Positions 1-64,000 of a stretch of DNA of 64,000 nucleotides are shown here, piece by piece. This stretch comes from Lishizhenia tianjinensis (GTDB lineage Bacteria; Bacteroidota; Bacteroidia; Flavobacteriales_D; Crocinitomicaceae). The stretch lies in the NCBI GenBank assembly GCA_945902115.1, contig CAMDLY010000002.1, positions 1 through 64,000 of the forward strand. The letters run 5' to 3'. How positions within the stretch are numbered: the first letter of the stretch is position 1; every line of letters begins with the position of its first letter. The position numbers and the translations under genes are program-made. The notes under the pieces are model-generated. The model saw only the letters and a program-made list of their open reading frames with translations, was not told where the DNA came from and searched no databases.

Positions 1-171
1 TAAAAAAACGTTGTTTCCTTATTTCCCAATAAATCAAAGAACTCTTTCTTTTGTTGTAAACACGATTTCACTCGCTATTTACTCTTTACTCCTTTTTAAG
101 TAACCCCAATTTGTTCCCCAATTGCTATACTTTTTGCAGAGAAAACCGATGTTTTCATCCTTAGCGGGGTG
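1..171 (-). other. Probable rRNA-operon leader with boxA-like element; 16S gene would lie beyond the left edge
   Basis: No protein-coding gene is visible here. Read leftward from the strong promoter at 172-201, the transcript starts with a C-rich stretch (CACCCCGC), then an A/G-rich leader containing GTTCTTTGA (complement of 34-42), followed by TTTATTGGG. A GTTCTTTGA-type boxA followed by an ATTG-containing stretch is, from memory, typical of the pre-16S leader in Bacteroidota. The rRNA gene itself is not in the window, so this is inference; a ribosomal-protein or tRNA operon leader is the alternative. Confidence 0.45.
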
Positions 172-201
172 CAAAGATACATACTTATTATTTCCTAACA
201 A
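172..201 (-). promoter_or_regulatory. Strong Bacteroidota-type promoter, TTG-N19-TATCTTTG
   Basis: On the minus strand, TTG (plus-strand CAA at 199-201) is followed after 19 nt by TATCTTTG (plus 172-179). This matches the phylum consensus TTG / TAnnTTTG with ideal spacing. It fires leftward, away from the hypothetical genes at 279-1007, and the initially transcribed region is GC-rich (CACCCC), as is common for growth-controlled stable-RNA promoters. Confidence 0.65.
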
Positions 202-278
202 TAACTTTGTTTAAGTTTTTTTAAAAAAATTGTAAATATTTCTTTAAATAATTGAGAACTATGCTTTTGAGTTGATAT

Positions 279-803
279 CTAAAGGAAATTTATCAAGTTA
301 CAATGAGTAATACTCTCTGAGAAAGACATTCTCGTTATGTCGAACGACTCTTTGATAAATTCTTCAAGTTGTTCACAATGAATAATTTTACCTGACAATG
401 GCAGTATGTCATGGTTAGCATATTTCAATGCGATAACAAAAGAAAACTTCAGTGCTAGATCTCGGGCAACATCTTCATTTGCTAGAAACATTCTTACCTC
501 AGAGAGAACCGAACCAATCCGCGCATACAAAATTGCTAATTCTTCACTATTCCATGATTTAATAAATGGATAATTCTTATTCAACGTGTAATGATCGTTG
601 GTAGTCAAAACAACTATTGGTCTACGATTACTATTTTTTCGTAAAACTGAAAACCAATACTTTAAAGCGGCAAGTGTAACGATTAAAGTTAAAAACCCCG
701 CAATTTTAGAGAGTATAAGGAAATCAGTATAGACACCAATTGGAATTAGTGCTAAAAGAATTACTATTACTGCTATTATAGGAAAAAATTGGAAACGATG
801 CAT
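279..803 (-). CDS. Hypothetical membrane protein
   Basis: A 174-residue protein not recognised as any named family. Two hydrophobic segments lie at the N-terminus (about residues 6-26 and 32-50), followed by a soluble tail rich in charged and aromatic residues, so it is probably anchored in the inner membrane with a cytosolic or periplasmic domain. It starts 9 nt after the stop of the 64-residue gene at 813-1007, so the two are probably co-transcribed. No catalytic motif is seen. The ATG at 803 is the only start that keeps the first hydrophobic segment intact. Confidence 0.55.
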   Translation of the reverse strand: MHRFQFFPIIAVIVILLALIPIGVYTDFLILSKIAGFLTLIVTLAALKYWFSVLRKNSNRRPIVVLTTNDHYTLNKNYPFIKSWNSEELAILYARIGSVLSEVRMFLANEDVARDLALKFSFVIALKYANHDILPLSGKIIHCEQLEEFIKESFDITRMSFSESITHCNLINFL

Positions 804-812
804 GGTTGATAA

Positions 813-1007
813 TTATTCCACTATCCATTTATCATTAAACATTTCACCTTTTATAGTTACGGTCTTAGAACGTGAATAGTCCTCAGCAGCGATTAACATT
901 TGTTCTTTTGTATCTCTGCGAATTAAAATAGAAGAAGAACCTTGAGACTTTACTTCGATGTAAAATCCGTTTTTTAATTTGGCTGGTCTTGTTGGTGGTC
1001 TACCCAT
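813..1007 (-). CDS. Small conserved hypothetical protein
   Basis: A 64-residue protein beginning MGRPPTRPAKLKNGFYIEV, a small basic-then-acidic soluble protein of a kind I recognise as recurrent in Flavobacteriales genomes but without a known function. No signal peptide or membrane segment. It is divergent from the ABC-F gene and lies just upstream of the 174-residue membrane protein. It could bind nucleic acid or a protein partner; nothing in the sequence decides this. Confidence 0.6.
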   Translation of the reverse strand: MGRPPTRPAKLKNGFYIEVKSQGSSSILIRRDTKEQMLIAAEDYSRSKTVTIKGEMFNDKWIVE

Positions 1008-1105
1008 CGGTTTGTTAAGTGTTTGGATTTGTGAATATAACGGCTAATATCAACATTTGTTCTATATTAAGAAATTTTGTGAAATAAAAGTTATCTACAA
1101 TCGTA

Positions 1106-1135
1106 TTGAAATTCCTTACAGGAAGAGTATTTTTG
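1106..1135 (+). promoter_or_regulatory. Promoter for the ABC-F gene, TTG-N19-TATTTTTG, 3 nt before the ATG
   Basis: TTG at 1106-1108 and TATTTTTG at 1128-1135 are separated by 19 nt. Only three bases (CGC) separate the -7 box from the ATG at 1139. Since transcription in this phylum starts a few bases after the -7 box, the message is probably leaderless. The site also argues against the upstream in-frame start at 1106, which lies inside the promoter. Confidence 0.6.
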
Positions 1136-1138
1136 CGC

Positions 1139-3034
1139 ATGGTTAATTTTGAAAAACTAAGTTACTATCTACCACAAGGATTCTTATTCCAGCAAGTAAA
1201 CCTTCAAATAAACAGGGGTGAAAAGATCGGATTAGTTGGAAAAAATGGAGCAGGAAAATCAACGCTACTCAAAATAATATCGCAACAGTTAAAGCCTTCC
1301 GAGGGAGCTATCCACTTGCCGAAGGAGACTAAAATAGGGCATTTAACGCAAGATATAGTAATTGACACCGAAGTTTCTTTGTTCGAATTTCTAAACAATT
1401 CAAATAGTAAGTTGAACCATATAAGGACACGTTTGGAGGAAATCAATACACAACTCGTCACACGAACAGACTACGAATCGACGTCTTATTTGAATCTTCT
1501 CGACGAATTAAGTGACTTAAATCACGACTTTCAGGTTATGGAAGGATTTAGCTGGGAAGAAAGAATTTCAGACACATTAAAAGGTCTTGGTTTTCGGGAT
1601 AAAGATTTCGAAAAGCCCATGAATACATTCTCAGGTGGTTGGAAAATGCGTGCTGAACTCTCAAGAATATTGGTGAATGACCCAGATATCATACTTCTAG
1701 ACGAACCCACCAATCATCTTGATATATTATCCATAAGTTGGCTAGAAAGCTATCTACAAAAATTTGAAGGAGCAGTAATCATTATTTCGCACGACAGGCT
1801 ATTCCTTGATAATGTAACTAAGCGAACCCTAGAGATAAGTCTTGGGAAAATTTTAGACTTTCCATTTTCTTATTCCTTATATAAAGAAAGAAGGGCAGAG
1901 GAGTTAGAACGCACGCAAGCTGCAAAAAAACAACAAGACCGAGAAATAAAACATACCGAGGACCTTATAAATAAATTCAGAGCTAAGAGTTCGAAAGCAT
2001 CATTTGCTCAATCTCTGATTAAAAAATTGGAAAAAACTGAGCGCATAGAAATAGAAAAAGACGTTGTTTCGGGTATAAAAATAACGTTTCCTTTGAGTAT
2101 TCAACCCGGTAAATGGGTTTTATCCATGGAAGACGTTGGTAAATCTTACGGTGATAATGAACTATTTTCTGAGTTAAATATAACTGTTGGAAGAGGAGAA
2201 AAAATTGCCCTACTCGGTCCAAATGGAGTCGGTAAATCAACATTGCTTAAGGCTATTACAAAAAATATTGAGATCGAAGGAAAAGTTCAATACGGTCATA
2301 ATGTAAATGTTACCTATTTCGCACAAGACCAAGCCGAGCAATTAGACAAATCAAAAACCATTTTAGAAACAGTTGATGATATAGCTATTGGGGATGTTCG
2401 AAAAGATTTACGTTCGATATTAGGAACATTTTTATTTTCCGGAGAGGATGTAGATAAAAAAGTTAGTGTACTATCGGGGGGTGAGCGCACTAGGCTTGCA
2501 CTTTGTCAACTTTTATTGAGCCCATCGAACTTTTTGATTTTGGATGAACCCACCAACCACTTGGATATACAAAGTAAACAAGTATTGAAGAAAGCCTTAG
2601 ACAATTACGAAGGTGCTTTCATCATCGTTTCTCACGACAGAGAATTTGTAGACGGACTTACCAATAGAATTTGGGATATTGAAAATAAATCACTAAAAAT
2701 TCATCATTTTTCTCTGAATGAATACCTCTCGTACAAGATGAAGGATAAGACCCTATCCGGAAATACCTTGAAAAATACTGAAAAAAGTCCTGTGAAACCG
2801 AAAGAAAAAACAGAAAATACGATTATTGTAAAGCCTTCTAAACAAGATAAAGAAATACAACGAATTGAAAATGATATTTCTAAATTAGAAAAGGAGGTGC
2901 AATCGTTGGAAACTGAATTGGCCAATATGGATTATACAGCTTCTGATTACCAAAATCAATTATCGCAATACGATGAGAAGAAAAGAAATCTCGATAATTT
3001 GATGAGTAAGTGGGAAAAATTAATGAGTTCTTAA
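1139..3034 (+). CDS. ABC-F family ATP-binding protein (Uup/YdiF-like)
   Basis: Soluble tandem ABC ATPase of 631 residues without membrane segments, the architecture of ABC-F proteins that act on the ribosome. Two nucleotide-binding domains are visible: Walker A GKNGAGKST near residue 34 and GPNGVGKST near 360; signatures FSGGWKMR and LSGGERTR; Walker B followed by DEPTNHLD in both halves. An inter-domain linker and a C-terminal lysine/glutamate-rich coiled coil (about 580-631) resemble Uup-type members rather than EttA. I chose ATG 1139 because the upstream start at 1106 overlaps the promoter and the family normally begins with a short strand before Walker A. Its 3' end overlaps an antisense lipoprotein ORF. 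Confidence 0.9.
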   Translation: MVNFEKLSYYLPQGFLFQQVNLQINRGEKIGLVGKNGAGKSTLLKIISQQLKPSEGAIHLPKETKIGHLTQDIVIDTEVSLFEFLNNSNSKLNHIRTRLEEINTQLVTRTDYESTSYLNLLDELSDLNHDFQVMEGFSWEERISDTLKGLGFRDKDFEKPMNTFSGGWKMRAELSRILVNDPDIILLDEPTNHLDILSISWLESYLQKFEGAVIIISHDRLFLDNVTKRTLEISLGKILDFPFSYSLYKERRAEELERTQAAKKQQDREIKHTEDLINKFRAKSSKASFAQSLIKKLEKTERIEIEKDVVSGIKITFPLSIQPGKWVLSMEDVGKSYGDNELFSELNITVGRGEKIALLGPNGVGKSTLLKAITKNIEIEGKVQYGHNVNVTYFAQDQAEQLDKSKTILETVDDIAIGDVRKDLRSILGTFLFSGEDVDKKVSVLSGGERTRLALCQLLLSPSNFLILDEPTNHLDIQSKQVLKKALDNYEGAFIIVSHDREFVDGLTNRIWDIENKSLKIHHFSLNEYLSYKMKDKTLSGNTLKNTEKSPVKPKEKTENTIIVKPSKQDKEIQRIENDISKLEKEVQSLETELANMDYTASDYQNQLSQYDEKKRNLDNLMSKWEKLMSS

Positions 3035-3293
3035 GAGCATAATTTCTCCGATATCTTTTTCTTTCTTTTATCATTCTCCGCCTCTCCTTTTTCAATCTTT
3101 TCCTCACCTCCTTTGATTGATTTTTTTGGTGCAAACGATATCTTTTCTTAATATACTTCTTCTTGGCCTTTTGCGTTTTTCTAATTTCTTTTTGCGTCTG
3201 TCTTTTTATCTGATCATCATTTTGTTTTTGAACGCGCCCGGACTTGCAGGATACTAAAAACAAGAAAATTAAGAATAGTAGTTTGTTAAGCAT
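2880..3293 (-). CDS. Small very basic lipoprotein, unusual antisense overlap
   Basis: 137 residues starting with a lipoprotein signal (hydrophobic residues 4-14, lipobox LVSC, Cys16), then about 70 residues dominated by Lys, Arg and Gln. Such short K/R-rich lipoproteins are common in Bacteroidota but have no assigned role. The last ~50 residues are encoded antisense to the final 155 bases of the ABC-F gene and read like fortuitous sequence, so the original stop may have been lost. It is divergent from the lipoprotein gene at 3327, separated by a palindromic TGTAAATTTACA at 3313-3324. Confidence 0.5.
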   Translation of the reverse strand: MLNKLLFLIFLFLVSCKSGRVQKQNDDQIKRQTQKEIRKTQKAKKKYIKKRYRLHQKNQSKEVRKRLKKERRRMIKERKRYRRNYALKNSLIFPTYSSNYRDFFSSHRIAIIDFGNQKLYNPYWPIQFPTIAPPFLI

Positions 3294-3326
3294 TATAAGT
3301 AAAAGGAAGATTTGTAAATTTACAGA

Positions 3327-3752
3327 ATGAAACGAGTTATTTTGATCTTGCTAACAATCGTTACATTGACCAATTGTATTAAACAACAAAATAATACTGT
3401 TCCTAGTATTCCATTCGATGTGGTAATTGATATCAACCTTCCCTCTTATAATTCTCTGGCCGGAGTTGGAGGATGGTGCTATCTCGATGGTTACGGTTCT
3501 AGAGGATTGATCATATATAGACGTTCAATAGACGAATTTGTAGCATTTGATAGACATTCGCCAGTTGACTTAGAAGGTTCTTGCTTTCTACCTTTATTCC
3601 CGGAAAGTGATAATTTTCTTATCTTGAGAGATACCTGTAATAATGCAACATTTTCCTTGTACGATGGTAGCCCCGTAAGCAATGCAAATATAGGTTTAAG
3701 ACAATATCAAACGCTGTACGATGGATTAAATAATCTTCGTATCAGAAACTAA
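3327..3752 (+). CDS. Rieske-fold-like lipoprotein without iron-sulfur ligands
   Basis: 141 residues with a lipoprotein signal (lipobox LTNC, Cys17). The body follows the pattern of a Bacteroidota lipoprotein family related to Rieske proteins: IIYRRSIDEFVAFDRHSP, then SLYDGSP, and a final LR(I)RN strand. The paired Cys-x-His / Cys-x2-His ligands of true Rieske clusters are absent; His 73 or so and scattered cysteines remain. It is followed after 9 nt by a [2Fe-2S] ferredoxin gene, so the pair probably shares a transcript. The Rieske relationship is family recollection, not a computed match. Confidence 0.55.
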   Translation: MKRVILILLTIVTLTNCIKQQNNTVPSIPFDVVIDINLPSYNSLAGVGGWCYLDGYGSRGLIIYRRSIDEFVAFDRHSPVDLEGSCFLPLFPESDNFLILRDTCNNATFSLYDGSPVSNANIGLRQYQTLYDGLNNLRIRN

Positions 3753-3761
3753 GATAAATAT

Positions 3762-4085
3762 ATGAGTGAGATTAAAGTAACAATCATAGACAGAGAAGGC
3801 AAGTCGCATGAACTTGTTGGCCCAACCGATATGAGTATGAATATCATGGAATTGTGCAAGGCATATGATTTGCCTGTTTTAGGTGAATGCGGTGGTATGG
3901 CCATGTGTGCTACTTGTCAATGCTATTTAGAATCGGATGTAGCATTACCTGAACAAAATGATGCCGAGTTGGATATGTTAGATCAAGCTTTTTTCGTAAA
4001 ACCGAATTCCCGTTTAGGCTGTCAAATCCATCTTGATGATTCGATAGACGGAATTGTACTGAGGCTAGCGCCCGAGGCTAATTAA
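3762..4085 (+). CDS. [2Fe-2S] ferredoxin, adrenodoxin type
   Basis: 107-residue electron carrier. Cys43, Cys49, Cys52 and Cys87 form the C-x5-C-x2-C-x34-C pattern of vertebrate-adrenodoxin/ISC-type ferredoxins, with the surrounding GECGGMAMCATC loop typical of the group. It would carry single electrons to a cytosolic partner such as a P450, a hydroxylase or the ISC machinery; no partner enzyme is adjacent. The stop codon overlaps the stop of the convergent SDR gene (shared TTAA at 4082-4085), leaving no room for a terminator. Confidence 0.88.
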   Translation: MSEIKVTIIDREGKSHELVGPTDMSMNIMELCKAYDLPVLGECGGMAMCATCQCYLESDVALPEQNDAELDMLDQAFFVKPNSRLGCQIHLDDSIDGIVLRLAPEAN

Positions 4086-4819
4086 CGGTTGCTATTTAAA
4101 AGTAATCCCCCGTCCATCAGAATAGTTGTTCCTGTTATCCAGGTGCTCAAATCACTCAGTAAAAATACTGTAAGGTTAGCAACGTCTTTGGGTTTACCGA
4201 TCCCCAGAGGATATTGTGAAACAATTTTACCCCATTGTTCTTTTGTGTAGGCATTCCTCGTTTGCTCATATATTTCCGTTTGAACTAACGCTGGAGCGAT
4301 ACAATTTGAACGAACACCCTCTGATGCAAATTCCAATGCAACCGATTTTGAGAATGCTTCTATAGCCGCTTTTGATGCTACGTATAATGCCCCGCCCATA
4401 TATGGATGTTGAACAGAAATTGAAGACATAAAAATCAGGGAAGCTTTTTTTGCGATTAATTTATGCTGAAATAATTGAGCTGTCAATGTGATTAAAGATT
4501 CAGTGTTGACAGTAAACACCTCGTTGAATTGTTTCTCTTTAATGAATTTAATGGGGTAAGGGTAAATTCTGCCTGCACAATGCACCACACCATCTAACTT
4601 TTCTAATTTATCAAAAAGAACTTTGACTTGTTTTTCATCTGTTAAATCGCAAGGTAAAATCACCAGGTTTTTATCGCCTACAAAATCATCTAATTTTTGA
4701 ATTTCTCTACCAGTTGCAAAGACTTTTGCACCCAAAGAAAGGCAATGAGATACTATTTCTTTACCTATTCCTCCAGTGGCACCAGTTATCAGAATTTTCT
4801 TATCAGTTAAATCAATCAT
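4082..4819 (-). CDS. SDR-family oxidoreductase (FabG-like)
   Basis: 245-residue short-chain dehydrogenase. The Rossmann motif is ITGATGGIGKE near the N-terminus; the catalytic Ser, Tyr-x3-Lys is seen as SSIS...YVASKAA; the C-terminus ends with TGTTILMDGG as in FabG. It probably reduces a beta-keto group with NAD(P)H. I chose ATG 4819 over an upstream ATG at 4849 because it gives an 8-nt ATGATTGA overlap with the preceding KASIII stop, a normal coupling arrangement. Last gene of the KASIII-ACP-KASIII-SDR operon, so its substrate is probably the ketoacyl-ACP made by those genes. Confidence 0.85.
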   Translation of the reverse strand: MIDLTDKKILITGATGGIGKEIVSHCLSLGAKVFATGREIQKLDDFVGDKNLVILPCDLTDEKQVKVLFDKLEKLDGVVHCAGRIYPYPIKFIKEKQFNEVFTVNTESLITLTAQLFQHKLIAKKASLIFMSSISVQHPYMGGALYVASKAAIEAFSKSVALEFASEGVRSNCIAPALVQTEIYEQTRNAYTKEQWGKIVSQYPLGIGKPKDVANLTVFLLSDLSTWITGTTILMDGGLLLNSNR

Positions 4820-5864
4820 ATTCGAGATGCTTTGTTGAAATAGGTCCAATTTTTAATAAAACATTTGCCCATGACAAGCCTACTCCAAATCCGCTTAATA
4901 ACAAGGTTAAGTGATTAGTTTCTATCTGTCGCTTGAGTGCCGCAGCAATTGTTAATGGGATTGACGCAGAACTTGTATTTCCGAATTCACCAATAGACAT
5001 TGGAAACTTATCCTCGGACAATTTCATTTTTTTTCTTACCGAATCATTAATTAATTTATTTGCCTGATGTAATACAAAATAATCTACATTTTCCTTTTCT
5101 ACATTGGCATATTTTAGACAATCATCTATTGATTTTGCCACTTCTTTTAAAGCAAAATTAAAAACTTTCATGCCGTCAAGTGCTAAATGATTTTTTGATC
5201 GTTTCACTCCTTTTTCATATTCCCTTTCCTCGTCTTTGAATTTGTTGTAAGGGTATCGAGAATGTCCATATTCTATTATAATCGCATCTTTACCACTTCC
5301 ATCAGAATGTAAATCAAAGAACATCCTCTGCGCAAGCTTATCAAATGAAAGCAAGGTTGCTGTACCCGCATCTCCAAAAAGTGGATACGTAGATTTGTCG
5401 TTGAATGAAGTTGAAATGGTAGATTTATCGCCCGCTAAAAGTAGACCTTTTTTGAAGCCTGTAGTTATCAAGCTTGAGATTACAGATAACCCATATACAT
5501 ATCCAGAGCATCCTAAATTAATGTCTAGAGCCATGCATGCTGTTGACAATCCTAATTTATGTTGAAGTGTTACGGCAGTAGCAGGAAGAAAATAATCCGG
5601 TGATTGGGATACAAAAATTAATACTTCTATTTCATCCTTGTTAATAGTTAAATCTGAAATCAATTGTTCAGCAGCACGAAAGCACAAATCTGAACAAGTG
5701 ACATCATCGGGAGCAACTCTTCTCTCTTTAATCCCTGTTGTCTTTTCAAATAAGCTTGACTCTACCTCAGAAAAAAGAGCGTACTCAGTGGTTTGAGTTT
5801 TTTGAGTTGGAACACATGAGTAGATTGCATCTACCTTAACTTTATCTATTGTTATTTTTGCCAC
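4812..5864 (-). CDS. Beta-ketoacyl-ACP synthase III-like enzyme (second copy)
   Basis: 350-residue FabH-family condensing enzyme. The thiolase-fold triad is intact: Cys in NLGCSGYVYGL, His in VLHQANKL, Asn in GNTSSAS. It should carry out a decarboxylative Claisen condensation of an acyl starter with a malonyl-ACP, or an acyl transfer. Start codon is GTG, sharing its first base with the stop of the ACP gene (TAGTG). It is clearly a diverged paralogue of the product of 6114-7115, and the two may form a heterodimer as PqsB/PqsC do, although here both copies keep the catalytic residues. Confidence 0.85.
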   Translation of the reverse strand: MAKITIDKVKVDAIYSCVPTQKTQTTEYALFSEVESSLFEKTTGIKERRVAPDDVTCSDLCFRAAEQLISDLTINKDEIEVLIFVSQSPDYFLPATAVTLQHKLGLSTACMALDINLGCSGYVYGLSVISSLITTGFKKGLLLAGDKSTISTSFNDKSTYPLFGDAGTATLLSFDKLAQRMFFDLHSDGSGKDAIIIEYGHSRYPYNKFKDEEREYEKGVKRSKNHLALDGMKVFNFALKEVAKSIDDCLKYANVEKENVDYFVLHQANKLINDSVRKKMKLSEDKFPMSIGEFGNTSSASIPLTIAAALKRQIETNHLTLLLSGFGVGLSWANVLLKIGPISTKHLEYD

Positions 5865-6103
5865 TAGGTTCCTCGTTTCAAAATTACCTGATACAAGTCC
5901 TCAACGGTAAAGACATTTTTTAATTCTTCACCTGTTAACAAAACATCGTAATGATTATCCACCAATGCTATCAAAATTAGCGCATGCATGCTGCTCCAAC
6001 CTTCCATATCACGGATAGAGCTGTCTGATTGTAATTTCCCCTTTTCAAGCTCATCAAATTCATTTTCGATGTGTTCAATTAGTTCTTGAATATTCATAGT
6101 CAA
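5864..6103 (-). CDS. Acyl carrier protein-like protein
   Basis: 79-residue acidic four-helix protein. The phosphopantetheine site is seen as GWSSMHAL (Ser38), corresponding to the WDSLxHL motif of secondary-metabolism and polysaccharide-cluster ACPs rather than the DSLDTVE of housekeeping AcpP; the usual Asp before Ser is replaced by Ser. It lies between two KASIII genes, so it presumably carries the acyl chain they elongate. Start could be ATG 6103 or the ATG two codons later. Confidence 0.75.
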   Translation of the reverse strand: MTMNIQELIEHIENEFDELEKGKLQSDSSIRDMEGWSSMHALILIALVDNHYDVLLTGEELKNVFTVEDLYQVILKRGT

Positions 6104-6113
6104 AGATATACAT

Positions 6114-7115
6114 TTAATAGTCTATTACTGTGCCCCCCCAAGAATAGCCTACACCAAATCCTGCAATTAGCACCTTGTATCCGCGCTTGAGTTTGCCTTC
6201 TAATTCGGCCTGACGCATGGCAATTGGAATAGAACAAGAAACGGTGTTTCCAATTTCCTCAAAGTAAGTATAAAATTTTTCTGAAGGAATTTTACATTTT
6301 CTTTGCAGTGATCTGAGAATAAAATCGCTCGCTTGATGAAAGATAAATAAATCGATTTCTTCAAATTCCACATTATTTTTCAGTAAAACTTGTTCCAACA
6401 AGGCAGGCACTTTTTGAAGAGAAAATCTAACTATTTCTAGACCATTCATATGCATTCTACCATGGGATAACTTACCAGGTTCGTTTTCGTATGTTTTTAA
6501 CCACTTTTCATCGATTTGATTTCTCGTCGACCCGTTTTCAACATTGAGATTTTCTGCGCCACTTCCATCCGTGCCAAAAACAAAGCGCCCTATTTTTCCC
6601 TGGTGTGAATTTTCAAGAATAACTGCAGCACCAGCATCTCCAAATATTGCTCTCATTTCAAAATCTTCAGAGTGGATAACAGATGAAGGAATGTCTGCAG
6701 TAATAAAGAGGGCGCAGGTGGCATCTTCACCTAGTAAAACGGATTTTGCAAGACTCAAACCGTAAACAAAACCTGCACAACCCATAGGCATATCTACACA
6801 AGCACAATCTTCCTTCAAGCCCAATTTGTAATGCAGTGTACTCGCGGTAGTTGGAGCCTTATAATCCAAACCTTCTGTACAGAAGATTAATAAATCTATT
6901 TTTTCCACAAATTCAGGAAATTCAGTTAGCAACTTTTGTGCAGCAATTAGACCTAAATCCGACCCTATTTGATGTTCATCTCGAATACACCTATTTCGAA
7001 TACCGGTAATTTTAAAAATCTCATCTTCAGTTTTTCCAAATAAACTACCCAATTGAGCATTGGTCAATTTATTTTGCGGGAAATAGCATGCGATATGTGA
7101 TATTTGGATATTCAA
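6114..7115 (-). CDS. Beta-ketoacyl-ACP synthase III-like enzyme (first copy)
   Basis: 333-residue FabH-family enzyme with intact Cys (PMGCAGFVYGL), His (IFHQASDF) and Asn (GNTVSCS). It heads a four-gene leftward operon: KASIII, ACP, KASIII, SDR. The start codon is TTG, supported by a TATTTTTG promoter box ending 5 nt upstream and by alignment of the first strand with the other copy. It is too distant from the usual fabH context (no plsX or rpmF nearby) to be the housekeeping initiator; a dedicated acyl or short polyketide product is more likely. Confidence 0.82.
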   Translation of the reverse strand: MNIQISHIACYFPQNKLTNAQLGSLFGKTEDEIFKITGIRNRCIRDEHQIGSDLGLIAAQKLLTEFPEFVEKIDLLIFCTEGLDYKAPTTASTLHYKLGLKEDCACVDMPMGCAGFVYGLSLAKSVLLGEDATCALFITADIPSSVIHSEDFEMRAIFGDAGAAVILENSHQGKIGRFVFGTDGSGAENLNVENGSTRNQIDEKWLKTYENEPGKLSHGRMHMNGLEIVRFSLQKVPALLEQVLLKNNVEFEEIDLFIFHQASDFILRSLQRKCKIPSEKFYTYFEEIGNTVSCSIPIAMRQAELEGKLKRGYKVLIAGFGVGYSWGGTVIDY

Positions 7116-7120
7116 GTAAC

Positions 7121-7151
7121 CAAAAATAGATCATTTTGAGCATGTAATCAA
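7121..7151 (-). promoter_or_regulatory. Promoter of the KASIII operon, TTG-N20-TATTTTTG
   Basis: On the minus strand TTG (plus 7149-7151) precedes TATTTTTG (plus 7121-7128) by 20 nt. Five bases separate the box from the TTG start codon at 7115, again predicting a leaderless or almost leaderless message. Confidence 0.55.
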
Positions 7152-7250
7152 TTTGTTGAAATAAAAAGAATAATTTGTTAAAACTAAATTTTCAGCTTAG
7201 GCAACTTTTACATAACTTTATCGTCAATTTACTGAACTAAACTGAATAAC

Positions 7251-7559
7251 ATGAAAATTGTTTCCGTCCTAGGAATAGTACTTTTGAGTTTCTCTATTAA
7301 TGCTCAATTACAGGTATTTCCAAAAACATCTATAAAATCACAAACTTACAAGAAGCAAGAAGGTGGAAAATACTACAGCGAATACATAGTTAAACCTGAA
7401 AAACTAAAAACTTTTTTTCACTCCGGTCAAATTCCATCAAGTTTTCCTAAGTACGACAAGTATAAAACGTACGATGAAAATAAGTTGATAGCAAAACAGT
7501 GGGCAAAAAGCAACAAAACACTCATAAAGCAAGAATTTTGGTACAAGTTCGAGAAATAA
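7251..7559 (+). CDS. Small secreted hypothetical protein
   Basis: 102 residues with a clear signal peptide (cleavage after SINA at about residue 18) and a lysine/tyrosine-rich mature part. No family recognised. It is 8 nt upstream of the large repetitive T9SS protein gene, so it is probably co-transcribed with it and may be a periplasmic or surface accessory of that protein. No sorting domain is visible. Confidence 0.55.
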   Translation: MKIVSVLGIVLLSFSINAQLQVFPKTSIKSQTYKKQEGGKYYSEYIVKPEKLKTFFHSGQIPSSFPKYDKYKTYDENKLIAKQWAKSNKTLIKQEFWYKFEK

Positions 7560-7567
7560 TATAACTA

Positions 7568-10500
7568 ATGAAGAAATTTCTCTACTTATACGCTGTTATT
7601 TTTCTATTAATCGCAAAACAGCAATCTTTAGCCCAGTGCCTTGGTGCGGACCCTTTTTGTACCGGTACTACTTACACATTCCCGAACAGCACGAATGTAG
7701 CTAACCTAGGATCTGTTGATTGTTTAGGATCTACCCCTAACCCGAGTTGGTACTATATGGAGATTGATCAGAGTGGTCCCATGGGTTTTACAATTTCCCA
7801 AACAGGAACTTCTGGAGGAGGATTAGACGTTGATTTTGCACTGTGGGGACCGTATAATTCTCTCGCGGCTGGTTGTGGGAACCCTTTTCCAAGCGGCGCT
7901 CCTATTGATTGTAGTTATTCCGCCGCGGCTACTGAAAATGTTAATATTGCGAATGCGCAAGTTGGTCAGACCTATATTCTATTAATTACCAATTTTTCCA
8001 ATCAACCTGGAACAATTACATTTTCTCAAACCAGTGGTTCAGCATCCTCTGACTGCTCTTTTACTTGTGGAGTTAATCTTACCGCAACTCCTAGCGCATG
8101 TAGTAATAACACCTATTCATTAAGTGGGAATTTGACTGTTACGGCAGGGCCGGGTATTTCGGTTCCTAATACAGGGACAGTTACAATTACGAATAGTTGT
8201 GGAGGAACCCAGACATTTCCAGCACCTTTTACAAATATTCCATATAATTTTACCGGACTAACCGCCAATGGCGCAGGATGTACTGTTACAGCTACTTTTT
8301 CAAACTTTCCAACTTGTAATACAGTTCAAAACTACACGGCTCCCGCAAGTTGTGTTACCCCATGTTCTGTTACTTCTGTAACAGCAACACCAACAGCATG
8401 TTCTTCAAATCAATACAGTGTTAACGGACAGATTAACTTTACCAATCCACCGAGCACGGGAACTTTAACTGTTACAGGTTCATGTGGCGGCACTCAAACT
8501 TTTAATGCCCCTTTCGCATCACCCTTGAATTATTCGTTAGCGAATTTAACTGCAAATGGAGCTGCCTGTTCAGTTACAGCCACTTTTTCCGCAAATACTG
8601 CTTGTACCAACACCGCCAACTATTCTGCACCAGCATCGTGTAACTGTGCCATTCAATCGGTTACAGCCACACCAACCGCTTGCTCATCAAATATTTTTTC
8701 ACTCAATGGTAACGTAACCTTCACCAATGCTCCAACCACGGGTACTTTAACAGTAAGTAGTTCTTGTGGAGGTACACAAACATTTAATGCTCCTTTTACC
8801 TCACCACTTCCCTATTCATTAGCTGGACTTCCGGCGAATGGAGCAGGATGTTCCGTTACCGCATCATTTTCTGCTGATGCAGCATGCACATTAACGCAAA
8901 ACTTTACTGCACCAGCATCTTGCAACTGCAGCATCAATGGTATTACAGCGACCCCGACAGCATGCGCAAGCAATGTTTATGACCTATCTGGTTCAATTAC
9001 TTTTGCAAATGCACCAACGAGCGGGTCATTAACGATTACAAGTTCTTGTGGGGGGTCTCAAACTTTCAATACTCCATTCAGTTCCCCACAACCTTATTCA
9101 TTGAACGGATTAACAGCGAATGGTGCAGGTTGCACGGTAACAGCAACTTTTTCTGCTAATGCTGCGTGTACTCAGACACAAAATTACTCCGCTCCGAGCT
9201 CGTGTAACTGTTCTATAATCTCAATTTCTTCCACGCCATCTGCTTGTAACAACAATTTATACAATGTCTCGGGTTCCATAAATTTCGTAAATCCTCCAAC
9301 GACAGGAACTCTGACAGTTTCGTCACCATGCGGAGGGACACAAACCTTTAACCCACCATTTACTTCTCCAGCGTCATATAATTTCACCGGATTAACTGCA
9401 AATGGAGCAAATTGTACTGTAACTGCAAGTTTCTCGGCACTTTCGTCTTGTTCGAATAGCGCCAACTACACCGCACCACCTTCCTGTTCTTCTCAGGCCA
9501 ATTGTGTTGTTGATGCTTTTTGTACGGGAAACACCTATACTTTTCCAGCAGGTGTTAATCAAGCTAATGCTGAAATTACCTATCCAGGAAATGCTTACGA
9601 TTGCTTATTTACCGCCCCAAATCCTGCTTGGTATTACATGGAAATTGACCAACCAGGCAATTTAGATATTGGGATAACTAATTCTTCAGGCGTTGATATT
9701 GATTTTATCCTCTGGGGGCCGTACACAAGTTATGCCAATGCGATGACCTATTGTAACAACTTTGGCACCGCAACTACGGGTTCAAACCTAAATACTGTTG
9801 TAGATTGTAGTTTTTCAACGGCTGCCTCAGAAACAGCAAATATTACTAATGCACAAATCGGGCAAGTATATATACTTTTGATAACGAACTTCTCGAATTC
9901 TGCTACAAATATTTCTTTCTCGGGTAGTGGAACGGCGACAACAGATTGCTCCATTGTGAGTCCTGTTTGTAATTTCACCGGTTTTACAGGAATTGCGGGA
10001 TCCTGTAATGGTACCAATAATACTTACTCCATATCGGGATCTATCAGTTATGTTGATGCCCCAACAACGGGAACGCTCACTTTAACCAACTCTTGTGGGG
10101 GAACTCAAATTTTTAATGCCCCATTTGGCGCATCTCAGAATTATTCATTTACTGGTTTAAATGCAAACGGATTGAATTGTACAATTAGTGCATCTTTTTC
10201 TAGTGATGCCTCTTGTTCTGCAACATTAGATTATACAGCACCGCCGTCTTGTTCATGTCCAGCAGAGGCAGGAACCTACAATACCAATATCTTGGGATAT
10301 TCCCTCGGGGCAAATATGATATGTTACAATGATACCATTGATATTACCTCTAATAACAATTGGACACCTCCTGCAGAAATTATCGGATCAACAACACCGG
10401 GCTCTCCATACTACGATCCAAACGCACCTGTTTATGATCCAGGAATAGCATGGTTAATATACTCTTGTCCTCCAACGGTTGCTCTTACCCCCGCTCAGAG

Positions 10501-11770
10501 CGCTACTTCAGGATTAGAAATTGCTGATGACCCATGTTTACTAGGAATAGTTGGAAATACTGCCGATATCTCCGACGTTAATAATCTAGCTATCATAAAT
10601 GCTTTTCCTCCAGGGTCCTTTACCAATAACACCGTTTATTTAGTTCCACTGACTATGTATAGCTTACAAGATGGGATTTACAGTTACGTTGTACTACCAG
10701 CGCAGGATTGTTATGAACTTGGAACACCGATAACTGTTCAATATTTACCTCCAGTAGTATTTACACAAACACAAAATTGTGCGAATGGTACAGTAACAGC
10801 AACAGTTAATGGCGGAGCAGCTCTTCTTAATGGATCGAGCTTTACCCTTGTGCCTGGAAGCTTAAATCCTACTACGGCACAAGGATTAAATACCACTACG
10901 AGTAATGGAGGAACTATTACCATTGGTAATTTACAAAGTGGGCCTTACTCATTCCAAATACAAGATGCAAACGGATGTCCTGTAACTGTTTCTGGCAATT
11001 ATACTGGTGCGGAAACGGCAGCCATATCCTATCAAGATAATTTGTATTGTACAACAGATAACGATCCTTCACCAACTTTAATAGGTACTCAAGGAGGTTC
11101 TTACAGTAGCGGCCCTGGACTCACAATTAATAGCGGTTCCGGATTGATAGACTTATCAACATCAACCCCTGGTGCATACTCTGTAACTTATACCACACCT
11201 GGTTCTGTTTGCCCTGCAAGTGATGTTTTCAATCTAACCATTCAAGATGACCCTGTGGTAACAGGTGGTCCCGACTTAACAATTTGTCCAGGAATTCAAA
11301 TTATTTTAGAAGGTCAAGGAGCACAAAACTACACATGGAACTTAGGGTTAATTAATGGTGTCGGATATTTACCAAATATTGGAGTCAGTCAGTTTTATTT
11401 AACTGGTACCTCTAGCGCGGGATGTATTGGATACGACACTGTACAAGTAACAGTTTTAGAATCCTGCGAAATTGAAGATGAATTGGTATTTTGGGTGCCA
11501 AATACGTTTACACCAGATAATGATGAATTTAACCAAAATTGGAATGTTGTATTCTACAGTGGATATGACCCTTATGCATTTGAGTTATTCATATACAACC
11601 GTTGGGGTGAATTGATTTGGGAAAGTAAAGATGTCAAAGCTGGATGGGATGGAACATACTATAACGGCAGACAATGTCCTGATGGTGTTTACACCTGGAA
11701 AATCAGGTTCAAAAGGTTACAAAATGATGAGAAGCAAACTGCCACTGGACATATTAATTTAATTAGGTAG
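7568..11770 (+). CDS. Giant repetitive T9SS-exported surface protein
   Basis: 1400 residues. A signal peptide (1-22) is followed by a ~145-residue module (YYMEIDQ...VDFALWGPY...YILLITNFSNQ) of the kind linked to PPC-type beta-sandwiches, five tandem ~94-residue Cys-containing repeats (about 171-642), a second copy of the large module (643-800), a sixth repeat (804-896), Cys-rich linkers and an Ig/PKD-like region (1220-1300). It ends with the gliding-motility-type sorting domain (VPNTFTPD... NRWG..., GWDG, VYTWKI, GHINLIR; 1309-1400). It is probably attached to or released from the cell surface by T9SS and may be an adhesin. Base composition of the repeats is richer in GC than neighbouring genes. 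Confidence 0.85.
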   Translation: MKKFLYLYAVIFLLIAKQQSLAQCLGADPFCTGTTYTFPNSTNVANLGSVDCLGSTPNPSWYYMEIDQSGPMGFTISQTGTSGGGLDVDFALWGPYNSLAAGCGNPFPSGAPIDCSYSAAATENVNIANAQVGQTYILLITNFSNQPGTITFSQTSGSASSDCSFTCGVNLTATPSACSNNTYSLSGNLTVTAGPGISVPNTGTVTITNSCGGTQTFPAPFTNIPYNFTGLTANGAGCTVTATFSNFPTCNTVQNYTAPASCVTPCSVTSVTATPTACSSNQYSVNGQINFTNPPSTGTLTVTGSCGGTQTFNAPFASPLNYSLANLTANGAACSVTATFSANTACTNTANYSAPASCNCAIQSVTATPTACSSNIFSLNGNVTFTNAPTTGTLTVSSSCGGTQTFNAPFTSPLPYSLAGLPANGAGCSVTASFSADAACTLTQNFTAPASCNCSINGITATPTACASNVYDLSGSITFANAPTSGSLTITSSCGGSQTFNTPFSSPQPYSLNGLTANGAGCTVTATFSANAACTQTQNYSAPSSCNCSIISISSTPSACNNNLYNVSGSINFVNPPTTGTLTVSSPCGGTQTFNPPFTSPASYNFTGLTANGANCTVTASFSALSSCSNSANYTAPPSCSSQANCVVDAFCTGNTYTFPAGVNQANAEITYPGNAYDCLFTAPNPAWYYMEIDQPGNLDIGITNSSGVDIDFILWGPYTSYANAMTYCNNFGTATTGSNLNTVVDCSFSTAASETANITNAQIGQVYILLITNFSNSATNISFSGSGTATTDCSIVSPVCNFTGFTGIAGSCNGTNNTYSISGSISYVDAPTTGTLTLTNSCGGTQIFNAPFGASQNYSFTGLNANGLNCTISASFSSDASCSATLDYTAPPSCSCPAEAGTYNTNILGYSLGANMICYNDTIDITSNNNWTPPAEIIGSTTPGSPYYDPNAPVYDPGIAWLIYSCPPTVALTPAQSATSGLEIADDPCLLGIVGNTADISDVNNLAIINAFPPGSFTNNTVYLVPLTMYSLQDGIYSYVVLPAQDCYELGTPITVQYLPPVVFTQTQNCANGTVTATVNGGAALLNGSSFTLVPGSLNPTTAQGLNTTTSNGGTITIGNLQSGPYSFQIQDANGCPVTVSGNYTGAETAAISYQDNLYCTTDNDPSPTLIGTQGGSYSSGPGLTINSGSGLIDLSTSTPGAYSVTYTTPGSVCPASDVFNLTIQDDPVVTGGPDLTICPGIQIILEGQGAQNYTWNLGLINGVGYLPNIGVSQFYLTGTSSAGCIGYDTVQVTVLESCEIEDELVFWVPNTFTPDNDEFNQNWNVVFYSGYDPYAFELFIYNRWGELIWESKDVKAGWDGTYYNGRQCPDGVYTWKIRFKRLQNDEKQTATGHINLIR
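8078..10255 (+). repeat. Six-copy ~282-bp coding repeat interrupted by one larger duplicated module
   Basis: Copies begin near 8078, 8374, 8657, 8939, 9224 and 9979. Period in the central copies is 282-285 bp, so frame is preserved. Shared protein landmarks are TATPTAC, SSCGGTQTFNAPF, GLTANGAGC and YTAPASCNC. The larger duplicated module lies at about 7634-8068 and 9494-9961. The copies differ at many silent positions, so the expansion is not very recent. Confidence 0.85.
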
Positions 11771-11792
11771 TATCCGTAATAGTTTTGATTTT

Positions 11793-12323
11793 TTATTTCA
11801 TCATTTGCTGAAAAACTTTCCTGAACTTATCTACTTTAGGCCGTACTACAGCCTGACAATACATATTTGATGGATTTCGCTCAAAATAGTTCACATGATA
11901 ATCCTCTGCTACAAAATAACATTTTATCGGTGCTATTTCAGTGACTACAGGATTTCCCCAGACCTTATTGCTATTTAATTTACTCTTGGCTTCTTCTGCT
12001 ATGACCTTCTGAAATTCGTCGTGATAAAAAATAACAGATCTATATTGTGTTCCAATATCATTCCCTTGTCTATTTAACTGAGTTGGATCATGTAAAAACC
12101 AAAATAATTCGAGCAATTTAGCGTAGGAAAGGATTGAATCGTCAAAAGAAATTCGAGCAACCTCCGCATGACCTGTTTGACCTTGACAGACTTGTTCGTA
12201 TGTGGGATTATCAACTTTACCACCAGCATATCCAGGCTCAACTGATAAAACTCCTTTCAGGTCCTTCAGGCAAGCTTCAATGCACCAAAAACATCCTGCA
12301 CCTAACGTGGCAATTTTTTTCAT
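11793..12323 (-). CDS. msrA: Peptide-methionine (S)-S-oxide reductase
   Basis: 176-residue MsrA. The nucleophile Cys11 sits in the family motif GCFWC, followed by the GYAGG and GHAEV motifs and a C-terminal YCQAVV region with a possible resolving Cys. It reduces the S epimer of methionine sulfoxide in proteins using thioredoxin. No signal peptide, so it acts in the cytosol. It follows msrB after 13 nt in the same direction, giving an msrB-msrA unit that repairs both epimers. Confidence 0.93.
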   Translation of the reverse strand: MKKIATLGAGCFWCIEACLKDLKGVLSVEPGYAGGKVDNPTYEQVCQGQTGHAEVARISFDDSILSYAKLLELFWFLHDPTQLNRQGNDIGTQYRSVIFYHDEFQKVIAEEAKSKLNSNKVWGNPVVTEIAPIKCYFVAEDYHVNYFERNPSNMYCQAVVRPKVDKFRKVFQQMMK

Positions 12324-12336
12324 CTCGCAAAAATAA

Positions 12337-12819
12337 CTATTTCGGTAAAAACTGTAAAGAAGCGGAATTTACGCAATATCTCTTTCCTGTTGGTTCAGGA
12401 CCGTCATCAAAAACATGGCCAAGGTGTGCATCACATTTAGCACATCTTATTTCAAGTCGTAAAACTCCTAATTCATAATCTTCTATTTTTTTTACTTTTC
12501 CCATTGTTAACACGTTATAAAAACTGGGCCAACCAGAACCGGAATCGTATTTGGTATCACTTGAAAATAATATTTCATCGCATGCAACGCAGGCATAATT
12601 TCCTTCCTCATGATGATCCCAATATTTTCCAGTAAAAGGCCTTTCTGTTCCTCCATCTCTTACTACGTAGCAAACATTTTCCGGCAATGCTCTTCCGTTG
12701 TATCTATTTTTCGTTGAATCGGAATTCGATACTTTTGATTTTAGTTGTGTCGGCTGTTGACTTTTTTGAGCACAAGATTGAAAGGCTGCAAAAACTAATA
12801 TTAAGAATAAAATTTTCAT
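12337..12819 (-). CDS. msrB: Peptide-methionine (R)-S-oxide reductase, lipoprotein form
   Basis: 160 residues. A lipoprotein signal (lipobox FQSC) precedes the MsrB domain. Two CxxC pairs (CVAC and CAKC) are the zinc ligands; the catalytic Cys is in RYCVNSASL. The cytosolic MsrA and envelope-anchored MsrB are encoded together. ATG 12819 is chosen because it opens the signal peptide; the upstream in-frame sequence runs into the promoter of the divergent transporter gene. Confidence 0.92.
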   Translation of the reverse strand: MKILFLILVFAAFQSCAQKSQQPTQLKSKVSNSDSTKNRYNGRALPENVCYVVRDGGTERPFTGKYWDHHEEGNYACVACDEILFSSDTKYDSGSGWPSFYNVLTMGKVKKIEDYELGVLRLEIRCAKCDAHLGHVFDDGPEPTGKRYCVNSASLQFLPK

Positions 12820-12865
12820 ATCACTTGAACATTTAATCTCTAAAAAAGTTCCGTAAAAATAATTG

Positions 12866-12873
12866 TACTTTTG
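12866..12873 (+). promoter_or_regulatory. -7 box TACTTTTG, 3 nt before the MFS start codon
   Basis: Exact match to TAnnTTTG; bases GAC separate it from ATG 12877. No convincing TTG is seen at the right distance upstream. If used, the transcript is leaderless. A TTG codon inside the box (12871) is in frame but is better explained as promoter. Confidence 0.45.
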
Positions 12874-12876
12874 GAC

Positions 12877-14037
12877 ATGCAATCATCGCTCGGGGCGAAC
12901 TTTTGGAGAATTTCGTTTTCAATATTTTTCTTTATCCTAGGATTCAACTTAATTCTGCCTGAAATGAACACCTTCATCTCTCAAATGGGAGGCGAATCCA
13001 ACAAAGGACTTATTATAACACTTTTTTCAATTAGCGCATTAATTTCAAGACCAATTTCCGGAAAACTATCAGATACCATTGGTAGAAAAAAAGTTATATA
13101 CTTTGGTATCATTGTATCGATTTTGGTTACCATACTCTATCCTATTTTTCTTAGTGTTTCACTATTTTTAGCTTTGAGATTCTTCCATGGATTGGCTGCA
13201 GGATTCACCCCAACAGGGGCAACAGCATTAGTTACAGATATCATACCTGAAAACAAACGAGGTCATGCCATGGGAATATGGGGAACTTTCATTTCAGTTG
13301 GTATTGGAATTGGGCAAGGACTCGGTTCTTACTGCTTTCAAATAGGAGGGTTTGAATTTCTCTTTGGTTGTGCAGCTAGCTTCTCTGCCTTAGCGCTCAT
13401 CCTCACGGTAAATATTCAAGAAACCTTACCTAAGCCAAAATCATTCTCCTTAGGATTACTGAAAATACATAAGAACGATCTGATCGAAAAAAATGTTTTA
13501 CCTGCTGCTATAGCCATGGTATTGACAGCACCCTGCTCGGGTTTCCTTTTCGTACTCACGCCTGATATATCAGAAAATTTAGGTTTAGAGATGAAAGGAT
13601 TGTACTTGGGAATATATGCGATTCCTACCGTTTTGGTTAGGTTATTTTATGGCCGACTTTTCGAAAATGTCAGAAGAGAAGCAGCCATGCTTGTGGCCTG
13701 TGTATTTCTTCTCGTAAGTATTGTACTATTGATAAATACAGATAGTATTGCAAGTTTTATCACTTCTGCGTTAATATTCGGCCTGGCAACAGGAATTTCA
13801 AGTCCAACTTTATTTGCTTGGACAGCAGATTTGTCTCCATCCCACAGAAGAGGCGTTGGAGCTGGAACTGTTTTTATAGCCCTTGAGTTAGGAATAATGA
13901 TTGGAAGTGCCTCCACCCTATTGTTTTACAATGGCTCATCGTCATCGGTAAATAATTCCCTCTATTTGGGAATTTTTCTGATATTAACGGCTGCAGTGTA
14001 TTTAATCTGCAGACTTAAATACATTCCTAAGGCTTAG
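12877..14037 (+). CDS. Major facilitator superfamily transporter
   Basis: 386 residues with about twelve hydrophobic segments. The loop-2/3 motif reads GKLSDTIGRKKV, the classic MFS signature G-x-L-a-D-r-x-G-r-k, and a second related motif follows in the C-terminal half (GRLFENVRREA). It resembles drug/metabolite exporters of the DHA1 type; the substrate cannot be read from sequence. The stop overlaps the end of the convergent queuosine-precursor transporter by 11 bp. Confidence 0.82.
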   Translation: MQSSLGANFWRISFSIFFFILGFNLILPEMNTFISQMGGESNKGLIITLFSISALISRPISGKLSDTIGRKKVIYFGIIVSILVTILYPIFLSVSLFLALRFFHGLAAGFTPTGATALVTDIIPENKRGHAMGIWGTFISVGIGIGQGLGSYCFQIGGFEFLFGCAASFSALALILTVNIQETLPKPKSFSLGLLKIHKNDLIEKNVLPAAIAMVLTAPCSGFLFVLTPDISENLGLEMKGLYLGIYAIPTVLVRLFYGRLFENVRREAAMLVACVFLLVSIVLLINTDSIASFITSALIFGLATGISSPTLFAWTADLSPSHRRGVGAGTVFIALELGIMIGSASTLLFYNGSSSSVNNSLYLGIFLILTAAVYLICRLKYIPKA

Positions 14038-14734
14038 CTTTATCAGCTAAGAAACGACCGATTAAGTAATGCCCCAGGTAAATCATAGGGGTAAGAGAAA
14101 CAGCAATTAATAACTTCAGTATATAATTTGTTGGGGCCACGATCATAAACTGTTCAAAAGTCAAGGCTCCAGGAAGAACAAATCCAATGTATAAAACAAT
14201 ATAGGAATCGATCAATTGCGACACAACTGTACTTCCTGTGCTACGCATCCATATATATTTATTACCCGTTTTATTTTTAATTTTCGCAAAAACGAATGCA
14301 TCCAATAACTGAGAACATAAAAAAGCCAAAATACTCCCAATAATTACCATCTGAGCCTGACCGAAAACTGTATTATAAGAGTTATTATCCGCTAAGGTAG
14401 AATTTGGGATTTCCACTGCAGGAATTGAAAGTGAAAGACCTACAAGTAGAAAACAATAGCCTATTAGACCAGCGGTAATCCAAGAGATACGCTTCACAGC
14501 TGACTGGCCATAAAACTCATTCATAAGATCCGTTAGAAGAAAAACGATTGGCCAAGGTAAAATACCTACTATTGTAGTAAAGGGACCGATTGACCAACCA
14601 CCCAATGTAAATTCAATAGGAATTTCAATTAATTTATTACTAATTAATTCAGCAGTAATTGCATTCGTTATGAATAGGCCCGAAAGTATTATAAATAACC
14701 AAAACTTTTTCGAAGAAATTGTGCTGTATTCCAT
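14027..14734 (-). CDS. Queuosine precursor (VUT family) transporter
   Basis: 235-residue inner-membrane protein with about six hydrophobic segments. Motifs typical of the YhhQ/VUT family are visible: early SNKLIEI, then LLTDLMNEFYG, and a C-terminal YxLKLLIAVSLTPMIY segment. The family imports preQ0/preQ1 for tRNA queuosine synthesis. ATG 14734 is chosen; the longer reading would begin at a TTG. The gene lies 33 bp downstream of the C40 peptidase, likely in the same transcript. Confidence 0.82.
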   Translation of the reverse strand: MEYSTISSKKFWLFIILSGLFITNAITAELISNKLIEIPIEFTLGGWSIGPFTTIVGILPWPIVFLLTDLMNEFYGQSAVKRISWITAGLIGYCFLLVGLSLSIPAVEIPNSTLADNNSYNTVFGQAQMVIIGSILAFLCSQLLDAFVFAKIKNKTGNKYIWMRSTGSTVVSQLIDSYIVLYIGFVLPGALTFEQFMIVAPTNYILKLLIAVSLTPMIYLGHYLIGRFLADKAKP

Positions 14735-14766
14735 GCTATTGATGAACAATTACATGATGAAAGAGT

Positions 14767-15297
14767 TTATTTACCTCCATAATCTAAACGCTTTGTTTTA
14801 ACATAACGCTGAATATAATAGCGACTATTACGAAAATTATCAATTCTCACCGCACTCCCAGCAGAATGAATAAAACGAATATCGCCATTAGCAACTTCAA
14901 TTACTAAGGCAACATGACCGACAGATGTGGAGTTTGCATTACTCCCTTTAAAAAACATTAGATCTCCCGGCTGAATTTCCGAGAGCGAAATTGTTTGCCC
15001 CAACTCAGCCAGACCATAACTTGTCCTCACCAAGGAAAAACCAAAATTTCCGAATACATAATTTATAAAACCTGAACAATCGAACCCAGAAGGAGTAGTT
15101 CCGCCATACCTGTATGGAACCCCTAGAAATGTCTTGGCATAATTTATAAGTGCTTTCGCTTTATCATTTGGAGCTTTTCTAAGGGTACTATCTATGTTTA
15201 CCGAGGAATTACCTACAATATGCTGTGATATTCCGTAGGACGATAACAACATGAAAAAAGTTATCAAAAAACCATACCTTACTTTAGCTTTTCTCAT
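14767..15297 (-). CDS. NlpC/P60 (C40) cell-wall peptidase
   Basis: 176 residues with a signal peptide (ending YGISQ) and a C-terminal NlpC/P60 domain. The catalytic Cys is in GFDCSGFINYVF, His in VGHVALVIE, and a third polar residue follows in FIHS. It should cleave peptidoglycan stem peptides (gamma-D-Glu-diamino acid bond) in the periplasm. ATG 15297 is chosen because it begins the signal peptide and lies 8 nt after a TAATTTTG box; an upstream start would overlap the divergent MerR gene. Confidence 0.87.
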   Translation of the reverse strand: MRKAKVRYGFLITFFMLLSSYGISQHIVGNSSVNIDSTLRKAPNDKAKALINYAKTFLGVPYRYGGTTPSGFDCSGFINYVFGNFGFSLVRTSYGLAELGQTISLSEIQPGDLMFFKGSNANSTSVGHVALVIEVANGDIRFIHSAGSAVRIDNFRNSRYYIQRYVKTKRLDYGGK

Positions 15298-15305
15298 AGA
15301 GGTTG

Positions 15306-15313
15306 CAAAATTA
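15306..15313 (-). promoter_or_regulatory. -7 box TAATTTTG upstream of the C40 peptidase
   Basis: Exact TAnnTTTG match on the minus strand (plus-strand CAAAATTA), 8 nt before ATG 15297. It lies in the 49-bp gap to the divergent MerR-type regulator gene, which may therefore control it. Confidence 0.45.
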
Positions 15314-15346
15314 TAACTATTTTCGAGAATAAAATCAACTTTCACC

Positions 15347-15697
15347 ATGCCAATGATTGATTTACAACAACTTAACAAATTATATTACTCCATAGGAGAG
15401 GTATCTACCATGTTTTCTGTAAATGCCTCGTTAATAAGGTTTTGGGAGAAAGAATTTGGCTTTGAGGTGGCAAAAAAAACCAAGAAAGGGAACAGACTTT
15501 TTACGTTAAAAGACATTGAAAAAATTAACAAGATTTATCAATTAGTAAAACTAGATGGCTTTACCATCGAAGGAGCTAAAAAGAAACTGAGAAGTCGTAT
15601 TAAAGTCGAAGAGTCTCCTATTTCCGACGACAACAAAAACATAATTAATTTTTTAGAAGGCCTTAAAAATGGTCTTTTATCGATGAAAACTATTTAA
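15347..15697 (+). CDS. MerR-family transcriptional regulator
   Basis: 116 residues. An N-terminal MerR winged helix-turn-helix is seen: YYSIGEVSTMF, LIRFWEKEF, then GNRLFTLKDIEKI, typical of the HTH-plus-wing half. The C-terminal part is a short helix without metal-binding cysteines, so it is a minimal MerR-like protein rather than a metal sensor. It sits divergent from the C40 peptidase gene and 30 bp upstream of ispH. Start ATG 15347 or the ATG three codons later. Confidence 0.85.
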   Translation: MPMIDLQQLNKLYYSIGEVSTMFSVNASLIRFWEKEFGFEVAKKTKKGNRLFTLKDIEKINKIYQLVKLDGFTIEGAKKKLRSRIKVEESPISDDNKNIINFLEGLKNGLLSMKTI

Positions 15698-15727
15698 ACA
15701 TTCTTTATAATCAGTGGTTAATTAATC

Positions 15728-16951
15728 ATGAAACAATTTGAGGTTCCATCTTTTTACCGTTCTTCTATCATTAGTAAGGTAAAAGCAAAACGTAAATTAG
15801 AAGATCCGAGAAAAAAAGACTTCAGTCCTTCAGAGCTGACGATTGGTGATATAACATTTATTATCCCAAGACATTTTGGATTTTGTTATGGTGTAGAAAA
15901 TGCCATTGAAAAAAGTTACAAAGCCATAGCTGAGAACCCTCACAAACGTATTTATCTTTTGAGTCAGATGATTCATAATCCAGACGTGAATGAGGATTTA
16001 CAATCCCATGGTTTACAGTTCCTGCAAGACACTAGTGGCAATCAACTTATTCCTTTTGACAGTTTAACGTCTGACGATATTGTGATTATCCCTGCCTTTG
16101 GAACAACACTAGAAATTGAAGAGTTATTGCGGAAAAGCGGTGTGAGTATCGATACCTATAATACGACTTGCCCTTTTGTTGAGAAAGTTTGGAATAGATC
16201 TGAAAAATTGGGTGAACTAGGGCATACACTCGTCATCCACGGCAAACACGAACATGAGGAGACTAGAGCTACCTTTTCCCGAAGTAAAAAAAATGCCCCG
16301 AGTATTGTTCTACGAAATATAGAGGAAACTAAAATCCTTGCGGACGCTATCGAAGGAAATATGTCAGAGGAAAAGTTTTGGTCACTCTTCAAAAATACAA
16401 CGTCTGAAGGTTTCAAATTTCCTGAAGATTTACAGAAAATTGGTGTCGTTAATCAAACCACCATGTTAGCTTCTGACACACAAGAAATAACGGATTTCTT
16501 ACGCGGTGTTATGATAAAAAAATTTGGCGAACATACCCTAAAAGATCACATGGCAGATACGAGAGATACTTTATGTTATGCCACAAATGATAACCAAAGT
16601 GCTACCTACGGCTTATTGGAAACTACAGCTGACTTAGCTATTGTAGTTGGCGGTTATAACAGCTCCAATACGAGTCATTTGGTAGAATTATTGGAAAAGA
16701 AATTTACCACGTTTTTTATCAATGGTTCATCCGAGATTCTGTCAAAAAATGAAATTCGTTTTTTTGATGTTCACGAGCAAACAAATAAACTTTCGACAAA
16801 TTTTCTTCCAAGTAAGAAACAATTAAAAATAATTATTACATCCGGTGCTTCATGCCCCGACGTTGTTGTAGATAAAGTAATACAGACGATTGTAAGTTGT
16901 CACCATCCAGATGATAATTTAACTAACCTATTAGAAGAAATACAGGAATGA
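15728..16951 (+). CDS. ispH: 4-hydroxy-3-methylbut-2-enyl diphosphate reductase
   Basis: 407 residues; last step of the MEP isoprenoid pathway, producing IPP and DMAPP. The three [4Fe-4S] cysteines lie in FGFCYGVENA (Cys53), NTTCPFV and SGASCPDVV. The protein is about 90 residues longer than E. coli IspH, with an N-terminal extension and insertions as in the long form that I associate with Bacteroidota, cyanobacteria and plants. The last codons overlap the adenosyltransferase gene by 4 nt (ATGA). Confidence 0.92.
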   Translation: MKQFEVPSFYRSSIISKVKAKRKLEDPRKKDFSPSELTIGDITFIIPRHFGFCYGVENAIEKSYKAIAENPHKRIYLLSQMIHNPDVNEDLQSHGLQFLQDTSGNQLIPFDSLTSDDIVIIPAFGTTLEIEELLRKSGVSIDTYNTTCPFVEKVWNRSEKLGELGHTLVIHGKHEHEETRATFSRSKKNAPSIVLRNIEETKILADAIEGNMSEEKFWSLFKNTTSEGFKFPEDLQKIGVVNQTTMLASDTQEITDFLRGVMIKKFGEHTLKDHMADTRDTLCYATNDNQSATYGLLETTADLAIVVGGYNSSNTSHLVELLEKKFTTFFINGSSEILSKNEIRFFDVHEQTNKLSTNFLPSKKQLKIIITSGASCPDVVVDKVIQTIVSCHHPDDNLTNLLEEIQE

Positions 16952-17496
16952 AAATCTATACAAAAAAAGGTGATACAGGGACGACAGGACTAATTGGTGG
17001 AACAAGAGTTGCGAAACATTCATTAAGAATTGATGCTTATGGCACCGTTGATGAATTAAACTCTTATATTGGTGTTGTCAGGGATTACCCGATAGCTGAC
17101 ATGTATAAAACACAATTGATTGAAATACAAGACAGACTATTCACTATTGGTTCCTCATTAGCCTCTGATCCATCTAAATCAAAAATGAAGATTCCTGACT
17201 TAAGCGCCTCAGATATAGAACAATTAGAAAAATGGATGGATGAAATGGATGAGATATTGCCTCCAATGAAATTTTTTGTGTTGCCGGGAGGACACCATGC
17301 TGTTTCCTTCACTCACGTTGCCCGTTGCGTGTGTAGGAGGGCTGAAAGAATTATATTTGAACTTAAGGAAAAAGAATTTGTCGCTGAACAAGTATTAATA
17401 TACATGAATAGATTGAGTGATTATTTATTTGTTCTGTCCCGAAAGTTCAGTTTTGACTTTAATGCTACTGAGCAACCGTGGCATCCACGCATGTAA
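16948..17496 (+). CDS. Cob(I)yrinic acid a,c-diamide adenosyltransferase, PduO type
   Basis: 182 residues. Starts with KIYTKKGDTGTTGLIGG, the ATP-binding motif of PduO-type corrinoid adenosyltransferases, and contains the ARCVCRRAER helix and a C-terminal YMNRLSDYLFVLSR motif. It transfers the adenosyl group of ATP to cob(I)alamin, so the organism uses adenosylcobalamin. Coupled by an ATGA overlap to ispH, an association without an obvious metabolic reason. Confidence 0.92.
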   Translation: MKIYTKKGDTGTTGLIGGTRVAKHSLRIDAYGTVDELNSYIGVVRDYPIADMYKTQLIEIQDRLFTIGSSLASDPSKSKMKIPDLSASDIEQLEKWMDEMDEILPPMKFFVLPGGHHAVSFTHVARCVCRRAERIIFELKEKEFVAEQVLIYMNRLSDYLFVLSRKFSFDFNATEQPWHPRM

Positions 17497-17541
17497 TTCA
17501 CACATTGTTGAAAAAAAAAAGCGTGAAAGTATCGTTATCGT

Positions 17542-17571
17542 TTGCTTTTGAAAAAAATAACTATACTTTTG
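17542..17571 (+). promoter_or_regulatory. Promoter TTG-N19-TACTTTTG for the DUF2795 gene
   Basis: TTG at 17542-17544 (within TTTG) and TACTTTTG at 17564-17571 with a 19-nt spacer. Leader to ATG 17603 is about 25 nt, so this promoter shows the normal arrangement in contrast to the leaderless ones. Confidence 0.65.
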
Positions 17572-17602
17572 CCGAAAATAACATCACTTAAAATACGTTA
17601 TT

Positions 17603-17824
17603 ATGTATTGGACATTAGAACTTGCCTCCTACCTTGAAGATGCGCCTTGGCCTGCAACGAAAGAAGAATTAATCGATTTCGCCATTCGTACAGGAGCTCC
17701 ATTGGAAGTTGTGGAGAATTTACAAGATCTCGAAGACGAAGGTGATATGTATGAAAATATTGAGGAAATATGGCCGGACTATCCGTCGCGTGAAGATTTT
17801 CTTTTCAATGAAGATGAATACTAG
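17603..17824 (+). CDS. DUF2795 small acidic protein
   Basis: 73 residues, very acidic. WPATKEELIDFAIRTGAP and the EVVENLQDLEDEGDMYENIEEIWPDYP segment identify the DUF2795 family found across Bacteroidota. Single gene with its own promoter and a strong terminator directly after the stop, so it is probably highly expressed. Function unknown; small helical protein, cytosolic. Confidence 0.85.
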   Translation: MYWTLELASYLEDAPWPATKEELIDFAIRTGAPLEVVENLQDLEDEGDMYENIEEIWPDYPSREDFLFNEDEY

Positions 17825-17825
17825 C

Positions 17826-17849
17826 AAATCCCGCAGTGCGGGATTTTTT
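17826..17849 (+). terminator. Rho-independent terminator, 5 nt upstream of next start codon
   Basis: A perfect 9-bp stem (AAATCCCGC / GCGGGATTT) with a 3-nt loop, followed by a T tract ending at 17849. It terminates the DUF2795 transcript. ATG of the next gene (17855) is five bases after the T tract, leaving no space for a promoter after the hairpin. Confidence 0.9.
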
Positions 17850-17854
17850 GTTTC

Positions 17855-18430
17855 ATGAATTATCTTGGTCATTTATATTTCTCCAACGGAGATTTGGATT
17901 TAATGATATGTAATTTATACGGAGACCACGTAAAAGGGACAAAATTTCAGCACTATCCAGAAAAAATCCAACAAGGAATTATTTTGCATCGCTCTATAGA
18001 CAGTGTAATAGATAATCATTACGCCGTTTTAGAACTCAAGAAATTACTTTATCCTGAATTACCTAAAGTAACAGGAATCGCTATCGATTTATACTTTGAC
18101 CATCTATTGGCTAAACACTGGCGTGAATTTCATCCTCAAGACCTCTCTTGTTTTTTAGCGCTATTTTTTAATTACTCCTCCATTTTAGAGAATGAAATGA
18201 AAGATGATTTTAGGTCTTTTCTGTATAATTTAAGGACTTTACGTTGGATTGAGCATTACCACACGGCTGAGGGACTAGAAAAACTTTGCCAAGGAGTTTC
18301 AAAGAAAATATCTTTTGATAACTCTCTAAATATAGCGCCAGCAATATTTAAAAAACATACATCAGCAATTAATAAGGCCTTCCATATTTTTATGATTGAT
18401 GCAAGATCATATTTTAACGTATCAAATTGA
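17855..18430 (+). CDS. ACP phosphodiesterase (AcpH-like)
   Basis: 191 residues. NYLGHLYFS, GNLYGDHVKG-like, ILHRSIDSVID, and AIDLYFDHLLAKHW motifs match the AcpH/YajB family (HD-type metal-dependent) that removes 4'-phosphopantetheine from holo-ACP. The early Asp and His residues are kept. It is expressed either by read-through of the terminator just upstream or from a promoter inside DUF2795. The 3' end overlaps the T9SS pseudogene by 17 bp. Confidence 0.82.
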   Translation: MNYLGHLYFSNGDLDLMICNLYGDHVKGTKFQHYPEKIQQGIILHRSIDSVIDNHYAVLELKKLLYPELPKVTGIAIDLYFDHLLAKHWREFHPQDLSCFLALFFNYSSILENEMKDDFRSFLYNLRTLRWIEHYHTAEGLEKLCQGVSKKISFDNSLNIAPAIFKKHTSAINKAFHIFMIDARSYFNVSN

Positions 18431-19090
18431 TATGTCCCGAAATAATTTTATATTTATCTAAGTCAGGATTTTTGTAAATTATTTTCCAAATGTAAGTTCC
18501 GACTGGAGACAATTTACCAAGGAAATATCCATCCCATCCTTTATCAGCAGTGAAGGACTGGTAAATAAGTTCTCCCCATCTATCGTAAATGTCCATTTGA
18601 AAATTGGCGGGATCAAAACCATTGGTAAATACTGGAGTAAAAATATTATTGTGTTCATCGCCATCTGGGGTAAACGTATTGGGAACATAAAAGATCTCGT
18701 CTCCCGTCACCTGAATATACAACACGGTAGAATCAGCGCAACCAAATTGGTTTTCAACCAATAAAAAAACTTGATAGGACCCTTCTGCATATGGATAAAT
18801 ATACTCGTAATTAGATGGCACTATTTTGAGCAAATAGATGGCTTTATTGGAGAAGAACAAAAAACTCCTCCAATTTTATTCCCGGAGGCATTGGTTAAAA
18901 TTAATTCATTAGGAGTATTACCTGGATCTCCAGGTGTATCGCCAACATACGCATTTCCATTTAAATTCCAGCCGCTCAAATTCAAGTTAGGACTTCCGTT
19001 GAGTTGAGCAAAAACAAATGTTTGCGCTTTGAAGCTATTTTGTATTGATAGAATACAAATAAAAAGCATTAAATACATTAGTTTAATCAT
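18414..19090 (-). pseudogene. Decayed T9SS lectin/PKD surface protein
   Basis: Two adjoining reading frames belong together. The 5' part (19090 to about 18811) has a signal peptide ending SFKAQ and the first ~60 residues of what looks like an L-type lectin domain (ELILTNASGNKIGG), ending at TAG near 18812. The 3' part (18860-18414, shifted frame) has the end of a PKD domain (GSYQVFLLVENQFGCADS) and a complete gliding-motility-type sorting domain (VPNTFTPDGDEHN to GHINLIR). About 200 or more residues between the lectin start and PKD end are missing, so an internal deletion plus frameshift is inferred. The C-terminus closely resembles that of the 1400-residue protein. Confidence 0.75.
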
Positions 19091-19141
19091 GCTCCAAAGA
19101 CCTATTTAACAATATATAGTTGCTAAATTTAACTAAAATTA

Positions 19142-19172
19142 TTGCATTTGAATCCAACTTAGTGTATTTTTG
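19142..19172 (+). promoter_or_regulatory. Promoter TTG-N20-TATTTTTG for zwf-pgl-edd
   Basis: TTG at 19142-19144 and TATTTTTG at 19165-19172, spacer 20 nt, 16 nt before ATG 19189. It would drive all three overlapping Entner-Doudoroff genes. Confidence 0.6.
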
Positions 19173-19188
19173 ACACATACATTTTAAA

Positions 19189-20670
19189 ATGAATAAAAAA
19201 AACAAACAGATTCAAGAGTTTAATTCCTTTAATATCGTTGTATTCGGTGGTGACGGGGATTTAGCCTTAAGAAAAATATATCCAGCTCTTTTTCATCGCC
19301 ATCAAGACGGACAATTTTCCAAAGACTTCAATATAATTGCCATAACGAGAAAAACCCCAAACAAAGAGGCATTTACTTCCCAGCTAGTAACATTTTTGAA
19401 GGCCACAGAGGGCGATAAAATGAAACTAGACGAAATTGAAATGTTCGCCAAAAATATCGAGATCATTCAAGTAGAAAACCAAGATCCTCCAAGCTTTAAA
19501 GAATTAGGAAATAAACTTAATGAACATCCGGATTATCAACATATATATTATTTTTCCACCCCGTCTTCTGCTTTCGGTCCCATTTCAAGGGCTTTAAAAT
19601 CGGTAGGACTCGTGAATGAAAAAAGCAAGGTAGTTATTGAGAAGCCTCTTGGTTACAGTTTAGCCTCATCGAATGCTATCAATGAAGAAATATCAGAAGC
19701 CTTTGAGGAGCACCAGATTTATAGAATTGACCACTACTTGGGTAAAGAAACAGTTCAAAACTTGATGGTCTTACGCTTCGCAAATAATTTATTTGAGAGA
19801 GCATGGGACTCAGAGCACATCGATAATATACAAATTACCGTTGCAGAAAGTCTTGGTGTGGAAAAAAGAGCTGCTTACTACGATAATAGTGGTGCACTCT
19901 TGGATATGGTGCAAAATCATTTACTCCAATTATTATGTCTAGTAGCAATGGAACCCCCATCTCTCCTTGAATCTGATGAGGTACGGAACGAGAAACTCAA
20001 AGTATTAAGGGCTCTTCGCCCAATTACCAAAAAAACAGTTCAGACCGAAACTGTTAAAGGACAATATACTAGAGGTACCATTAAGGGTGAACAAGTAAAC
20101 TCGTACTTAGAGGATATTGAAAAATATCAATCCAAAACAGAAACATTTGTTGCTGTGAAAGCCTATGTAGATAACTGGAGATGGAAAAACGTTCCCTTTT
20201 ATTTAAGGTCAGGAAAGCGCATGATCAAGCGGTATTCTGAAATTGTTATTAACTTCAAAGAAGTAAGACATAATATTTTCCCTTCAAAAGAAAAACTAAA
20301 TAACAACAAATTGATTATTCGCTTACAGCCCGAAGAACGCATAGAACTCATTCAAATGACAAAGGTTCCCGGTCCCGGTGGATATCGATACAAACCAATT
20401 GCCCTCAAATTAGACTATAGCGATTCATTTAAAGATAGATTTCCAGAGGCATATGAACGATTAATCATTGATGTTATACGTGGAAATCAAACTCTATTTA
20501 TGCGTCAGGATGAATTGCAAGCGGCTTGGACATGGATAGAATCCATCACAGACAGCTGGAAATCAACGAATCAATCAAATATTCTTTATGAGGCGGGTTC
20601 TTGGGGGCCCGGTGATTTAATACTCGATGAAGACAGTAGCTGGATTACAAAAACTTGGAAGGAACAATGA
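19189..20670 (+). CDS. zwf: Glucose-6-phosphate dehydrogenase
   Basis: 493 residues. An N-terminal Rossmann start (VVFGGDGDLALRKIYPAL, a GxxGDLA variant) and the catalytic RIDHYLGKE motif identify the family; length is normal (~490). It oxidises glucose 6-phosphate to 6-phosphogluconolactone with NADP+. First gene of a tightly packed operon with pgl and edd, each pair overlapping by ATGA. Confidence 0.95.
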   Translation: MNKKNKQIQEFNSFNIVVFGGDGDLALRKIYPALFHRHQDGQFSKDFNIIAITRKTPNKEAFTSQLVTFLKATEGDKMKLDEIEMFAKNIEIIQVENQDPPSFKELGNKLNEHPDYQHIYYFSTPSSAFGPISRALKSVGLVNEKSKVVIEKPLGYSLASSNAINEEISEAFEEHQIYRIDHYLGKETVQNLMVLRFANNLFERAWDSEHIDNIQITVAESLGVEKRAAYYDNSGALLDMVQNHLLQLLCLVAMEPPSLLESDEVRNEKLKVLRALRPITKKTVQTETVKGQYTRGTIKGEQVNSYLEDIEKYQSKTETFVAVKAYVDNWRWKNVPFYLRSGKRMIKRYSEIVINFKEVRHNIFPSKEKLNNNKLIIRLQPEERIELIQMTKVPGPGGYRYKPIALKLDYSDSFKDRFPEAYERLIIDVIRGNQTLFMRQDELQAAWTWIESITDSWKSTNQSNILYEAGSWGPGDLILDEDSSWITKTWKEQ

Positions 20671-21326
20671 TTAGAGAATTTCACGATAATGAATCCTATT
20701 TAGACTCTCTTACAGAAGATTTTGTGAGTACTATTAAATCTGCAATTAAAAAAAAAGGCCAGGCAAAAGTTCTTTTATCGGGAGGTTCTAGTCCAATTGA
20801 ATTGTACGAAAAATGGTCAGAACTAGACATTGACTGGAAAAATATTACTTTAGGCCTTGTGGATGAGAGATTTGTCGACCCATCGGAGGAGCATTCAAAT
20901 GAAAAATTAATAAAACAGCATCTCTTAAAAAGTAAGGCAGTGGATGCCCAACTTAAAGGAATGGTGACCGACACCAAGGATATTATCTCAAATTGGGATG
21001 AATTAGAAAAGACGTACAGTGATTTTTTAGTTGCTGATTATATACTTTTAGGTATGGGCGATGATGGCCATACTGCATCCATTTTTCCCGATGACTTAAA
21101 TTCCGACTTAACATATGAAACCGCGTCAATGACTGCCATAACCAATGCGCCAAAATTCCCAAATAAACGACTGACTTGCACTCCAAAATTGATTAGTTCT
21201 TCATCGCATGTAGTTTTGATGATTGCGGGTGATAAAAAAAGAGAGGTTTTCCAAAATGCGAAAGATAATGACTTACCAATTTCACAGATGATTCAATACA
21301 TTCACCAAATATTCATGTTATTATGA
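20667..21326 (+). CDS. pgl: 6-phosphogluconolactonase
   Basis: 219 residues of the NagB/DevB fold: VLLSGGSSPIELYEKW, then GLVDERFVDPSEEHSNEKL, then LLGMGDDGHTASIFP with the active-site His. It hydrolyses 6-phosphogluconolactone. ATG 20667 is chosen for the ATGA overlap with zwf; the upstream TTG would be inside zwf. The C-terminus is compact but within family range. Confidence 0.93.
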   Translation: MIREFHDNESYLDSLTEDFVSTIKSAIKKKGQAKVLLSGGSSPIELYEKWSELDIDWKNITLGLVDERFVDPSEEHSNEKLIKQHLLKSKAVDAQLKGMVTDTKDIISNWDELEKTYSDFLVADYILLGMGDDGHTASIFPDDLNSDLTYETASMTAITNAPKFPNKRLTCTPKLISSSSHVVLMIAGDKKREVFQNAKDNDLPISQMIQYIHQIFMLL

Positions 21327-23116
21327 ATTCAAGAATAATTGAGGTAACAAATAGGATAATTCAACGAAGCAAAGAATCGCGTCTTGCCTATTTAAAACAA
21401 ATTGAACATGCTTTTGCTATTGAGGTTTCAAGGACGAAAATGCATTGCGGAAATCTCGCACACGCTTTTGCGGGTTCCGAGCAAAACGACAAGGATAAAC
21501 TAGCCAAAGATTCAGCCAAAAATATAGGTATAATTACAGCTTATAATGATATGCTGTCTGCACACAAGGTATATGAAAACTACCCAGAACAGCTAAGAGT
21601 ATTTGCTCGGGAATTTGGCGCTGTAGCGCAAGTTGCGGGTGCAGTTCCTGCTATGTGTGATGGTGTAACTCAGGGTCAACCGGGTATGGAATTATCGCTA
21701 TTCAGCAGAGATGTTATTGCTATGTCGACAGCAATTGGATTGTCTCATAGTATGTTTGATGGTGTTCTCTGTCTTGGAATTTGTGATAAAATAGTACCTG
21801 GATTATTAATCGGTGCCCTTCGCTTTGGACATTTACCAACTGTCTTTGTACCAGGTGGTCCTATGCCAAGCGGAATCAGTAATGAAGAGAAAGCAAAAAT
21901 TCGACAAGAATTTGCACAAGGAAAAATTAGTAGAGAGGAATTATTAAAAGGAGAATCTGACTCTTACCATTCACCGGGAACCTGTACTTTTTATGGAACT
22001 GCGAATAGCAATCAAATGCTCATGGAAATCATGGGCATGCATTTGCCGGGGTCTAGTTTTGTGAATCCTGAAACATCTCTTCGAGATGCATTAAACAGGG
22101 AGGCGGTGAAAACTGTTGAAGAAAATGCACACTTAGGATTAGAACGATCGATTGGTAATATTCTTAACGAAAAAACTATTGTCAACGGTATCATCGGATT
22201 ATTAGCAACGGGAGGCTCAACAAACCATACAATCCATCTGATTGCAATTGCGCGTGCCGCAGGTATTATTATCAATTGGGACGATATGTCTGATTTATCG
22301 GATGTAATTCCACTTTTAACTAGAATGTATCCAAATGGAGCTGCAGATGTGAATCACTTCCATGCAAGTGGCGGAATGGGATTTGTTATTCACACCTTAT
22401 TAGTAAGTGGCCTTCTTCACGAAGACGTAATGACTATTAAAGGAAAAGGCCTGTCGCAATATACGCAAGAACCATTCTTAGAAAATGGAAATATCGTATG
22501 GCGCGAAGGTGCTAAACAAAGTCTTAATACTTCTATTATTCGCTCTTCAGAGGATCCATTTTCCAAAAACGGAGGTATTAAATTATTGAAAGGTAATATA
22601 GGGAGATCCGTCATAAAAACAGCGGCAGTTTCTGATGAATGCCTTATTATTGAAGCTCCTGCAATAGTATTTAATGAACAAGAAGATTTAATTATTGCTT
22701 TCAAAAATGGGGAATTGGATAAAGATTTTATTGCCGTATTACCTTTTCAAGGTCCAAAACAAAACGGCATGCCTGAATTACATCAATTAACACCTAGCCT
22801 AACAGTTCTTCAGAAAAAAGGGTTTAAAGTAGCCCTTATCACAGATGGAAGAATGTCGGGAGCCTCAGGAAAAGTACCTTCAGCAATTCACCTCACTCCA
22901 GAAGCATACGATGGCGGTCCAATAGCTAAAATTCAAACAGGTGATATGTTGCGCTTGAATGCTACAACAGGAGAATTAAACTGTTTAACTAATGACTTTC
23001 TTACAAGAACTGCTAGAATAAAAGATAATGACGCCAATCAATACGGCAGAGAGTTATTTGGAAATGCGAGAAAAATAGTTTCCTCTAGTGAAGAGGGGGC
23101 CAGCTTCATTTTTTAG
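21323..23116 (+). CDS. edd: Phosphogluconate dehydratase
   Basis: 597 residues of the IlvD/Edd family. Iron-sulfur cysteines are seen in AMCDGVTQGQPGMELSLFS, LCLGICDKIVPG and SPGTCTFYGTANS; the C-terminal RMSGASGKVP motif is intact. Converts 6-phosphogluconate to 2-keto-3-deoxy-6-phosphogluconate. Context (zwf-pgl-edd) rules out dihydroxy-acid dehydratase. Its 3' end overlaps the convergent terC gene by 11 bp. Confidence 0.95.
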   Translation: MNSRIIEVTNRIIQRSKESRLAYLKQIEHAFAIEVSRTKMHCGNLAHAFAGSEQNDKDKLAKDSAKNIGIITAYNDMLSAHKVYENYPEQLRVFAREFGAVAQVAGAVPAMCDGVTQGQPGMELSLFSRDVIAMSTAIGLSHSMFDGVLCLGICDKIVPGLLIGALRFGHLPTVFVPGGPMPSGISNEEKAKIRQEFAQGKISREELLKGESDSYHSPGTCTFYGTANSNQMLMEIMGMHLPGSSFVNPETSLRDALNREAVKTVEENAHLGLERSIGNILNEKTIVNGIIGLLATGGSTNHTIHLIAIARAAGIIINWDDMSDLSDVIPLLTRMYPNGAADVNHFHASGGMGFVIHTLLVSGLLHEDVMTIKGKGLSQYTQEPFLENGNIVWREGAKQSLNTSIIRSSEDPFSKNGGIKLLKGNIGRSVIKTAAVSDECLIIEAPAIVFNEQEDLIIAFKNGELDKDFIAVLPFQGPKQNGMPELHQLTPSLTVLQKKGFKVALITDGRMSGASGKVPSAIHLTPEAYDGGPIAKIQTGDMLRLNATTGELNCLTNDFLTRTARIKDNDANQYGRELFGNARKIVSSSEEGASFIF

Positions 23117-24077
23117 GAGCTGTCAGTAAAGAAACAACTACAGAAAGCAAAAGAACACCTACTACAATAAGCAGGGAAATAGTCGAATTTATATGTAGCA
23201 CAGGAGCAAAAACCATTTTGCAACCGATAAAGGTTAAAATAACGGCTAAACCATATTTCAATTTTGAAAACTTGTCAATTGAATTTGATAGCAAAAAATA
23301 CATAGATCTTAAACCCAAAATGGCAAATATATTTGACATATAAAGAATAAATGGATCATCAGGAGCTATGGCAAAAATGGCAGGGATTGAATCAATAGCA
23401 AAAATCAAATCGGTAGATTCCACTACTGCTAAGACCAATAATAAACGAGTACCAAAACGATATTTCTTGTATTTTACAATAAACTTGTCGCCATAGTATT
23501 GGTTTGAAACCGGGATGAACTTTCTGACAAGCCGAGCTCCAAACGATTTACCAAAATCTTTATCTGAATGCTCATCTTTGGGTAACGCTGATTTTATTCC
23601 TGCCCAAATAAGGAAAAATCCAAAAACTGTAAGTACTAAATTTACTTCTAGTGACTTACCCCAAATGATAAATTCCGGAAGATAGGTCATACGGATAAGC
23701 TCCACACCGGAAAAGATAAAGAGCGCTCGGAACACAATCGCACCGATAATACCCCAAAACAATACCTTGTGTTGTAATTCATCCTTCAACTTGAAATAAT
23801 TGAATACCAAAATGAAAACAAACAAATTATCAATAGACAAGGCCTCTTCTATCCAATAGGCAGATTGAAACTGGGCGAATTTCTCAAATCCTTCTTGCAC
23901 ATATATAAATCCACTAAATGACATGGCCAAAGAAATCCAAACAATTGTCCAGGATAAGGCCTCTTTATTAGAAATGGCATGTGATTTTTTATTAAACACA
24001 CCTAAATCCAAAAAGAGCATCAGAAAGATGACTACTACGAAAACGGTAATTAATAATGGATGATCAAATCCTGACAT
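23106..24077 (-). CDS. TerC/Alx family integral membrane protein
   Basis: 323 residues with about nine hydrophobic segments. WIEEALSIDNLFVFILVF and STDLIFAIDSIPAIFAI carry the conserved acidic residues of the TerC fold, which is linked to manganese export and to co-translational metal loading. Named after tellurite resistance but no other ter genes are present. Located 8 nt after the end of the S8 peptidase gene? In fact it follows that gene in the same direction, so the two may be co-transcribed. Confidence 0.88.
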   Translation of the reverse strand: MSGFDHPLLITVFVVVIFLMLFLDLGVFNKKSHAISNKEALSWTIVWISLAMSFSGFIYVQEGFEKFAQFQSAYWIEEALSIDNLFVFILVFNYFKLKDELQHKVLFWGIIGAIVFRALFIFSGVELIRMTYLPEFIIWGKSLEVNLVLTVFGFFLIWAGIKSALPKDEHSDKDFGKSFGARLVRKFIPVSNQYYGDKFIVKYKKYRFGTRLLLVLAVVESTDLIFAIDSIPAIFAIAPDDPFILYMSNIFAILGLRSMYFLLSNSIDKFSKLKYGLAVILTFIGCKMVFAPVLHINSTISLLIVVGVLLLSVVVSLLTAPKK

Positions 24078-24085
24078 AAAGGTTA

Positions 24086-25663
24086 TTATCTATTGTTTAA
24101 TAAAAAGGAAACTGCGTTTGCCGCGTTGACGAAAGAACCTGATATACACACTTGGCTCATTGTACCTTTTGCTTCATTTTTCTTTTTTCCAGGAATAGCA
24201 ATTGACTTAGCGTATGGCTCAGCTGTTTTCATTATGACTGAAGCTACTTCTTCTGCGCTTAATTCCGGGAAATACCCACGAATTAACGCAGCGACACCCG
24301 CAGTAGCAGGACAAGCCATACTAGTTCCTGAGGCATCCTCATATTTTCCATCTGGAACAGTGGAGTAAATGTCTACACCGGGTGCGAAAACATCTACCGT
24401 AGTGGAACCATAATTGGAAAAATCTGCCAATAATTTTGCCCCTGACTTTGAACTGCTCGCTCCAATTTCTAACCAATTTTTTGCTTTTGTACCATTGCTT
24501 AATAATCGAGTAGGGTATGAATCTTCAATGTCTTTATTTTTTGCATCATTTCCTGCTGCATGCACAAACAACACATCTTTAGAGGCAGCATAGAGAATAG
24601 CCTCATCTACCACGCTCTTATTGGGTGTATAGTATTTACCAAAAGACATATTAACTACTTTGGCACCGTTGTCTGCGGCATAACGTATCGCATTTGCAAT
24701 GTCTTTATCGCGTTCATCGCCATTTGGCACAGCTCTCAGAACCATAATTTTGGCATTCGAGGCTATTCCATCGATTCCGATGCCATTTCCACGCTTTGCA
24801 GCAATAATTCCAGAAACGTGCGTTCCGTGCATAGCATCTGGACCTTCGTATCTGTTACAACCATAAAATTGCTCGTTCATATCGTAAGGATTATCACCTA
24901 CTACTGCGCGTCTGACTGAATCCGCATCTATAGAATTCATTCTAATTTGCCCCGATAGGCTTTTTACCGCACCAGTTATTTGCTTATCCAATTCACCCGC
25001 AGGGTATACAAGTAATATTGTCCCTACCCTTTTTTTAATCTTTTTCTCAGTGTCGTCTTTAGGAATGTAAGCTTTATTGGTTTTTCTCGTAAAGACACCA
25101 CTGTGTGCCTCTTTTACATTTTCCATATACTCTGAAAGCACACTTAATTGCGCATATTGCTGTTCTGTTTTTACTTTTTCTTTTTCAAAATCTTGTTTCA
25201 ATTTTAAATAATCATCATAACGTTGCTTTTCTTCCTTTTTGATATCCTCTTCCTTCAGTTCTCCAAAATAACGCTTTTCAATACGAAACATACGGGCAAG
25301 CTCAAGGGCTTCCGCATCAATATCACCACCAGGACCGCCTAAAAAGGACCAACCATGTACATCATCTATGTAACCATTTTTATCGTCATCAATTCCGTTA
25401 TCCGGAATCTCTCCAGGATTTGTCCATATTACATCCTTTAAGTCTGGATGGTCTGTTTCTACCCCGCTATCAATTACAGCAACGATGACTTCTTTTGAAC
25501 TTTTTCCTTCCAACAATTTGTATGCCCTTTCGGCACCCACACCATAAATTTTCGACTCTTTCGGATCATTCAAATACCAATTTAATGGAGCATTGGGTTT
25601 ACCTTGAGAGAATGCTAAACTTACACATGCTAAATTGGCGATAAATAAAACTTTTGTTTTCAT
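24086..25663 (-). CDS. Secreted S8-family (subtilisin-like) serine peptidase
   Basis: 525 residues. Signal peptide (residues 1-20, ending AFSQ). Catalytic triad: Asp65 in AVIDSGVETDHPDL, His in MHGTHVSGIIAA, Ser in SGTSMACPATAGVAAL. A ~170-residue lysine/glutamate-rich insertion between Asp and His is larger than in classical subtilisin and partly coiled-coil-like. No sorting domain at the C-terminus, so it is periplasmic or exported by an unknown route. ATG 25663 is used; the longer form begins at a TTG. Confidence 0.9.
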   Translation of the reverse strand: MKTKVLFIANLACVSLAFSQGKPNAPLNWYLNDPKESKIYGVGAERAYKLLEGKSSKEVIVAVIDSGVETDHPDLKDVIWTNPGEIPDNGIDDDKNGYIDDVHGWSFLGGPGGDIDAEALELARMFRIEKRYFGELKEEDIKKEEKQRYDDYLKLKQDFEKEKVKTEQQYAQLSVLSEYMENVKEAHSGVFTRKTNKAYIPKDDTEKKIKKRVGTILLVYPAGELDKQITGAVKSLSGQIRMNSIDADSVRRAVVGDNPYDMNEQFYGCNRYEGPDAMHGTHVSGIIAAKRGNGIGIDGIASNAKIMVLRAVPNGDERDKDIANAIRYAADNGAKVVNMSFGKYYTPNKSVVDEAILYAASKDVLFVHAAGNDAKNKDIEDSYPTRLLSNGTKAKNWLEIGASSSKSGAKLLADFSNYGSTTVDVFAPGVDIYSTVPDGKYEDASGTSMACPATAGVAALIRGYFPELSAEEVASVIMKTAEPYAKSIAIPGKKKNEAKGTMSQVCISGSFVNAANAVSFLLNNR

Positions 25664-25759
25664 AGACAATAAAATTGAAGCACGAATTTAGTCATTTATG
25701 ACTGAAGTAGGTTCATTGAAATGGGAATAACTTTTTTTCTAGGATGTCTAACAAAAAGC

Positions 25760-25767
25760 TATTTTTG
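25760..25767 (+). promoter_or_regulatory. -7 box TATTTTTG of trxB
   Basis: Exact TAnnTTTG match 30 nt before ATG 25798. No clear TTG at the optimal distance upstream; a T-rich stretch is present instead. Confidence 0.45.
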
Positions 25768-25797
25768 CTGTCGAAACAACATTATTGAATTATAATT

Positions 25798-26736
25798 ATG
25801 GAAAAAATAGAATGCCTAATCATCGGGTCAGGCCCAGCAGGATATACAGCGGCAATATATGCAGCTCGTGCAGATATGAAGCCTGTTCTTTATCAAGGGA
25901 TGCAACCGGGTGGTCAATTGACTACGACGAATGAGGTAGAAAATTTCCCAGGGTATCCAGATGGTATCACCGGCCCTGCGATGATGGTTGAATTAGAAGC
26001 GCAAGCAAAGCGTTTCGATTCAGACATACGATTTGGATTTATCAATAAAGTGGACTTTTCTGGTGATCTCCATAAATGTTGGACCGAAGATGGGCATGAA
26101 ATTCATGCAGAAACTGTGATTATATCCACAGGAGCGAGTGCCAAATACCTAGGATTGGAGAGTGAGCAAAAATACCTTTCTAACGGAGGTGGAGTTTCGG
26201 CTTGTGCAGTATGCGACGGGTTTTTCTACCGAGGACAAGAAGTCGTCATTGTAGGAGCAGGAGATTCAGCTTGCGAAGAAGCACACTATTTGTCTAAACT
26301 CTGTGCAAAGGTAACTATGCTGGTTCGAAAAGAAGAATTCCGAGCTTCGAAAATAATGTCGGATCGTGTGAAGAAAGTACATAATATTGAAATTCTATTC
26401 AGTACAGAAACCTTGGAAGTTTTGGGTGATGGGGATGTCGTTACTGGTGTTAGAGCGATCAATACTGCCACAAAAGAAGAAAAAACAATTCCATGTACTG
26501 GGTTTTTCGTGGCCATTGGGCACCAACCCAATACCGATATTTTTAAAGACTACCTCCATTTGGACGAAACAGGTTATATAAAATATGAAGAACCAGGGAC
26601 AAGTAAAACAAATGTGCCGGGAGTCTTTGTGGCGGGTGATGCAGCCGACAAAACCTATAGACAGGCTATTACAGCAGCAGGGACAGGTTGTATGGCCGCA
26701 TTAGATGCAGAGCGCTATTTAGCTGCAAAGCATTAA
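25798..26736 (+). CDS. trxB: Thioredoxin-disulfide reductase
   Basis: 312-residue flavoprotein. FAD motif GSGPAGYTAAIYAARA at the N-terminus; redox pair Cys136-Cys139 in SACAVCDGFF; NADPH-binding GAGDSACEEA; C-terminal FVAGDAAD and GTGCMAALDAERYL. Reduces thioredoxin, which feeds MsrA/MsrB encoded elsewhere in this window. Followed by a terminator hairpin and the bshC gene. Confidence 0.95.
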   Translation: MEKIECLIIGSGPAGYTAAIYAARADMKPVLYQGMQPGGQLTTTNEVENFPGYPDGITGPAMMVELEAQAKRFDSDIRFGFINKVDFSGDLHKCWTEDGHEIHAETVIISTGASAKYLGLESEQKYLSNGGGVSACAVCDGFFYRGQEVVIVGAGDSACEEAHYLSKLCAKVTMLVRKEEFRASKIMSDRVKKVHNIEILFSTETLEVLGDGDVVTGVRAINTATKEEKTIPCTGFFVAIGHQPNTDIFKDYLHLDETGYIKYEEPGTSKTNVPGVFVAGDAADKTYRQAITAAGTGCMAALDAERYLAAKH

Positions 26737-26759
26737 GAAATAATATTCCTTACCTTTAC

Positions 26760-26788
26760 AGTCGGGTGTTGTGCCCGACTTTTTTTTT
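26760..26788 (+). terminator. Terminator-like hairpin abutting the bshC start codon
   Basis: 7-bp stem AGTCGGG / CCCGACT with 7-nt loop and nine consecutive T residues ending at 26788; ATG of bshC begins at 26792. It ends trxB transcripts. A -7-like TACCTTTA at 26751-26758 lies directly before the hairpin, so bshC mRNA might begin within it. Confidence 0.75.
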
Positions 26789-26791
26789 GCC

Positions 26792-28372
26792 ATGAAGGTT
26801 TACCACATACCCAAGAAAGAAACAAACGCATTTGATTATCAACAACTCTTGCTTTCCGAGGAACAAGACAAACTTTCCTCGTATTTGGGATTTCTCAATG
26901 ACCTTTCTCAGTTTCAAAAACAAATCGACCTAAAAAAAGTACAATACCCTTCCAAAATACGCCAAGAACTTGCTGAAGTGCTCGAAACAAATTACAAAGA
27001 GAGGAAATTGCCGAAAGCGAAGGCTGGCATAGAATTACTCAAAAAACCAACAACATTTACTGTAACCACAGGTCATCAATTATGCATTTTCACTGGACCA
27101 AGTTACTTCGTGTACAAAATTCTGCACACCATAAAATTGGCAAGAAAACTGAAGGAAACTTACCCAACTTATGACTTTATTCCGGTGTATTGGATGGCTT
27201 CTGAGGACCACGATGTGGAAGAAATCCGCTCCCTTCATCTTTTTAACAACAGCATTCAGTGGGAAGAAGAGTTAAGCGGAGCTGTAGGTGAGTTAAAATT
27301 GAATGGATTAGCACAAGCCATCACTAAACTTCAAGCGTTGTTTAGAGATGAAATCGTTGATGAACTCAAAGAAGTCTCAAGCCTTAAGAATCAAGCAACA
27401 TATGGTTCTTATGTATTTGATTTTGTTACTCAACTTTTTCGAGATTTTGAGTTAGTGGTGTTAGACCCTCAACAAGAGGATTTGAAAAAACATTTCATCC
27501 CAATAGCAGAAAAGGAGTTAGCTACACAATTTTCTTTTCAAGCAGTGACTGAAACAAATCAGGCCATGGAAAAAGAAGGATTTCATCGACAAATTAATCC
27601 ACGTGAAGTGAATTTATTTCATTTGTCAGACGGAAAACGTCGCCGTATAATTCCTGTAAAGAATGGCTTTACAATAGGGGATTCTTTTTATACACTAAGT
27701 GAACTTATTTCGTCTTTTCAATCCTCCCCTACTACCTGTTCGCCAAATGTTGTGTTGCGACCTGTATATCAGGAAAAAATTCTACCAAACCTGGCATATG
27801 TTGGCGGGGCAGGAGAATTGAGTTACTGGCTGCAATTAAAAACTGTTTTCGAAAGGAGTCAAGTTACCTTCCCCATTCTACAGATGCGCAAGAGTTTTCA
27901 AGTGATTGATGAGAAATCACTGAATCGGTGGTTGGATCTTGGCTTTTCTGTGACTGATTTATTCAAATCAAAAACTGAGTTAGTCAATTCATATACTGAA
28001 CTGAAAATGAAAGAAGAAATTTCCTTCCATTCTGCGCTTGAAGCATACAAAAACCTAGAGAAAGAGTTATATTCTGTCGGAAAAACTGGTGGAAATGACA
28101 TAGAAAAGTGGATAGGAGCGGAACTAACTAAAATGGAAAAACAAATCCTTCAAATAGAACAAAAATTAAAAAAAACAATAAAACAAAAGCACGAAGAACA
28201 AATTGGATGGATTGAAAAACAGAAAGAGCGACTATTCCCAGGAGGAAATCTTCAAGAACGACATGTGAATTTTTTCCATTTCTGTGCGGATGGTAAAATC
28301 AACGATCGCTTGCACTTATTTCTTAATCAACTAGATCCATTTGACGCATCGCTTGTTCTTTTAGTAATTTAA
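26792..28372 (+). CDS. bshC: Bacillithiol biosynthesis cysteine ligase
   Basis: 526 residues. The motifs TVTTGHQLCIFTGPSYFVYKI-like (early), VYWMASEDHDVEEI, and GGAGELSYWLQLK are characteristic of BshC, which adds cysteine to glucosaminyl-malate in bacillithiol synthesis. A lysine-rich coiled coil follows near the C-terminus (about 430-490). ATG 26792 is chosen because an upstream TTG lies inside the terminator hairpin. Implies bacillithiol as the low-molecular-weight thiol; bshA and bshB are not in the window. Confidence 0.9.
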   Translation: MKVYHIPKKETNAFDYQQLLLSEEQDKLSSYLGFLNDLSQFQKQIDLKKVQYPSKIRQELAEVLETNYKERKLPKAKAGIELLKKPTTFTVTTGHQLCIFTGPSYFVYKILHTIKLARKLKETYPTYDFIPVYWMASEDHDVEEIRSLHLFNNSIQWEEELSGAVGELKLNGLAQAITKLQALFRDEIVDELKEVSSLKNQATYGSYVFDFVTQLFRDFELVVLDPQQEDLKKHFIPIAEKELATQFSFQAVTETNQAMEKEGFHRQINPREVNLFHLSDGKRRRIIPVKNGFTIGDSFYTLSELISSFQSSPTTCSPNVVLRPVYQEKILPNLAYVGGAGELSYWLQLKTVFERSQVTFPILQMRKSFQVIDEKSLNRWLDLGFSVTDLFKSKTELVNSYTELKMKEEISFHSALEAYKNLEKELYSVGKTGGNDIEKWIGAELTKMEKQILQIEQKLKKTIKQKHEEQIGWIEKQKERLFPGGNLQERHVNFFHFCADGKINDRLHLFLNQLDPFDASLVLLVI

Positions 28373-28382
28373 CATACCTTTG
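28353..28382 (+). promoter_or_regulatory. Promoter TTG-N19-TACCTTTG for eda
   Basis: TTG 28353-28355, TACCTTTG 28375-28382, spacer 19; 20 nt before ATG 28403. The promoter lies within the last codons of bshC, so eda is separately transcribed. Confidence 0.6.
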
Positions 28383-28402
28383 TGTCATAAATACACTCTG
28401 TT

Positions 28403-28963
28403 ATGAATCAAAACGGAATTCGTGCCATTTTCGAAAAAAACCAAGTAATCCCCGTGGTTACTTTCAACTCAGAGGAAGAGATAGACCAAACGGCAGCTAA
28501 ATTAACGGCATTAGGTATTCATTGTATGGAAATTACCCTTCGTACAAGTTATGCAATGGATGCGCTTGTGTATAGCAAAAAAACATATGGCGATACCTTT
28601 CAAATTGGAGTAGGAACAATTACAACAAGAAAACAAATCGAACAGGTAAGAGATTTGGGAATAGATTTTATGGTAAGTCCGGGTATCTGCAAAGAACTTG
28701 CTCCTTACCTTGAACAAAGTTTAATACCATTTATTCCGGGTGTTGCAACACCTTCTGAAATCATTCAGGGTTTACAATTCGGTTGGGATACGTTTAAATT
28801 TTTTCCTGCAAACCTATACGGAGGCATCCCTGCATTGAAGACTTTTGGTCAAGTATTTCCGGACGTTAAATTTTGTCCTACTGGGGGAATAAAAGAAAAT
28901 GATTACAAAGAGTATTTGGCGTTGGATAACATTCTCGCTGTTGGTGGTTCTTGGATGACCTAA
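28403..28963 (+). CDS. eda: KDPG aldolase, short C-terminus
   Basis: 186 residues. Glu43 (MEITLRT) and Schiff-base Lys132 (DTFKFFPANL) align one to two positions from E. coli Glu45/Lys133; the GVGTI and VSPG motifs are present. It cleaves KDPG to pyruvate and glyceraldehyde 3-phosphate, completing the Entner-Doudoroff route begun by zwf-pgl-edd 5 kb upstream. The protein stops at GGSWMT, about 25 residues before the usual end, losing the final helix. No frameshift was seen that would restore it. Confidence 0.88.
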   Translation: MNQNGIRAIFEKNQVIPVVTFNSEEEIDQTAAKLTALGIHCMEITLRTSYAMDALVYSKKTYGDTFQIGVGTITTRKQIEQVRDLGIDFMVSPGICKELAPYLEQSLIPFIPGVATPSEIIQGLQFGWDTFKFFPANLYGGIPALKTFGQVFPDVKFCPTGGIKENDYKEYLALDNILAVGGSWMT

Positions 28964-28973
28964 AATTTATATG

Positions 28974-29720
28974 CTACAAATACCTAAAATACTCAGCAGC
29001 TTTTAGCATCCTACTTCCATACCAAGAGCACATTTCACCGTCAATTAATTGAACTTTTGATGTTGGAAACCGCGACTGAAATATTTGAATATGCGATTCT
29101 TTAAACGGAAAGGGTTCCGTGCTTAGCCAAACGATATCCGCTTCTTCCCCACTCCATTCTGGATAACGATCTCCACAACATGCGTTAATAAATCCTATCT
29201 TTTCTAAGACCGAAGAAATATATGTCCCTTTACCCACAACATACATTGGATCATTCCAAATAAGGTATAAAAATGTTCTGTTTCTACCTACGTTCAGATT
29301 GTCAAAAGACTTTCCAATAGCATATATTAATTCAGTTGCTTCTTTCTCTTTATTTGTGAGTATGCCAATCAATCGCATCATGTCAATTCCTTCATCAAAG
29401 GTATTACATTCACTCATCCAAACGGGAAATTCAGATTCTAATAAGGTAATTTGCTCTTTGACATTCTCTTCTTTATTGCCAATAATGAGATCAGGCTGAA
29501 GTGCACGAATGCCATCTAAGTTTAGGTTTTTAGTTCCACCTATCCTCTTTTTTTTGGTGACAATTTCGGAAGGGTGAATGCAAAATTTTGTAACACCCAC
29601 TAACTGATCAGCTAAACCAATAGCTATGAGAAATTCCGTTATTGACGGCACCAACGATACAATACGATTTGGCAATTTCGGAATAGTCACTGCCCTATCC
29701 ATTTGATCGCGCACTGTCAT
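28974..29720 (-). CDS. BtuF-like helical-backbone metal receptor, no signal peptide
   Basis: 248 residues. RIVSLVPSITEFLIAIGL is the family start (periplasmic-binding-protein class III), followed by ALQPDLIIGNKEEN and a C-terminal receptor lobe. In ABC importers this domain binds corrinoid or siderophore in the periplasm, but here the domain begins almost at the first residue and there is no signal peptide, so it is either cytosolic or uses a different start. It is one base from the upstream cystathionine beta-synthase gene. Confidence 0.8.
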   Translation of the reverse strand: MTVRDQMDRAVTIPKLPNRIVSLVPSITEFLIAIGLADQLVGVTKFCIHPSEIVTKKKRIGGTKNLNLDGIRALQPDLIIGNKEENVKEQITLLESEFPVWMSECNTFDEGIDMMRLIGILTNKEKEATELIYAIGKSFDNLNVGRNRTFLYLIWNDPMYVVGKGTYISSVLEKIGFINACCGDRYPEWSGEEADIVWLSTEPFPFKESHIQIFQSRFPTSKVQLIDGEMCSWYGSRMLKAAEYFRYL

Positions 29721-29721
29721 G

Positions 29722-31083
29722 TTAAGACATTGCTGAAATCACATCGTAGCGTGACACGATATGAAATTTACCTTCCCCTAAATCAACCAATACTGCAGGG
29801 GTGCTTTTATTGATAAGTTTACATAAGTGGTCGACTGATGTACTTGATGGTACTACTGGGAAAGCTGGTTTCATCACAGAAGAAATAGCCGCATCACGCA
29901 ATTCAGGATGATCCACTAATAATTCATACACGTGACTGTCATCTACCGAACCAACAAATTTACCGTCTTTCATCACAGGTATTTGTGATATACCAAAGTT
30001 TCTCATTTTGGCGATTGCATGTGATACTAATTCCTCAGCATACAAAGAAATCAACGGTTTATCTGCGTGTTTCGCCACTAGATCGCCAGCAGTCAATATC
30101 TCCTCCTCCAAAAATCCACGTTCTCTCATCCAATCGTCGTTGAATATTTTACCTACATACCGACTTCCGTGATCATGAAACAACACCACAACTATATCAT
30201 TTTCTGTCAATTGATCTGCAAGTTGAAGAACACCTTTTAAGGCCGCTCCCGCAGAGTTACCCACGAATATTCCTTCTTCACGTGCCAATCTTCGGGTATA
30301 AACAGCTGCATCTTTATCAGTCACCTTTTCGAATAAATCAATGGTATCAAAATCAACATTAGCAGGGAGGATATCCTCTCCAATACCTTCAGTGATATAT
30401 GGATAAATCTCGTTTTCGTCAAAGATTCCTGTTTCCTTATATTTTTTAAAAACTGAACCATACGTATCAATGCCCCAAATCTTAATATTTGGATTTTGCT
30501 CCTTGAGGTACTTACCTACGCCCGAAATAGTACCACCCGTTCCAACTCCAACTACGAAATGGGTAACTTTTCCATCCGTTTGTTCCCAAATTTCTGGTCC
30601 AGTTTGCTCATAATGAGCTGTTCTATTCGATAAATTATCGTATTGATTGACGTACCAAGAATTGGGAATTTCTGTTGCCAACCTTCTAGAAACTGAATAA
30701 TACGAGCGAGGATCAGTTGGTTCAACCGCCGTTGGACAAACTATGACCTCAGAACCTACAGCCCTAAGAATATCCATCTTTTCTTTTGACTGCTTATCAT
30801 TCAATACGCAAATCAATTTATACCCTTTGATTATACATGCTAATGCAAGACCCATTCCTGTATTTCCTGAAGTGCCTTCAATAACTGTTCCTCCCGGTTT
30901 AATTAATCCAGCTTTTTCGGCATCTTCAATCATTTTAACTGCCATGCGATCTTTTACTGAATTTCCCGGATTAGTAGTTTCAACCTTGGCATACACTTGT
31001 GCTTTAACACCGATTGTCAACCTATTTAATTTTACCAAAGGAGTGTTCCCAATTGTTTCGAGTATGTTGTTATATACTTTCAT
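29722..31083 (-). CDS. Cystathionine beta-synthase with CBS pair
   Basis: 453 residues. N-terminal fold-type II PLP domain with Lys44 in NPGNSVKDRMAVKM and the phosphate loop GTSGNTGMGLA; C-terminal tandem CBS domains (about 335-453). Length and order match bacterial/eukaryotic CBS enzymes that condense serine and homocysteine. CBS domains are likely regulatory. Alternative assignment: cysteine synthase with CBS domains. Divergent from a PAP2 gene with back-to-back promoter boxes. Confidence 0.88.
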   Translation of the reverse strand: MKVYNNILETIGNTPLVKLNRLTIGVKAQVYAKVETTNPGNSVKDRMAVKMIEDAEKAGLIKPGGTVIEGTSGNTGMGLALACIIKGYKLICVLNDKQSKEKMDILRAVGSEVIVCPTAVEPTDPRSYYSVSRRLATEIPNSWYVNQYDNLSNRTAHYEQTGPEIWEQTDGKVTHFVVGVGTGGTISGVGKYLKEQNPNIKIWGIDTYGSVFKKYKETGIFDENEIYPYITEGIGEDILPANVDFDTIDLFEKVTDKDAAVYTRRLAREEGIFVGNSAGAALKGVLQLADQLTENDIVVVLFHDHGSRYVGKIFNDDWMRERGFLEEEILTAGDLVAKHADKPLISLYAEELVSHAIAKMRNFGISQIPVMKDGKFVGSVDDSHVYELLVDHPELRDAAISSVMKPAFPVVPSSTSVDHLCKLINKSTPAVLVDLGEGKFHIVSRYDVISAMS

Positions 31084-31104
31084 TGCGTATTTTTGACAAA
31101 GTTA
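31067..31104. promoter_or_regulatory. Back-to-back divergent promoters (CBS gene / PAP2 gene)
   Basis: Rightward: TTG 31067-31069, N18, TATTTTTG 31088-31095. Leftward: TAACTTTG as plus-strand CAAAGTTA at 31097-31104. The two -7 boxes are separated by one base, so two polymerases cannot initiate at once. An inverted repeat AGCGC-CGAAA-GCGCT lies just to the right at 31109-31123. Confidence 0.5.
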
Positions 31105-31140
31105 AACAAAGCGCCGAAAGCGCTATTTGAATATTGTGAA

Positions 31141-31764
31141 ATGTTAAGAAATAAACCCTTGTTTTTATTTTTTTGCTGTATGTTCTTTTATACTCAGCTG
31201 AACGCTCAATTCGATTATAATGGTATGCAAGAATTACACGTTCAACGAAATCAAAAGTTAGATCCATTTCTTACTCATGTTACTAACAGCGTGACTCCCG
31301 TAATGTTTGCCGCGCCGATTGGCAGTTTTTCATTTTGGATTTTTACAAAAGAGAAAAAATACCTCAAAAATACGCTCATGCAACTTGAGGCTATTGCGAT
31401 TAACGGAATACTAACCATTGCCATGAAAGAAACATTTCGGAGAGCTCGACCCTTTGAAACATATTCTGAATTTGAGAACCTAGTTCCGGCAGGATCGTTC
31501 TCTTTTCCTTCAGGTCATACCTCATCAGCATTCAATACCGCAACAGCGATTACTCTTTCTTGTCCAAAATGGTATTTGGCAGTACCGTCTTACACATGGG
31601 CGGCTCTTGCTGGTTATTCTCGTATACACTTAGGGGTTCATTACCCTAGCGATGTAATAGTTGGCGCACTGGTTGGATCAGCAACTGCCGTAGGGGCATA
31701 TTACCTCAATAATTGGCTTTTCAGTATAAAATCAGCCAAACAATCGAAAGCCCAAAAACTTTGA
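31141..31764 (+). CDS. PAP2-family membrane phosphatase
   Basis: 207 residues. The three-part acid-phosphatase signature is visible: KETFRRARP, PSGHTSSAF, and SRIHLGVHYPSDV. It has a signal-like N-terminus (ending LNAQ), so the catalytic domain should face the periplasm, acting on lipid phosphates such as undecaprenyl pyrophosphate or on phosphatidate. ATG 31141 is used; the longer reading would begin at a TTG inside the promoter. GH20 gene follows 2 nt after the stop. Confidence 0.87.
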   Translation: MLRNKPLFLFFCCMFFYTQLNAQFDYNGMQELHVQRNQKLDPFLTHVTNSVTPVMFAAPIGSFSFWIFTKEKKYLKNTLMQLEAIAINGILTIAMKETFRRARPFETYSEFENLVPAGSFSFPSGHTSSAFNTATAITLSCPKWYLAVPSYTWAALAGYSRIHLGVHYPSDVIVGALVGSATAVGAYYLNNWLFSIKSAKQSKAQKL

Positions 31765-31766
31765 AC

Positions 31767-34046
31767 ATGTGTAAATTTTTCTTCAGCTATTTAGTGGTAT
31801 TCATGTCAATAATGAGCGTGATTGCTCAACAACAAAATGCCATATGCCCTATTTTGCCAAACCCAGTAACCTATGTTAAATCAAATCCGGGCTCACAATC
31901 AGGGACCTTATCAGTAAATGACACCTTGTTTTTCAGCGCGAAAGAACTTACACCAAATGTAAAATCACAATTGGTATATTTCGGGGGACTCCTACAAGGC
32001 TTGACTCTAATAGAATCTGAGAGAAATGCGTCAATAACGTTCAAAAAACAGGTAAATGTTATTCCAGATTCATACTCGATAACTATTGCTGATAAAATCA
32101 CTATTCAATATGCTAATGACGCTGCATGCTTCTATGCTATACAAAGTCTTATGCAGCTAATACATATAAATAATGGGGAGAAAACACTGAATAAAGGATT
32201 TGTAGCAGACTACCCTAATTACAAATGGAGGGGATTACATTTGGATGTTTCACGGCATTTTTTTACTAAAGAAGAAGTGAAGCGCTTTTTGGATTTAATG
32301 GCTATTTACAAGTTCAATGTATTCCATTGGCACCTCACGGACGATCAAGGCTGGCGAATCGAAAGCAAGCGTTACCCTAAATTGACGGAAATTGGTGCTT
32401 GGCGCGACAGCACTGTAAAAGATCATTACTCAACAAAACCGAGAACTTACGATATAACAAAATATGGAGGATTTTACACGCAAGAAGATGTCAAAGAAAT
32501 TGTTCATTATGCAGCAGATCGATTCATAACAGTAGTTCCAGAAATAGAAATGCCTGGTCACGCGCGAGCTGCATTGGCTGCATACCCTAATTTTTCTTGC
32601 ACGGGAAATGCTTTGCCTGTAGAAAATCTATGGGGAGTATTTGACGATATTTTCTGTGCGAAAAAAGAAACCTTAGACTTTTTAAAGGACTTATTAGATG
32701 AGTTCATCCCGCTTTTTCCCGGAACTTATTTTCATGTCGGTGGTGACGAAGCACCGAAAACGAGATGGAAAAAATGTTCTAACTGTCAAGAAGTAATAAC
32801 AGATAATAAGTTAAAAGATGAGCATGAATTACAAAGCTATTTTATAAGGCAATTGGATGAGTTTTTAACTTCAAAAGGGAAGAAGCTCATCGGATGGGAT
32901 GAAATTTTGGAAGGGGGGCTTTCCTCAAATGCCGCTGTTATGTCTTGGAGAGGATTCGAAGGGGGTATCGAGGCAAGTAGGCAGGGACACGAAGTGGTTA
33001 TGACTCCTGGCTCCCACTGTTACTTCGATCACTACCAAGGAAAAACAAAAGAAGAACCCCTTGCCATAGGTGGTTATACTCCATTAAGTAAGGTGTATGA
33101 GTTCTCACCGATTTCTCCAAATATGAGTGCTACTCAAGCGTCTTTCGTATTAGGCGGTCAGGCAAATCTATGGACAGAATACATCGATTCCTTTGATAAA
33201 TTGATGTATATGGCCTATCCACGAGCTATTGCATTGAGTCAAACACTTTGGAATCCTGCTAAGAAACCAAGTTTTGAAACCTTCGAGCAATTGCTCATTG
33301 AAAATCATTTCCCTATTTTAGACCAATTAAAGATTAACTTTTCTCGTTCTAATCTTTTACCCCAGCAACATTGGTCATCTCATAAACAAGGATTAAAAGT
33401 TAATTTCTCCTCCAAAAAGGAAAATGACCTATTTCATTTAACTATTTTTCAATCATCGGATTCCGGAAAGAAATTTACCAAAGAGATTATGTTGCAAAAT
33501 AAACAAGATTTGATCATCGATAGAGAACTAGATTCCCCTGAATTACTGGTAAATGTGCACAGCGAGCATTACGGTTTCGAGCAACAGGTAAAAATAATTC
33601 CTCATAAAGCTCTTGGTGAAACTGTTCATTACCTTACTTCGCCAAACAAGCAGTACGACAGTGGAAAGCTCACCCTAGTGAATGGCCAAAAGGGAAGCAG
33701 GCCGTGGAAAGGTCACGAATGGGTAGGATTTGATACCTCGACAGTTGCACTTCGCATTACCCTACAAAAAAAGCGACGTATTAAGGAGGTAGATATTTCC
33801 TTTCTCAACGAACCGGGTAGTTGGATATATTCTCCCAAAAAAATACAGCTCTTAAATCCAGACGGAAGAAAGAAGCTAGACAGAACAGTTTCTAACGAAA
33901 ATGGTCAAGAGCGAATAAAGATCGAAGTAAATCGAAAAGTAAAAAATATTTACCTGTATATTTCAAATTGGGAGGAAATTCCGGAGGGGAATCCCGGTGC
34001 AGGACATGTTCCTTGGACCTTTATAGATGAAATATTTTTACGCTAG
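31767..34046 (+). CDS. Glycoside hydrolase family 20 beta-N-acetylhexosaminidase
   Basis: 759 residues, signal peptide ending SVIAQ. N-terminal small GH20b-like domain, then the TIM barrel with WRGLHLDVSRHFF, FHWHLTDDQGWR and the catalytic Asp327-Glu328 pair in HVGGDEAPK. A C-terminal beta-sandwich of about 200 residues follows (ends with WTFIDEIFLR), a likely F5/8-like carbohydrate-binding part. It should remove terminal GlcNAc/GalNAc from chitin oligomers, peptidoglycan or glycans. No T9SS sorting domain; periplasm is the likely location. ATG 31767 begins the signal peptide. Confidence 0.93.
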   Translation: MCKFFFSYLVVFMSIMSVIAQQQNAICPILPNPVTYVKSNPGSQSGTLSVNDTLFFSAKELTPNVKSQLVYFGGLLQGLTLIESERNASITFKKQVNVIPDSYSITIADKITIQYANDAACFYAIQSLMQLIHINNGEKTLNKGFVADYPNYKWRGLHLDVSRHFFTKEEVKRFLDLMAIYKFNVFHWHLTDDQGWRIESKRYPKLTEIGAWRDSTVKDHYSTKPRTYDITKYGGFYTQEDVKEIVHYAADRFITVVPEIEMPGHARAALAAYPNFSCTGNALPVENLWGVFDDIFCAKKETLDFLKDLLDEFIPLFPGTYFHVGGDEAPKTRWKKCSNCQEVITDNKLKDEHELQSYFIRQLDEFLTSKGKKLIGWDEILEGGLSSNAAVMSWRGFEGGIEASRQGHEVVMTPGSHCYFDHYQGKTKEEPLAIGGYTPLSKVYEFSPISPNMSATQASFVLGGQANLWTEYIDSFDKLMYMAYPRAIALSQTLWNPAKKPSFETFEQLLIENHFPILDQLKINFSRSNLLPQQHWSSHKQGLKVNFSSKKENDLFHLTIFQSSDSGKKFTKEIMLQNKQDLIIDRELDSPELLVNVHSEHYGFEQQVKIIPHKALGETVHYLTSPNKQYDSGKLTLVNGQKGSRPWKGHEWVGFDTSTVALRITLQKKRRIKEVDISFLNEPGSWIYSPKKIQLLNPDGRKKLDRTVSNENGQERIKIEVNRKVKNIYLYISNWEEIPEGNPGAGHVPWTFIDEIFLR

Positions 34047-35147
34047 TTAGTGCTTGTGGTTAGGATCGCTATGATCGTGTTCCTTTGGGGCTTCAACTGG
34101 TGCTTCTATAATCGATAATACTTCAATGTCAAATACCAAATCTGAATACGGCGGTATTGCTCCCGGACGACCCTGTGCTCCATAGGCTTGATAGTAAGGG
34201 ATGATGATTTTCGCTTTTCCTCCAGCTCCAATAAGACCAACTCCCTCTTCGAAACCTGAAATCATTCGATTTTCTAAATACTTGAAGGGCATCGGTTGTT
34301 TTCTATCATACGAGGAATCGAATTTTTTTCCATCCACTCTGAAGGTACCTGTGTAATGAATAGTTACCTGATTTCCTTTTTGCGCCCTTAACGCATCTCC
34401 AGAGTTCTCAATCACATACACTAATCCAGTAGGACTTAAAACAGCATTAGGATATTTCACTTTCACCTCATTGTACATATATGTTTTATATTCTTCCTGA
34501 GACATGGCTGCTATTTTTGCACTTTTCTCTTGAAGTTCTTTCTCTTCTGCTAAAAAGGAATTGTATTTGACGGAAAATACCTCTGTAGCATTGAATTTTT
34601 TTGCCTCTCCACCTACTCTGATTATTTTAACTGACTGCATTAGATCATCTTGCACAATAGCATCAACGACAGATTGACCTTGCACGACATGACCAAAAAC
34701 AGTATGCTTTCCATCCAACCAAGGTGTTTCTTTGTGGGTAATAAAAAATTGACTTCCATTGGTGGCAGGACCTGAATTGGCCATAGATAAAATACCTGGG
34801 CCTGAATGCTTTAGATACGAGACAATTTCATCGGGGAAATTATAACCTGGACCTCCTGTGCCGTTGCCAGCAGGATCCCCACCCTGAATCATGAAGTTTG
34901 GGAGAACACGGTGAAACTTCAAGCCATCGTATAGCGGCTTACTTATCGCGACTTCACCAGCCTTAAAATTACCTTCCGCTAAACCTACAAAATTTGCGAC
35001 TGTCATGGGTGTTTTCTTATACTCTAGGAGACACACTATCTTTCCTTTGGAGGTATTAAATTCGGCATAGATTCCTTTTTCTAATTTAGATTGTACCTTA
35101 CAACCAATAACAAAAAACAAAAGGATTGCTGTTACTATTTTTTTCAT
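34047..35147 (-). CDS. Cyclophilin-FKBP fusion prolyl isomerase lipoprotein
   Basis: 366 residues with lipobox VIGC. Residues about 30-180 form a cyclophilin ([40 protein letters not shown]); residues about 235-345 form an FKBP domain ([48 protein letters not shown]). The histidine-rich tail DHSDPNHKH may bind metal. Both activities on one envelope-anchored protein. It follows an FKBP gene after 10 nt. Its stop abuts the stop of the GH20 gene with no intergenic base. Confidence 0.9.
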
Positions 35148-35157
35148 ACGATAATTT

Positions 35158-35817
35158 TTATTCAATTATATCTAACAATTCAACTTCAAAAACAAGGGGC
35201 ATAAAAGCCTTTATAGGACTACCTTCTGGTGCCGATTCTCCATAAGCTAAATCTTGGGGTATATAAAACTTAAACTTTGAACCAACTGGCATTAATTGCA
35301 GTCCCTCTGTCCATCCGGGAATTACCTGATCTAAGCCAAATTCAGCTGGTTCCTCACGATCAATTGATGAATCAAATTTTTCTCCTTCCGGCGTAAATCC
35401 AACATAATGAACTTTTACAGTACTAGTAGCTGTTGGTTTTTTACCCTTACCCATTTTTTGGACTTCGTAGAGTATGCCTGATTCAGTTTCTTTAATACCC
35501 TTCACTGAATTTTTTATATCTGCTAAAAATACTTCACCAAGAACTTTTTGTTTCTCTGCTTCTATAGCTTGTTTTTGTTCAAAATAATTACTTATTACCA
35601 TGTTGAACGAATCAACAACTTGTGCATCTTGATTGCTCAGAGCATGCATAATTCCCTGAAGCAATAAATCTTTATTTACTTCGGGCATATTTTCGATTAC
35701 ATTTTTACCAATTCCATTTCCTATAAGGTAAGAAACAGAGTCAACTTGCGTGGCACATTTTTGTTGACCGAAAACCATCCCGCTCAAACATGTTATAAAC
35801 ATAAAACTATATCTCAT
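35158..35817 (-). CDS. Periplasmic FKBP-type prolyl isomerase (FkpA/Mip-like)
   Basis: 219 residues, signal peptide ending VFGQQ. An N-terminal helical dimerisation segment (FKBP_N, about 25-100) precedes the FKBP domain with [39 protein letters not shown], and FEVELLDI. Assists folding of envelope proteins. Downstream of nadK by 8 nt and upstream of the cyclophilin-FKBP gene, so the three probably form one transcript. Confidence 0.92.
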
Positions 35818-35825
35818 AAAACTAA

Positions 35826-36704
35826 TTAATTACGTGTATCGATTCCCCAAAACATTTTATTTCGGATGGTGTCAAGGAAATTATTGTCCTCAAACTTTAC
35901 TACATTGATCATAAACTCTGCCTTTGTCACAATCACTTGTTCTCCTTGCCTAATACTTTTAGATTTCCCATCCAAACTAACCAAATATGTCCGATCTCTG
36001 CCCTCTACTGTGAGTGTTATCGGCAAATGATCCGGAACGACCATTGGTCTTACATTTAAATTATGAGGAGCTATTGGTGTTAATATATGCACTTGACAAC
36101 CTGGTGTTATGATCGGACCTCCACAACTCAAATTGTATGCCGTAGATCCTGTTGGTGTAGCCACAATGAGCCCATCTGACCAATAGGCATTCAGGTATTT
36201 ATTATCCAACGAAGCATGGACGGTAATCATAGAGGAGGTATCTTTTTTATGCAAGGTTAACTCGTTCAGTGCAAAATTATCCTCTCCGTATATTTCATCC
36301 TCTGTATTCACTCTCAACAAGGACCTTTTTTGATAATCGTAGTCTTTATCCTTGATACGATTCAGGGTTAAGGCGATGTTTTCTTTGGATATATTAGATA
36401 AGAACCCTAGCCTACCGGTATTAATTCCAATTATTGGCACACCTGAGTTTCTGATGTATCCGACAGACTCTAGGAAAGTTCCATCTCCACCTAAACTGAT
36501 CATTAAATCAATTCCTGACGAAAAATCACGGTAATCTAGAAAAGAGTCAATATGCTTATCGAATCCATATTTAGAGACCAATTGCGCCTTGAGATCATTT
36601 TCTAGTAAAACCTTCCAACCAAAATTTTCAATAATTTCAATGACTTGCTGAAAATACTCAGTAGTTTGTTTATTTAATTTTCTCCCGAATAAGGCAATAT
36701 TCAT
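35826..36704 (-). CDS. nadK: NAD kinase
   Basis: 292 residues. SLGGDGTFLESV and ATPTGSTAYNLSCGGPI are the defining GGDGT and TPTGSTAY motifs. Phosphorylates NAD+ to NADP+ in the cytosol. One base separates it from the upstream CBS-domain gene, a pairing I recall as conserved in Flavobacteriia, so both are part of one operon. Confidence 0.95.
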   Translation of the reverse strand: MNIALFGRKLNKQTTEYFQQVIEIIENFGWKVLLENDLKAQLVSKYGFDKHIDSFLDYRDFSSGIDLMISLGGDGTFLESVGYIRNSGVPIIGINTGRLGFLSNISKENIALTLNRIKDKDYDYQKRSLLRVNTEDEIYGEDNFALNELTLHKKDTSSMITVHASLDNKYLNAYWSDGLIVATPTGSTAYNLSCGGPIITPGCQVHILTPIAPHNLNVRPMVVPDHLPITLTVEGRDRTYLVSLDGKSKSIRQGEQVIVTKAEFMINVVKFEDNNFLDTIRNKMFWGIDTRN

Positions 36705-36705
36705 A

Positions 36706-37368
36706 CTAATAGTTAAGAAAATTCATCAACGAATCATAGCGAGTTTGTATATCATCATCGCCAAAACCTTTCTGATAACTTGTCTTGACGACATAATCAT
36801 AGCGCTCAAATGTTCGAACAATATGAGTCAAGTCCATTTGATTTATTTTAAGCGTTACATCGAGTTTTGTTGATTCGTGATTTGATAGAATGTATGCACT
36901 CAATATCCTCGCATTGTTACTTTCAACAATTTGAGAGATTTGTGCCAAAGAGTAATCCACAGAACTTACTTCCAAAACGATTATTCCACCTGACTCTTTA
37001 ATGCTACCTGCGTTGGCCATCATAGTCATCACCTCATATATCGATGTGCAACCCATATAGTTCTCTTGTTCATCTAATATTGGTAGTACACTCAATTTGA
37101 ATTCTGATATTTTTGCGAGGACCTCGTAGAGGTGAGCTTTCTCGTAAACAAATGGACGTGGTAAATGATCAAAAAGCGCATCAAGGGTTTTATCTACGTC
37201 TAATCGACCTAATATATCCGACTCAGATACCAAACCAACGAAATTACCATCCTTTAATACTGGCAGGTGAGAAACCTTGAATTCATCCATCCAATTGATA
37301 GCTTTTTCACCCGAGTCTGAGTGTAATAGAGGGGGTATTTCTTCTGTTATTAAATCAATCGCTCTCAT
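36706..37368 (-). CDS. Two-CBS-domain regulatory protein
   Basis: 220 residues: two CBS domains (about 1-55 and 70-125: VSHLPVLKDGNFVGLVSESDIL and its partner) followed by an ACT-like alpha/beta segment (140-210). It probably senses adenine nucleotides or NAD(P) status; location directly before nadK suggests this. No catalytic domain. Divergent from pdxJ. Confidence 0.82.
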   Translation of the reverse strand: MRAIDLITEEIPPLLHSDSGEKAINWMDEFKVSHLPVLKDGNFVGLVSESDILGRLDVDKTLDALFDHLPRPFVYEKAHLYEVLAKISEFKLSVLPILDEQENYMGCTSIYEVMTMMANAGSIKESGGIIVLEVSSVDYSLAQISQIVESNNARILSAYILSNHESTKLDVTLKINQMDLTHIVRTFERYDYVVKTSYQKGFGDDDIQTRYDSLMNFLNY

Positions 37369-37406
37369 AAGGAAGTGCCAAAGTACTAAAATACTGTCAG
37401 AGTTCG

Positions 37407-37414
37407 TAATTTTG
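37407..37414 (+). promoter_or_regulatory. -7 box TAATTTTG of pdxJ
   Basis: Exact TAnnTTTG match 17 nt before ATG 37432, in the 63-bp divergent gap between the CBS-domain gene and pdxJ. No strong TTG at 19-20 nt upstream. Confidence 0.4.
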
Positions 37415-37431
37415 TAATCAAATTTTGTACC

Positions 37432-38145
37432 ATGACCAACTTGAGTGTAAACATAAATAAAATCGCCACGTTAAGAAATGCACGTGGAGGAAATATGCCA
37501 AATATCGTTCAATTCGCATTAGACTGTGAGCGTTTTGGAGCAAATGGTATCACTGTGCACCCGAGGCCGGACGAAAGACATGTAACTACAACAGATGTAT
37601 ATGACTTGAAAGAAGTATTAACCACGGAGTTTAATATTGAAGGTTATCCCGATGAGCGCTACATGAAAATCATTCGTGATACCAAACCTACCCAAGCCAC
37701 TTTAGTTCCCGATCCGCCGGGGGTATTAACATCCAATGCTGGTTGGGACACTGTAAAACATGCTCATTTCCTGAAAGAAATAATCCATGAAATTCATTCA
37801 CTCGGTATTCGAAGTTCCTTATTCGTAGCTCCAAGTATTGTCCACATCGAAAAAGCTGCTGAAATAGGTGTCAATTGTATCGAATTGTACACGGGTCCAT
37901 ATGCGGAAGAATTTACGTTAGACAAAGAAATAGCGGTTGCTCCTTATGTTGTTGCAGCCCAATCAGCGAAAAATATCGGATTAAAGATAAATGCCGGTCA
38001 TGATTTAAATTTAGAAAATCTATCCTATTTTAAGTCGCAATTATGTCAGTTAGATGAAGTCTCGATTGGACACGCTATTGTCTGTGATGCCTTATACATT
38101 GGGATTGAAAATACCATACAACAGTATCTTTATCAGCTTGGTTAG
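37432..38145 (+). CDS. pdxJ: Pyridoxine 5'-phosphate synthase
   Basis: 237-residue TIM-barrel enzyme: SVNINKIATLRNARGG at the N-terminus, GITVHPRPDERHV, and SIGHAIVCDALYIG near the C-terminus are diagnostic. Condenses 1-deoxyxylulose 5-phosphate with 3-amino-2-oxopropyl phosphate to form the vitamin B6 ring, needed by the PLP-dependent CBS enzyme in this window. Divergent from CBS-domain/nadK, as in many flavobacteria. Confidence 0.95.
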   Translation: MTNLSVNINKIATLRNARGGNMPNIVQFALDCERFGANGITVHPRPDERHVTTTDVYDLKEVLTTEFNIEGYPDERYMKIIRDTKPTQATLVPDPPGVLTSNAGWDTVKHAHFLKEIIHEIHSLGIRSSLFVAPSIVHIEKAAEIGVNCIELYTGPYAEEFTLDKEIAVAPYVVAAQSAKNIGLKINAGHDLNLENLSYFKSQLCQLDEVSIGHAIVCDALYIGIENTIQQYLYQLG

Positions 38146-38149
38146 CAAA

Positions 38150-39253
38150 TTAGCTATGCATTTCTATAGAGCGTTTCGGATAAGGGATAACAATTCCGTT
38201 TTCTTCAAACAACCTATTTATCTCCAGACGAATCTCTGATCGATAATTATTTATGTCCCAACTCTGATCAGCCCAAAATAATAATTCAAATTCTAAACCA
38301 TTGTCACCGAACTTTGCCAAACGAACTAATATTTGTTCGTTTTTATTGACATGAGGATGACTCAACGCTGCACTTTGTAGCAATTGAATTATCTGATCCG
38401 TTTTGACCCCATAATTAACAGTGACCTCTATTTTAAAGCGACTTTTTTCAGAACCATGGCTCCAATTTTCTATAATGTCTTGCGTTAATCTTGTGTTTGG
38501 GATAAATAGTATATTACCCTCTCGAGTCTGAATTTCAGTGGTGCGAATATTAATTTTTAATATTTTCACCACCATGTGTTCCCCAGGATTCTTAGAAGAG
38601 TTTCCATTTATCTCTACTATATCTCCGACGCGTATATTACCCTCAAACAACAATACTATTCCCGAAATAATATCCTTAAATACGTCTTGCAAACCTAAAC
38701 CTAAACCTACGAGTAGGGCAGCAGAACCTGTCAGTAAAATAGTTAAGTCTATTCCTAGGGTTTTAAACCAAATGATAATGGCAAATAGATAGACGATATA
38801 TTTAGAAATCTGTACATAGACAAATTCAGATGAATGTGAAAAAGTCTTTTTATTCTTTAGCCTTCTGACGATGATTAATCGAATAATATTAACCGAAATT
38901 TTAGCAGCAAAAAATACAGAAATGAGGACTATAATACTATAGAAATCCAATTTAAAAGCCACACTATCAATGAGTTTATAATTCAGAAAATCACGGAAGG
39001 AAATTCCAGGATTATTGAATTTAAAGCTGTTCACGGATAAGTATAATGCCAATAAATAAAAACTTTGCCCAATTAAATTAAACAGAGACTGTTGCTTTGA
39101 CCCCAATAATATACCCTTAGATTTTATGTACCTCCGCATCATTTTCATGATTACTCGCTTCAATATAAAAGCGCTTAGATAAATACCTAGCACAAAAAGA
39201 ATGTTTAAGAAACTAATTCTAAATGGTCCTAATTCAAATAATGTTTCAGTCAT
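38150..39253 (-). CDS. Mechanosensitive channel, MscS family
   Basis: 367 residues with four to five hydrophobic segments. The pore-lining helix region reads SAALLVGLGLGLQDVFKDIISG, followed by the beta domain (VGDIVEINGN... HMVVKILKINIRTTEIQTREGN) typical of MscS. Releases osmolytes under hypo-osmotic stress. Longer N-terminus than E. coli MscS, like many small-conductance homologues. Four nt from the end of dnaG, so probably in one operon with it. Confidence 0.9.
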   Translation of the reverse strand: MTETLFELGPFRISFLNILFVLGIYLSAFILKRVIMKMMRRYIKSKGILLGSKQQSLFNLIGQSFYLLALYLSVNSFKFNNPGISFRDFLNYKLIDSVAFKLDFYSIIVLISVFFAAKISVNIIRLIIVRRLKNKKTFSHSSEFVYVQISKYIVYLFAIIIWFKTLGIDLTILLTGSAALLVGLGLGLQDVFKDIISGIVLLFEGNIRVGDIVEINGNSSKNPGEHMVVKILKINIRTTEIQTREGNILFIPNTRLTQDIIENWSHGSEKSRFKIEVTVNYGVKTDQIIQLLQSAALSHPHVNKNEQILVRLAKFGDNGLEFELLFWADQSWDINNYRSEIRLEINRLFEENGIVIPYPKRSIEMHS

Positions 39254-39257
39254 TTAT

Positions 39258-41210
39258 TTATTTTAAGATGGTGCGTCCTAGCTTATCAGAAAGTAATTTT
39301 TTAATTTTCTCATAAGCCATTTGTTCAGAAAGCAATAACAATACATCCTCGTCTTGAAGTTCATTATTTTTCAATAGACTCGCTATTTCATTAAGTTTTT
39401 CCTCTACTTTTTTAAACTTGAAAAAGTAAATTGCGTTCATAACGGTAACGTATAAATCATCGTGCTCAGACTTTGTAAATATATTGTGTTTGGTCACCCA
39501 GTTATGACTTAATTCATCCTCCATAGATTCGATATCAGAGACAAATTTTACTACTTCCTGATCTTCCAAACGTTTAAGATATTTCGCTGAGTACAGTGAA
39601 TTCTCCTTCATTCCTTGCAGAAAAAGCTCAAATATTTTCTTGCATAATGGATGTTCAAAGAACAAATCATCGGCCGATAGCTCATTTATCACAAGCTCCA
39701 AAGCACTGACATATTCGCTCTTTGATTCATCTGAAGGTAGTTTAATTTCGTGAGTACCATACTTAATTAAAAGGCGTATTAATTCGTGCTCATGAACATA
39801 AGATTTTTCAGTCTCTTCCGTCGGGTCAAAAATCGGAATTGAATGTTGTTTTGTAACCTCAATATCTTTTATTGAAGGTTCCGATACTTCCCGAGAAAGC
39901 TGATTTCTTTTTAGTTTTATTAACTCGTTACTAATAACACTTTCACTAATATTAAATTGTGCCGCAATACTCTTCATGTATACAGAACGGGTGATTTGAT
40001 CGGGAATCAAGGAAACAGAATAAACAATATTTTTTATCAAATCTGCCAACATAATTGGGTCATTATTTCCTTCCTCCAATAATATAGAAGCTTTAAACGA
40101 AATGAAATCTTGCTTATGTGTTTTGATATAACTTTGAAGTTCAGTAGTGCTGACTTTTTTAGAAAAGGAATCAGGATCTTCTCCTTCCGGAAATAAAACA
40201 ACTTTCACATTCATGCCTTCTTCAAGGATAAGATCTATACCTCGGAAGGATGCTTTAATTCCCGCTGCATCACCATCATATAAAATCGTTAAGTTCTGTG
40301 TGTAGCGTTTAACAAGTTTGACTTGTTCCTTAGTTAAAGAGGTACCTGAGGAAGAAACTGTATGTTGAATCCCCGCTTGGTGCATACTGATGACGTCGGT
40401 ATATCCCTCACATAAAAAACACTCATCGAACTTTACTATATCTCCTTTTGCAAAATAAAGTCCATATAAAATCTCACTTTTATTGTAGATAATACTCTCT
40501 GGAGAATTGAAGTATTTCGCGACTTTCTTATCAGAGATCAGCGTTCTACCACCAAATCCAAGTACCCTTCCAGTAATGCTATGAATAGGAAACATGACTC
40601 TTCCTCTGAAAAAATCAAAGTGACGATCATCTTTTTGTTTTGTCAGTCCAACTTGCTCCAAGTAATTCATTTTGTAACCGTTACCGATAGCAGCTTTTGT
40701 AAAGTCGTCGGAAGTGTTCAAGCAATAACCCAATTGAAACCGCTCAATTATATCACGTCGAAAACCACGTTCCTCAAAATAACTTAAGCCAATATTCTGA
40801 CCTTCCTCTTTAGTTAATAAATTATCTGCAAAGTGGCTTCTCGCAAAATCATTTATGATAAACAAACTATCTCGTTCATTGCGTTGAGCTATTTCTTCCG
40901 CATTAGGCTCAGACATTTCGGGAATTTCAATGTTGTACTTGGCGGCCAACCAGCGCAATGCTTCTGGGTAAGAAAAATGTTCCTTTTCCATTAAAAAAGT
41001 GACAACAGTACCACCTTTTCCTGTCGAAAAACATTTAAAGATTTGTTTTGCTGGAGAAACAACAAAGGAAGGAGTCCTTTCATCGGTAAAAGGACTGAGT
41101 CCTTTTAAATTGGAACCAGCTCTTTTCAATTGCACAAAATCACCTATTACCTCCTCAATACGGGAATTTTGCATGATTTGATCTACGATATGAGATGGGA
41201 TTACGCTCAA
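39258..41210 (-). CDS. dnaG: DNA primase with a degenerate zinc finger
   Basis: 650 residues. CHC2-like N-terminus, then TOPRIM with the EGYTDVI motif and the YDGDAAG catalytic acids, then a C-terminal helicase-binding region. Of the four zinc ligands (Cys, His, Cys, Cys of E. coli at 40/43/61/64) the equivalents are Ser39, Thr42, Cys60 and Thr63, so zinc cannot bind normally. Sequence around them (GLSPF, TPSFVVSPAKQIFKCF) is otherwise conserved. The start codon is TTG, directly after the YwqK-like gene stop, supported by the conserved first helix (IVDQIMQNSRIEEVIGDFV). Confidence 0.92.
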   Translation of the reverse strand: MSVIPSHIVDQIMQNSRIEEVIGDFVQLKRAGSNLKGLSPFTDERTPSFVVSPAKQIFKCFSTGKGGTVVTFLMEKEHFSYPEALRWLAAKYNIEIPEMSEPNAEEIAQRNERDSLFIINDFARSHFADNLLTKEEGQNIGLSYFEERGFRRDIIERFQLGYCLNTSDDFTKAAIGNGYKMNYLEQVGLTKQKDDRHFDFFRGRVMFPIHSITGRVLGFGGRTLISDKKVAKYFNSPESIIYNKSEILYGLYFAKGDIVKFDECFLCEGYTDVISMHQAGIQHTVSSSGTSLTKEQVKLVKRYTQNLTILYDGDAAGIKASFRGIDLILEEGMNVKVVLFPEGEDPDSFSKKVSTTELQSYIKTHKQDFISFKASILLEEGNNDPIMLADLIKNIVYSVSLIPDQITRSVYMKSIAAQFNISESVISNELIKLKRNQLSREVSEPSIKDIEVTKQHSIPIFDPTEETEKSYVHEHELIRLLIKYGTHEIKLPSDESKSEYVSALELVINELSADDLFFEHPLCKKIFELFLQGMKENSLYSAKYLKRLEDQEVVKFVSDIESMEDELSHNWVTKHNIFTKSEHDDLYVTVMNAIYFFKFKKVEEKLNEIASLLKNNELQDEDVLLLLSEQMAYEKIKKLLSDKLGRTILK

Positions 41211-41624
41211 TTATTCGTATTTTTTTTCGTAGGTTTTTTCTTCAACAAACTTACCTTCTTTGTTGTAATAAAACCAGGCACCTGACTGTTGATCCTCCTC
41301 ATACTCTCCTGAGTAATACAATTTTCCATTGGGATGATAAACCTGTGCGACACCATTTTTAATCCCATTTACATAGGTAACTGACGACCACAATAGCCCA
41401 TTTTCGCGGTAGGAGGTTACCTTTCCTTCCCACAGATTTTTTTTATTCACACGGCCTACGAATCTAATCTTTTTCGTTCCTTTGAAATAAACAGTTTTAA
41501 TTCCATTTTCGATTTTAACCTCATTTTCTGTGGTATTATTTTCAGAAGTGCTATTTTCTTCATCGTTATTCCCACAAGAAAACAATAGAAATAAGCAGAA
41601 TAAATATATGTTTCCCGTTCTCAT
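41211..41624 (-). CDS. YwqK/MORN-repeat-like lipoprotein
   Basis: 137 residues, lipobox LFSC (about Cys17), a Glu/Asn-rich spacer, then MORN-like repeats (NGLLWSSVTYVNGIKNGVAQVYHPNGKLYYSGEYE). Such proteins are annotated as YwqK-family, often as toxin-antitoxin components, without solid functional support. Start overlaps the stop of the polyprenyl synthase gene (TAATG), and its stop directly precedes the TTG of dnaG. Envelope-located. Confidence 0.75.
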   Translation of the reverse strand: MRTGNIYLFCLFLLFSCGNNDEENSTSENNTTENEVKIENGIKTVYFKGTKKIRFVGRVNKKNLWEGKVTSYRENGLLWSSVTYVNGIKNGVAQVYHPNGKLYYSGEYEEDQQSGAWFYYNKEGKFVEEKTYEKKYE

Positions 41625-42595
41625 TAGTTTTCTCTTTTCATCGTAAAGTTTACCAATTCTTCTAGCGCATTTTTTGAGGCTGAATTTGGAAATTCTGCTA
41701 TTAAGTCAATAGCTTTCGATGCAAACTCCAGCATAATCTTTTCAGCGTAAAGTATTCCTCCTGCTTGCACTACAATGTTAATGGCCTCCGATATTTTCTT
41801 GGAATTATTATTATGGTTTTTAATGATTTCCATTAACCTTCGCCTGTCTGCATCGCTCGCATGATTTAAGGCATAAATTATTGGCAATGTCATTTTATTT
41901 TCACGTATGTCGTTTCCTGTTGGTTTGCCAATTTTTTCTGACGAACCGTAATCGAAGATATCATCTTTAATTTGAAAGGCCATTCCAACATATTCCCCGA
42001 AAACTTTCATTCGCTCCCTATTCTCGCTATCACCTACACTTATTGCCCCCGCTTCACAACAACTTGAAATTAGCGAAGCTGTTTTTTTCTTAATGACATC
42101 AAAATAAATTGCTTCCGTTATGTCAAGCTTTCTTGCTTTATCAATTTGAAGCAGTTCCCCTTCGCTCATTTCGCGCACTGCTCGTGAGATGACACCCAGT
42201 AAATCAGTATTATTTTTTTCAATGGATATCAAGAGAATTCGTGAAAGCATGTAATCACCAACTAAAACGGCAATTTTATTTTTCCAAAGCGCATTTACTG
42301 AGAAAAAACCTCTGCGCTCACTTGCGTCATCCACCACATCATCGTGTACAATTGTCGCGGTGTGGAGCAATTCTACCAAGGTCGCTGCATCAAAGGTAGT
42401 TTGGTTTACTTGACCCAGCATTTTTGCTGTAAGAAAGACAAACATAGGCCGCATTTGCTTTCCCTTTCGCTTAACAATATAATGTGTTACTTTATCTAAT
42501 AATGAGACATCAGATTTCATGGCATCACGAAAGTATCCCTCAAATTGTTTCAGTTCTTGCTCGATAGGAGCTGTTATTTGCTTTACCTGATCCAC
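41624..42595 (-). CDS. Trans-polyprenyl diphosphate synthase
   Basis: 323 residues. The two aspartate-rich motifs are VHDDVVDD and KDDIFDYG; the remainder matches octaprenyl/heptaprenyl synthases that make the side chain of menaquinone. Start is GTG at 42595: the 5'-ward TTG codon at 42613 lies before the TATATTTG box and cannot be transcribed from it. The gene is first in an operon with the YwqK-like lipoprotein, dnaG and mscS. Confidence 0.9.
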   Translation of the reverse strand: MDQVKQITAPIEQELKQFEGYFRDAMKSDVSLLDKVTHYIVKRKGKQMRPMFVFLTAKMLGQVNQTTFDAATLVELLHTATIVHDDVVDDASERRGFFSVNALWKNKIAVLVGDYMLSRILLISIEKNNTDLLGVISRAVREMSEGELLQIDKARKLDITEAIYFDVIKKKTASLISSCCEAGAISVGDSENRERMKVFGEYVGMAFQIKDDIFDYGSSEKIGKPTGNDIRENKMTLPIIYALNHASDADRRRLMEIIKNHNNNSKKISEAINIVVQAGGILYAEKIMLEFASKAIDLIAEFPNSASKNALEELVNFTMKREN

Positions 42596-42600
42596 TTGTA

Positions 42601-42608
42601 CAAATATA
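42601..42608 (-). promoter_or_regulatory. -7 box TATATTTG, 5 nt before the GTG start
   Basis: Plus-strand CAAATATA; exact TAnnTTTG on the minus strand. The distance to GTG 42595 predicts a leaderless or nearly leaderless mRNA with a GTG start. No clear TTG at the expected -33. Confidence 0.5.
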
Positions 42609-42703
42609 CACAATGCTTCAAGGTATAAAACGAAAGAATTCTGTTAAAAGAAAATAATTTAACTCTGATAGGCACTAAAAATCAACGATGACAAAATCAG
42701 CCC

Positions 42704-45520
42704 TTAACGAGAGAGGTGCATATTGCGCTCGGAGTATATTTTTGTAAAGAAAGGATCTTTCAAGTTTTTTATGAAACGAATAGCTTCTCCTGTAGATTTC
42801 ATTTCTGGACCTAATTCTTTCTTTACATCTGGGAATTTCTCGTAGGAGAAAACTGGGATTTTAATTGCATAGCCTTCTTTACGTGGATTGAAATTAAAGT
42901 CAGTGACTTTGTTCGCACCAATCATCACTTTTGTAGCATAGTTAACATATGGCTCATCGTAGGCTTTTGCAATGAAGGGAACCGTTCGAGATGCGCGTGG
43001 ATTTGCTTCGATAACGTAAACTTTATCCTCTTTTATAGCAAATTGAATATTTATTAATCCAACAGTCTTCAACTCTACTGCTAACTTTTTAGTAATGTCC
43101 TCAATTTGTGTCATGACAAAGTCTCCAAGATTATATGGAGGCAGAACGGCATAAGAGTCTCCGGAATGTATACCTGCAGGTTCAATATGCTGCATTATTC
43201 CCAAAATATAAACATTTTCACCGTCGCAAATAGCGTCTGCTTCCGCCTCTATCGCTCCAGCTATAAAGTGATCCAACAAAATTTGGTTACTTCCCATCTC
43301 ATTGATGATATCCACTACATGATGCTCTAATTCTTCTTTATTGATCACGATTTTCATTTTTTGACCACCTAATACATAGGAAGGTCTTACCAATAGTGGG
43401 AACCCTAAAACATCAGCTAATTCAAGTGCCTGTTCTGCGTCTTCAACAATACCATATTTCGGGAATGGGATGTTATTAGCTTCCAACGTTTTCGAAAAAC
43501 GACCTCTATCCTCTGCTAAGTCGAGTGATTCAAAACTAGTACCTATTATTTTAACGCCATATCGGTGAAGTTTCTCAGCTAATTTTAACGCAGTTTGACC
43601 TCCCAATTGCACGATAACACCTTCTGGTTTCTCATGTTCGATAATCTCAAAAATGTGTTCCCAAAATACGGGTTCAAAATATAACTTGTCAGCCGTGTCA
43701 AAATCTGTTGATACAGTTTCAGGATTACAGTTAATCATAATGGTTTCATAACCACATTCCTTAGCAGCGAGGACTCCATGAACGCACGAATAATCAAATT
43801 CAATTCCTTGGCCAATGCGATTTGGACCTGATCCCAGCACGACTATTTTCTTTTTTGTTGAAACAACGCTCTCGTTTTCGTACTCAAAAGTTGAATAATA
43901 ATAAGGTGTTTTTGCTTCAAATTCTGCAGCGCACGTGTCTACTAACTTGAAAACTCTTCGCATATTATGTGACATGCGTTTGTTATATACCTCTGATTCT
44001 AGACACCTTAACAAATGAGCAATTTGACGATCTGCATACCCTTTTTGTTTTGCCTCATAGAGTAACTCTTTTGGAAGGTTCTCAATATGAAACTTTTCAA
44101 TCCTCCGCTCAGTTTTAATCAAGTCCTCAATTTGCTTGAGAAACCAAATATCGATTTTTGTTTTTTCGACTATTGTTTTAAAAGGAATTCCCAATTTTAT
44201 GGCATCGTAGATATGAAATAACCTATTCCAACTTGGATTTTCAAGCGAGTAAAGAATTTCATTTTGATTGGTCAATTCTTTTCCGTCAGCACCTAGTCCA
44301 TTTCTATTTATCTCTAGCGATTGACAGGCTTTTTGCAATGCCTCTTGAAAAGACCTACCAATGGCCATGACCTCACCAACTGATTTCATTTGCAATCCCA
44401 ATTTTCTATTGGTGCCGGGGAATTTATTAAAATTCCACCTAGGTATTTTCACAATAACATAATCGAGCGTAGGTTCAAAAAGTGCTGAAGTGGTTTTAGT
44501 TATATGGTTACTCAACTCATCTAAGTGATAGCCTATAGCCAGTTTGGAGGCAATTTTCGCAATTGGATAACCTGTAGCTTTTGATGCCAAAGCGGAGGAA
44601 CGAGAAACTCTTGGGTTTATTTCGATAGCAATAATGTCTTCATTGACATCAGGCGATACGGCAAATTGTACGTTACAACCACCTGCAAAATTTCCTATTG
44701 ACCGCATCATTTTGATGGCCATATCGCGCATTTTTTGGAAAGTCGTGTCCGAAAGTGTCATGGCAGGGGCTACCGTTATAGAATCCCCGGTATGAATCCC
44801 CATCGGGTCAAAATTCTCTATCGAACAAATTATGACCACATTATCATTCGAATCTCGAAGTAACTCTAATTCGTATTCTTTCCAACCAATCAGTGCTTTG
44901 TCGATCATGACCTCATGAATCGGAGATAGCTGCAAGCCCCTCTCTAGCAAACCATCAAATTCTTTGGGATCATATAAAATTGAAGCTCCTGAACCCCCTA
45001 AAGTATATGATGGTCTTATACACAACGGAAATCCAAACTCTTGTGCAATTTCTTTGCCTTCAAGGTAAGATTTTGCTGTTTTCTGCGGTGCCATTGGTAC
45101 GCCAATTTGAATCATCAAATCTCTAAAAGCCTCACGATTTTCTGTTATTTCGATGGCCTCAATATCAACGCCAATAATACTTACCCCGTGCTCTTCCCAA
45201 ATCCCCATTTCATCGCATTTGATACATAAGTTCAGTGCTGTTTGTCCGCCCATAGTGGGAAGAACAGCATCAATTTTATGATTGGATAATATTTCTAAGA
45301 TACTCTCAGGTTCCAACGGTTTTAAGTAAATATTGTCGGCAACCACTTTATCAGTCATAATAGTTGCAGGATTGGAATTTATCAGAGTCACCTCTATTCC
45401 TTCCTCTCGTAATGAACGAGAAGCTTGAGAACCGGCATAATCAAATTCACATGCTTGACCTATAACAATGGGTCCACTACCAATAATTAAGATGGATTTA
45501 ATCGAAGAATCTTTGGGCAT
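42704..45520 (-). CDS. carB: Carbamoyl-phosphate synthase large subunit, lacking the allosteric domain
   Basis: 938 residues. Two ATP-grasp halves are complete: VLIIGSGPIVIGQACEFDY-like and IVVLGSGPNRIGQGIEFDY-like P-loops, EINPRVSRSSALASKATG and EANPRASRTVPF. The protein ends just after SERNMHLSR, where E. coli CarB (~1073) continues with a ~130-residue MGS-like regulatory domain. Allosteric control by UMP or ornithine must therefore be absent or different. I recall the same short form in flavobacteria. ATG 45520 is chosen; the longer frame begins at a TTG. The small subunit carA is not in the window. Confidence 0.93.
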   Translation of the reverse strand: MPKDSSIKSILIIGSGPIVIGQACEFDYAGSQASRSLREEGIEVTLINSNPATIMTDKVVADNIYLKPLEPESILEILSNHKIDAVLPTMGGQTALNLCIKCDEMGIWEEHGVSIIGVDIEAIEITENREAFRDLMIQIGVPMAPQKTAKSYLEGKEIAQEFGFPLCIRPSYTLGGSGASILYDPKEFDGLLERGLQLSPIHEVMIDKALIGWKEYELELLRDSNDNVVIICSIENFDPMGIHTGDSITVAPAMTLSDTTFQKMRDMAIKMMRSIGNFAGGCNVQFAVSPDVNEDIIAIEINPRVSRSSALASKATGYPIAKIASKLAIGYHLDELSNHITKTTSALFEPTLDYVIVKIPRWNFNKFPGTNRKLGLQMKSVGEVMAIGRSFQEALQKACQSLEINRNGLGADGKELTNQNEILYSLENPSWNRLFHIYDAIKLGIPFKTIVEKTKIDIWFLKQIEDLIKTERRIEKFHIENLPKELLYEAKQKGYADRQIAHLLRCLESEVYNKRMSHNMRRVFKLVDTCAAEFEAKTPYYYSTFEYENESVVSTKKKIVVLGSGPNRIGQGIEFDYSCVHGVLAAKECGYETIMINCNPETVSTDFDTADKLYFEPVFWEHIFEIIEHEKPEGVIVQLGGQTALKLAEKLHRYGVKIIGTSFESLDLAEDRGRFSKTLEANNIPFPKYGIVEDAEQALELADVLGFPLLVRPSYVLGGQKMKIVINKEELEHHVVDIINEMGSNQILLDHFIAGAIEAEADAICDGENVYILGIMQHIEPAGIHSGDSYAVLPPYNLGDFVMTQIEDITKKLAVELKTVGLINIQFAIKEDKVYVIEANPRASRTVPFIAKAYDEPYVNYATKVMIGANKVTDFNFNPRKEGYAIKIPVFSYEKFPDVKKELGPEMKSTGEAIRFIKNLKDPFFTKIYSERNMHLSR

Positions 45521-45544
45521 AAGGTTACAATTTACAATCTTCGA

Positions 45545-45578
45545 AGCGAACGTTCGCTGCAAATTGAGCGCAAATTTA
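45545..45578 (-). promoter_or_regulatory. carB promoter box and perfect 14-bp palindrome
   Basis: On the minus strand TAAATTTG (plus 45571-45578) is an exact -7 box; transcription would start near 45565. A perfect palindrome AGCGAACGTTCGCT lies at 45545-45558, 24 bp upstream of the ATG and within the early transcribed region, where a repressor or RNA hairpin would act. It is GC-rich compared with its surroundings. Confidence 0.5.
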
Positions 45579-45684
45579 ACTTATGAAACACAAAAATCCT
45601 TGAGAAACCTTAACTCTTTTTGAACAATTTTAAATTAATTGTTAGTTAACAAAAATCACTAAAAGCATGTAATTTTATGTCCTT

Positions 45685-46509
45685 ATGAATTCAAGGTGCA
45701 ACAATTCGAGTGTAAGCTTGGGTGATTTACGTTTAAGCTACTCCACTTTCGGAAACGGAAATATGCATATCATAGCCTTTCACGGGCATGGAAGAAGTTC
45801 CAAAGATTTTGAATTTTTAGGCAAAATTGGCAAAGTAATTTCTATAGATTTATTCTTTCATGGAGAATCGTATTTCCCATTGACTAGAATCGAAAAAAAT
45901 CCCTTAAAGACGAGTGAATTTTATCTATTGTTCAAGGAGATTTTAAAAAATGAACAAGTTAAATCTTATCATTTGATAGCCTTTTCTCAAGGAGGGAGAT
46001 TTGCTCTTTCCATATTACCAGATGAACTTAACCATTTACTATCTATTCAATTAATTTCTCCAGATGGAATGGATAATAAAAGTTTCTATAATAGAATGTC
46101 TCGAAATATATGGGCACGCAACCTGTTCATTAAATGGGAGAGAAACCCAAAAAAAGTTATCCGTTATGCTGGTATTGCCGATAAACTAGGCTTAATAAGA
46201 CCAAAAGTACATGCATTTATAAAAAAATTCGCTTCAGAAAAACAGACATTTATAAGAGCTTCTCAAACTTGGCGTGGATTTAGGATGATTCAAGCTGATG
46301 AAGGTCGCCTTAAAACAAGTTTGGCAACATACAATGGCTATTTTAGAATTATCATGGGAAAATACGATCAAGTAATTCGCACGAAACAAGCTACAACATT
46401 TTTAGCTCGCATTGATCAACGAAATACTTTAGTAGAATTGGCGTGTGGACACGATTTCTTTAATGAGGAAAACTTTCCTCTCTTAAAAGATATTCTTAAA
46501 TTCAACTAA
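45685..46509 (+). CDS. Alpha/beta-hydrolase
   Basis: 274 residues. HGHGRSS oxyanion segment, nucleophile Ser in AFSQGGRFA, and catalytic His in CGHDFF near the C-terminus give an intact triad scheme. No signal peptide. Substrate unknown; the fold alone does not say esterase, lipase or C-C hydrolase. It is monocistronic, divergent from carB and convergent to dnaK with a shared terminator. Confidence 0.82.
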   Translation: MNSRCNNSSVSLGDLRLSYSTFGNGNMHIIAFHGHGRSSKDFEFLGKIGKVISIDLFFHGESYFPLTRIEKNPLKTSEFYLLFKEILKNEQVKSYHLIAFSQGGRFALSILPDELNHLLSIQLISPDGMDNKSFYNRMSRNIWARNLFIKWERNPKKVIRYAGIADKLGLIRPKVHAFIKKFASEKQTFIRASQTWRGFRMIQADEGRLKTSLATYNGYFRIIMGKYDQVIRTKQATTFLARIDQRNTLVELACGHDFFNEENFPLLKDILKFN

Positions 46510-46540
46510 AAAGGCTGCCTTTTTGAGACAGCCTTTTTTT
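46508..46540. terminator. Bidirectional terminator between hydrolase and dnaK
   Basis: A 10-bp stem AAAAAGGCTG / CAGCCTTTTT with 11-nt loop; T tract on the right for rightward transcripts and, on the complement, T tract on the left for dnaK. Starts at the hydrolase stop codon. Confidence 0.85.
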
Positions 46541-46554
46541 ATATTAGCTTAGGA

Positions 46555-48459
46555 CTATTTATCTTTTACTTCTTCAAAATCAACATCAGTCACCTCATCT
46601 GTCGCATTTCCAGAATCAGCATTTTCGGAAGTTCCTTCGTTAGGTGCACCTTGCGCATTCGCAGCATTGTACATGTCCTGAGACGCTGCCTGAAAAACCT
46701 CATTGAGCTTATCCATTGCTGGCTGCAAATTTTCTATATTTCTTAACTCATATTCTTTTTTCAGTTCTGCCAAAGCATCTTCTATTTGTTGTTTTTTGTC
46801 CGCAGGTAATTTATCTCCATACTCCTTCAACTGTCTTTCTGTTTGGAAAATTGTTGAGTCCGCTTTGTTAACCAATTCAACTTCCTCTCCCTTTTTCTTG
46901 TCGGCATCGGCGTTAGCCTCTGCTTCTGCTTTCATACGTTGAATTTCTTCATCTGATAAACCTGAAGAAGCCTCAATTTTAATTGACTGCTGCTTACCAG
47001 TACCCTTATCTTTCGCAGAAATATTCATGATTCCGTTAGCATCGATATCAAAAGTTACTTCAATTTGAGGAACTCCTCTCGGAGAAGGTGGGATATCAGT
47101 TAATTGAAAACGCCCAAGCGTTTTATTATCGTTAGCCATTTTTCGCTCACCTTGCAAGACATGAATATCTACAGAGGGCTGATTATCCGAAGCGGTTGAA
47201 AAAACTTCCGATTTTTTCGTAGGAATAGTGGTGTTTGATTCAATCAATTTAGTCAAAACGCCACCCATCGTTTCAATACCCACTGATAAAGGAATAACAT
47301 CTAAAAGTAATACATCTTTCACCTCGCCGGTAAGAACACCTCCCTGGATAGCAGCGCCTACAGCAACAACTTCATCAGGATTAACCCCTTTCGAAGGAGC
47401 TTTTCCGAAAAAGCGCTCTACAGCGTCTTGTATAACGGGAATTCTTGTGGATCCGCCTACTAAAATTACCTCATTTATATCACTCGGCTGTAAACCAGCA
47501 TTTTTTAGGGCAGAACGACACGGAGCAATAGTTCTTTCTACAATTCCTGAAATTAACTGCTCAAATTTAGAACGTTGTAAGGTTCTAACCAAGTGCTTAG
47601 GAATACCATTCACTGGCATGATATAAGGCAAATTAATTTCTGTGGAGGTCGTCGAAGAAAGCTCAATCTTCGCTTTTTCAGCCGCCTCTTTTAGGCGCTG
47701 TAGGGCCATCGGATCTTTTCTCAAATCTAGTCCTTCGTCAGCTTTGAATTCGTCCGATAACCAAACGATTATTGCTTCATCAACATCATCTCCTCCCAAA
47801 TGGGTGTCTCCATCCGTTGACAATACCTCAAATACCCCATCTCCTAACTCTAAAACAGAAACGTCATGCGTACCACCTCCAAAGTCAAAAACCACTATTT
47901 TCTGGTCAACACCTTTCTTATCTAATCCATAGGCCAAAGCTGCAGCCGTAGGTTCATTAATGATTCTTTTAATCGTTAAACCTGCAATTTCTCCTGCTTC
48001 CTTTGTTGCTTGTCGTTGCGCATCATTAAAATATGCAGGTACAGTAACGACAGCCTCAGTAACCTCTTGTCCTAGATAATCTTCAGCCGTTTTTTTCATT
48101 TTTTGAAGAATTATTGCAGAAATTTCTTGCGGAGAATATAGCCTATCATCTATTTTGACTCTAGGCGTGTTGTTCTCACCTTTGACTATTTCATAAGGTA
48201 CTCTTGCTGAATCTTTCTTACACTCATCATACGAAGAGCCCATAAACCTCTTAATCGAGGAGATTGTCTTTGTTGGATTTGTTATCGCTTGTCTTTTCGC
48301 TGGATCACCAATTTTTCTTTCCCCACCTTCAACAAATGCTACAATAGAAGGCGTTGTTCTTTTTCCTTCTGAATTGGCAATTACAATTGGCTCGCTACCT
48401 TCCATGACCGAAACACATGAATTTGTAGTTCCTAAGTCAATACCTATTATTTTTCCCAT
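46555..48459 (-). CDS. dnaK: Chaperone DnaK (Hsp70)
   Basis: 634 residues. [43 protein letters not shown] and VGGSTRIP are the ATPase signatures; the substrate domain and Asp/Glu-rich tail end with DFEEVKDK, as in bacterial DnaK (the C-terminal EEVD-like motif). No dnaJ or grpE neighbour. A T-rich upstream region (48460-48680) contains three TTGTCA-type repeats that could be regulatory. Confidence 0.97.
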
Positions 48460-48528
48460 GATACTTATTTTTCAATTTTTTCAAAAACATTTCAATTAAT
48501 ATGCCATCGAAAAACATCAAAACGATTA

Positions 48529-48588
48529 TGACAAAAGGTCATTATTCATTGCTATAACTACTGACAAATCATCAAAAAACACTGACAA
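48529..48588 (-). promoter_or_regulatory. Three TTGTCA repeats upstream of dnaK
   Basis: On the minus strand TTGTCA occurs at plus coordinates 48529-48534, 48562-48567 and 48583-48588, the last two inside the longer TTGTCAGT and 21 bp apart (two helical turns); the first is 33 bp away (about three turns). They lie 70-130 bp before the dnaK start. Likely protein-binding half-sites or repeated -33 elements; the divergent OMP gene could share them. Confidence 0.35.
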
Positions 48589-48680
48589 TTCAGACATCGT
48601 TGTTCAAAACTCGTGTTCTCCTGAGCGCGGAATCAAAGATTATAAGCTTAACTTTCAAAAAACATATTAAATAGACTATT

Positions 48681-49217
48681 ATGAAAAAACTACTTTTATC
48701 CGTAATTATTGGTTTAGCTGCAAGTGGTTCATTTGCCCAAATGAGTCAAGGTGCGTTAATGCTTGGTGGAAATTTCGATTTTAATTTGAGATCAGGAAAT
48801 AAAATTTCTACAACATCACTTTCTGTTGCGCCAACAGCAGGAATATTCTTAGTTGAAAATATGGGTATCGGGGCAAGCATTGGATTTAATACTATCTCCA
48901 GCAAATCCAATGGAACTTCATTAGGATCGAGTTCAAATTTTTTCATTAGTCCATTTACCCGATATTATTTTTCAGGAAATGCTTTTGGGCAATTTGATAT
49001 TCCTATTAATTTATCCAGCACTGATTATGACTTTGGGTCTAAATTAAAGGTAGGCTACGACCTATTTTTAACTGATAATGTTGCCATTGAACCCTCTTTA
49101 TATGCGGGTTTTTATTTCGGGACAAATCCTAACTCGAATAATTTAAATGATAATATGAAATATCAATTTTTATCTACGGGTATAGATGTAACCCTTCAAA
49201 TTTTCTTGAATAGATAA
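48681..49217 (+). CDS. Small outer-membrane beta-barrel protein
   Basis: 178 residues. Signal peptide ending SGSFAQ, then about eight alternating amphipathic strands (for example IGASIGFNTI, FISPFTRYYF, KVGYDLFLT, YAGFYFG) and a final aromatic strand ending FLNR, the pattern of the porin/OmpA-like 'beta-barrel with OMP signature' family common in Bacteroidota. Single gene, divergent from dnaK, followed by a terminator. Confidence 0.75.
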   Translation: MKKLLLSVIIGLAASGSFAQMSQGALMLGGNFDFNLRSGNKISTTSLSVAPTAGIFLVENMGIGASIGFNTISSKSNGTSLGSSSNFFISPFTRYYFSGNAFGQFDIPINLSSTDYDFGSKLKVGYDLFLTDNVAIEPSLYAGFYFGTNPNSNNLNDNMKYQFLSTGIDVTLQIFLNR

Positions 49218-49240
49218 AAGAGTGTAAACGATACTTTTTC

Positions 49241-49266
49241 AAAAGCGACTTAGGTCGCTTTTTTAT
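49241..49266. terminator. Terminator between OMP and glycosyltransferase genes
   Basis: 9-bp stem AAAAGCGAC / GTCGCTTTT, loop TTAG, T tract 49259-49264. Ends the rightward OMP transcript; the A tract on the left side gives a weaker T tract for leftward transcripts of the glycosyltransferase gene ending at 49267. Confidence 0.85.
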
Positions 49267-50157
49267 TTAACTCGATTTTTTAAAGTGATGAAATACTCTG
49301 TAATTTTGATAACTCGCATTAATTCCTAGTTTGAGAAGCAAATCTTTTATGATGTCTTTGAAACTTTTACGTCGCATAGTGATATTTGCTGAAAACTGCC
49401 AATTGAGTCTTTTAATTCTTTCATGAATAACTAAGGGGTGACTTCCTTCAAATTTTTTCAATTCAGTCATATTTTCTTCGTAGACAAATTCACTAGCATT
49501 CAAGATGTTTTTTTTCATCCATTCGTCATCATGCCAATATTTATTAAAAGATTCCTGTTTCTGCTGCATGGAACGGGGGTCTTTCACCCAACCGTAATGA
49601 TGTATGTGGGCATCTAAAGACACTACTGTTAGTTTTTTATTATCCATCTTTCTAAAACCTTGTGCGTCTTTATAAGAAGAAACCCCAATTCTATTTCGTA
49701 TAATTCTTATTTCATTTTTATACCATGAGTTGGAGACACCTGTGTAATCATAGGAACCAAAAAAATGTCTGTATTTCAAAAGAAACCCATCCACTTGCAT
49801 ATTATCTTGATAATTCGTCATGGCAGATTTTAAATACTCGATCATTCCGTCTTCAAGAACTTCATCTCCCTGTATGTAAAAACACCATGTGCTGTCCTCG
49901 GAAACCGCTGCCAATGCTTTATTAGTTTCCAAGGCTAATACTTCTCCGTTTTTACGCAAAGTATCATCCCAAATTGTATCAATAATTTTTATTTTGCTGT
50001 CTGATATAGATTCAATCAATAATCTGGTTTGATCCTCAGAATTTCCGACCGAAACAATAAACTCATCGCACAGTGGTAATATCGACTTAATAGATTCAAC
50101 TACAGGATAATCATAAATTATCGCATTTCTTATAAACGTAAATCCACTAACTTTCAT
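49267..50157 (-). CDS. Glycosyltransferase family 2-like protein
   Basis: 296 residues. The GT-A start is seen as FTFIRNAIIYDYPVVESI, CDEFIVSVG and a WCFYIQGDEVL acidic motif (DxD-like position). No membrane segment. Related to small GT2 enzymes acting in glycan decoration of surface structures. It is 36 nt downstream of the propeller T9SS gene, in the same direction, so it may glycosylate those exported proteins; that link is inference. Confidence 0.72.
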   Translation of the reverse strand: MKVSGFTFIRNAIIYDYPVVESIKSILPLCDEFIVSVGNSEDQTRLLIESISDSKIKIIDTIWDDTLRKNGEVLALETNKALAAVSEDSTWCFYIQGDEVLEDGMIEYLKSAMTNYQDNMQVDGFLLKYRHFFGSYDYTGVSNSWYKNEIRIIRNRIGVSSYKDAQGFRKMDNKKLTVVSLDAHIHHYGWVKDPRSMQQKQESFNKYWHDDEWMKKNILNASEFVYEENMTELKKFEGSHPLVIHERIKRLNWQFSANITMRRKSFKDIIKDLLLKLGINASYQNYRVFHHFKKSS

Positions 50158-50193
50158 GTAATAATGAACTATTTCAAGCGCAAAGAAATAGAA

Positions 50194-51423
50194 TTATTCG
50201 ACAACTATATTGAAAAAATAGTGCCGATCAAAAACTTCCACCTTAACTATGTAATAACCTTTGTGCAATAACCCAGGATTAAACTCCCTCTGGTCTATCA
50301 AACAATGAGTGAATAAATACCGCCCCATTTGATCGATGATTGACACATGAGCATTTATTTCATGATTAAACTTTAACGTTTCATTCGCACTAAAAATTGT
50401 CGGAAATAATTGAAGTTCTTGAAGTTTAAACTCCGACATACTTGCACTAGACTCTTCAATTCTTACCACACCACTGTTGTAGGTTCCTGCCCATTTAATA
50501 TATTGACTTTCATGCGAGATACACGTAATATAGTCCTCCGGCAAACTTGAATTTTGAGTATTGTAATTGAACCAATTATTGTCTTTTTTTATCACAATTC
50601 CTGCAACCTGCGTACCCATAAATAATCGATCATCAATGGGATTTACAGCAATACTAGTTAGTCCGTTTGTAGGGATTGGTGAATTTGAAGTATTCCAACG
50701 TTCCCAAGGGCCACCAATTCCTAAATCAGTTACCAATCCTGCCGCGGGTGTTGCGAACCATGGTTTACCAGCTGAGTCAATATCAATAGCCAAAGATGAA
50801 TTGTCAGGAAGTCCAGATTCTACTATACTGTGTATGTTGTAGTTGAGCAGACTGTCAAAATAAATAAGTCCTCCATTGATGGTTCCAACGTATTTCTCAT
50901 TTTGGAAGCCCGTAATTATGCAGGTAATATTATTTGTCATTAGTCCATTATTGGTCACATTCCAATTGTACCAATTTGTACCATCATACATTGAAACACC
51001 TTCAGAGGTAGCTAACCAAATTTTTCCTGTTGAATCTATTTCTATACCACGAACAAGATTATCGTGCAAACCAGAATTAGATTCATTGAAATTTATCCAT
51101 TCACTATGCTGTTTTTTGTACAAACCTGACTGCATAGTTCCAATCCATATGGTTGAGTCGTTTTCTACTTTCAGTGCACGAATATCATCGTCAATGAGTG
51201 GGCTATTGGTAGAAGTAAAAGTTTCCCAATTTTGCCCATCAAAGGAGCAAAGACCATCATCCGTTCCAAACCATTTTGTTTGAGACTGAATAGCGATACA
51301 CCTTACGGTATTAAAAGTAAGAGGTGAATTCTCTTCGCGATAATTGGTGATTACGGGTTGGGAGAAAGAAAAAAAGCCCTCGAATAAGAATAATATCGAG
51401 AGCTTTTTCATAAGAATATTCAT
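50194..51423 (-). CDS. T9SS-exported propeller protein
   Basis: 409 residues. Signal peptide ending SFSQ, then four to five repeated propeller blades of the 'two-component regulator propeller' type (WFGTDDGLCSFDGQNWETFTS, WIGTMQSGLYKK, WLATSEGVSMYDGTNW and others), and a C-terminal type-A sorting domain (LFPTIF... GYYIVKVE... NIVVE). Probably exported and anchored at the surface; no sensor kinase domain is attached. Start ATG 51423 directly abuts the upstream stop; the ATG four codons later is possible. Confidence 0.8.
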   Translation of the reverse strand: MNILMKKLSILFLFEGFFSFSQPVITNYREENSPLTFNTVRCIAIQSQTKWFGTDDGLCSFDGQNWETFTSTNSPLIDDDIRALKVENDSTIWIGTMQSGLYKKQHSEWINFNESNSGLHDNLVRGIEIDSTGKIWLATSEGVSMYDGTNWYNWNVTNNGLMTNNITCIITGFQNEKYVGTINGGLIYFDSLLNYNIHSIVESGLPDNSSLAIDIDSAGKPWFATPAAGLVTDLGIGGPWERWNTSNSPIPTNGLTSIAVNPIDDRLFMGTQVAGIVIKKDNNWFNYNTQNSSLPEDYITCISHESQYIKWAGTYNSGVVRIEESSASMSEFKLQELQLFPTIFSANETLKFNHEINAHVSIIDQMGRYLFTHCLIDQREFNPGLLHKGYYIVKVEVFDRHYFFNIVVE

Positions 51424-53754
51424 TTATTGTTTAATAACTCTTCTCAGAAATGAATGGCCTTTAAAGTCAACAGTTACTAAATAAGTTCCTTTTGCTGACT
51501 TATCTAAATTCATTGTGACTTCATTTTTACCCATTGCAGAAGTTAAGTTTTTCTCAACTAGTACTTTACCTTGGAGATCTGTTAATTTAATACTGAAATC
51601 TATAATTTCAGCACCATCGAAACTCAAGGAGAAAATACCCGTTGTAGGATTCGGCGATACCACAAACGAGTTAATGAAAGAAACTAACTCAGGTACATTT
51701 ACACAACTTTCTACCAGAACCCCCACGCTTACAGCATTACTTTCACATCCATTTACGACGTTTACAACACTATAGTTAGCGCTGGAAGTAAGAATTGGCG
51801 TCGTGAATGAATTACCAGTTCCAACAAGTTGGTTGGATGCATCGTACCAGTTTAGTGTACCAGAACCAGTCGCACTCAACTGAGCTGACTCTCCCTCGCA
51901 AATAGTAACACCTGTACTAGTTGGATCAGTCGCTGAATTCACCGTAATTGTTACGGGAACTTGAGGACTCGAACACTGGCCATTTTGAGATAAAACTTCC
52001 CAATCATATAAATAATAATAGTAGGACGCACCAGCAGAGGCACCAATAATGGTTAGTTTTCCAGGCATGTCATAAGGAAAAGTAGCGGAATTGTTATTTC
52101 TGTATACGCCGGTTACAGTCATTGCGGTAATTCCTAATCTCAAATTAGAATCTGCTGCAACAGGAAAATTTAGGTTTACTCTGCTCATTCCGGCAGGAAC
52201 AGTAACTGTTGTAGCTTGTAAATCTTGTCCCTGATCATTTTGCAACTTAATTGTCAAGTTTCCGGCGGATTGAGCATAAACAAGGGCAGACTTTATTGTT
52301 AACGCTGCATGTGCATTAAATATATTATACTGTGCGGTCGCAGTATAACCACCACCACCTATACCGTTTGTATGTGGCTCGGAAAAAACTGTATCATTGT
52401 AAGAATCCGTATTTTCAATAAAATAGGTAGTGTTTTGATTTAAAATAGGGGTGGTAAATGTTAGACCAGTATTGACTAGAGTACCCTGCTCATCAAACCA
52501 TCTGACATCTCCAGTAGCCGATGCAGTTAAAGTAGCTAACTCACCTGAACAAATTGATTGATCAGTCACAACAGGCGTATTCGGAGTTACATTATTAACG
52601 ACATAGGGCTCTGTAGTACCAGTGCCACAATAGTTAGTTACAGAACATGAATATGATCCGGGTTGCGTAACTGTGATACTTTGAGTTGTTTCACCCGTAC
52701 TCCAAAGAAAACTAGTTCCTGCAGTTGCTGTTAATGTTATAGAATTTCCGGAGCATAGGTTATTAGATCCGTTGGCTGAAATAGTTGGTTGTGCTCCTGA
52801 GTTAGCAGGTTGTTGCATTGTTAAGGTAACTGGAACAGCAGTGTAATTATTATCTTCTCTTTCCTCTTGAAAATAATCATTGGCATCCACTTCCATCACT
52901 ATGTAATAGTTTCCATTACATGTATTTGGCGGGACATTTATCCACATGCCATCTAGGTGTTTACCGTAAACATCTGTCCAGCCAGATGAGATACCCTGCT
53001 CAACAACTGAACATCCGTAATTCCCTCCACCCAAATTCCAATTGGGGAAATTCGCATTCAACATAAGATTCCCTTGATTATATACCGTATTTTCATCTCG
53101 ACAATGACCATAATATGTACTGGTAGAAGACGTACCGCACTGACCATAATCCATCAAACAAAAGCCAATTTTAGCCCCGTCACCAATAATTGGCCAATTC
53201 AAAGGATTAGGATCACTTGTTTGAATTCTTAAGGTCATAACCGCCCAATCATCCACATGATTATGGCCATGCGCTGAGTGATATGTCATACTTCCTCTCC
53301 AAGTATCTACATATGACATGGTATTACCATTTTTATTATAGACCCTTTGAATGAGCATTTGTTTTGGATTTGGATTGCCATTCGGACAAGTAAAAGTTCC
53401 CGTGGTAGCTACATTGTAAATAGTGTCATTACCACAAATGAAAGCTCTTTTCCCAGTGGCGTCTTGCCCTCTAACTGTAAACGAACCATGACCAATATTA
53501 GGTGTAGATCCTGTAACTCGCAGTCGTCCGTTATCTGGTCCTTGACCGTTGTAATTTGTACCTGCCCCTGTTTGAGGATATTCCGTCCAACCGCCATTAG
53601 ATATTCCTTTCCACGAAGCGGTAATATCAGGTAGGAGTAAACAGTTTTGAGTTCCGTCCGCACAAACACAAGATGTTGCATTGGTTGTTGTGCATTGAGC
53701 AATGAACTGATTGTACATTGAACAAATCGAAAAAAGGAGTATTAATTTTTTCAT
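51424..53754 (-). CDS. T9SS-exported protein with lysyl-oxidase-like domain
   Basis: 776 residues. After the signal peptide (ending QFIAQ) residues about 90-300 match the lysyl oxidase fold: copper-type HSAHGHNHVDDW (His-x-His pattern), FCLMDYGQC, GISSGWTDVYGKHLDG and NGNYYIVMEVDAND...EERED-NN. Two or three Ig-like CHU-type domains follow (TLTATAGTSFLWSTGETTQS; then two VRWFD/LNWYD repeats), and a C-terminal type-A sorting domain (VSPNPTTGIFSLSF ... VIKQ). The oxidase domain may crosslink or modify extracellular amines. ATG 53754; an upstream TTG is not used. Followed directly by the propeller gene. Confidence 0.82.
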   Translation of the reverse strand: MKKLILLFSICSMYNQFIAQCTTTNATSCVCADGTQNCLLLPDITASWKGISNGGWTEYPQTGAGTNYNGQGPDNGRLRVTGSTPNIGHGSFTVRGQDATGKRAFICGNDTIYNVATTGTFTCPNGNPNPKQMLIQRVYNKNGNTMSYVDTWRGSMTYHSAHGHNHVDDWAVMTLRIQTSDPNPLNWPIIGDGAKIGFCLMDYGQCGTSSTSTYYGHCRDENTVYNQGNLMLNANFPNWNLGGGNYGCSVVEQGISSGWTDVYGKHLDGMWINVPPNTCNGNYYIVMEVDANDYFQEEREDNNYTAVPVTLTMQQPANSGAQPTISANGSNNLCSGNSITLTATAGTSFLWSTGETTQSITVTQPGSYSCSVTNYCGTGTTEPYVVNNVTPNTPVVTDQSICSGELATLTASATGDVRWFDEQGTLVNTGLTFTTPILNQNTTYFIENTDSYNDTVFSEPHTNGIGGGGYTATAQYNIFNAHAALTIKSALVYAQSAGNLTIKLQNDQGQDLQATTVTVPAGMSRVNLNFPVAADSNLRLGITAMTVTGVYRNNNSATFPYDMPGKLTIIGASAGASYYYYLYDWEVLSQNGQCSSPQVPVTITVNSATDPTSTGVTICEGESAQLSATGSGTLNWYDASNQLVGTGNSFTTPILTSSANYSVVNVVNGCESNAVSVGVLVESCVNVPELVSFINSFVVSPNPTTGIFSLSFDGAEIIDFSIKLTDLQGKVLVEKNLTSAMGKNEVTMNLDKSAKGTYLVTVDFKGHSFLRRVIKQ

Positions 53755-53855
53755 AATTCTATAGTTTAGTAACTGCAAGTTAATTATTTTTTTTTAATTG
53801 TGATCGAAAATAAATTAAGCATAACCTAAGTTGTTCGATGAAAATATTTAATTTG

Positions 53856-53863
53856 TAAATTTG
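53856..53863 (+). promoter_or_regulatory. -7 box TAAATTTG of the DUF983 gene
   Basis: Exact TAnnTTTG match, 13 nt before the TTG start codon at 53877. A short leader. Confidence 0.4.
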
Positions 53864-53876
53864 TAAAAAAATCAAT

Positions 53877-54275
53877 TTGACGAAAGGATCAAAATTGTAC
53901 AGTATAATTACGTTTAAATGTCCGCATTGCCATGAAGGTAAATTCTTTGTTGACCAACCATACAATTTATCTAGATCAGGAGAGACATTAGAAGAGTGTC
54001 CGTTATGCCGCCAAAACTATTCGCCAGAACCAGGATTTTATTTTGGTGCAATGTATGTATCTTATGCTCTTGGTGTGGCCTTATTCGTAAGCATATGGGC
54101 TTCATGTAATTGGTTTTTCGATGATGTCAGTGTCTGGTTGCAGATAGGATTGGTAGTTGGAGCAAGTATTTTCTTAGGCCCACTATTTAATGCTACGTCT
54201 AAAATAATTTGGGCTAATTTTTTTATCCATTTCGATAAAAATGCAAAAGACGGAGGAAAAGAAGTAACTCATTAG
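53877..54275 (+). CDS. DUF983 zinc-ribbon membrane protein
   Basis: 132 residues. CPHC and CPLC pairs (zinc ribbon) near the N-terminus, then two hydrophobic segments (about 60-82 and 88-110); this is the DUF983 family common in Bacteroidota and Alphaproteobacteria, unknown function. Start is TTG (MTKGSKLYSIITFKCPHC), consistent with the usual family start ~15 residues before the first Cys and with the -7 box upstream. Confidence 0.82.
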   Translation: MTKGSKLYSIITFKCPHCHEGKFFVDQPYNLSRSGETLEECPLCRQNYSPEPGFYFGAMYVSYALGVALFVSIWASCNWFFDDVSVWLQIGLVVGASIFLGPLFNATSKIIWANFFIHFDKNAKDGGKEVTH

Positions 54276-54517
54276 TGAGCATTTAGGGTATCTACGAAAA
54301 GAGAGATTGCCAAAAGAAATGAGCCATGCCTTGGCAGTGTTGTGTTCAAAAAAAGAGAATCAAATTAAAGCGACACCAATAAAACCTTCTGTGTTATGGA
54401 GGTTTCCGAGTAATAAATGAAAATATGGATGGACAAATACAAATGTTGTAGATAATACAATTTAGCCCGTTACCAAAATCGAAAGAAATCAAATTCAATT
54501 TAATATTCAGCTTTTGT

Positions 54518-54525
54518 TATTTTTG
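54518..54525 (+). promoter_or_regulatory. -7 box TATTTTTG, 4 nt before the sulfotransferase ATG
   Basis: TATTTTTG at 54518-54525, four bases (CCAA) before ATG 54530. Predicted leaderless transcript covering sulfotransferase, microprotein and phosphodiesterase genes. No clear TTG at the standard distance. Confidence 0.5.
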
Positions 54526-54529
54526 CCAA

Positions 54530-55093
54530 ATGAAAACCTCTGAAATCATAACGGTAGTTACAGGATTACCAAGGTCAGGCACTTCTTTAATGATGCAGAT
54601 TTTAAATAAATCCAACTTGGAAATATTATCTGACGGAGTGCGAGAGAGAGATATTAATAATCCAGAAGGATACTTCGAACTAGAGGCCGTTAAAGGAATA
54701 GTTAAGGACAATGCCTTTCTGAATATGGCAGTTGGAAAAGTGGTGAAAATTGTTGTTCCACTCCCCGTATTTTTAGATAAATCACATTCCTACAGAGTTG
54801 TTTTTTTGCGCCGGGATATTGAAGAAATACTTCGCTCTCAGGAGAAAATGCTAAATAAAGATCAAACCTCTGAGCGTGAAAAATTTAGAACCATTTATGA
54901 AATGCATTTAAAAAAAACATATTCCTTTTTTGACCTTCACAAGATTCCGTATATTAATATTAGTTACAAGGAGTTGATTTCAGATAGAGAAAATGAGTTA
55001 AAAAAAATTGTAGATTTCTTAACGATAAGTACCCCATTGGAAGAACTAATGACCGCTATAAATAGTGATTTATATAGAAATAAAGTTAATTAA
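54530..55093 (+). CDS. Small cytosolic sulfotransferase-family protein
   Basis: 187 residues. The PAPS-binding P-loop is seen as TGLPRSGTSLMMQIL (residues 11-25), the 3'-phosphate motif as VVFLRRDIEEILRSQ, and the C-terminus as ISYKELI. This is a compact member; most are 250-350. PAPS-dependent transfer of sulfate to an unknown acceptor is predicted. It is the first gene of the module with the microprotein and AP-TPR phosphodiesterase: the next start codon (55093) shares its A with the stop. The C-terminal domains of the two phosphodiesterases look like decayed copies of this protein. Confidence 0.82.
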   Translation: MKTSEIITVVTGLPRSGTSLMMQILNKSNLEILSDGVRERDINNPEGYFELEAVKGIVKDNAFLNMAVGKVVKIVVPLPVFLDKSHSYRVVFLRRDIEEILRSQEKMLNKDQTSEREKFRTIYEMHLKKTYSFFDLHKIPYINISYKELISDRENELKKIVDFLTISTPLEELMTAINSDLYRNKVN

Positions 55094-55263
55094 TGATGGC
55101 TGATCAAAAAATAACTTTTAGCAATCAAAAAGGTGAGGAATATAATGTTCCTCCAGGTGGTTCGCTAGGATTACTTGCTCTCGGTTCCGTGGGTGTTAGG
55201 GCTTGGAAGAAAGCAAAAAAAGAATGGGAAGACAATCAAAAAAGTGAAATCAAAAAAAAATAA
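55093..55263 (+). CDS. SLGLLALG-type microprotein, first copy
   Basis: 56 residues, too short to be found by usual annotation. The sequence has a central VPPGGSLGLLALGSVGVRAW segment followed by a Lys/Glu-rich tail. It shares GSLGLLALG-x2-G-x-R-x-W with the 47-residue ORF at 58790. A second ATG is 3 nt downstream. The gene is between the sulfotransferase (1-nt overlap) and the phosphodiesterase (20-nt overlap). The hydrophobic stretch is short (about 12 residues), so it may be a peripheral membrane or protein-binding helix. Conservation of sequence, position and overlap supports a real gene. Confidence 0.75.
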   Translation: MMADQKITFSNQKGEEYNVPPGGSLGLLALGSVGVRAWKKAKKEWEDNQKSEIKKK

Positions 55264-57631
55264 AGTTCTCTTAGTTGGTTGGGATTCTGCCGACTGGAAA
55301 ATAATCGATAAGTTGATGGCAAACGGACTTATGCCAGCAATTAAGAGCATCGTTGATAATGGTGTGAGAGGTAAGTTAGCAACAATAGACCCCCCTCTAT
55401 CACCAATGCTATGGACATCCATGGCAACAGGTGTTAGGCCATTTGATCACGGAATTTTGGGTTTCGTTGAACCTGACGGCAAAGGAGGGGTCCGGCCTGT
55501 TTCGTCATATTCTAGAAAAGTTAAAGCCATCTGGAATATGCTTTCTATCGAAGGATATAAATCTAATGTAGTTGGTTGGTGGCCAAGCAATCCTGTAGAA
55601 AGTATTAACGGATGCATGGTGTCTAACCTATTTCATCAAGAAAAGGTTGGTAAAGATATTGTTGAAATCGATAAATGGAAAGTTCCTGATGGATCTGTTT
55701 ATCCCGAAAGAATTATTGAAAAACTAAAAGATCTACGAGTGCATCCTCATGAGATTACAGGGAATTTAATAATGCCATTTGTTCCACAAGCAGTAGCTCT
55801 GGATAAAAAACAAGACAAGCGATTGAATGTCATCGCAAAGCTTCTTGCGCATGCCACAACCGTTCATGCCACAGCAACAGAATTGATGATTACAGAACCG
55901 TGGGATTTTACTGCCGTTTATCACGATGCCATGGATCATTTCAGTCACGCTTTCATGAAATACCACCCGCCACAAATGAAGGGTATGGCGGACGAAGCCT
56001 ATGAGTTATTCAAGGATGTAGTTATCGGTGCATATGTTTATCACGATATGATGTTGGAGAGGTTGTTGAAACTCGTAGATGATGACACCACAGTGATGGT
56101 GATTTCAGACCATGGATTCCATTCAGATCACCTTCGCCCAACCCACGTCCCACAAGTACCTTCAGGACCCGCAATTGAACACGCTCCATATGGTATAATT
56201 GCTATCAAGGGTCCGGGAATTAAAAAAGGTGAAAGTATATATGGATCGAGTATATTGGATATCACGCCAACACTACTCTCGCTATTCGATCTACCAATCG
56301 GAAGAGACATGGTGGGAAAACCATTGGTGGATATTTATGAAAAAGAAAAAGAAATTAAATATATTGACTCTTGGGAAAGTATCGAAGAATCGGGGGGTAA
56401 AATAGTTATTCCCAAAGAACACGATACTGATTTAAACGATACTGCTCTCCAACAATTAATTGATTTGGGATATATCGAAGATTTAAATTCGCCACATCAA
56501 GAGGCTGAGGATTATTTAAAAGGGATTATAAATGAAAATAATTTCTATCTCGCTAAATCATATGCAACAGCTGCAAAATATGAGGAGGCATTAGAGATTT
56601 TATTGGAAATTGAAAATAAAGCGAAACCAGATTTCAGAATTTTAATCGAAATAATAAATTGTGCTGTAAAGACGAAACGATTCAAACTGGCAGAAGAATA
56701 TTTAAATTTTGTTAGGAAGAATAAACTCATCAATAACGCCTACATTGATGTTCTTGAGTCTAAGGTTCAGTTAGGTTTAAATAATCCAAAAATAGCCCAT
56801 AAATTGTTAAAGAGTGCCTTAAATGAAAATCCAGATGCCCTAGAGATATTGCTTGATATGGGGAGACTTCTGAACACTATGATGGATAGTGAAGGCGCAA
56901 TTCAAAGTTTTGAGCTCATCATAAAAAAAGATCCCGATAATCCATATGCGTATCATGGAATAGGAATGGCCTGTCTTCAAAAAGGTCAATATGAAGATGC
57001 GATTTCTTATTTTTTGGATGCCATTGATCGCTTGTATCATTATCCTTTAGCTCACTTCCACTTGGGAGAGGCTTTCGCATTGATGAAAATGTACGAACCT
57101 GCAATTAAATCGTTTGAAGTAGTTGAGACAATGACTCAAAATATTCCAAAAGTTTATCGTTGGTTGTTCGACCTGTATGAAATTATTGAAAACCAAGAAA
57201 AAACAGATCGATATAGAAAATTGGTCAATTATATCAGTAGAGGACAGCGAAAAATTATTACCGGATTAGCAACTGAAAAGCTTGAATTTTATATTAAAAA
57301 CCTTCGAGAAAAAGCTATAACTGTTGTAGGTTTTGATAAGCACCTTTATGATTTTTCCATCGACTTATCTCGTGAAAATTGGCTAGATGAACTCGATGCT
57401 GAATATGCTTTTGTTCCGTTAAACTATTTACCAAGCCTTAATGGTTTCCATTCTTATCAAATTTACTTTGTAGAAAGTAAAAAAGAAGACGCCATGAAGT
57501 ATGTGCATAAAATCAATAGATTAAAAGACGCAACAATTGATTTAGGCCTCTTGAATGAGCTAGAAAATCAAGTCATTGTAGCAAATTCATGGATTAGTCA
57601 ACAACCCAATATTGATTTAATTCGATGTTAA
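55244..57631 (+). CDS. Alkaline-phosphatase-superfamily phosphodiesterase with TPRs and degenerate sulfotransferase-like tail, first copy
   Basis: 795 residues from a GTG start. Type I phosphodiesterase domain (about 7-400): Asp14 in VGWDSADW, nucleophile Thr58 in DPPLSPMLWTS, and metal motifs YHDAMDHFSH and ISDHGFHSDH. TPR-like helices occupy about 430-660, with motifs YAYHGIGMACLQKGQYEDAI and HFHLGEAFALMKMYEPA. The last ~125 residues match the end of the second copy and, weakly, the stand-alone sulfotransferase, but the P-loop is gone. No signal peptide: cytosolic. GTG 55244 is chosen since it gives the same Asp14/Thr58 numbering and 20-nt overlap as the paralogue. Confidence 0.82.
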   Translation: MKSKKNKVLLVGWDSADWKIIDKLMANGLMPAIKSIVDNGVRGKLATIDPPLSPMLWTSMATGVRPFDHGILGFVEPDGKGGVRPVSSYSRKVKAIWNMLSIEGYKSNVVGWWPSNPVESINGCMVSNLFHQEKVGKDIVEIDKWKVPDGSVYPERIIEKLKDLRVHPHEITGNLIMPFVPQAVALDKKQDKRLNVIAKLLAHATTVHATATELMITEPWDFTAVYHDAMDHFSHAFMKYHPPQMKGMADEAYELFKDVVIGAYVYHDMMLERLLKLVDDDTTVMVISDHGFHSDHLRPTHVPQVPSGPAIEHAPYGIIAIKGPGIKKGESIYGSSILDITPTLLSLFDLPIGRDMVGKPLVDIYEKEKEIKYIDSWESIEESGGKIVIPKEHDTDLNDTALQQLIDLGYIEDLNSPHQEAEDYLKGIINENNFYLAKSYATAAKYEEALEILLEIENKAKPDFRILIEIINCAVKTKRFKLAEEYLNFVRKNKLINNAYIDVLESKVQLGLNNPKIAHKLLKSALNENPDALEILLDMGRLLNTMMDSEGAIQSFELIIKKDPDNPYAYHGIGMACLQKGQYEDAISYFLDAIDRLYHYPLAHFHLGEAFALMKMYEPAIKSFEVVETMTQNIPKVYRWLFDLYEIIENQEKTDRYRKLVNYISRGQRKIITGLATEKLEFYIKNLREKAITVVGFDKHLYDFSIDLSRENWLDELDAEYAFVPLNYLPSLNGFHSYQIYFVESKKEDAMKYVHKINRLKDATIDLGLLNELENQVIVANSWISQQPNIDLIRC

Positions 57632-57664
57632 TTTTTTTTAATAGACTATTCACACAATATTTAT

Positions 57665-57672
57665 TAATTTTG
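57665..57672 (+). promoter_or_regulatory. -7 box TAATTTTG for the first HYGW-domain T9SS gene
   Basis: Exact TAnnTTTG match 23 nt before ATG 57696. The gene is therefore probably transcribed on its own, ending at the terminator at 58565-58590. Confidence 0.5.
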
Positions 57673-57695
57673 TCCTAAACATTAAATTTTTATAA

Positions 57696-58538
57696 ATGAA
57701 AAAAACTCTACACAATCGAATTTCTAAGTATACTGCTGTTGCGGGAGCTGTAGTAACAGCGGCTGGTGCTCAAGCGCAAGTTGTCTACACTGATGTTAAT
57801 CCTGATTATTCTCATGATGCAACTCAGAATAATGGTTTTTCTGTCTATCCATTGGATTTAAACAATGACCAAACAGTTGACTTTGTAATTGCTTCCAAAG
57901 ATTCGCTATATGCTGCTGGTAATAAGTTGAGATATACATTAGCTGCCCCATATGGTGCAGGTAACGCAGTTGCTGGAGAGAATCCAGGTGGATATGATTA
58001 TGCATTAGCATTAGATATCAACTCAATGGTTGATTCAACATTAAACTGGATTGAGGCAACAAACACTATGGCTTACAATGTTGATAGTGCCAATCCATAC
58101 AATGAAAATTGGAACGGTGTAACTGATAAGTATTTAGGGTTGAAATTTGTTGTCGGTGGAAATACACATTATGGTTGGGCTCGTTTGGACTCTTACGCTA
58201 TTGGAGATTCTATTGTTGTTAAAGATTATGCGTTTGATGCAACGCCTAATACAGGAATTATGACAGGAGATATGGGTTCAGTATCTTTAACTGAAACTCA
58301 AGTTGAAAACCTTGTTAAATTTATTAATCAATCAAATAATTCAGTACAAGTTGTATTAAACGGAAACCTAACAAATGGAGTTGTTTCTGTAGTTTCTTCA
58401 ACTGGTCAAGTAGTTTCAGCTGAAGACATCACTGATAAAACTTTTTCAGTAGACATGAATAACCTTTCATCAGGAGTTTATATGGTGAATGTTTCTTTCA
58501 GCGAAGGTTCTACAACTAAGAAAATCATCGTTCATTAA
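57696..58538 (+). CDS. T9SS-exported HYGW-domain protein 1
   Basis: 280 residues. Signal region with a longer Ala/Val stretch (KYTAVAGAVVTAAGAQAQ), then VVYTDVNPDY, an EF-hand-like DLNNDQTVDF (Ca2+ pattern), a conserved DKYLGLKF...GGNTHYGWARL stretch, KDYAFDATPN and a type-A C-terminal sorting domain (VYMVNVSF... KKIIVH). The THYGW(A/V)RL pattern recalls proteins with PEP-CTERM-type anchors, here joined to T9SS sorting. Surface or secreted. Two paralogues follow at 61511 and 62428. Confidence 0.82.
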   Translation: MKKTLHNRISKYTAVAGAVVTAAGAQAQVVYTDVNPDYSHDATQNNGFSVYPLDLNNDQTVDFVIASKDSLYAAGNKLRYTLAAPYGAGNAVAGENPGGYDYALALDINSMVDSTLNWIEATNTMAYNVDSANPYNENWNGVTDKYLGLKFVVGGNTHYGWARLDSYAIGDSIVVKDYAFDATPNTGIMTGDMGSVSLTETQVENLVKFINQSNNSVQVVLNGNLTNGVVSVVSSTGQVVSAEDITDKTFSVDMNNLSSGVYMVNVSFSEGSTTKKIIVH

Positions 58539-58564
58539 TAAAAACGAAATTTCTACTAAAAATT

Positions 58565-58590
58565 AAAGCCGGCTCAATGTCGGCTTTTTT
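58565..58590 (+). terminator. Terminator after the first HYGW-domain gene
   Basis: 7-bp stem AAAGCCG / CGGCTTT followed by a T tract to 58590. It separates the first HYGW gene from the second microprotein-phosphodiesterase module. The remaining ~200 bp to 58790 hold two -7-like boxes (TATTTTTG at 58607, TAGATTTG at 58726) and no gene. Confidence 0.8.
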
Positions 58591-58789
58591 ATTTTTAAGG
58601 TTTTATTATTTTTGCTTAAGGCTTGTTAATGAATAATTTCGGTTTTTATTGGTACAACTCACACCTTGTAATCATATATCTGACAATTAATTGTTCAAAC
58701 GGATTTAACATAACAATGTAGGGAATAGATTTGGCACACAAGGCATTAATTAAAAGAATAGAACTAGATAAATAAAAATACTTCTTATC

Positions 58790-58933
58790 ATGTCAAAAGA
58801 ATATAAAATAACGGAACAAGGATCACTTGGCCTTTTGGCTCTCGGGCATATTGGCCTGAGAAAATGGAGAGAAGTGGTAGCAGAAGAAAAGAAAAAGCGC
58901 CAAGAAAAGAAAAATGACAAAAAAGAAAAATAA
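58790..58933 (+). CDS. SLGLLALG-type microprotein, second copy
   Basis: 47 residues: MSKEYKITEQ, then GSLGLLALGHIGLRKWREVV and a Lys/Glu-rich tail. It keeps the same core as the first copy (GSLGLLALG, one Gly, Arg, Trp) although the flanks differ, as expected for a conserved short protein rather than chance. The stop is 20 nt inside the following phosphodiesterase gene, exactly as in the first copy, so the two are probably translationally coupled. Confidence 0.75.
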   Translation: MSKEYKITEQGSLGLLALGHIGLRKWREVVAEEKKKRQEKKNDKKEK

Positions 58934-61472
58934 AATACTTGTCATAGGTTGGGATGCGGCTGATTGGAAGGTTATAAAACCTCTGATTGAGCAAGGTAAG
59001 ATGCCAACTCTTAAAAGGTTAATGGAACGCGGTGTACATGGCCGAATTCAGACCTTAGATCCTCCCTTGTCTCCTATGCTATGGACCAGTATTGCTACTG
59101 GATTTAGAGCTGATACACATGGGATTGGTGGTTTTGTTGAGCCGACGCCAAATGGAGAAGGACTTCGCCCAGTTACTACCACCTCACGAAAAGTAAAAGC
59201 AATTTGGAATATCTTGAACCAAGAGGGATGGAAAAGCAATGTGGTCACTTGGTGGCCAAGTAATCCTGCAGAGCCAATAAATGGAGTGATGGTTTCCAAT
59301 TTATATCAAGCTGCCAACAAAGCTCTTGGTGAAGATTGGGAAATGCCAACAGGGACAATTCATCCTGAGGAATTGAGTGAAACTATGAAAGAATTTCGTG
59401 TGCATCCTCACGAGATAAGTTTGAGTATGTCAATTCCTTTTATACCAAATTTGGCAGAAGATTTAGAACTTAGAAAAGATAAAAGAACCTTAAGCGTATT
59501 AAAAGTAATATCTCATGCCGCCACAGTGCATGCAGCATCTACCTTTCTAATGGAAGAGACCGAATGGGATTTCATGGCTGTTTACCACGATGCTATTGAT
59601 CATTTTTGTCATACAGCAATGAAATATTTTCCACCGAGAAGACCTGAGATTCCTGAAAATGACTACGAAAATTTCAAGCAAGTTGTTGAATCCGGGTATC
59701 TTTTTCATGACATGATGCTGGAACGAACCTTGTCTTTAATCGATGATAACACTACCGTTGTTTTACTCTCTGATCATGGCTTCTATTCCGATCACCAAAG
59801 GCCACTGCATATTCCTAGTGAACCTTCAGGGCCTGCTGTTGAACACAGTCCATATGGTATTTTTGTGATGGCAGGACCTGGAATCAAAAAAGGTTCGGAA
59901 ATTTCAGGCGCTAGTGTATTGGATGTGACTCCAACTTTACTGCATCATGCGGGACTTCCTGTTGGAAGTGATATGGAAGGAAAGGTATTGTATCAATGTT
60001 TTGAAAATCCTGCAGCTGCCAAGACCATTGATTCTTGGGAAAATGTGCCAGGCGAGACCGGTCAACATGATTCCTTACTGCGGGAAGATCCTTGGGCTGC
60101 TCAAGAGGCATTACAACAATTGGTAGATTTAGGTTACATCGAGGCTCTTGATGACGACAAATTAAAACAAGTTGAGAAATGTAAGCAAGAGAATGATTAC
60201 TACATAGCAAGAAATATGATTCACGGGGGGCGTTTAAAACCTGCCATTGAGATTTTAGAACGCATTTTTACCGAATCAAAAATTCTTCGTTATGGACAAC
60301 GTCTTGCATTTGCTTACTTGAGCAAAAAAATGTACATGAAATGTCAGGAGGTAGTAGACTTACTAAAAAAAATTGATGCAGAGAAAAGGGAGGGAAAAAA
60401 TAAAGACAAAAAAGATACTGATGATGCCTTCAATAATTTAGACTACGAAGAACCAATGTATTTAGAATACCTTGAAGGACTTCTAAACTTGGCCATGAAT
60501 AAACCAAGAAAAGCACTTCCTCTGCTAGAAAAGGTTCAAAAAAAGAACCCAAACAATGTCCAAGTCGCAACGAGTATAGCGCAAATACATCTATTGAGAA
60601 AAAACTTTAAGTTCGCTGAAAATCAATACATCACTGCCCTTGCTGTCGATGACAGGAGCACTTCAGCTCATTATGGACTGGGATTAACTTTTCTTCGTCA
60701 AAATAAGTTAAACGAAGCGGTTGATGAGTTTCTAATCGCCCTTGAACAAGATTTTTTCCAGGTTCAAATACATTATCACTTGGGGGAAGCATTAGCTAAA
60801 TTAGAACTTTGGGAAGATGCCGTAAATGCATTTAGAGTAGCCGTTAGAATCTCCCCTGGTATGACTAAAGCACATAAATGGTTGGTGGATATCTACCAGA
60901 ATAAATTGAATCTTGCCAATGAAGCTCAAGAAAGTATTGCATTCTTAGAAAGCAATATAAAAGGTGATATTATAGTATGTACAGGGCTAGATAACTGCAG
61001 TCACGAAGAGTTTATCGCAGTACTCGAGAAGGGGGGCGTTTCAGTTTTACGTGATCCCAAAGGATATAAAGAAGCAGAAAAAATCTTATTTGCAAATCTA
61101 TGGTTGGAAAAGGCAATAGGAAAGGTAATTTACATTCCATGTAGGCAGTTAAGTGACCTACCAACTAATTTCAATTATAAGGTTATTTATTTGGAGCATG
61201 AATTTGAGGAAATATTACCCTCACGCACTGCCGATTTAAAAAAGAAACTATCAAAAGAAACAATAGCTATTGGTGTTCTTAATACGATCGAAAAAGAAAA
61301 ATTCATCATTGATTTGTGGATACAATCTCAACCTAGCCAGCAGGTGCTCATTGTAAATTGGAGAGAATTTCTTGAGTCAACTGACGAATTGATAAGTTTA
61401 ATATCTCAATATCTGAATGTTAGCTTAGATGAAAAAGCAATAAAAAAACAAGTAAAGTTAAAGGTTGATTAA
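58914..61472 (+). CDS. Alkaline-phosphatase-superfamily phosphodiesterase with TPRs and degenerate sulfotransferase-like tail, second copy
   Basis: 852 residues. Phosphodiesterase domain with Asp14 (IGWDAADW), Thr58 (DPPLSPMLWTS), YHDAIDHFCH and LSDHGFYSDH; Lys-rich linker about 485-505; TPR helices about 440-680 (AHYGLGLTFLRQNKLNEAV, HYHLGEALAKLELWEDAV). The C-terminal ~165 residues follow the stand-alone sulfotransferase (CTGLDNCSHEEFIAVLEKGG; then KVIYLEHEFEEILPS; then VNWREFLESTDELISLISQYL) but RSGTS is replaced by DNCSH, so PAPS binding is probably lost. This tail is about 37 residues longer than in the first copy. Cytosolic. Confidence 0.82.
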   Translation: MTKKKNKILVIGWDAADWKVIKPLIEQGKMPTLKRLMERGVHGRIQTLDPPLSPMLWTSIATGFRADTHGIGGFVEPTPNGEGLRPVTTTSRKVKAIWNILNQEGWKSNVVTWWPSNPAEPINGVMVSNLYQAANKALGEDWEMPTGTIHPEELSETMKEFRVHPHEISLSMSIPFIPNLAEDLELRKDKRTLSVLKVISHAATVHAASTFLMEETEWDFMAVYHDAIDHFCHTAMKYFPPRRPEIPENDYENFKQVVESGYLFHDMMLERTLSLIDDNTTVVLLSDHGFYSDHQRPLHIPSEPSGPAVEHSPYGIFVMAGPGIKKGSEISGASVLDVTPTLLHHAGLPVGSDMEGKVLYQCFENPAAAKTIDSWENVPGETGQHDSLLREDPWAAQEALQQLVDLGYIEALDDDKLKQVEKCKQENDYYIARNMIHGGRLKPAIEILERIFTESKILRYGQRLAFAYLSKKMYMKCQEVVDLLKKIDAEKREGKNKDKKDTDDAFNNLDYEEPMYLEYLEGLLNLAMNKPRKALPLLEKVQKKNPNNVQVATSIAQIHLLRKNFKFAENQYITALAVDDRSTSAHYGLGLTFLRQNKLNEAVDEFLIALEQDFFQVQIHYHLGEALAKLELWEDAVNAFRVAVRISPGMTKAHKWLVDIYQNKLNLANEAQESIAFLESNIKGDIIVCTGLDNCSHEEFIAVLEKGGVSVLRDPKGYKEAEKILFANLWLEKAIGKVIYIPCRQLSDLPTNFNYKVIYLEHEFEEILPSRTADLKKKLSKETIAIGVLNTIEKEKFIIDLWIQSQPSQQVLIVNWREFLESTDELISLISQYLNVSLDEKAIKKQVKLKVD

Positions 61473-61481
61473 AATAAATAC

Positions 61482-61489
61482 TAAATTTG
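61482..61489 (+). promoter_or_regulatory. -7 box TAAATTTG for the second HYGW-domain gene
   Basis: Exact TAnnTTTG match 21 nt before ATG 61511, directly after the phosphodiesterase stop codon. The nearest TTG is 14 nt upstream, less than ideal. Confidence 0.4.
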
Positions 61490-61510
61490 TTCACAAAATA
61501 AAAAGTGCTT

Positions 61511-62365
61511 ATGAAAAAAATTACTTCTTTAAACAAATCAAAACTAACGAGTTACACTGCATTTGCAAGTGCTATTGTAGCCGGAAGTGCTGCTAATGCC
61601 CAGGTTACCTACGTAGACATCAATCCTGATGCAGTTGCAGATTCATTAAACCCGTATGCGGTAGACTTCAATAACGATGCTGCTCCCGATATGGCTTTTG
61701 GTGTTCAACATTTATCTGGATCTTTCTCCAGTCAAGGGAATGTTCTCACATACGAAGGAGCTTTAGCTTATGCTGTTTTCCCTAACGGACTAGCAGTTTT
61801 AGACCCTGCAGATTCTACCACAGCAGTTTTAGATTGTGGAGTAGCTGTATCTCAAGCATCACTTTTTGGATCAAGTTCTGGAGCCATATTAGGATACGCA
61901 GCCTTAATTCAGCCAATTAACTATCCATTTGCCCAAGGTGCTTGGCTAGGTGCGAATGATAAGTATTTAGGTTACAAATTTGATTTAGGTGCAAATACCC
62001 ATTACGGATGGGTAAGACTTTCTGTTGCTGCCAACGGTGAAACGATCACTATCAAAGAATATGCATTTAACGCTACACCAGGTGCTGCAATAAATACGTG
62101 TCAACAAACTTCTGGAATCGAAAGTGTTTCAGTAGAGGATAAAGTAACTATCAAAACAACGTTAAACGATGCTACAATCAATGTAACTCCAGATTTAGTT
62201 GGTGGTTCAATATCTATGATAAGCATGGCTGGACAAGTGGTGAAAACAATCGTTATTTCTGATGTAAACACTACAATTTCTTTCGAAGGAATTGACTCAG
62301 GTATTTATTCAGTTGTTGCAAATTTTGAAGCTGGTTCAGTGAACAAAAGAGTTTATATAAAATAA
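61511..62365 (+). CDS. T9SS-exported HYGW-domain protein 2
   Basis: 284 residues. N-terminus SYTAFASAIVAGSAANAQ, then VTYVDINPD, DFNNDAAPDM (Ca2+-type), NDKYLGYKF, ANTHYGWVRLSV, KEYAFNATPG, and a C-terminal sorting domain (SGIYSVVANFEAGSVNKRVYIK). Same architecture as 57696-58538. ATG 61511 is used; a GTG two codons upstream would add residues before the signal. Followed by a terminator hairpin and the third copy. Confidence 0.82.
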   Translation: MKKITSLNKSKLTSYTAFASAIVAGSAANAQVTYVDINPDAVADSLNPYAVDFNNDAAPDMAFGVQHLSGSFSSQGNVLTYEGALAYAVFPNGLAVLDPADSTTAVLDCGVAVSQASLFGSSSGAILGYAALIQPINYPFAQGAWLGANDKYLGYKFDLGANTHYGWVRLSVAANGETITIKEYAFNATPGAAINTCQQTSGIESVSVEDKVTIKTTLNDATINVTPDLVGGSISMISMAGQVVKTIVISDVNTTISFEGIDSGIYSVVANFEAGSVNKRVYIK

Positions 62366-62387
62366 CTATAATTATTTTATATATTTG

Positions 62388-62415
62388 AGGAGTGGGAAAC
62401 CACTCCTTTTTTTTT
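62388..62415 (+). terminator. Strong terminator, 12 nt before the next start codon
   Basis: Perfect 8-bp stem AGGAGTGG / CCACTCCT with GAAA loop and nine T residues (62407-62415). ATG of the third HYGW gene is at 62428. A -7 box TATATTTG (62380-62387) ends directly before the hairpin. Confidence 0.9.
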
Positions 62416-62427
62416 AAATTTACTTTT

Positions 62428-63324
62428 ATGAGCAATACAAACATTCGTCTAAAAAAATACTTGGCAGCCAGTGGAACATTACTCGTCGGAAATGTAGTAT
62501 TCGGCCAAAATCTACAATATACTGACGTCAATCCTGATGTAATTTTAGATAAAAACGCTGGACCTTTTGAAATGGATTTCAACAATGACCTATCTGTGGA
62601 CATAACTTTTGAAGTGGCTTCTTTCGACGGAAGTGGATCGTCGACTTATATGGGTATTCCATTCACATTTGTCTATAACGGTTCGCAAGCCGGAGTTGTT
62701 CCGGGTGCTAATGGTGGAGTCCAAGGACAAGTTATCGGAAGTAGCAGTACATTCGGAGTTAGTGTGTTGAATGAAGGTGATGCCATATCTGCTGCAAATA
62801 ATTTTAGCTCCCAAAGCGCAGCCATAGGGTTGCAAGGTGTAGTATCAATACCTGCTTTCAATATTGATTATGCCATAAATCAAGGTGAGTTTTTAGGAGC
62901 TTCACAAAAATTTATGGGTATGAAATTTCAGGCAGCTGGCAACATGCATTATGGATGGGTTCGTCTGAGTGTTGATACATTAGATCCTGCGGGTCTTAAA
63001 TTGATTATTCATGATTATGCTTACAACGGCACTGCCAACGAACAAATTATTGCTGGAGACCCTATTGGCTCTGTTATTGCTCAAGCTGCACTTCAGGATA
63101 AAGTATCATTTCTGATTACCACGGATTTAGTCACGTTAAATGTTACACCTGATCTTATTGGAGGGGAATTACAAATCGTGAATATTGATGGTAAATCAAC
63201 TTACACCTTACCTATTGATGATATCGGAACCAAAGTCAGGTTAGAGGACTATTCTACAGGTATTTACTTTATAGAAGCTCGATTCGGAGAAGGCACTCTA
63301 TCTAGAAAAATTTATGTAAAATAA
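62428..63324 (+). CDS. T9SS-exported HYGW-domain protein 3
   Basis: 298 residues: hydrophobic N-terminus YLAASGTLLVGNVVFGQ, LQYTDVNPDV, DFNNDLSVDI, QKFMGMKF, NMHYGWVRLSV, HDYAYNG and a C-terminal sorting domain ending RKIYVK. It is the most diverged of the three (LKLIIHD insertion, Met for Thr before HYGW). ATG 62428 is used; a GTG at 62392 lies inside the terminator hairpin. Function unknown. Confidence 0.82.
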   Translation: MSNTNIRLKKYLAASGTLLVGNVVFGQNLQYTDVNPDVILDKNAGPFEMDFNNDLSVDITFEVASFDGSGSSTYMGIPFTFVYNGSQAGVVPGANGGVQGQVIGSSSTFGVSVLNEGDAISAANNFSSQSAAIGLQGVVSIPAFNIDYAINQGEFLGASQKFMGMKFQAAGNMHYGWVRLSVDTLDPAGLKLIIHDYAYNGTANEQIIAGDPIGSVIAQAALQDKVSFLITTDLVTLNVTPDLIGGELQIVNIDGKSTYTLPIDDIGTKVRLEDYSTGIYFIEARFGEGTLSRKIYVK

Positions 63325-63365
63325 TAACCTTAGCAGAGTTATCTATTTGGAAAGCTCTTTATGAT

Positions 63366-64000
63366 ATGCGAAAACTACTTACACTCACACTACTTTTTAT
63401 TTTTATTTACTTCGTTCAAATATCCGCTCAAATCAAAATCAATGAGGGGTGCAACAAAAACTATCAATCTCTTTTCGATGAAGATGGAGACTCCCCCGAT
63501 TGGATAGAACTATATAACGCTGGCTCAACTAATATTCTTCTTTCTGACTATTTCTTAAGTGACAAAAATAGCAACCCCTTTTCCTGGCAATTACCTGATA
63601 TTTCACTACCACCTGGAGGATTTCAAAAAGTTTTTTGCAGTGGTAAGGATCGTTTAGGAAGTGACCCTTTCAACTTTTTAACAAGCCAACAATCTTTTAC
63701 ACCCGTTTTAGGGTGGAATCAACATAATTTCTCGACACCATTTGTTTGGGATGGAGTTTCAAATATTATTGTTAACGTCTGCTCTTACAATTCTACTCAA
63801 TACACTATAAATAGTTCGTTTTATCAAACTCCAACAAACTTCGCATCCTCATTAGTGGCAATTAACGATGGAAGCGACGCTTCATGCGGAGCCACACTTG
63901 GACAAACATATAACCAACGTCCAAATGTTAAATTCAATGGAATACAAATTGGCAATGGCCAAGTTCAAAATAACGACACCGGTTATCCCGCACCATATGG
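63366..64000 (+). CDS. Lamin-tail-domain secreted protein, partial (runs off the window)
   Basis: The first 211 codons of a larger protein: signal peptide (ending YFVQISAQ), then a lamin-tail domain (IKINEGCNKN, DWIELYNAGSTNILLSDYFLSDK, ISLPPGGFQKVF), followed by a beta-sandwich segment with FVWDGVSNIIVNVC and, at the edge, TGYPAPYG, a motif I associate with a domain in large T9SS proteins. The product may also carry a CotH or chitobiase domain downstream; the window ends too soon to tell. Confidence 0.7.
   Translation, partial: MRKLLTLTLLFIFIYFVQISAQIKINEGCNKNYQSLFDEDGDSPDWIELYNAGSTNILLSDYFLSDKNSNPFSWQLPDISLPPGGFQKVFCSGKDRLGSDPFNFLTSQQSFTPVLGWNQHNFSTPFVWDGVSNIIVNVCSYNSTQYTINSSFYQTPTNFASSLVAINDGSDASCGATLGQTYNQRPNVKFNGIQIGNGQVQNNDTGYPAPY

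Follow-up and report, generated by a model that had tools for sequence, protein, structure and literature searches.

Two diverged copies of a cross-phylum gene module that joins an AP-TPR-sulfotransferase enzyme, HYGW proteins and a short helix, with a possible role in surface modification

Introduction

Why should genes for a microprotein, an alkaline phosphatase superfamily protein with TPRs (AP) and an exported HYGW protein stand together twice over, next to a gene for a sulfotransferase (ST)? The question is raised by a locus in the 64,000-nt window (i.e., the whole stretch of DNA analyzed here), for which a sequence-only reading proposed the tandem duplication of a whole functional unit whose cytosolic enzymes may act on the exported proteins. 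A search of the open-access literature by title or abstract opening yielded no description of an AP-TPR-ST/microprotein/HYGW module, which occurs in several phyla and has apparently not yet been described.

Results

Layout and age of the duplicated locus

Open reading frames and Pfam/TIGR profile matches recovered all the genes named in that reading, in the order claimed:

54530..55093, + strand: standalone PAPS-type sulfotransferase (ST), 187 aa; Pfam PF13469 E 2.8e-10, PF00685 E 7.6e-6
55096..55263 (alternative start 55093), + strand: microprotein 1 (micro1), 55 aa, MADQKITFSNQKGEEYNVPPGGSLGLLALGSVGVRAWKKAKKEWEDNQKSEIKKK; microprotein HMM E 1.3e-21 (scored on its own genome, with micro1 and micro2 both among the 25 sequences of this HMM)
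55244..57631, + strand: AP/TPR protein 1 (AP1), 795 aa, GTG start; PF01663 (Phosphodiest) E 7.4e-27 plus TPRs
57696..58538, + strand: HYGW protein 1 (HYGW1), 280 aa; PF18962 E 1.2e-8, TIGR04183 38 bits
58790..58933, + strand: microprotein 2 (micro2), 47 aa, MSKEYKITEQGSLGLLALGHIGLRKWREVVAEEKKKRQEKKNDKKEK; microprotein HMM E 1.2e-18
58914..61472, + strand: AP/TPR protein 2 (AP2), 852 aa; PF01663 E 6.9e-25 plus TPRs
61511..62365, + strand: HYGW protein 2 (HYGW2), 284 aa, weak T9SS tail; 34% identity to HYGW3, 32% to HYGW1
62428..63324, + strand: HYGW protein 3 (HYGW3), 298 aa, T9SS tail; TIGR04183 25.7 bits

Unit 1 in the window reads ST-micro1-AP1-HYGW1 and unit 2 reads micro2-AP2-HYGW2-HYGW3. 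The repeated order that had been proposed holds for microprotein-AP-HYGW but not for the separate ST, which is found in the first unit only. Each microprotein/AP pair shares exactly 20 bp, with the GTG start of AP1 at 55244 inferred from its alignment with AP2 and from this equal overlap. The idea that a whole unit was duplicated is backed by another locus, L085, which has the identical gene order. Because L085 shares this order, and because its AP1 and AP2 are closer to their counterparts in the window (57-58% identical) than the AP paralogues are to each other (36-40%), the duplication is ancient, and a recent tandem duplication is ruled out. The standalone STs of the two loci are 65% identical, and the mutual identity of HYGW1-3 is 29-34%.

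The enzyme is usually an AP-TPR-sulfotransferase fusion

Two peptide patterns retrieved at least 507 AP relatives, and the 80 AP loci analyzed here are those with the highest scores, which makes them a non-random sample. In 73 of these 80 best-scoring ORFs, AP is an AP-TPR-sulfotransferase fusion, which upholds the earlier view of the sulfotransferase as part of the set; the standalone ST of the window is a split-off version of the domain that is normally fused. An ST gene of its own near an AP devoid of the P-loop was found in the window, in L085 and in L021. The standalone ST has an intact P-loop (TGLPRSGTS) and RRD..E...S, and it matches the ST-domain HMM at E 2.7e-57. Both elements of PAPS binding were found in it (the GLPRSGTS P-loop and the 3'-phosphate motif FLRRDIEEILRSQ), PF13469 (Sulfotransfer_3) scores over its cut-off, and the genome also carries an APS kinase gene. 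AP1 and AP2 each end in a degenerate ST domain, which in AP1 is also truncated. The PAPS P-loop is gone from both (GLDNCSHE in AP2, GLATEKLE in AP1), and AP1 has also lost the R/S residues. AP2 matches ST in BLAST (31% identity, E 1e-9); AP1 does not, yet it aligns with AP2 across the ST-like region.

The structural model of AP2 (pLDDT 89) comprises an NPP/PafA fold (residues ~1-370), a TPR superhelix (~416-681) and the degenerate ST part (~685-852), the last barely covered in the VIA list of structural matches. The best matches were PafA (Z 28) and ENPP1, ENPP3 and Xac NPP (Z 27-28), and those of the AP-domain fold include sulfatases and phosphodiesterases. Foldseek placed TPR-transferases of the OGT and SPINDLY type among the top matches of the AP2 model, behind designed TPR proteins, and a PDB sequence search with AP returned only phosphonoacetate hydrolase chains at E 1e-5. 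Seven positions (D14, S53, D229, H233, D287, H288, and H311) are invariant in 66 of 66 aligned AP proteins, with metal-binding roles that we presume to be those of NPPs. AP1 and AP2 are thus classed, from their sequences, as NPP-like members of the alkaline phosphatase superfamily and predicted phosphodiesterases. Inspection of AP1 by eye revealed no signal peptide, and the AP-TPR-ST polypeptide is probably cytosolic.

HYGW proteins and their T9SS tails

HYGW1 consists of an Ala-rich signal region, a beta-rich core and a T9SS type A C-terminal domain (CTD). In its AlphaFold model (pLDDT 85), the segment 199-280 resembles both DUF3244 proteins (Z 10-11) and the CTDs of T9SS cargo (Z 8-10); the VIA list of structural matches is filled by this domain, not by the core (about 29-195). 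HYGW1 passes both T9SS tail models (PF18962 Por_Secre_tail and TIGR04183), HYGW3 passes TIGR04183 (25.7 vs a cut-off of 23 bits) and falls below PF18962 (19.6 vs 27 bits), and HYGW2 lies below both cut-offs (TIGR04183, 18.8 vs 23 bits). A T9SS translocon gene, SprA, is present in the same genome (SprA_N PF14349, E 3.6e-153). All three HYGW matches at E<=1e-5 in this 2.5-Mb genome, for which 8 of 11 first-look candidates were scored, lie at this locus. The module can do without the T9SS tail: HYGW of other phyla ends in a PEP-CTERM-like tail.

AP, microprotein and HYGW are linked across genomes

Among the 80 AP loci (the best of at least 507 relatives), a microprotein is present at 48 and a HYGW gene lies within 5 kb at 50. 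One or the other occurs at 70 of the 80, and at 46 of the 50 loci with at least 1.5 kb of flank on both sides, so AP/TPR genes do not sit at random loci devoid of such neighbors. When non-overlapping ORFs of 90 aa or longer were clustered, only the AP and HYGW clusters extended beyond 4 of the 80 loci.

Genome-wide positions point the same way. In the 49 AP genomes, 62 of 150 listed HYGW matches (of 151 in all, one of the nine in G431 being left out) lie within 10 kb of AP, vs about 1.3 expected by area. Since the HYGW and microprotein models were seeded from AP-adjacent genes, some of the hits are seeds; removing the 8 HYGW seeds leaves 54 of 142. For standalone microproteins there are 33 strong matches (short ORF, E<1e-6), of which 18 were used to build the model. 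Every one is encoded on the same strand as AP and within 2 kb upstream of it; this AP is a full-length match in 32 cases and, at G415:C373, an AP-ST remnant with an internal deletion. AP linkage of microprotein and PEP-CTERM matches was judged by eye. Taken with the neighbor counts, these positions rule out accidental linkage.

The distribution is patchy. The window's phylum was represented by 395 genomes. AP was found in at least 2 of them, a lower bound because two first-look candidates per genome were scored at E<=1e-60, and the microprotein in 3, including both AP genomes. Genomes G064 and G395 are not independent, since one gene is shared by L005 and L007, whose AP parts are 100% identical. 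No HYGW match reached the threshold in 12 of the 49 AP genomes, and none was seen near five Beggiatoaceae microprotein loci (L035, L045, L046, L054, and L077); two of the three genomes searched with such loci (G421 and G423) have no HYGW at threshold. Three Bacteroidota genomes hold 17-22 HYGW copies, mostly away from AP, and for about 7 kb around a lone microprotein in G243 there are no matches to AP, ST or HYGW. The viral contigs and plasmids searched contained no AP relatives, and a phage or plasmid origin was rejected on this ground.

The microprotein alternates with a PEP-CTERM-type tail

The microprotein motif, GSLGLLALGxxGLxAWRxKR, is kept across phyla with free flanks, and by its sequence the microprotein resembles a PEP-CTERM-type tail that has become detached. 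Charged residues (D/E/K/R) fall inside the 16-residue hydrophobic stretch in 18 of the 25 aligned microproteins, which casts doubt on a transmembrane helix. At 19 of the 27 non-Bacteroidota loci without a microprotein, HYGW itself carries a PEP-CTERM-type tail (judged by eye); at the other 8, some of which are short of flank, no match to the HYGW core lies within 5 kb. These counts make no use of an automatic "PEP-like" tail label, whose loose pattern wrongly marks some T9SS proteins. Strong exosortase matches (E<1e-20) occur in 16 of 20 genomes without the microprotein vs 1 of 29 with it (p 2e-8), 10 more of the latter having weaker matches. No exosortase (PF09721) match was found in the window's own genome. 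Furthermore, an HMM built from standalone microproteins only recovers 12 of 15 AP-linked vs 1 of 135 unlinked PEP-CTERM matches (Fisher p 3e-14; the 150 listed of 306 matches).

An AP tree was built from 66 sequences (AP1, AP2 and 64 of the 80 loci, which were picked for their length and spread). On this tree, microprotein presence requires 6 changes vs a shuffled mean of 19.8, and 18 sequences from loci without a microprotein form one group (SH-aLRT 89). The "tail" label on the tree denotes HYGW without a detected microprotein and includes the Bacteroidota loci L015, L024, and L069; L079, which has neither gene, falls outside the group.

The likeness between microprotein and tail is short and partly compositional. 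Of the tail models, only NF050011 (PFE-CTERM) matched the window's microproteins, at E 0.041 (14.5 of 24 bits) and E 0.64. That of L022 matched PF07589 below the cut-off (E 0.063, 13.8 of 20.7 bits), and those of L018 and L046 matched no PEP-CTERM model; none of these five reached a curated PEP-CTERM cut-off. With these scores and no exosortase match, the reading of the microprotein as an ordinary PEP-CTERM protein was rejected for the window's genome. Tail-type HYGW scored over the PF07589 cut-off in 4 of 6 cases tried (L030, L076, L059, and L067; not L040 or L060) and over the TIGR02595 cut-off in 5 of 8, so the majority of tail-type HYGW elsewhere, not all, belongs to the PEP-CTERM/exosortase type.

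Discussion

Our preferred reading, to which we give a probability of roughly 45%, is that a cross-phylum AP-TPR-ST/HYGW/short-helix module is present at the locus in two diverged copies, and that its cytosolic enzyme is docked for surface modification. The module itself is well supported, and the gene set probably modifies what the cell places on its surface; the docking, substrate and activity are what we infer. The direct basis is the conserved linkage, the fusion and fission of ST, and the alternation of microprotein and tail that matches exosortase presence, together with the intact AP catalytic positions, the intact standalone ST, and the APS-kinase and T9SS genes of the genome.

The module has three parts: (i) an enzyme with NPP-fold phosphodiesterase, TPR superhelix and PAPS-type sulfotransferase domains, mostly fused, with ST as a separate gene here; (ii) the beta-rich HYGW protein, which is secreted; and (iii) the short helix with the motif given above, as either a C-terminal tail of HYGW or a separate microprotein. 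The tail form belongs mostly to exosortase-bearing genomes, and the translationally coupled microprotein mostly to Bacteroidota, where HYGW has a T9SS tail. The helix may be inserted into the inner membrane or lie on it, its W-R-x-K-R end facing the cytosol, where the TPR superhelix could bind it and dock the cytosolic enzyme at the site of HYGW export. AP and ST would then hydrolyse or transfer phosphate and sulfate, with the HYGW precursor, the anchor of HYGW or a glycan exported along with it as candidate targets. Slightly more tentatively still, we propose that PEP-CTERM-type tails have a second job. The LGxxGLxAWRxKR subclass may serve as a docking helix for a surface-modifying cytosolic phosphodiesterase-TPR-sulfotransferase, and Bacteroidota without a strong exosortase may have kept or split the tail as a trans-acting microprotein while the partner takes the type IX route.

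The enzyme might have a surface glycan or lipid anchor, not a protein, as its target, i.e., AP-TPR-ST would be an envelope sulfation or phosphate-trimming enzyme co-expressed with HYGW as an abundant matrix protein. PEP-CTERM systems are reported to be tied to exopolysaccharide loci (PMC1569441), two tail-type HYGW are weak, sub-threshold matches (E 2e-6 and 4e-6) to PepA, a flocculation protein, and sulfatases and phosphodiesterases are among the AP-domain fold matches. A study of PepA reports that its overexpression lowers soluble polymers and raises bound ones (PMC9850573). However, no glycan biosynthesis family shows up among the ORF clusters that recur across the 80 loci, and we consider a glycan or lipid target in place of a protein unlikely.

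A little less likely again is a RaxST-like scheme, in which ST sulfates a conserved HYGW tyrosine in the cytosol before export and AP recycles PAP/PAPS or removes the mark. ST is intact, as a separate gene here or fused elsewhere, Xanthomonas RaxX/RaxST offers a reported precedent, and T9SS-type HYGW has Y12 in 28 of 28 sequences and Y31 (VVYTDxxPD, with acidic neighbors) in 27 of 28. Among 17 tail-type HYGW sequences, however, 6 have Y31 and 4 have Y12, so that family-wide sulfation of one conserved tyrosine is unsupported. The most widely kept tyrosine (YGW, 40 of 45) sits in a strand of the model, and the scheme leaves the microprotein and tail unexplained.

We regard as improbable that the microprotein is a mere leader or translational coupler for AP, with the HYGW neighbors as co-regulated passengers that have no biochemical link. 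The 20-bp overlaps, the very short ORF and the lone copy in G243 would suit such a role, but coupling needs no conserved amino-acid motif, and a similar motif is found on HYGW tails where the microprotein is absent. A toxin-antitoxin or phage-defense pair of a small protein and a larger enzyme, suggested by the small overlapping upstream gene and the patchy spread, is highly implausible given the lack of relatives in the viral contigs and plasmids searched and the frequent pairing of AP with a secreted HYGW protein.

The docked-enzyme reading joins envelope themes so far studied apart, namely PEP-CTERM/exosortase sorting, T9SS cargo and bacterial sulfation. It gives a testable function to an unexplained TPR-phosphodiesterase-sulfotransferase family and to HYGW surface proteins, and the free-standing tail protein provides a handle on the role of the basic end of PEP-CTERM-like tails beyond exosortase cleavage.

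Among known systems, PEP-CTERM/exosortase resembles the module in the tails of AP-adjacent HYGW in Planctomycetota, Methylococcaceae and others, and in the hydrophobic-then-basic order that the microprotein shares. It differs in that the microprotein is a separate protein with no PEP motif and sub-threshold scores, in a genome without an exosortase match. Moreover, the consulted portion of its description mentions no TPR-phosphodiesterase-sulfotransferase, and the TPR protein there, PrsT, is a lipoprotein (PMC1569441). HYGW1 and HYGW3 resemble T9SS type A cargo by their curated tail scores, the structural match of the HYGW1 CTD and the SprA gene, whereas the T9SS tail is one of two HYGW endings in the module. 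We know of no AP-TPR-ST component of T9SS. The AP domain agrees with the NPP/PafA branch in fold and in all seven expected metal/nucleophile positions. The usual NPP nucleophile is Thr, whereas that of AP is Ser, and the polypeptide that the AP domain shares with TPR and ST is probably cytosolic. As is reported for RaxST/RaxX, a sulfotransferase gene adjoins the gene of an exported protein, but the other partner genes differ and HYGW has no family-wide tyrosine in an acidic context. Finally, the TPR-transferases OGT and SPINDLY share a TPR superhelix next to a transferase domain, whereas in the module the place of a glycosyltransferase is taken by a predicted phosphodiesterase and a sulfotransferase.

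Organization and age of the gene unit

In the window, a sulfotransferase (ST) gene is followed by two units, each comprising a microprotein gene, a gene for an AP-superfamily phosphodiesterase/TPR protein (AP), and one or two genes for HYGW proteins, which are secreted, beta-rich surface proteins. In both units, the microprotein stop overlaps the AP start by 20 bp, and thus the repeated gene order with equal overlaps noted in the sequence-only reading was borne out.

Genes and signal regions of the module in the window
54530–55093, + strand: ST, Sulfotransfer_3 protein
55093/55096–55263, + strand: microprotein 1, upstream of AP1
55244–57631, + strand: AP1, GTG start, PF01663 phosphodiesterase with TPRs
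57696–58538, + strand: HYGW1, T9SS-tail cut-off passed
57696-57780, + strand: Ala-rich signal region of HYGW1
58790–58933, + strand: microprotein 2, upstream of AP2
58914–61472, + strand: AP2, PF01663 phosphodiesterase with TPRs
61511–62365, + strand: HYGW2, below the T9SS-tail cut-off
61511-61600, + strand: Ala-rich signal region of HYGW2
62428–63324, + strand: HYGW3, T9SS-tail cut-off passed
62428-62500, + strand: Ala-rich signal region of HYGW3

AP1 and AP2 are 38–40% identical. Another Bacteroidota genome (locus L085) has the order ST–micro–AP–HYGW–micro–AP–HYGW. Identity to the window orthologues is 58% for AP1, 57% for AP2, 65% for ST, 57% for HYGW1, and 47% for HYGW2, versus 36–40% between paralogous APs. 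Based on these alignments, we place the duplication of the unit before the split of the two lineages. The proposed tandem duplication of a whole unit thus stands, with its order matched in L085, while a recent origin does not fit such divergent paralogues.

Directly 3' of the module lies the gene for a 1003-aa secreted protein (63366-64000, on to about 66377 of the contig; L143), which by eye likely has a lamin-tail/CotH-like region and a T9SS-like tail. Its family was absent among the recurrent ORF clusters of the other loci (best-scoring 80 of at least 507 AP relatives).

Conservation of the AP neighborhood

The records that contain AP relatives are assigned by name to Bacteroidota, Planctomycetota, Verrucomicrobiota, Pseudomonadota, Cyanobacteriota, Acidobacteriota, Ignavibacteriota, Kryptoniota, and Nitrospirota; most are MAGs, and mis-binning is possible for some of them. 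We examined the best-scoring 80 of at least 507 relatives. Among these best 80 loci, the microprotein was present at 48, and at 50 a HYGW core was matched no more than 5 kb from the AP; both occurred at 28 and either at 70, which speaks against the accidental linkage that the sequence-only reading named as its refutation. Of the 50 loci in this set with flanks of at least 1.5 kb on each side, 46 had a microprotein or HYGW, the other four being L017, L026, L049, and L078. No ORF cluster other than AP and HYGW (ORFs of at least 90 aa) occurred in more than 4 of the best 80. Small phage-tail-collar genes, presumably of the microcystin-dependent-protein-like family, lie near AP in 4 of them (L008 and three others).

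All 33 strong standalone microprotein hits in the 49 AP genomes (18 being sequences of the microprotein model) have an AP on the same strand, no more than 2 kb downstream of them. The consensus of the microproteins is (I/V)PxEGSLGLLALGxxGLxAWRxKR. Thirty-two of the hits adjoin a full-length AP match, and the remaining one, the second microprotein of its genome, adjoins a short ORF in which an AP start (E 9e-17) is fused to an ST-domain end (E 1e-21):

L146 (G415:C373) 177-772, - strand: internally deleted AP-ST remnant, AP first residues running straight into the ST-domain end

A lone 77-aa microprotein (L089/L111, G243:C17) had no AP, ST, or HYGW match in the surrounding 15 kb. At L075 and L081, the microprotein lies ~3 kb upstream of AP with another AP-family ORF in between, one microprotein apparently being followed by two AP genes in a row; the second AP of L081 has lost its P-loop.

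Across the 49 AP genomes, 62 of the 150 HYGW matches listed lie within 10 kb of an AP (~1.3 expected by area), or 54 of 142 after removal of 8 model-seed sequences. HYGW was not found at threshold in 12 of the 49, nor was a match found near five Beggiatoaceae microprotein loci; three Bacteroidota AP genomes carry 17–22 HYGW copies, mostly unlinked to AP. The L043 genome (G431, Opitutales) has 12 AP-family matches at about nine places, some of them fragments, and nine HYGW hits, a lineage-specific expansion.

The module is rare in the window's phylum: among 395 genomes, which we take to be Bacteroidota since G064 carries the gene of Portibacter marinus L007, AP occurred at E≤1e-60 in 2 (two candidates scored per genome), the microprotein in 3 (a lone copy in addition to the two AP genomes), and HYGW-like matches in 21. 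All 3 HYGW matches of the window's own genome are at this locus. We consider it very probable (about 93%) that the module exists as a conserved unit.

The AP–TPR–ST enzyme

In 73 of the best-scoring 80 of at least 507 relatives, AP, TPRs, and an ST domain (P-loop G[LF]PR[ST]GTS) follow one another in a single ORF; the remaining 7 include the contig-cut L067. The C-termini of AP1 and AP2 are alignable to this domain, and the P-loop is lost in both; of the 3'-phosphate motif, R and S are lost in AP1 and S is retained in AP2. Since the relatives are mostly fused, these C-termini are degenerate, and the window's separate ST has both motifs intact, the alignments identify the latter as a split-off domain of the fusion. 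Likewise, L021 and L085 each encode an intact standalone ST close to an AP that lacks the P-loop, and in L019 AP is followed by a broken ST.

In the predicted AP2 structure (pLDDT 89), residues about 1–365 resemble PafA and enzymes of the ENPP/NPP type (Z 27–28). All 66 aligned AP sequences have D14, S53, D229, H233, D287, H288, and H311, and we take these residues, from knowledge of NPPs, to be metal ligands and nucleophile. By eye, no signal peptide was seen at the N-termini of AP1 and AP2, and therefore both are probably cytosolic. The genome encodes an APS kinase, so it can probably make PAPS.

Microprotein and PEP-CTERM-like tail

The microprotein model, built from standalone microproteins only, also matches the tails of AP-adjacent HYGW ORFs, such as PEPGSLALLALGAAGLCAWRKK (L030) and PEPGTLSLTLLGLGAGGVRAWRKRK (L029). 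In a control on the 150 listed of 306 PEP-CTERM matches from 13 genomes, it matched 12 of 15 AP-linked versus 1 of 135 other tails (p 3e-14). Of the HYGW proteins tried from the no-microprotein group, 4 of 6 passed PF07589 and 5 of 8 TIGR02595.

Among the best 80 of at least 507 relatives, the microprotein occurs at 38 of 43 Bacteroidota loci versus 10 of 37 elsewhere; of the 27 lacking it elsewhere, a HYGW core match was found in 19 and not found in 8. Strong exosortases were detected in 16 of 20 no-microprotein genomes versus 1 of 29 microprotein genomes, with weaker, often partial matches in 10 more of the latter. In the window's genome, no exosortase match was found, and SprA of the T9SS is present. 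On the AP tree, 18 no-microprotein rows, which span several phyla, fall into a single group (SH-aLRT 89, not starred), and microprotein state is strongly clustered (6 changes versus a shuffled mean of 19.8). Most simply, tail and microprotein would be one part, which one group carries on its secreted protein and the other encodes as a gene of its own; alternatively, two short helices may have converged. The L046 genome (G422, Candidatus Halobeggiatoa) has both forms, on contigs C304 and C41: one AP is of the micro type, and another, at a different place, adjoins four HYGW genes with tail-like hits.

HYGW proteins and their homologues have in common an unusual Ala-rich signal region (KLxxYSAxAxA...AQxVYTD), in which Tyr12 is found in 28 of 28 T9SS-type versus 4 of 17 tail-type members. 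It is tempting to regard Tyr31 of the T9SS-type proteins as a sulfation site, but just 6 of 17 tail-type proteins keep it. The HYGW proteins of L030 and L059 match the flocculation protein PepA weakly (E 2e-6 and 4e-6, below cut-off and partly via the common tail); PepA is reported to affect bound exopolysaccharide (PMC9850573), and the match hints at a matrix role.

Proposed mechanism and comparison with known systems

The positive-inside rule has been argued for PEP-CTERM tails (PMC1569441). By this rule, the WRxKR end of tail or microprotein would face the cytosol, probably the same side as the AP–TPR–ST protein. TPR superhelices bind peptides and can deliver substrates to attached transferases, e.g., OGT and SPINDLY. 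Given this precedent and a predicted cytosolic WRxKR end, we propose that tail or microprotein could dock the enzyme at the inner membrane, at the HYGW export site, where HYGW, its anchor, or a co-handled glycan may then be the target of sulfate transfer and phosphodiester hydrolysis. We infer docking, membrane insertion, and substrate alike, and we rate this mechanism at slightly under even odds. As 18 of 25 microproteins carry a charged residue within the hydrophobic stretch, peripheral membrane binding instead of simple insertion is possible.

In open-access titles and abstract starts, the module combination was not described among the matches listed, and the microproteins and HYGW cores tried had no Pfam or NCBIfam match above cut-off. 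Taken singly, the parts belong to known folds or are short motifs, but the whole module, with a free-standing PEP-CTERM-like tail as a member gene, appears to be undescribed so far. The best Foldseek matches of the AP2 model include OGT and SPINDLY.
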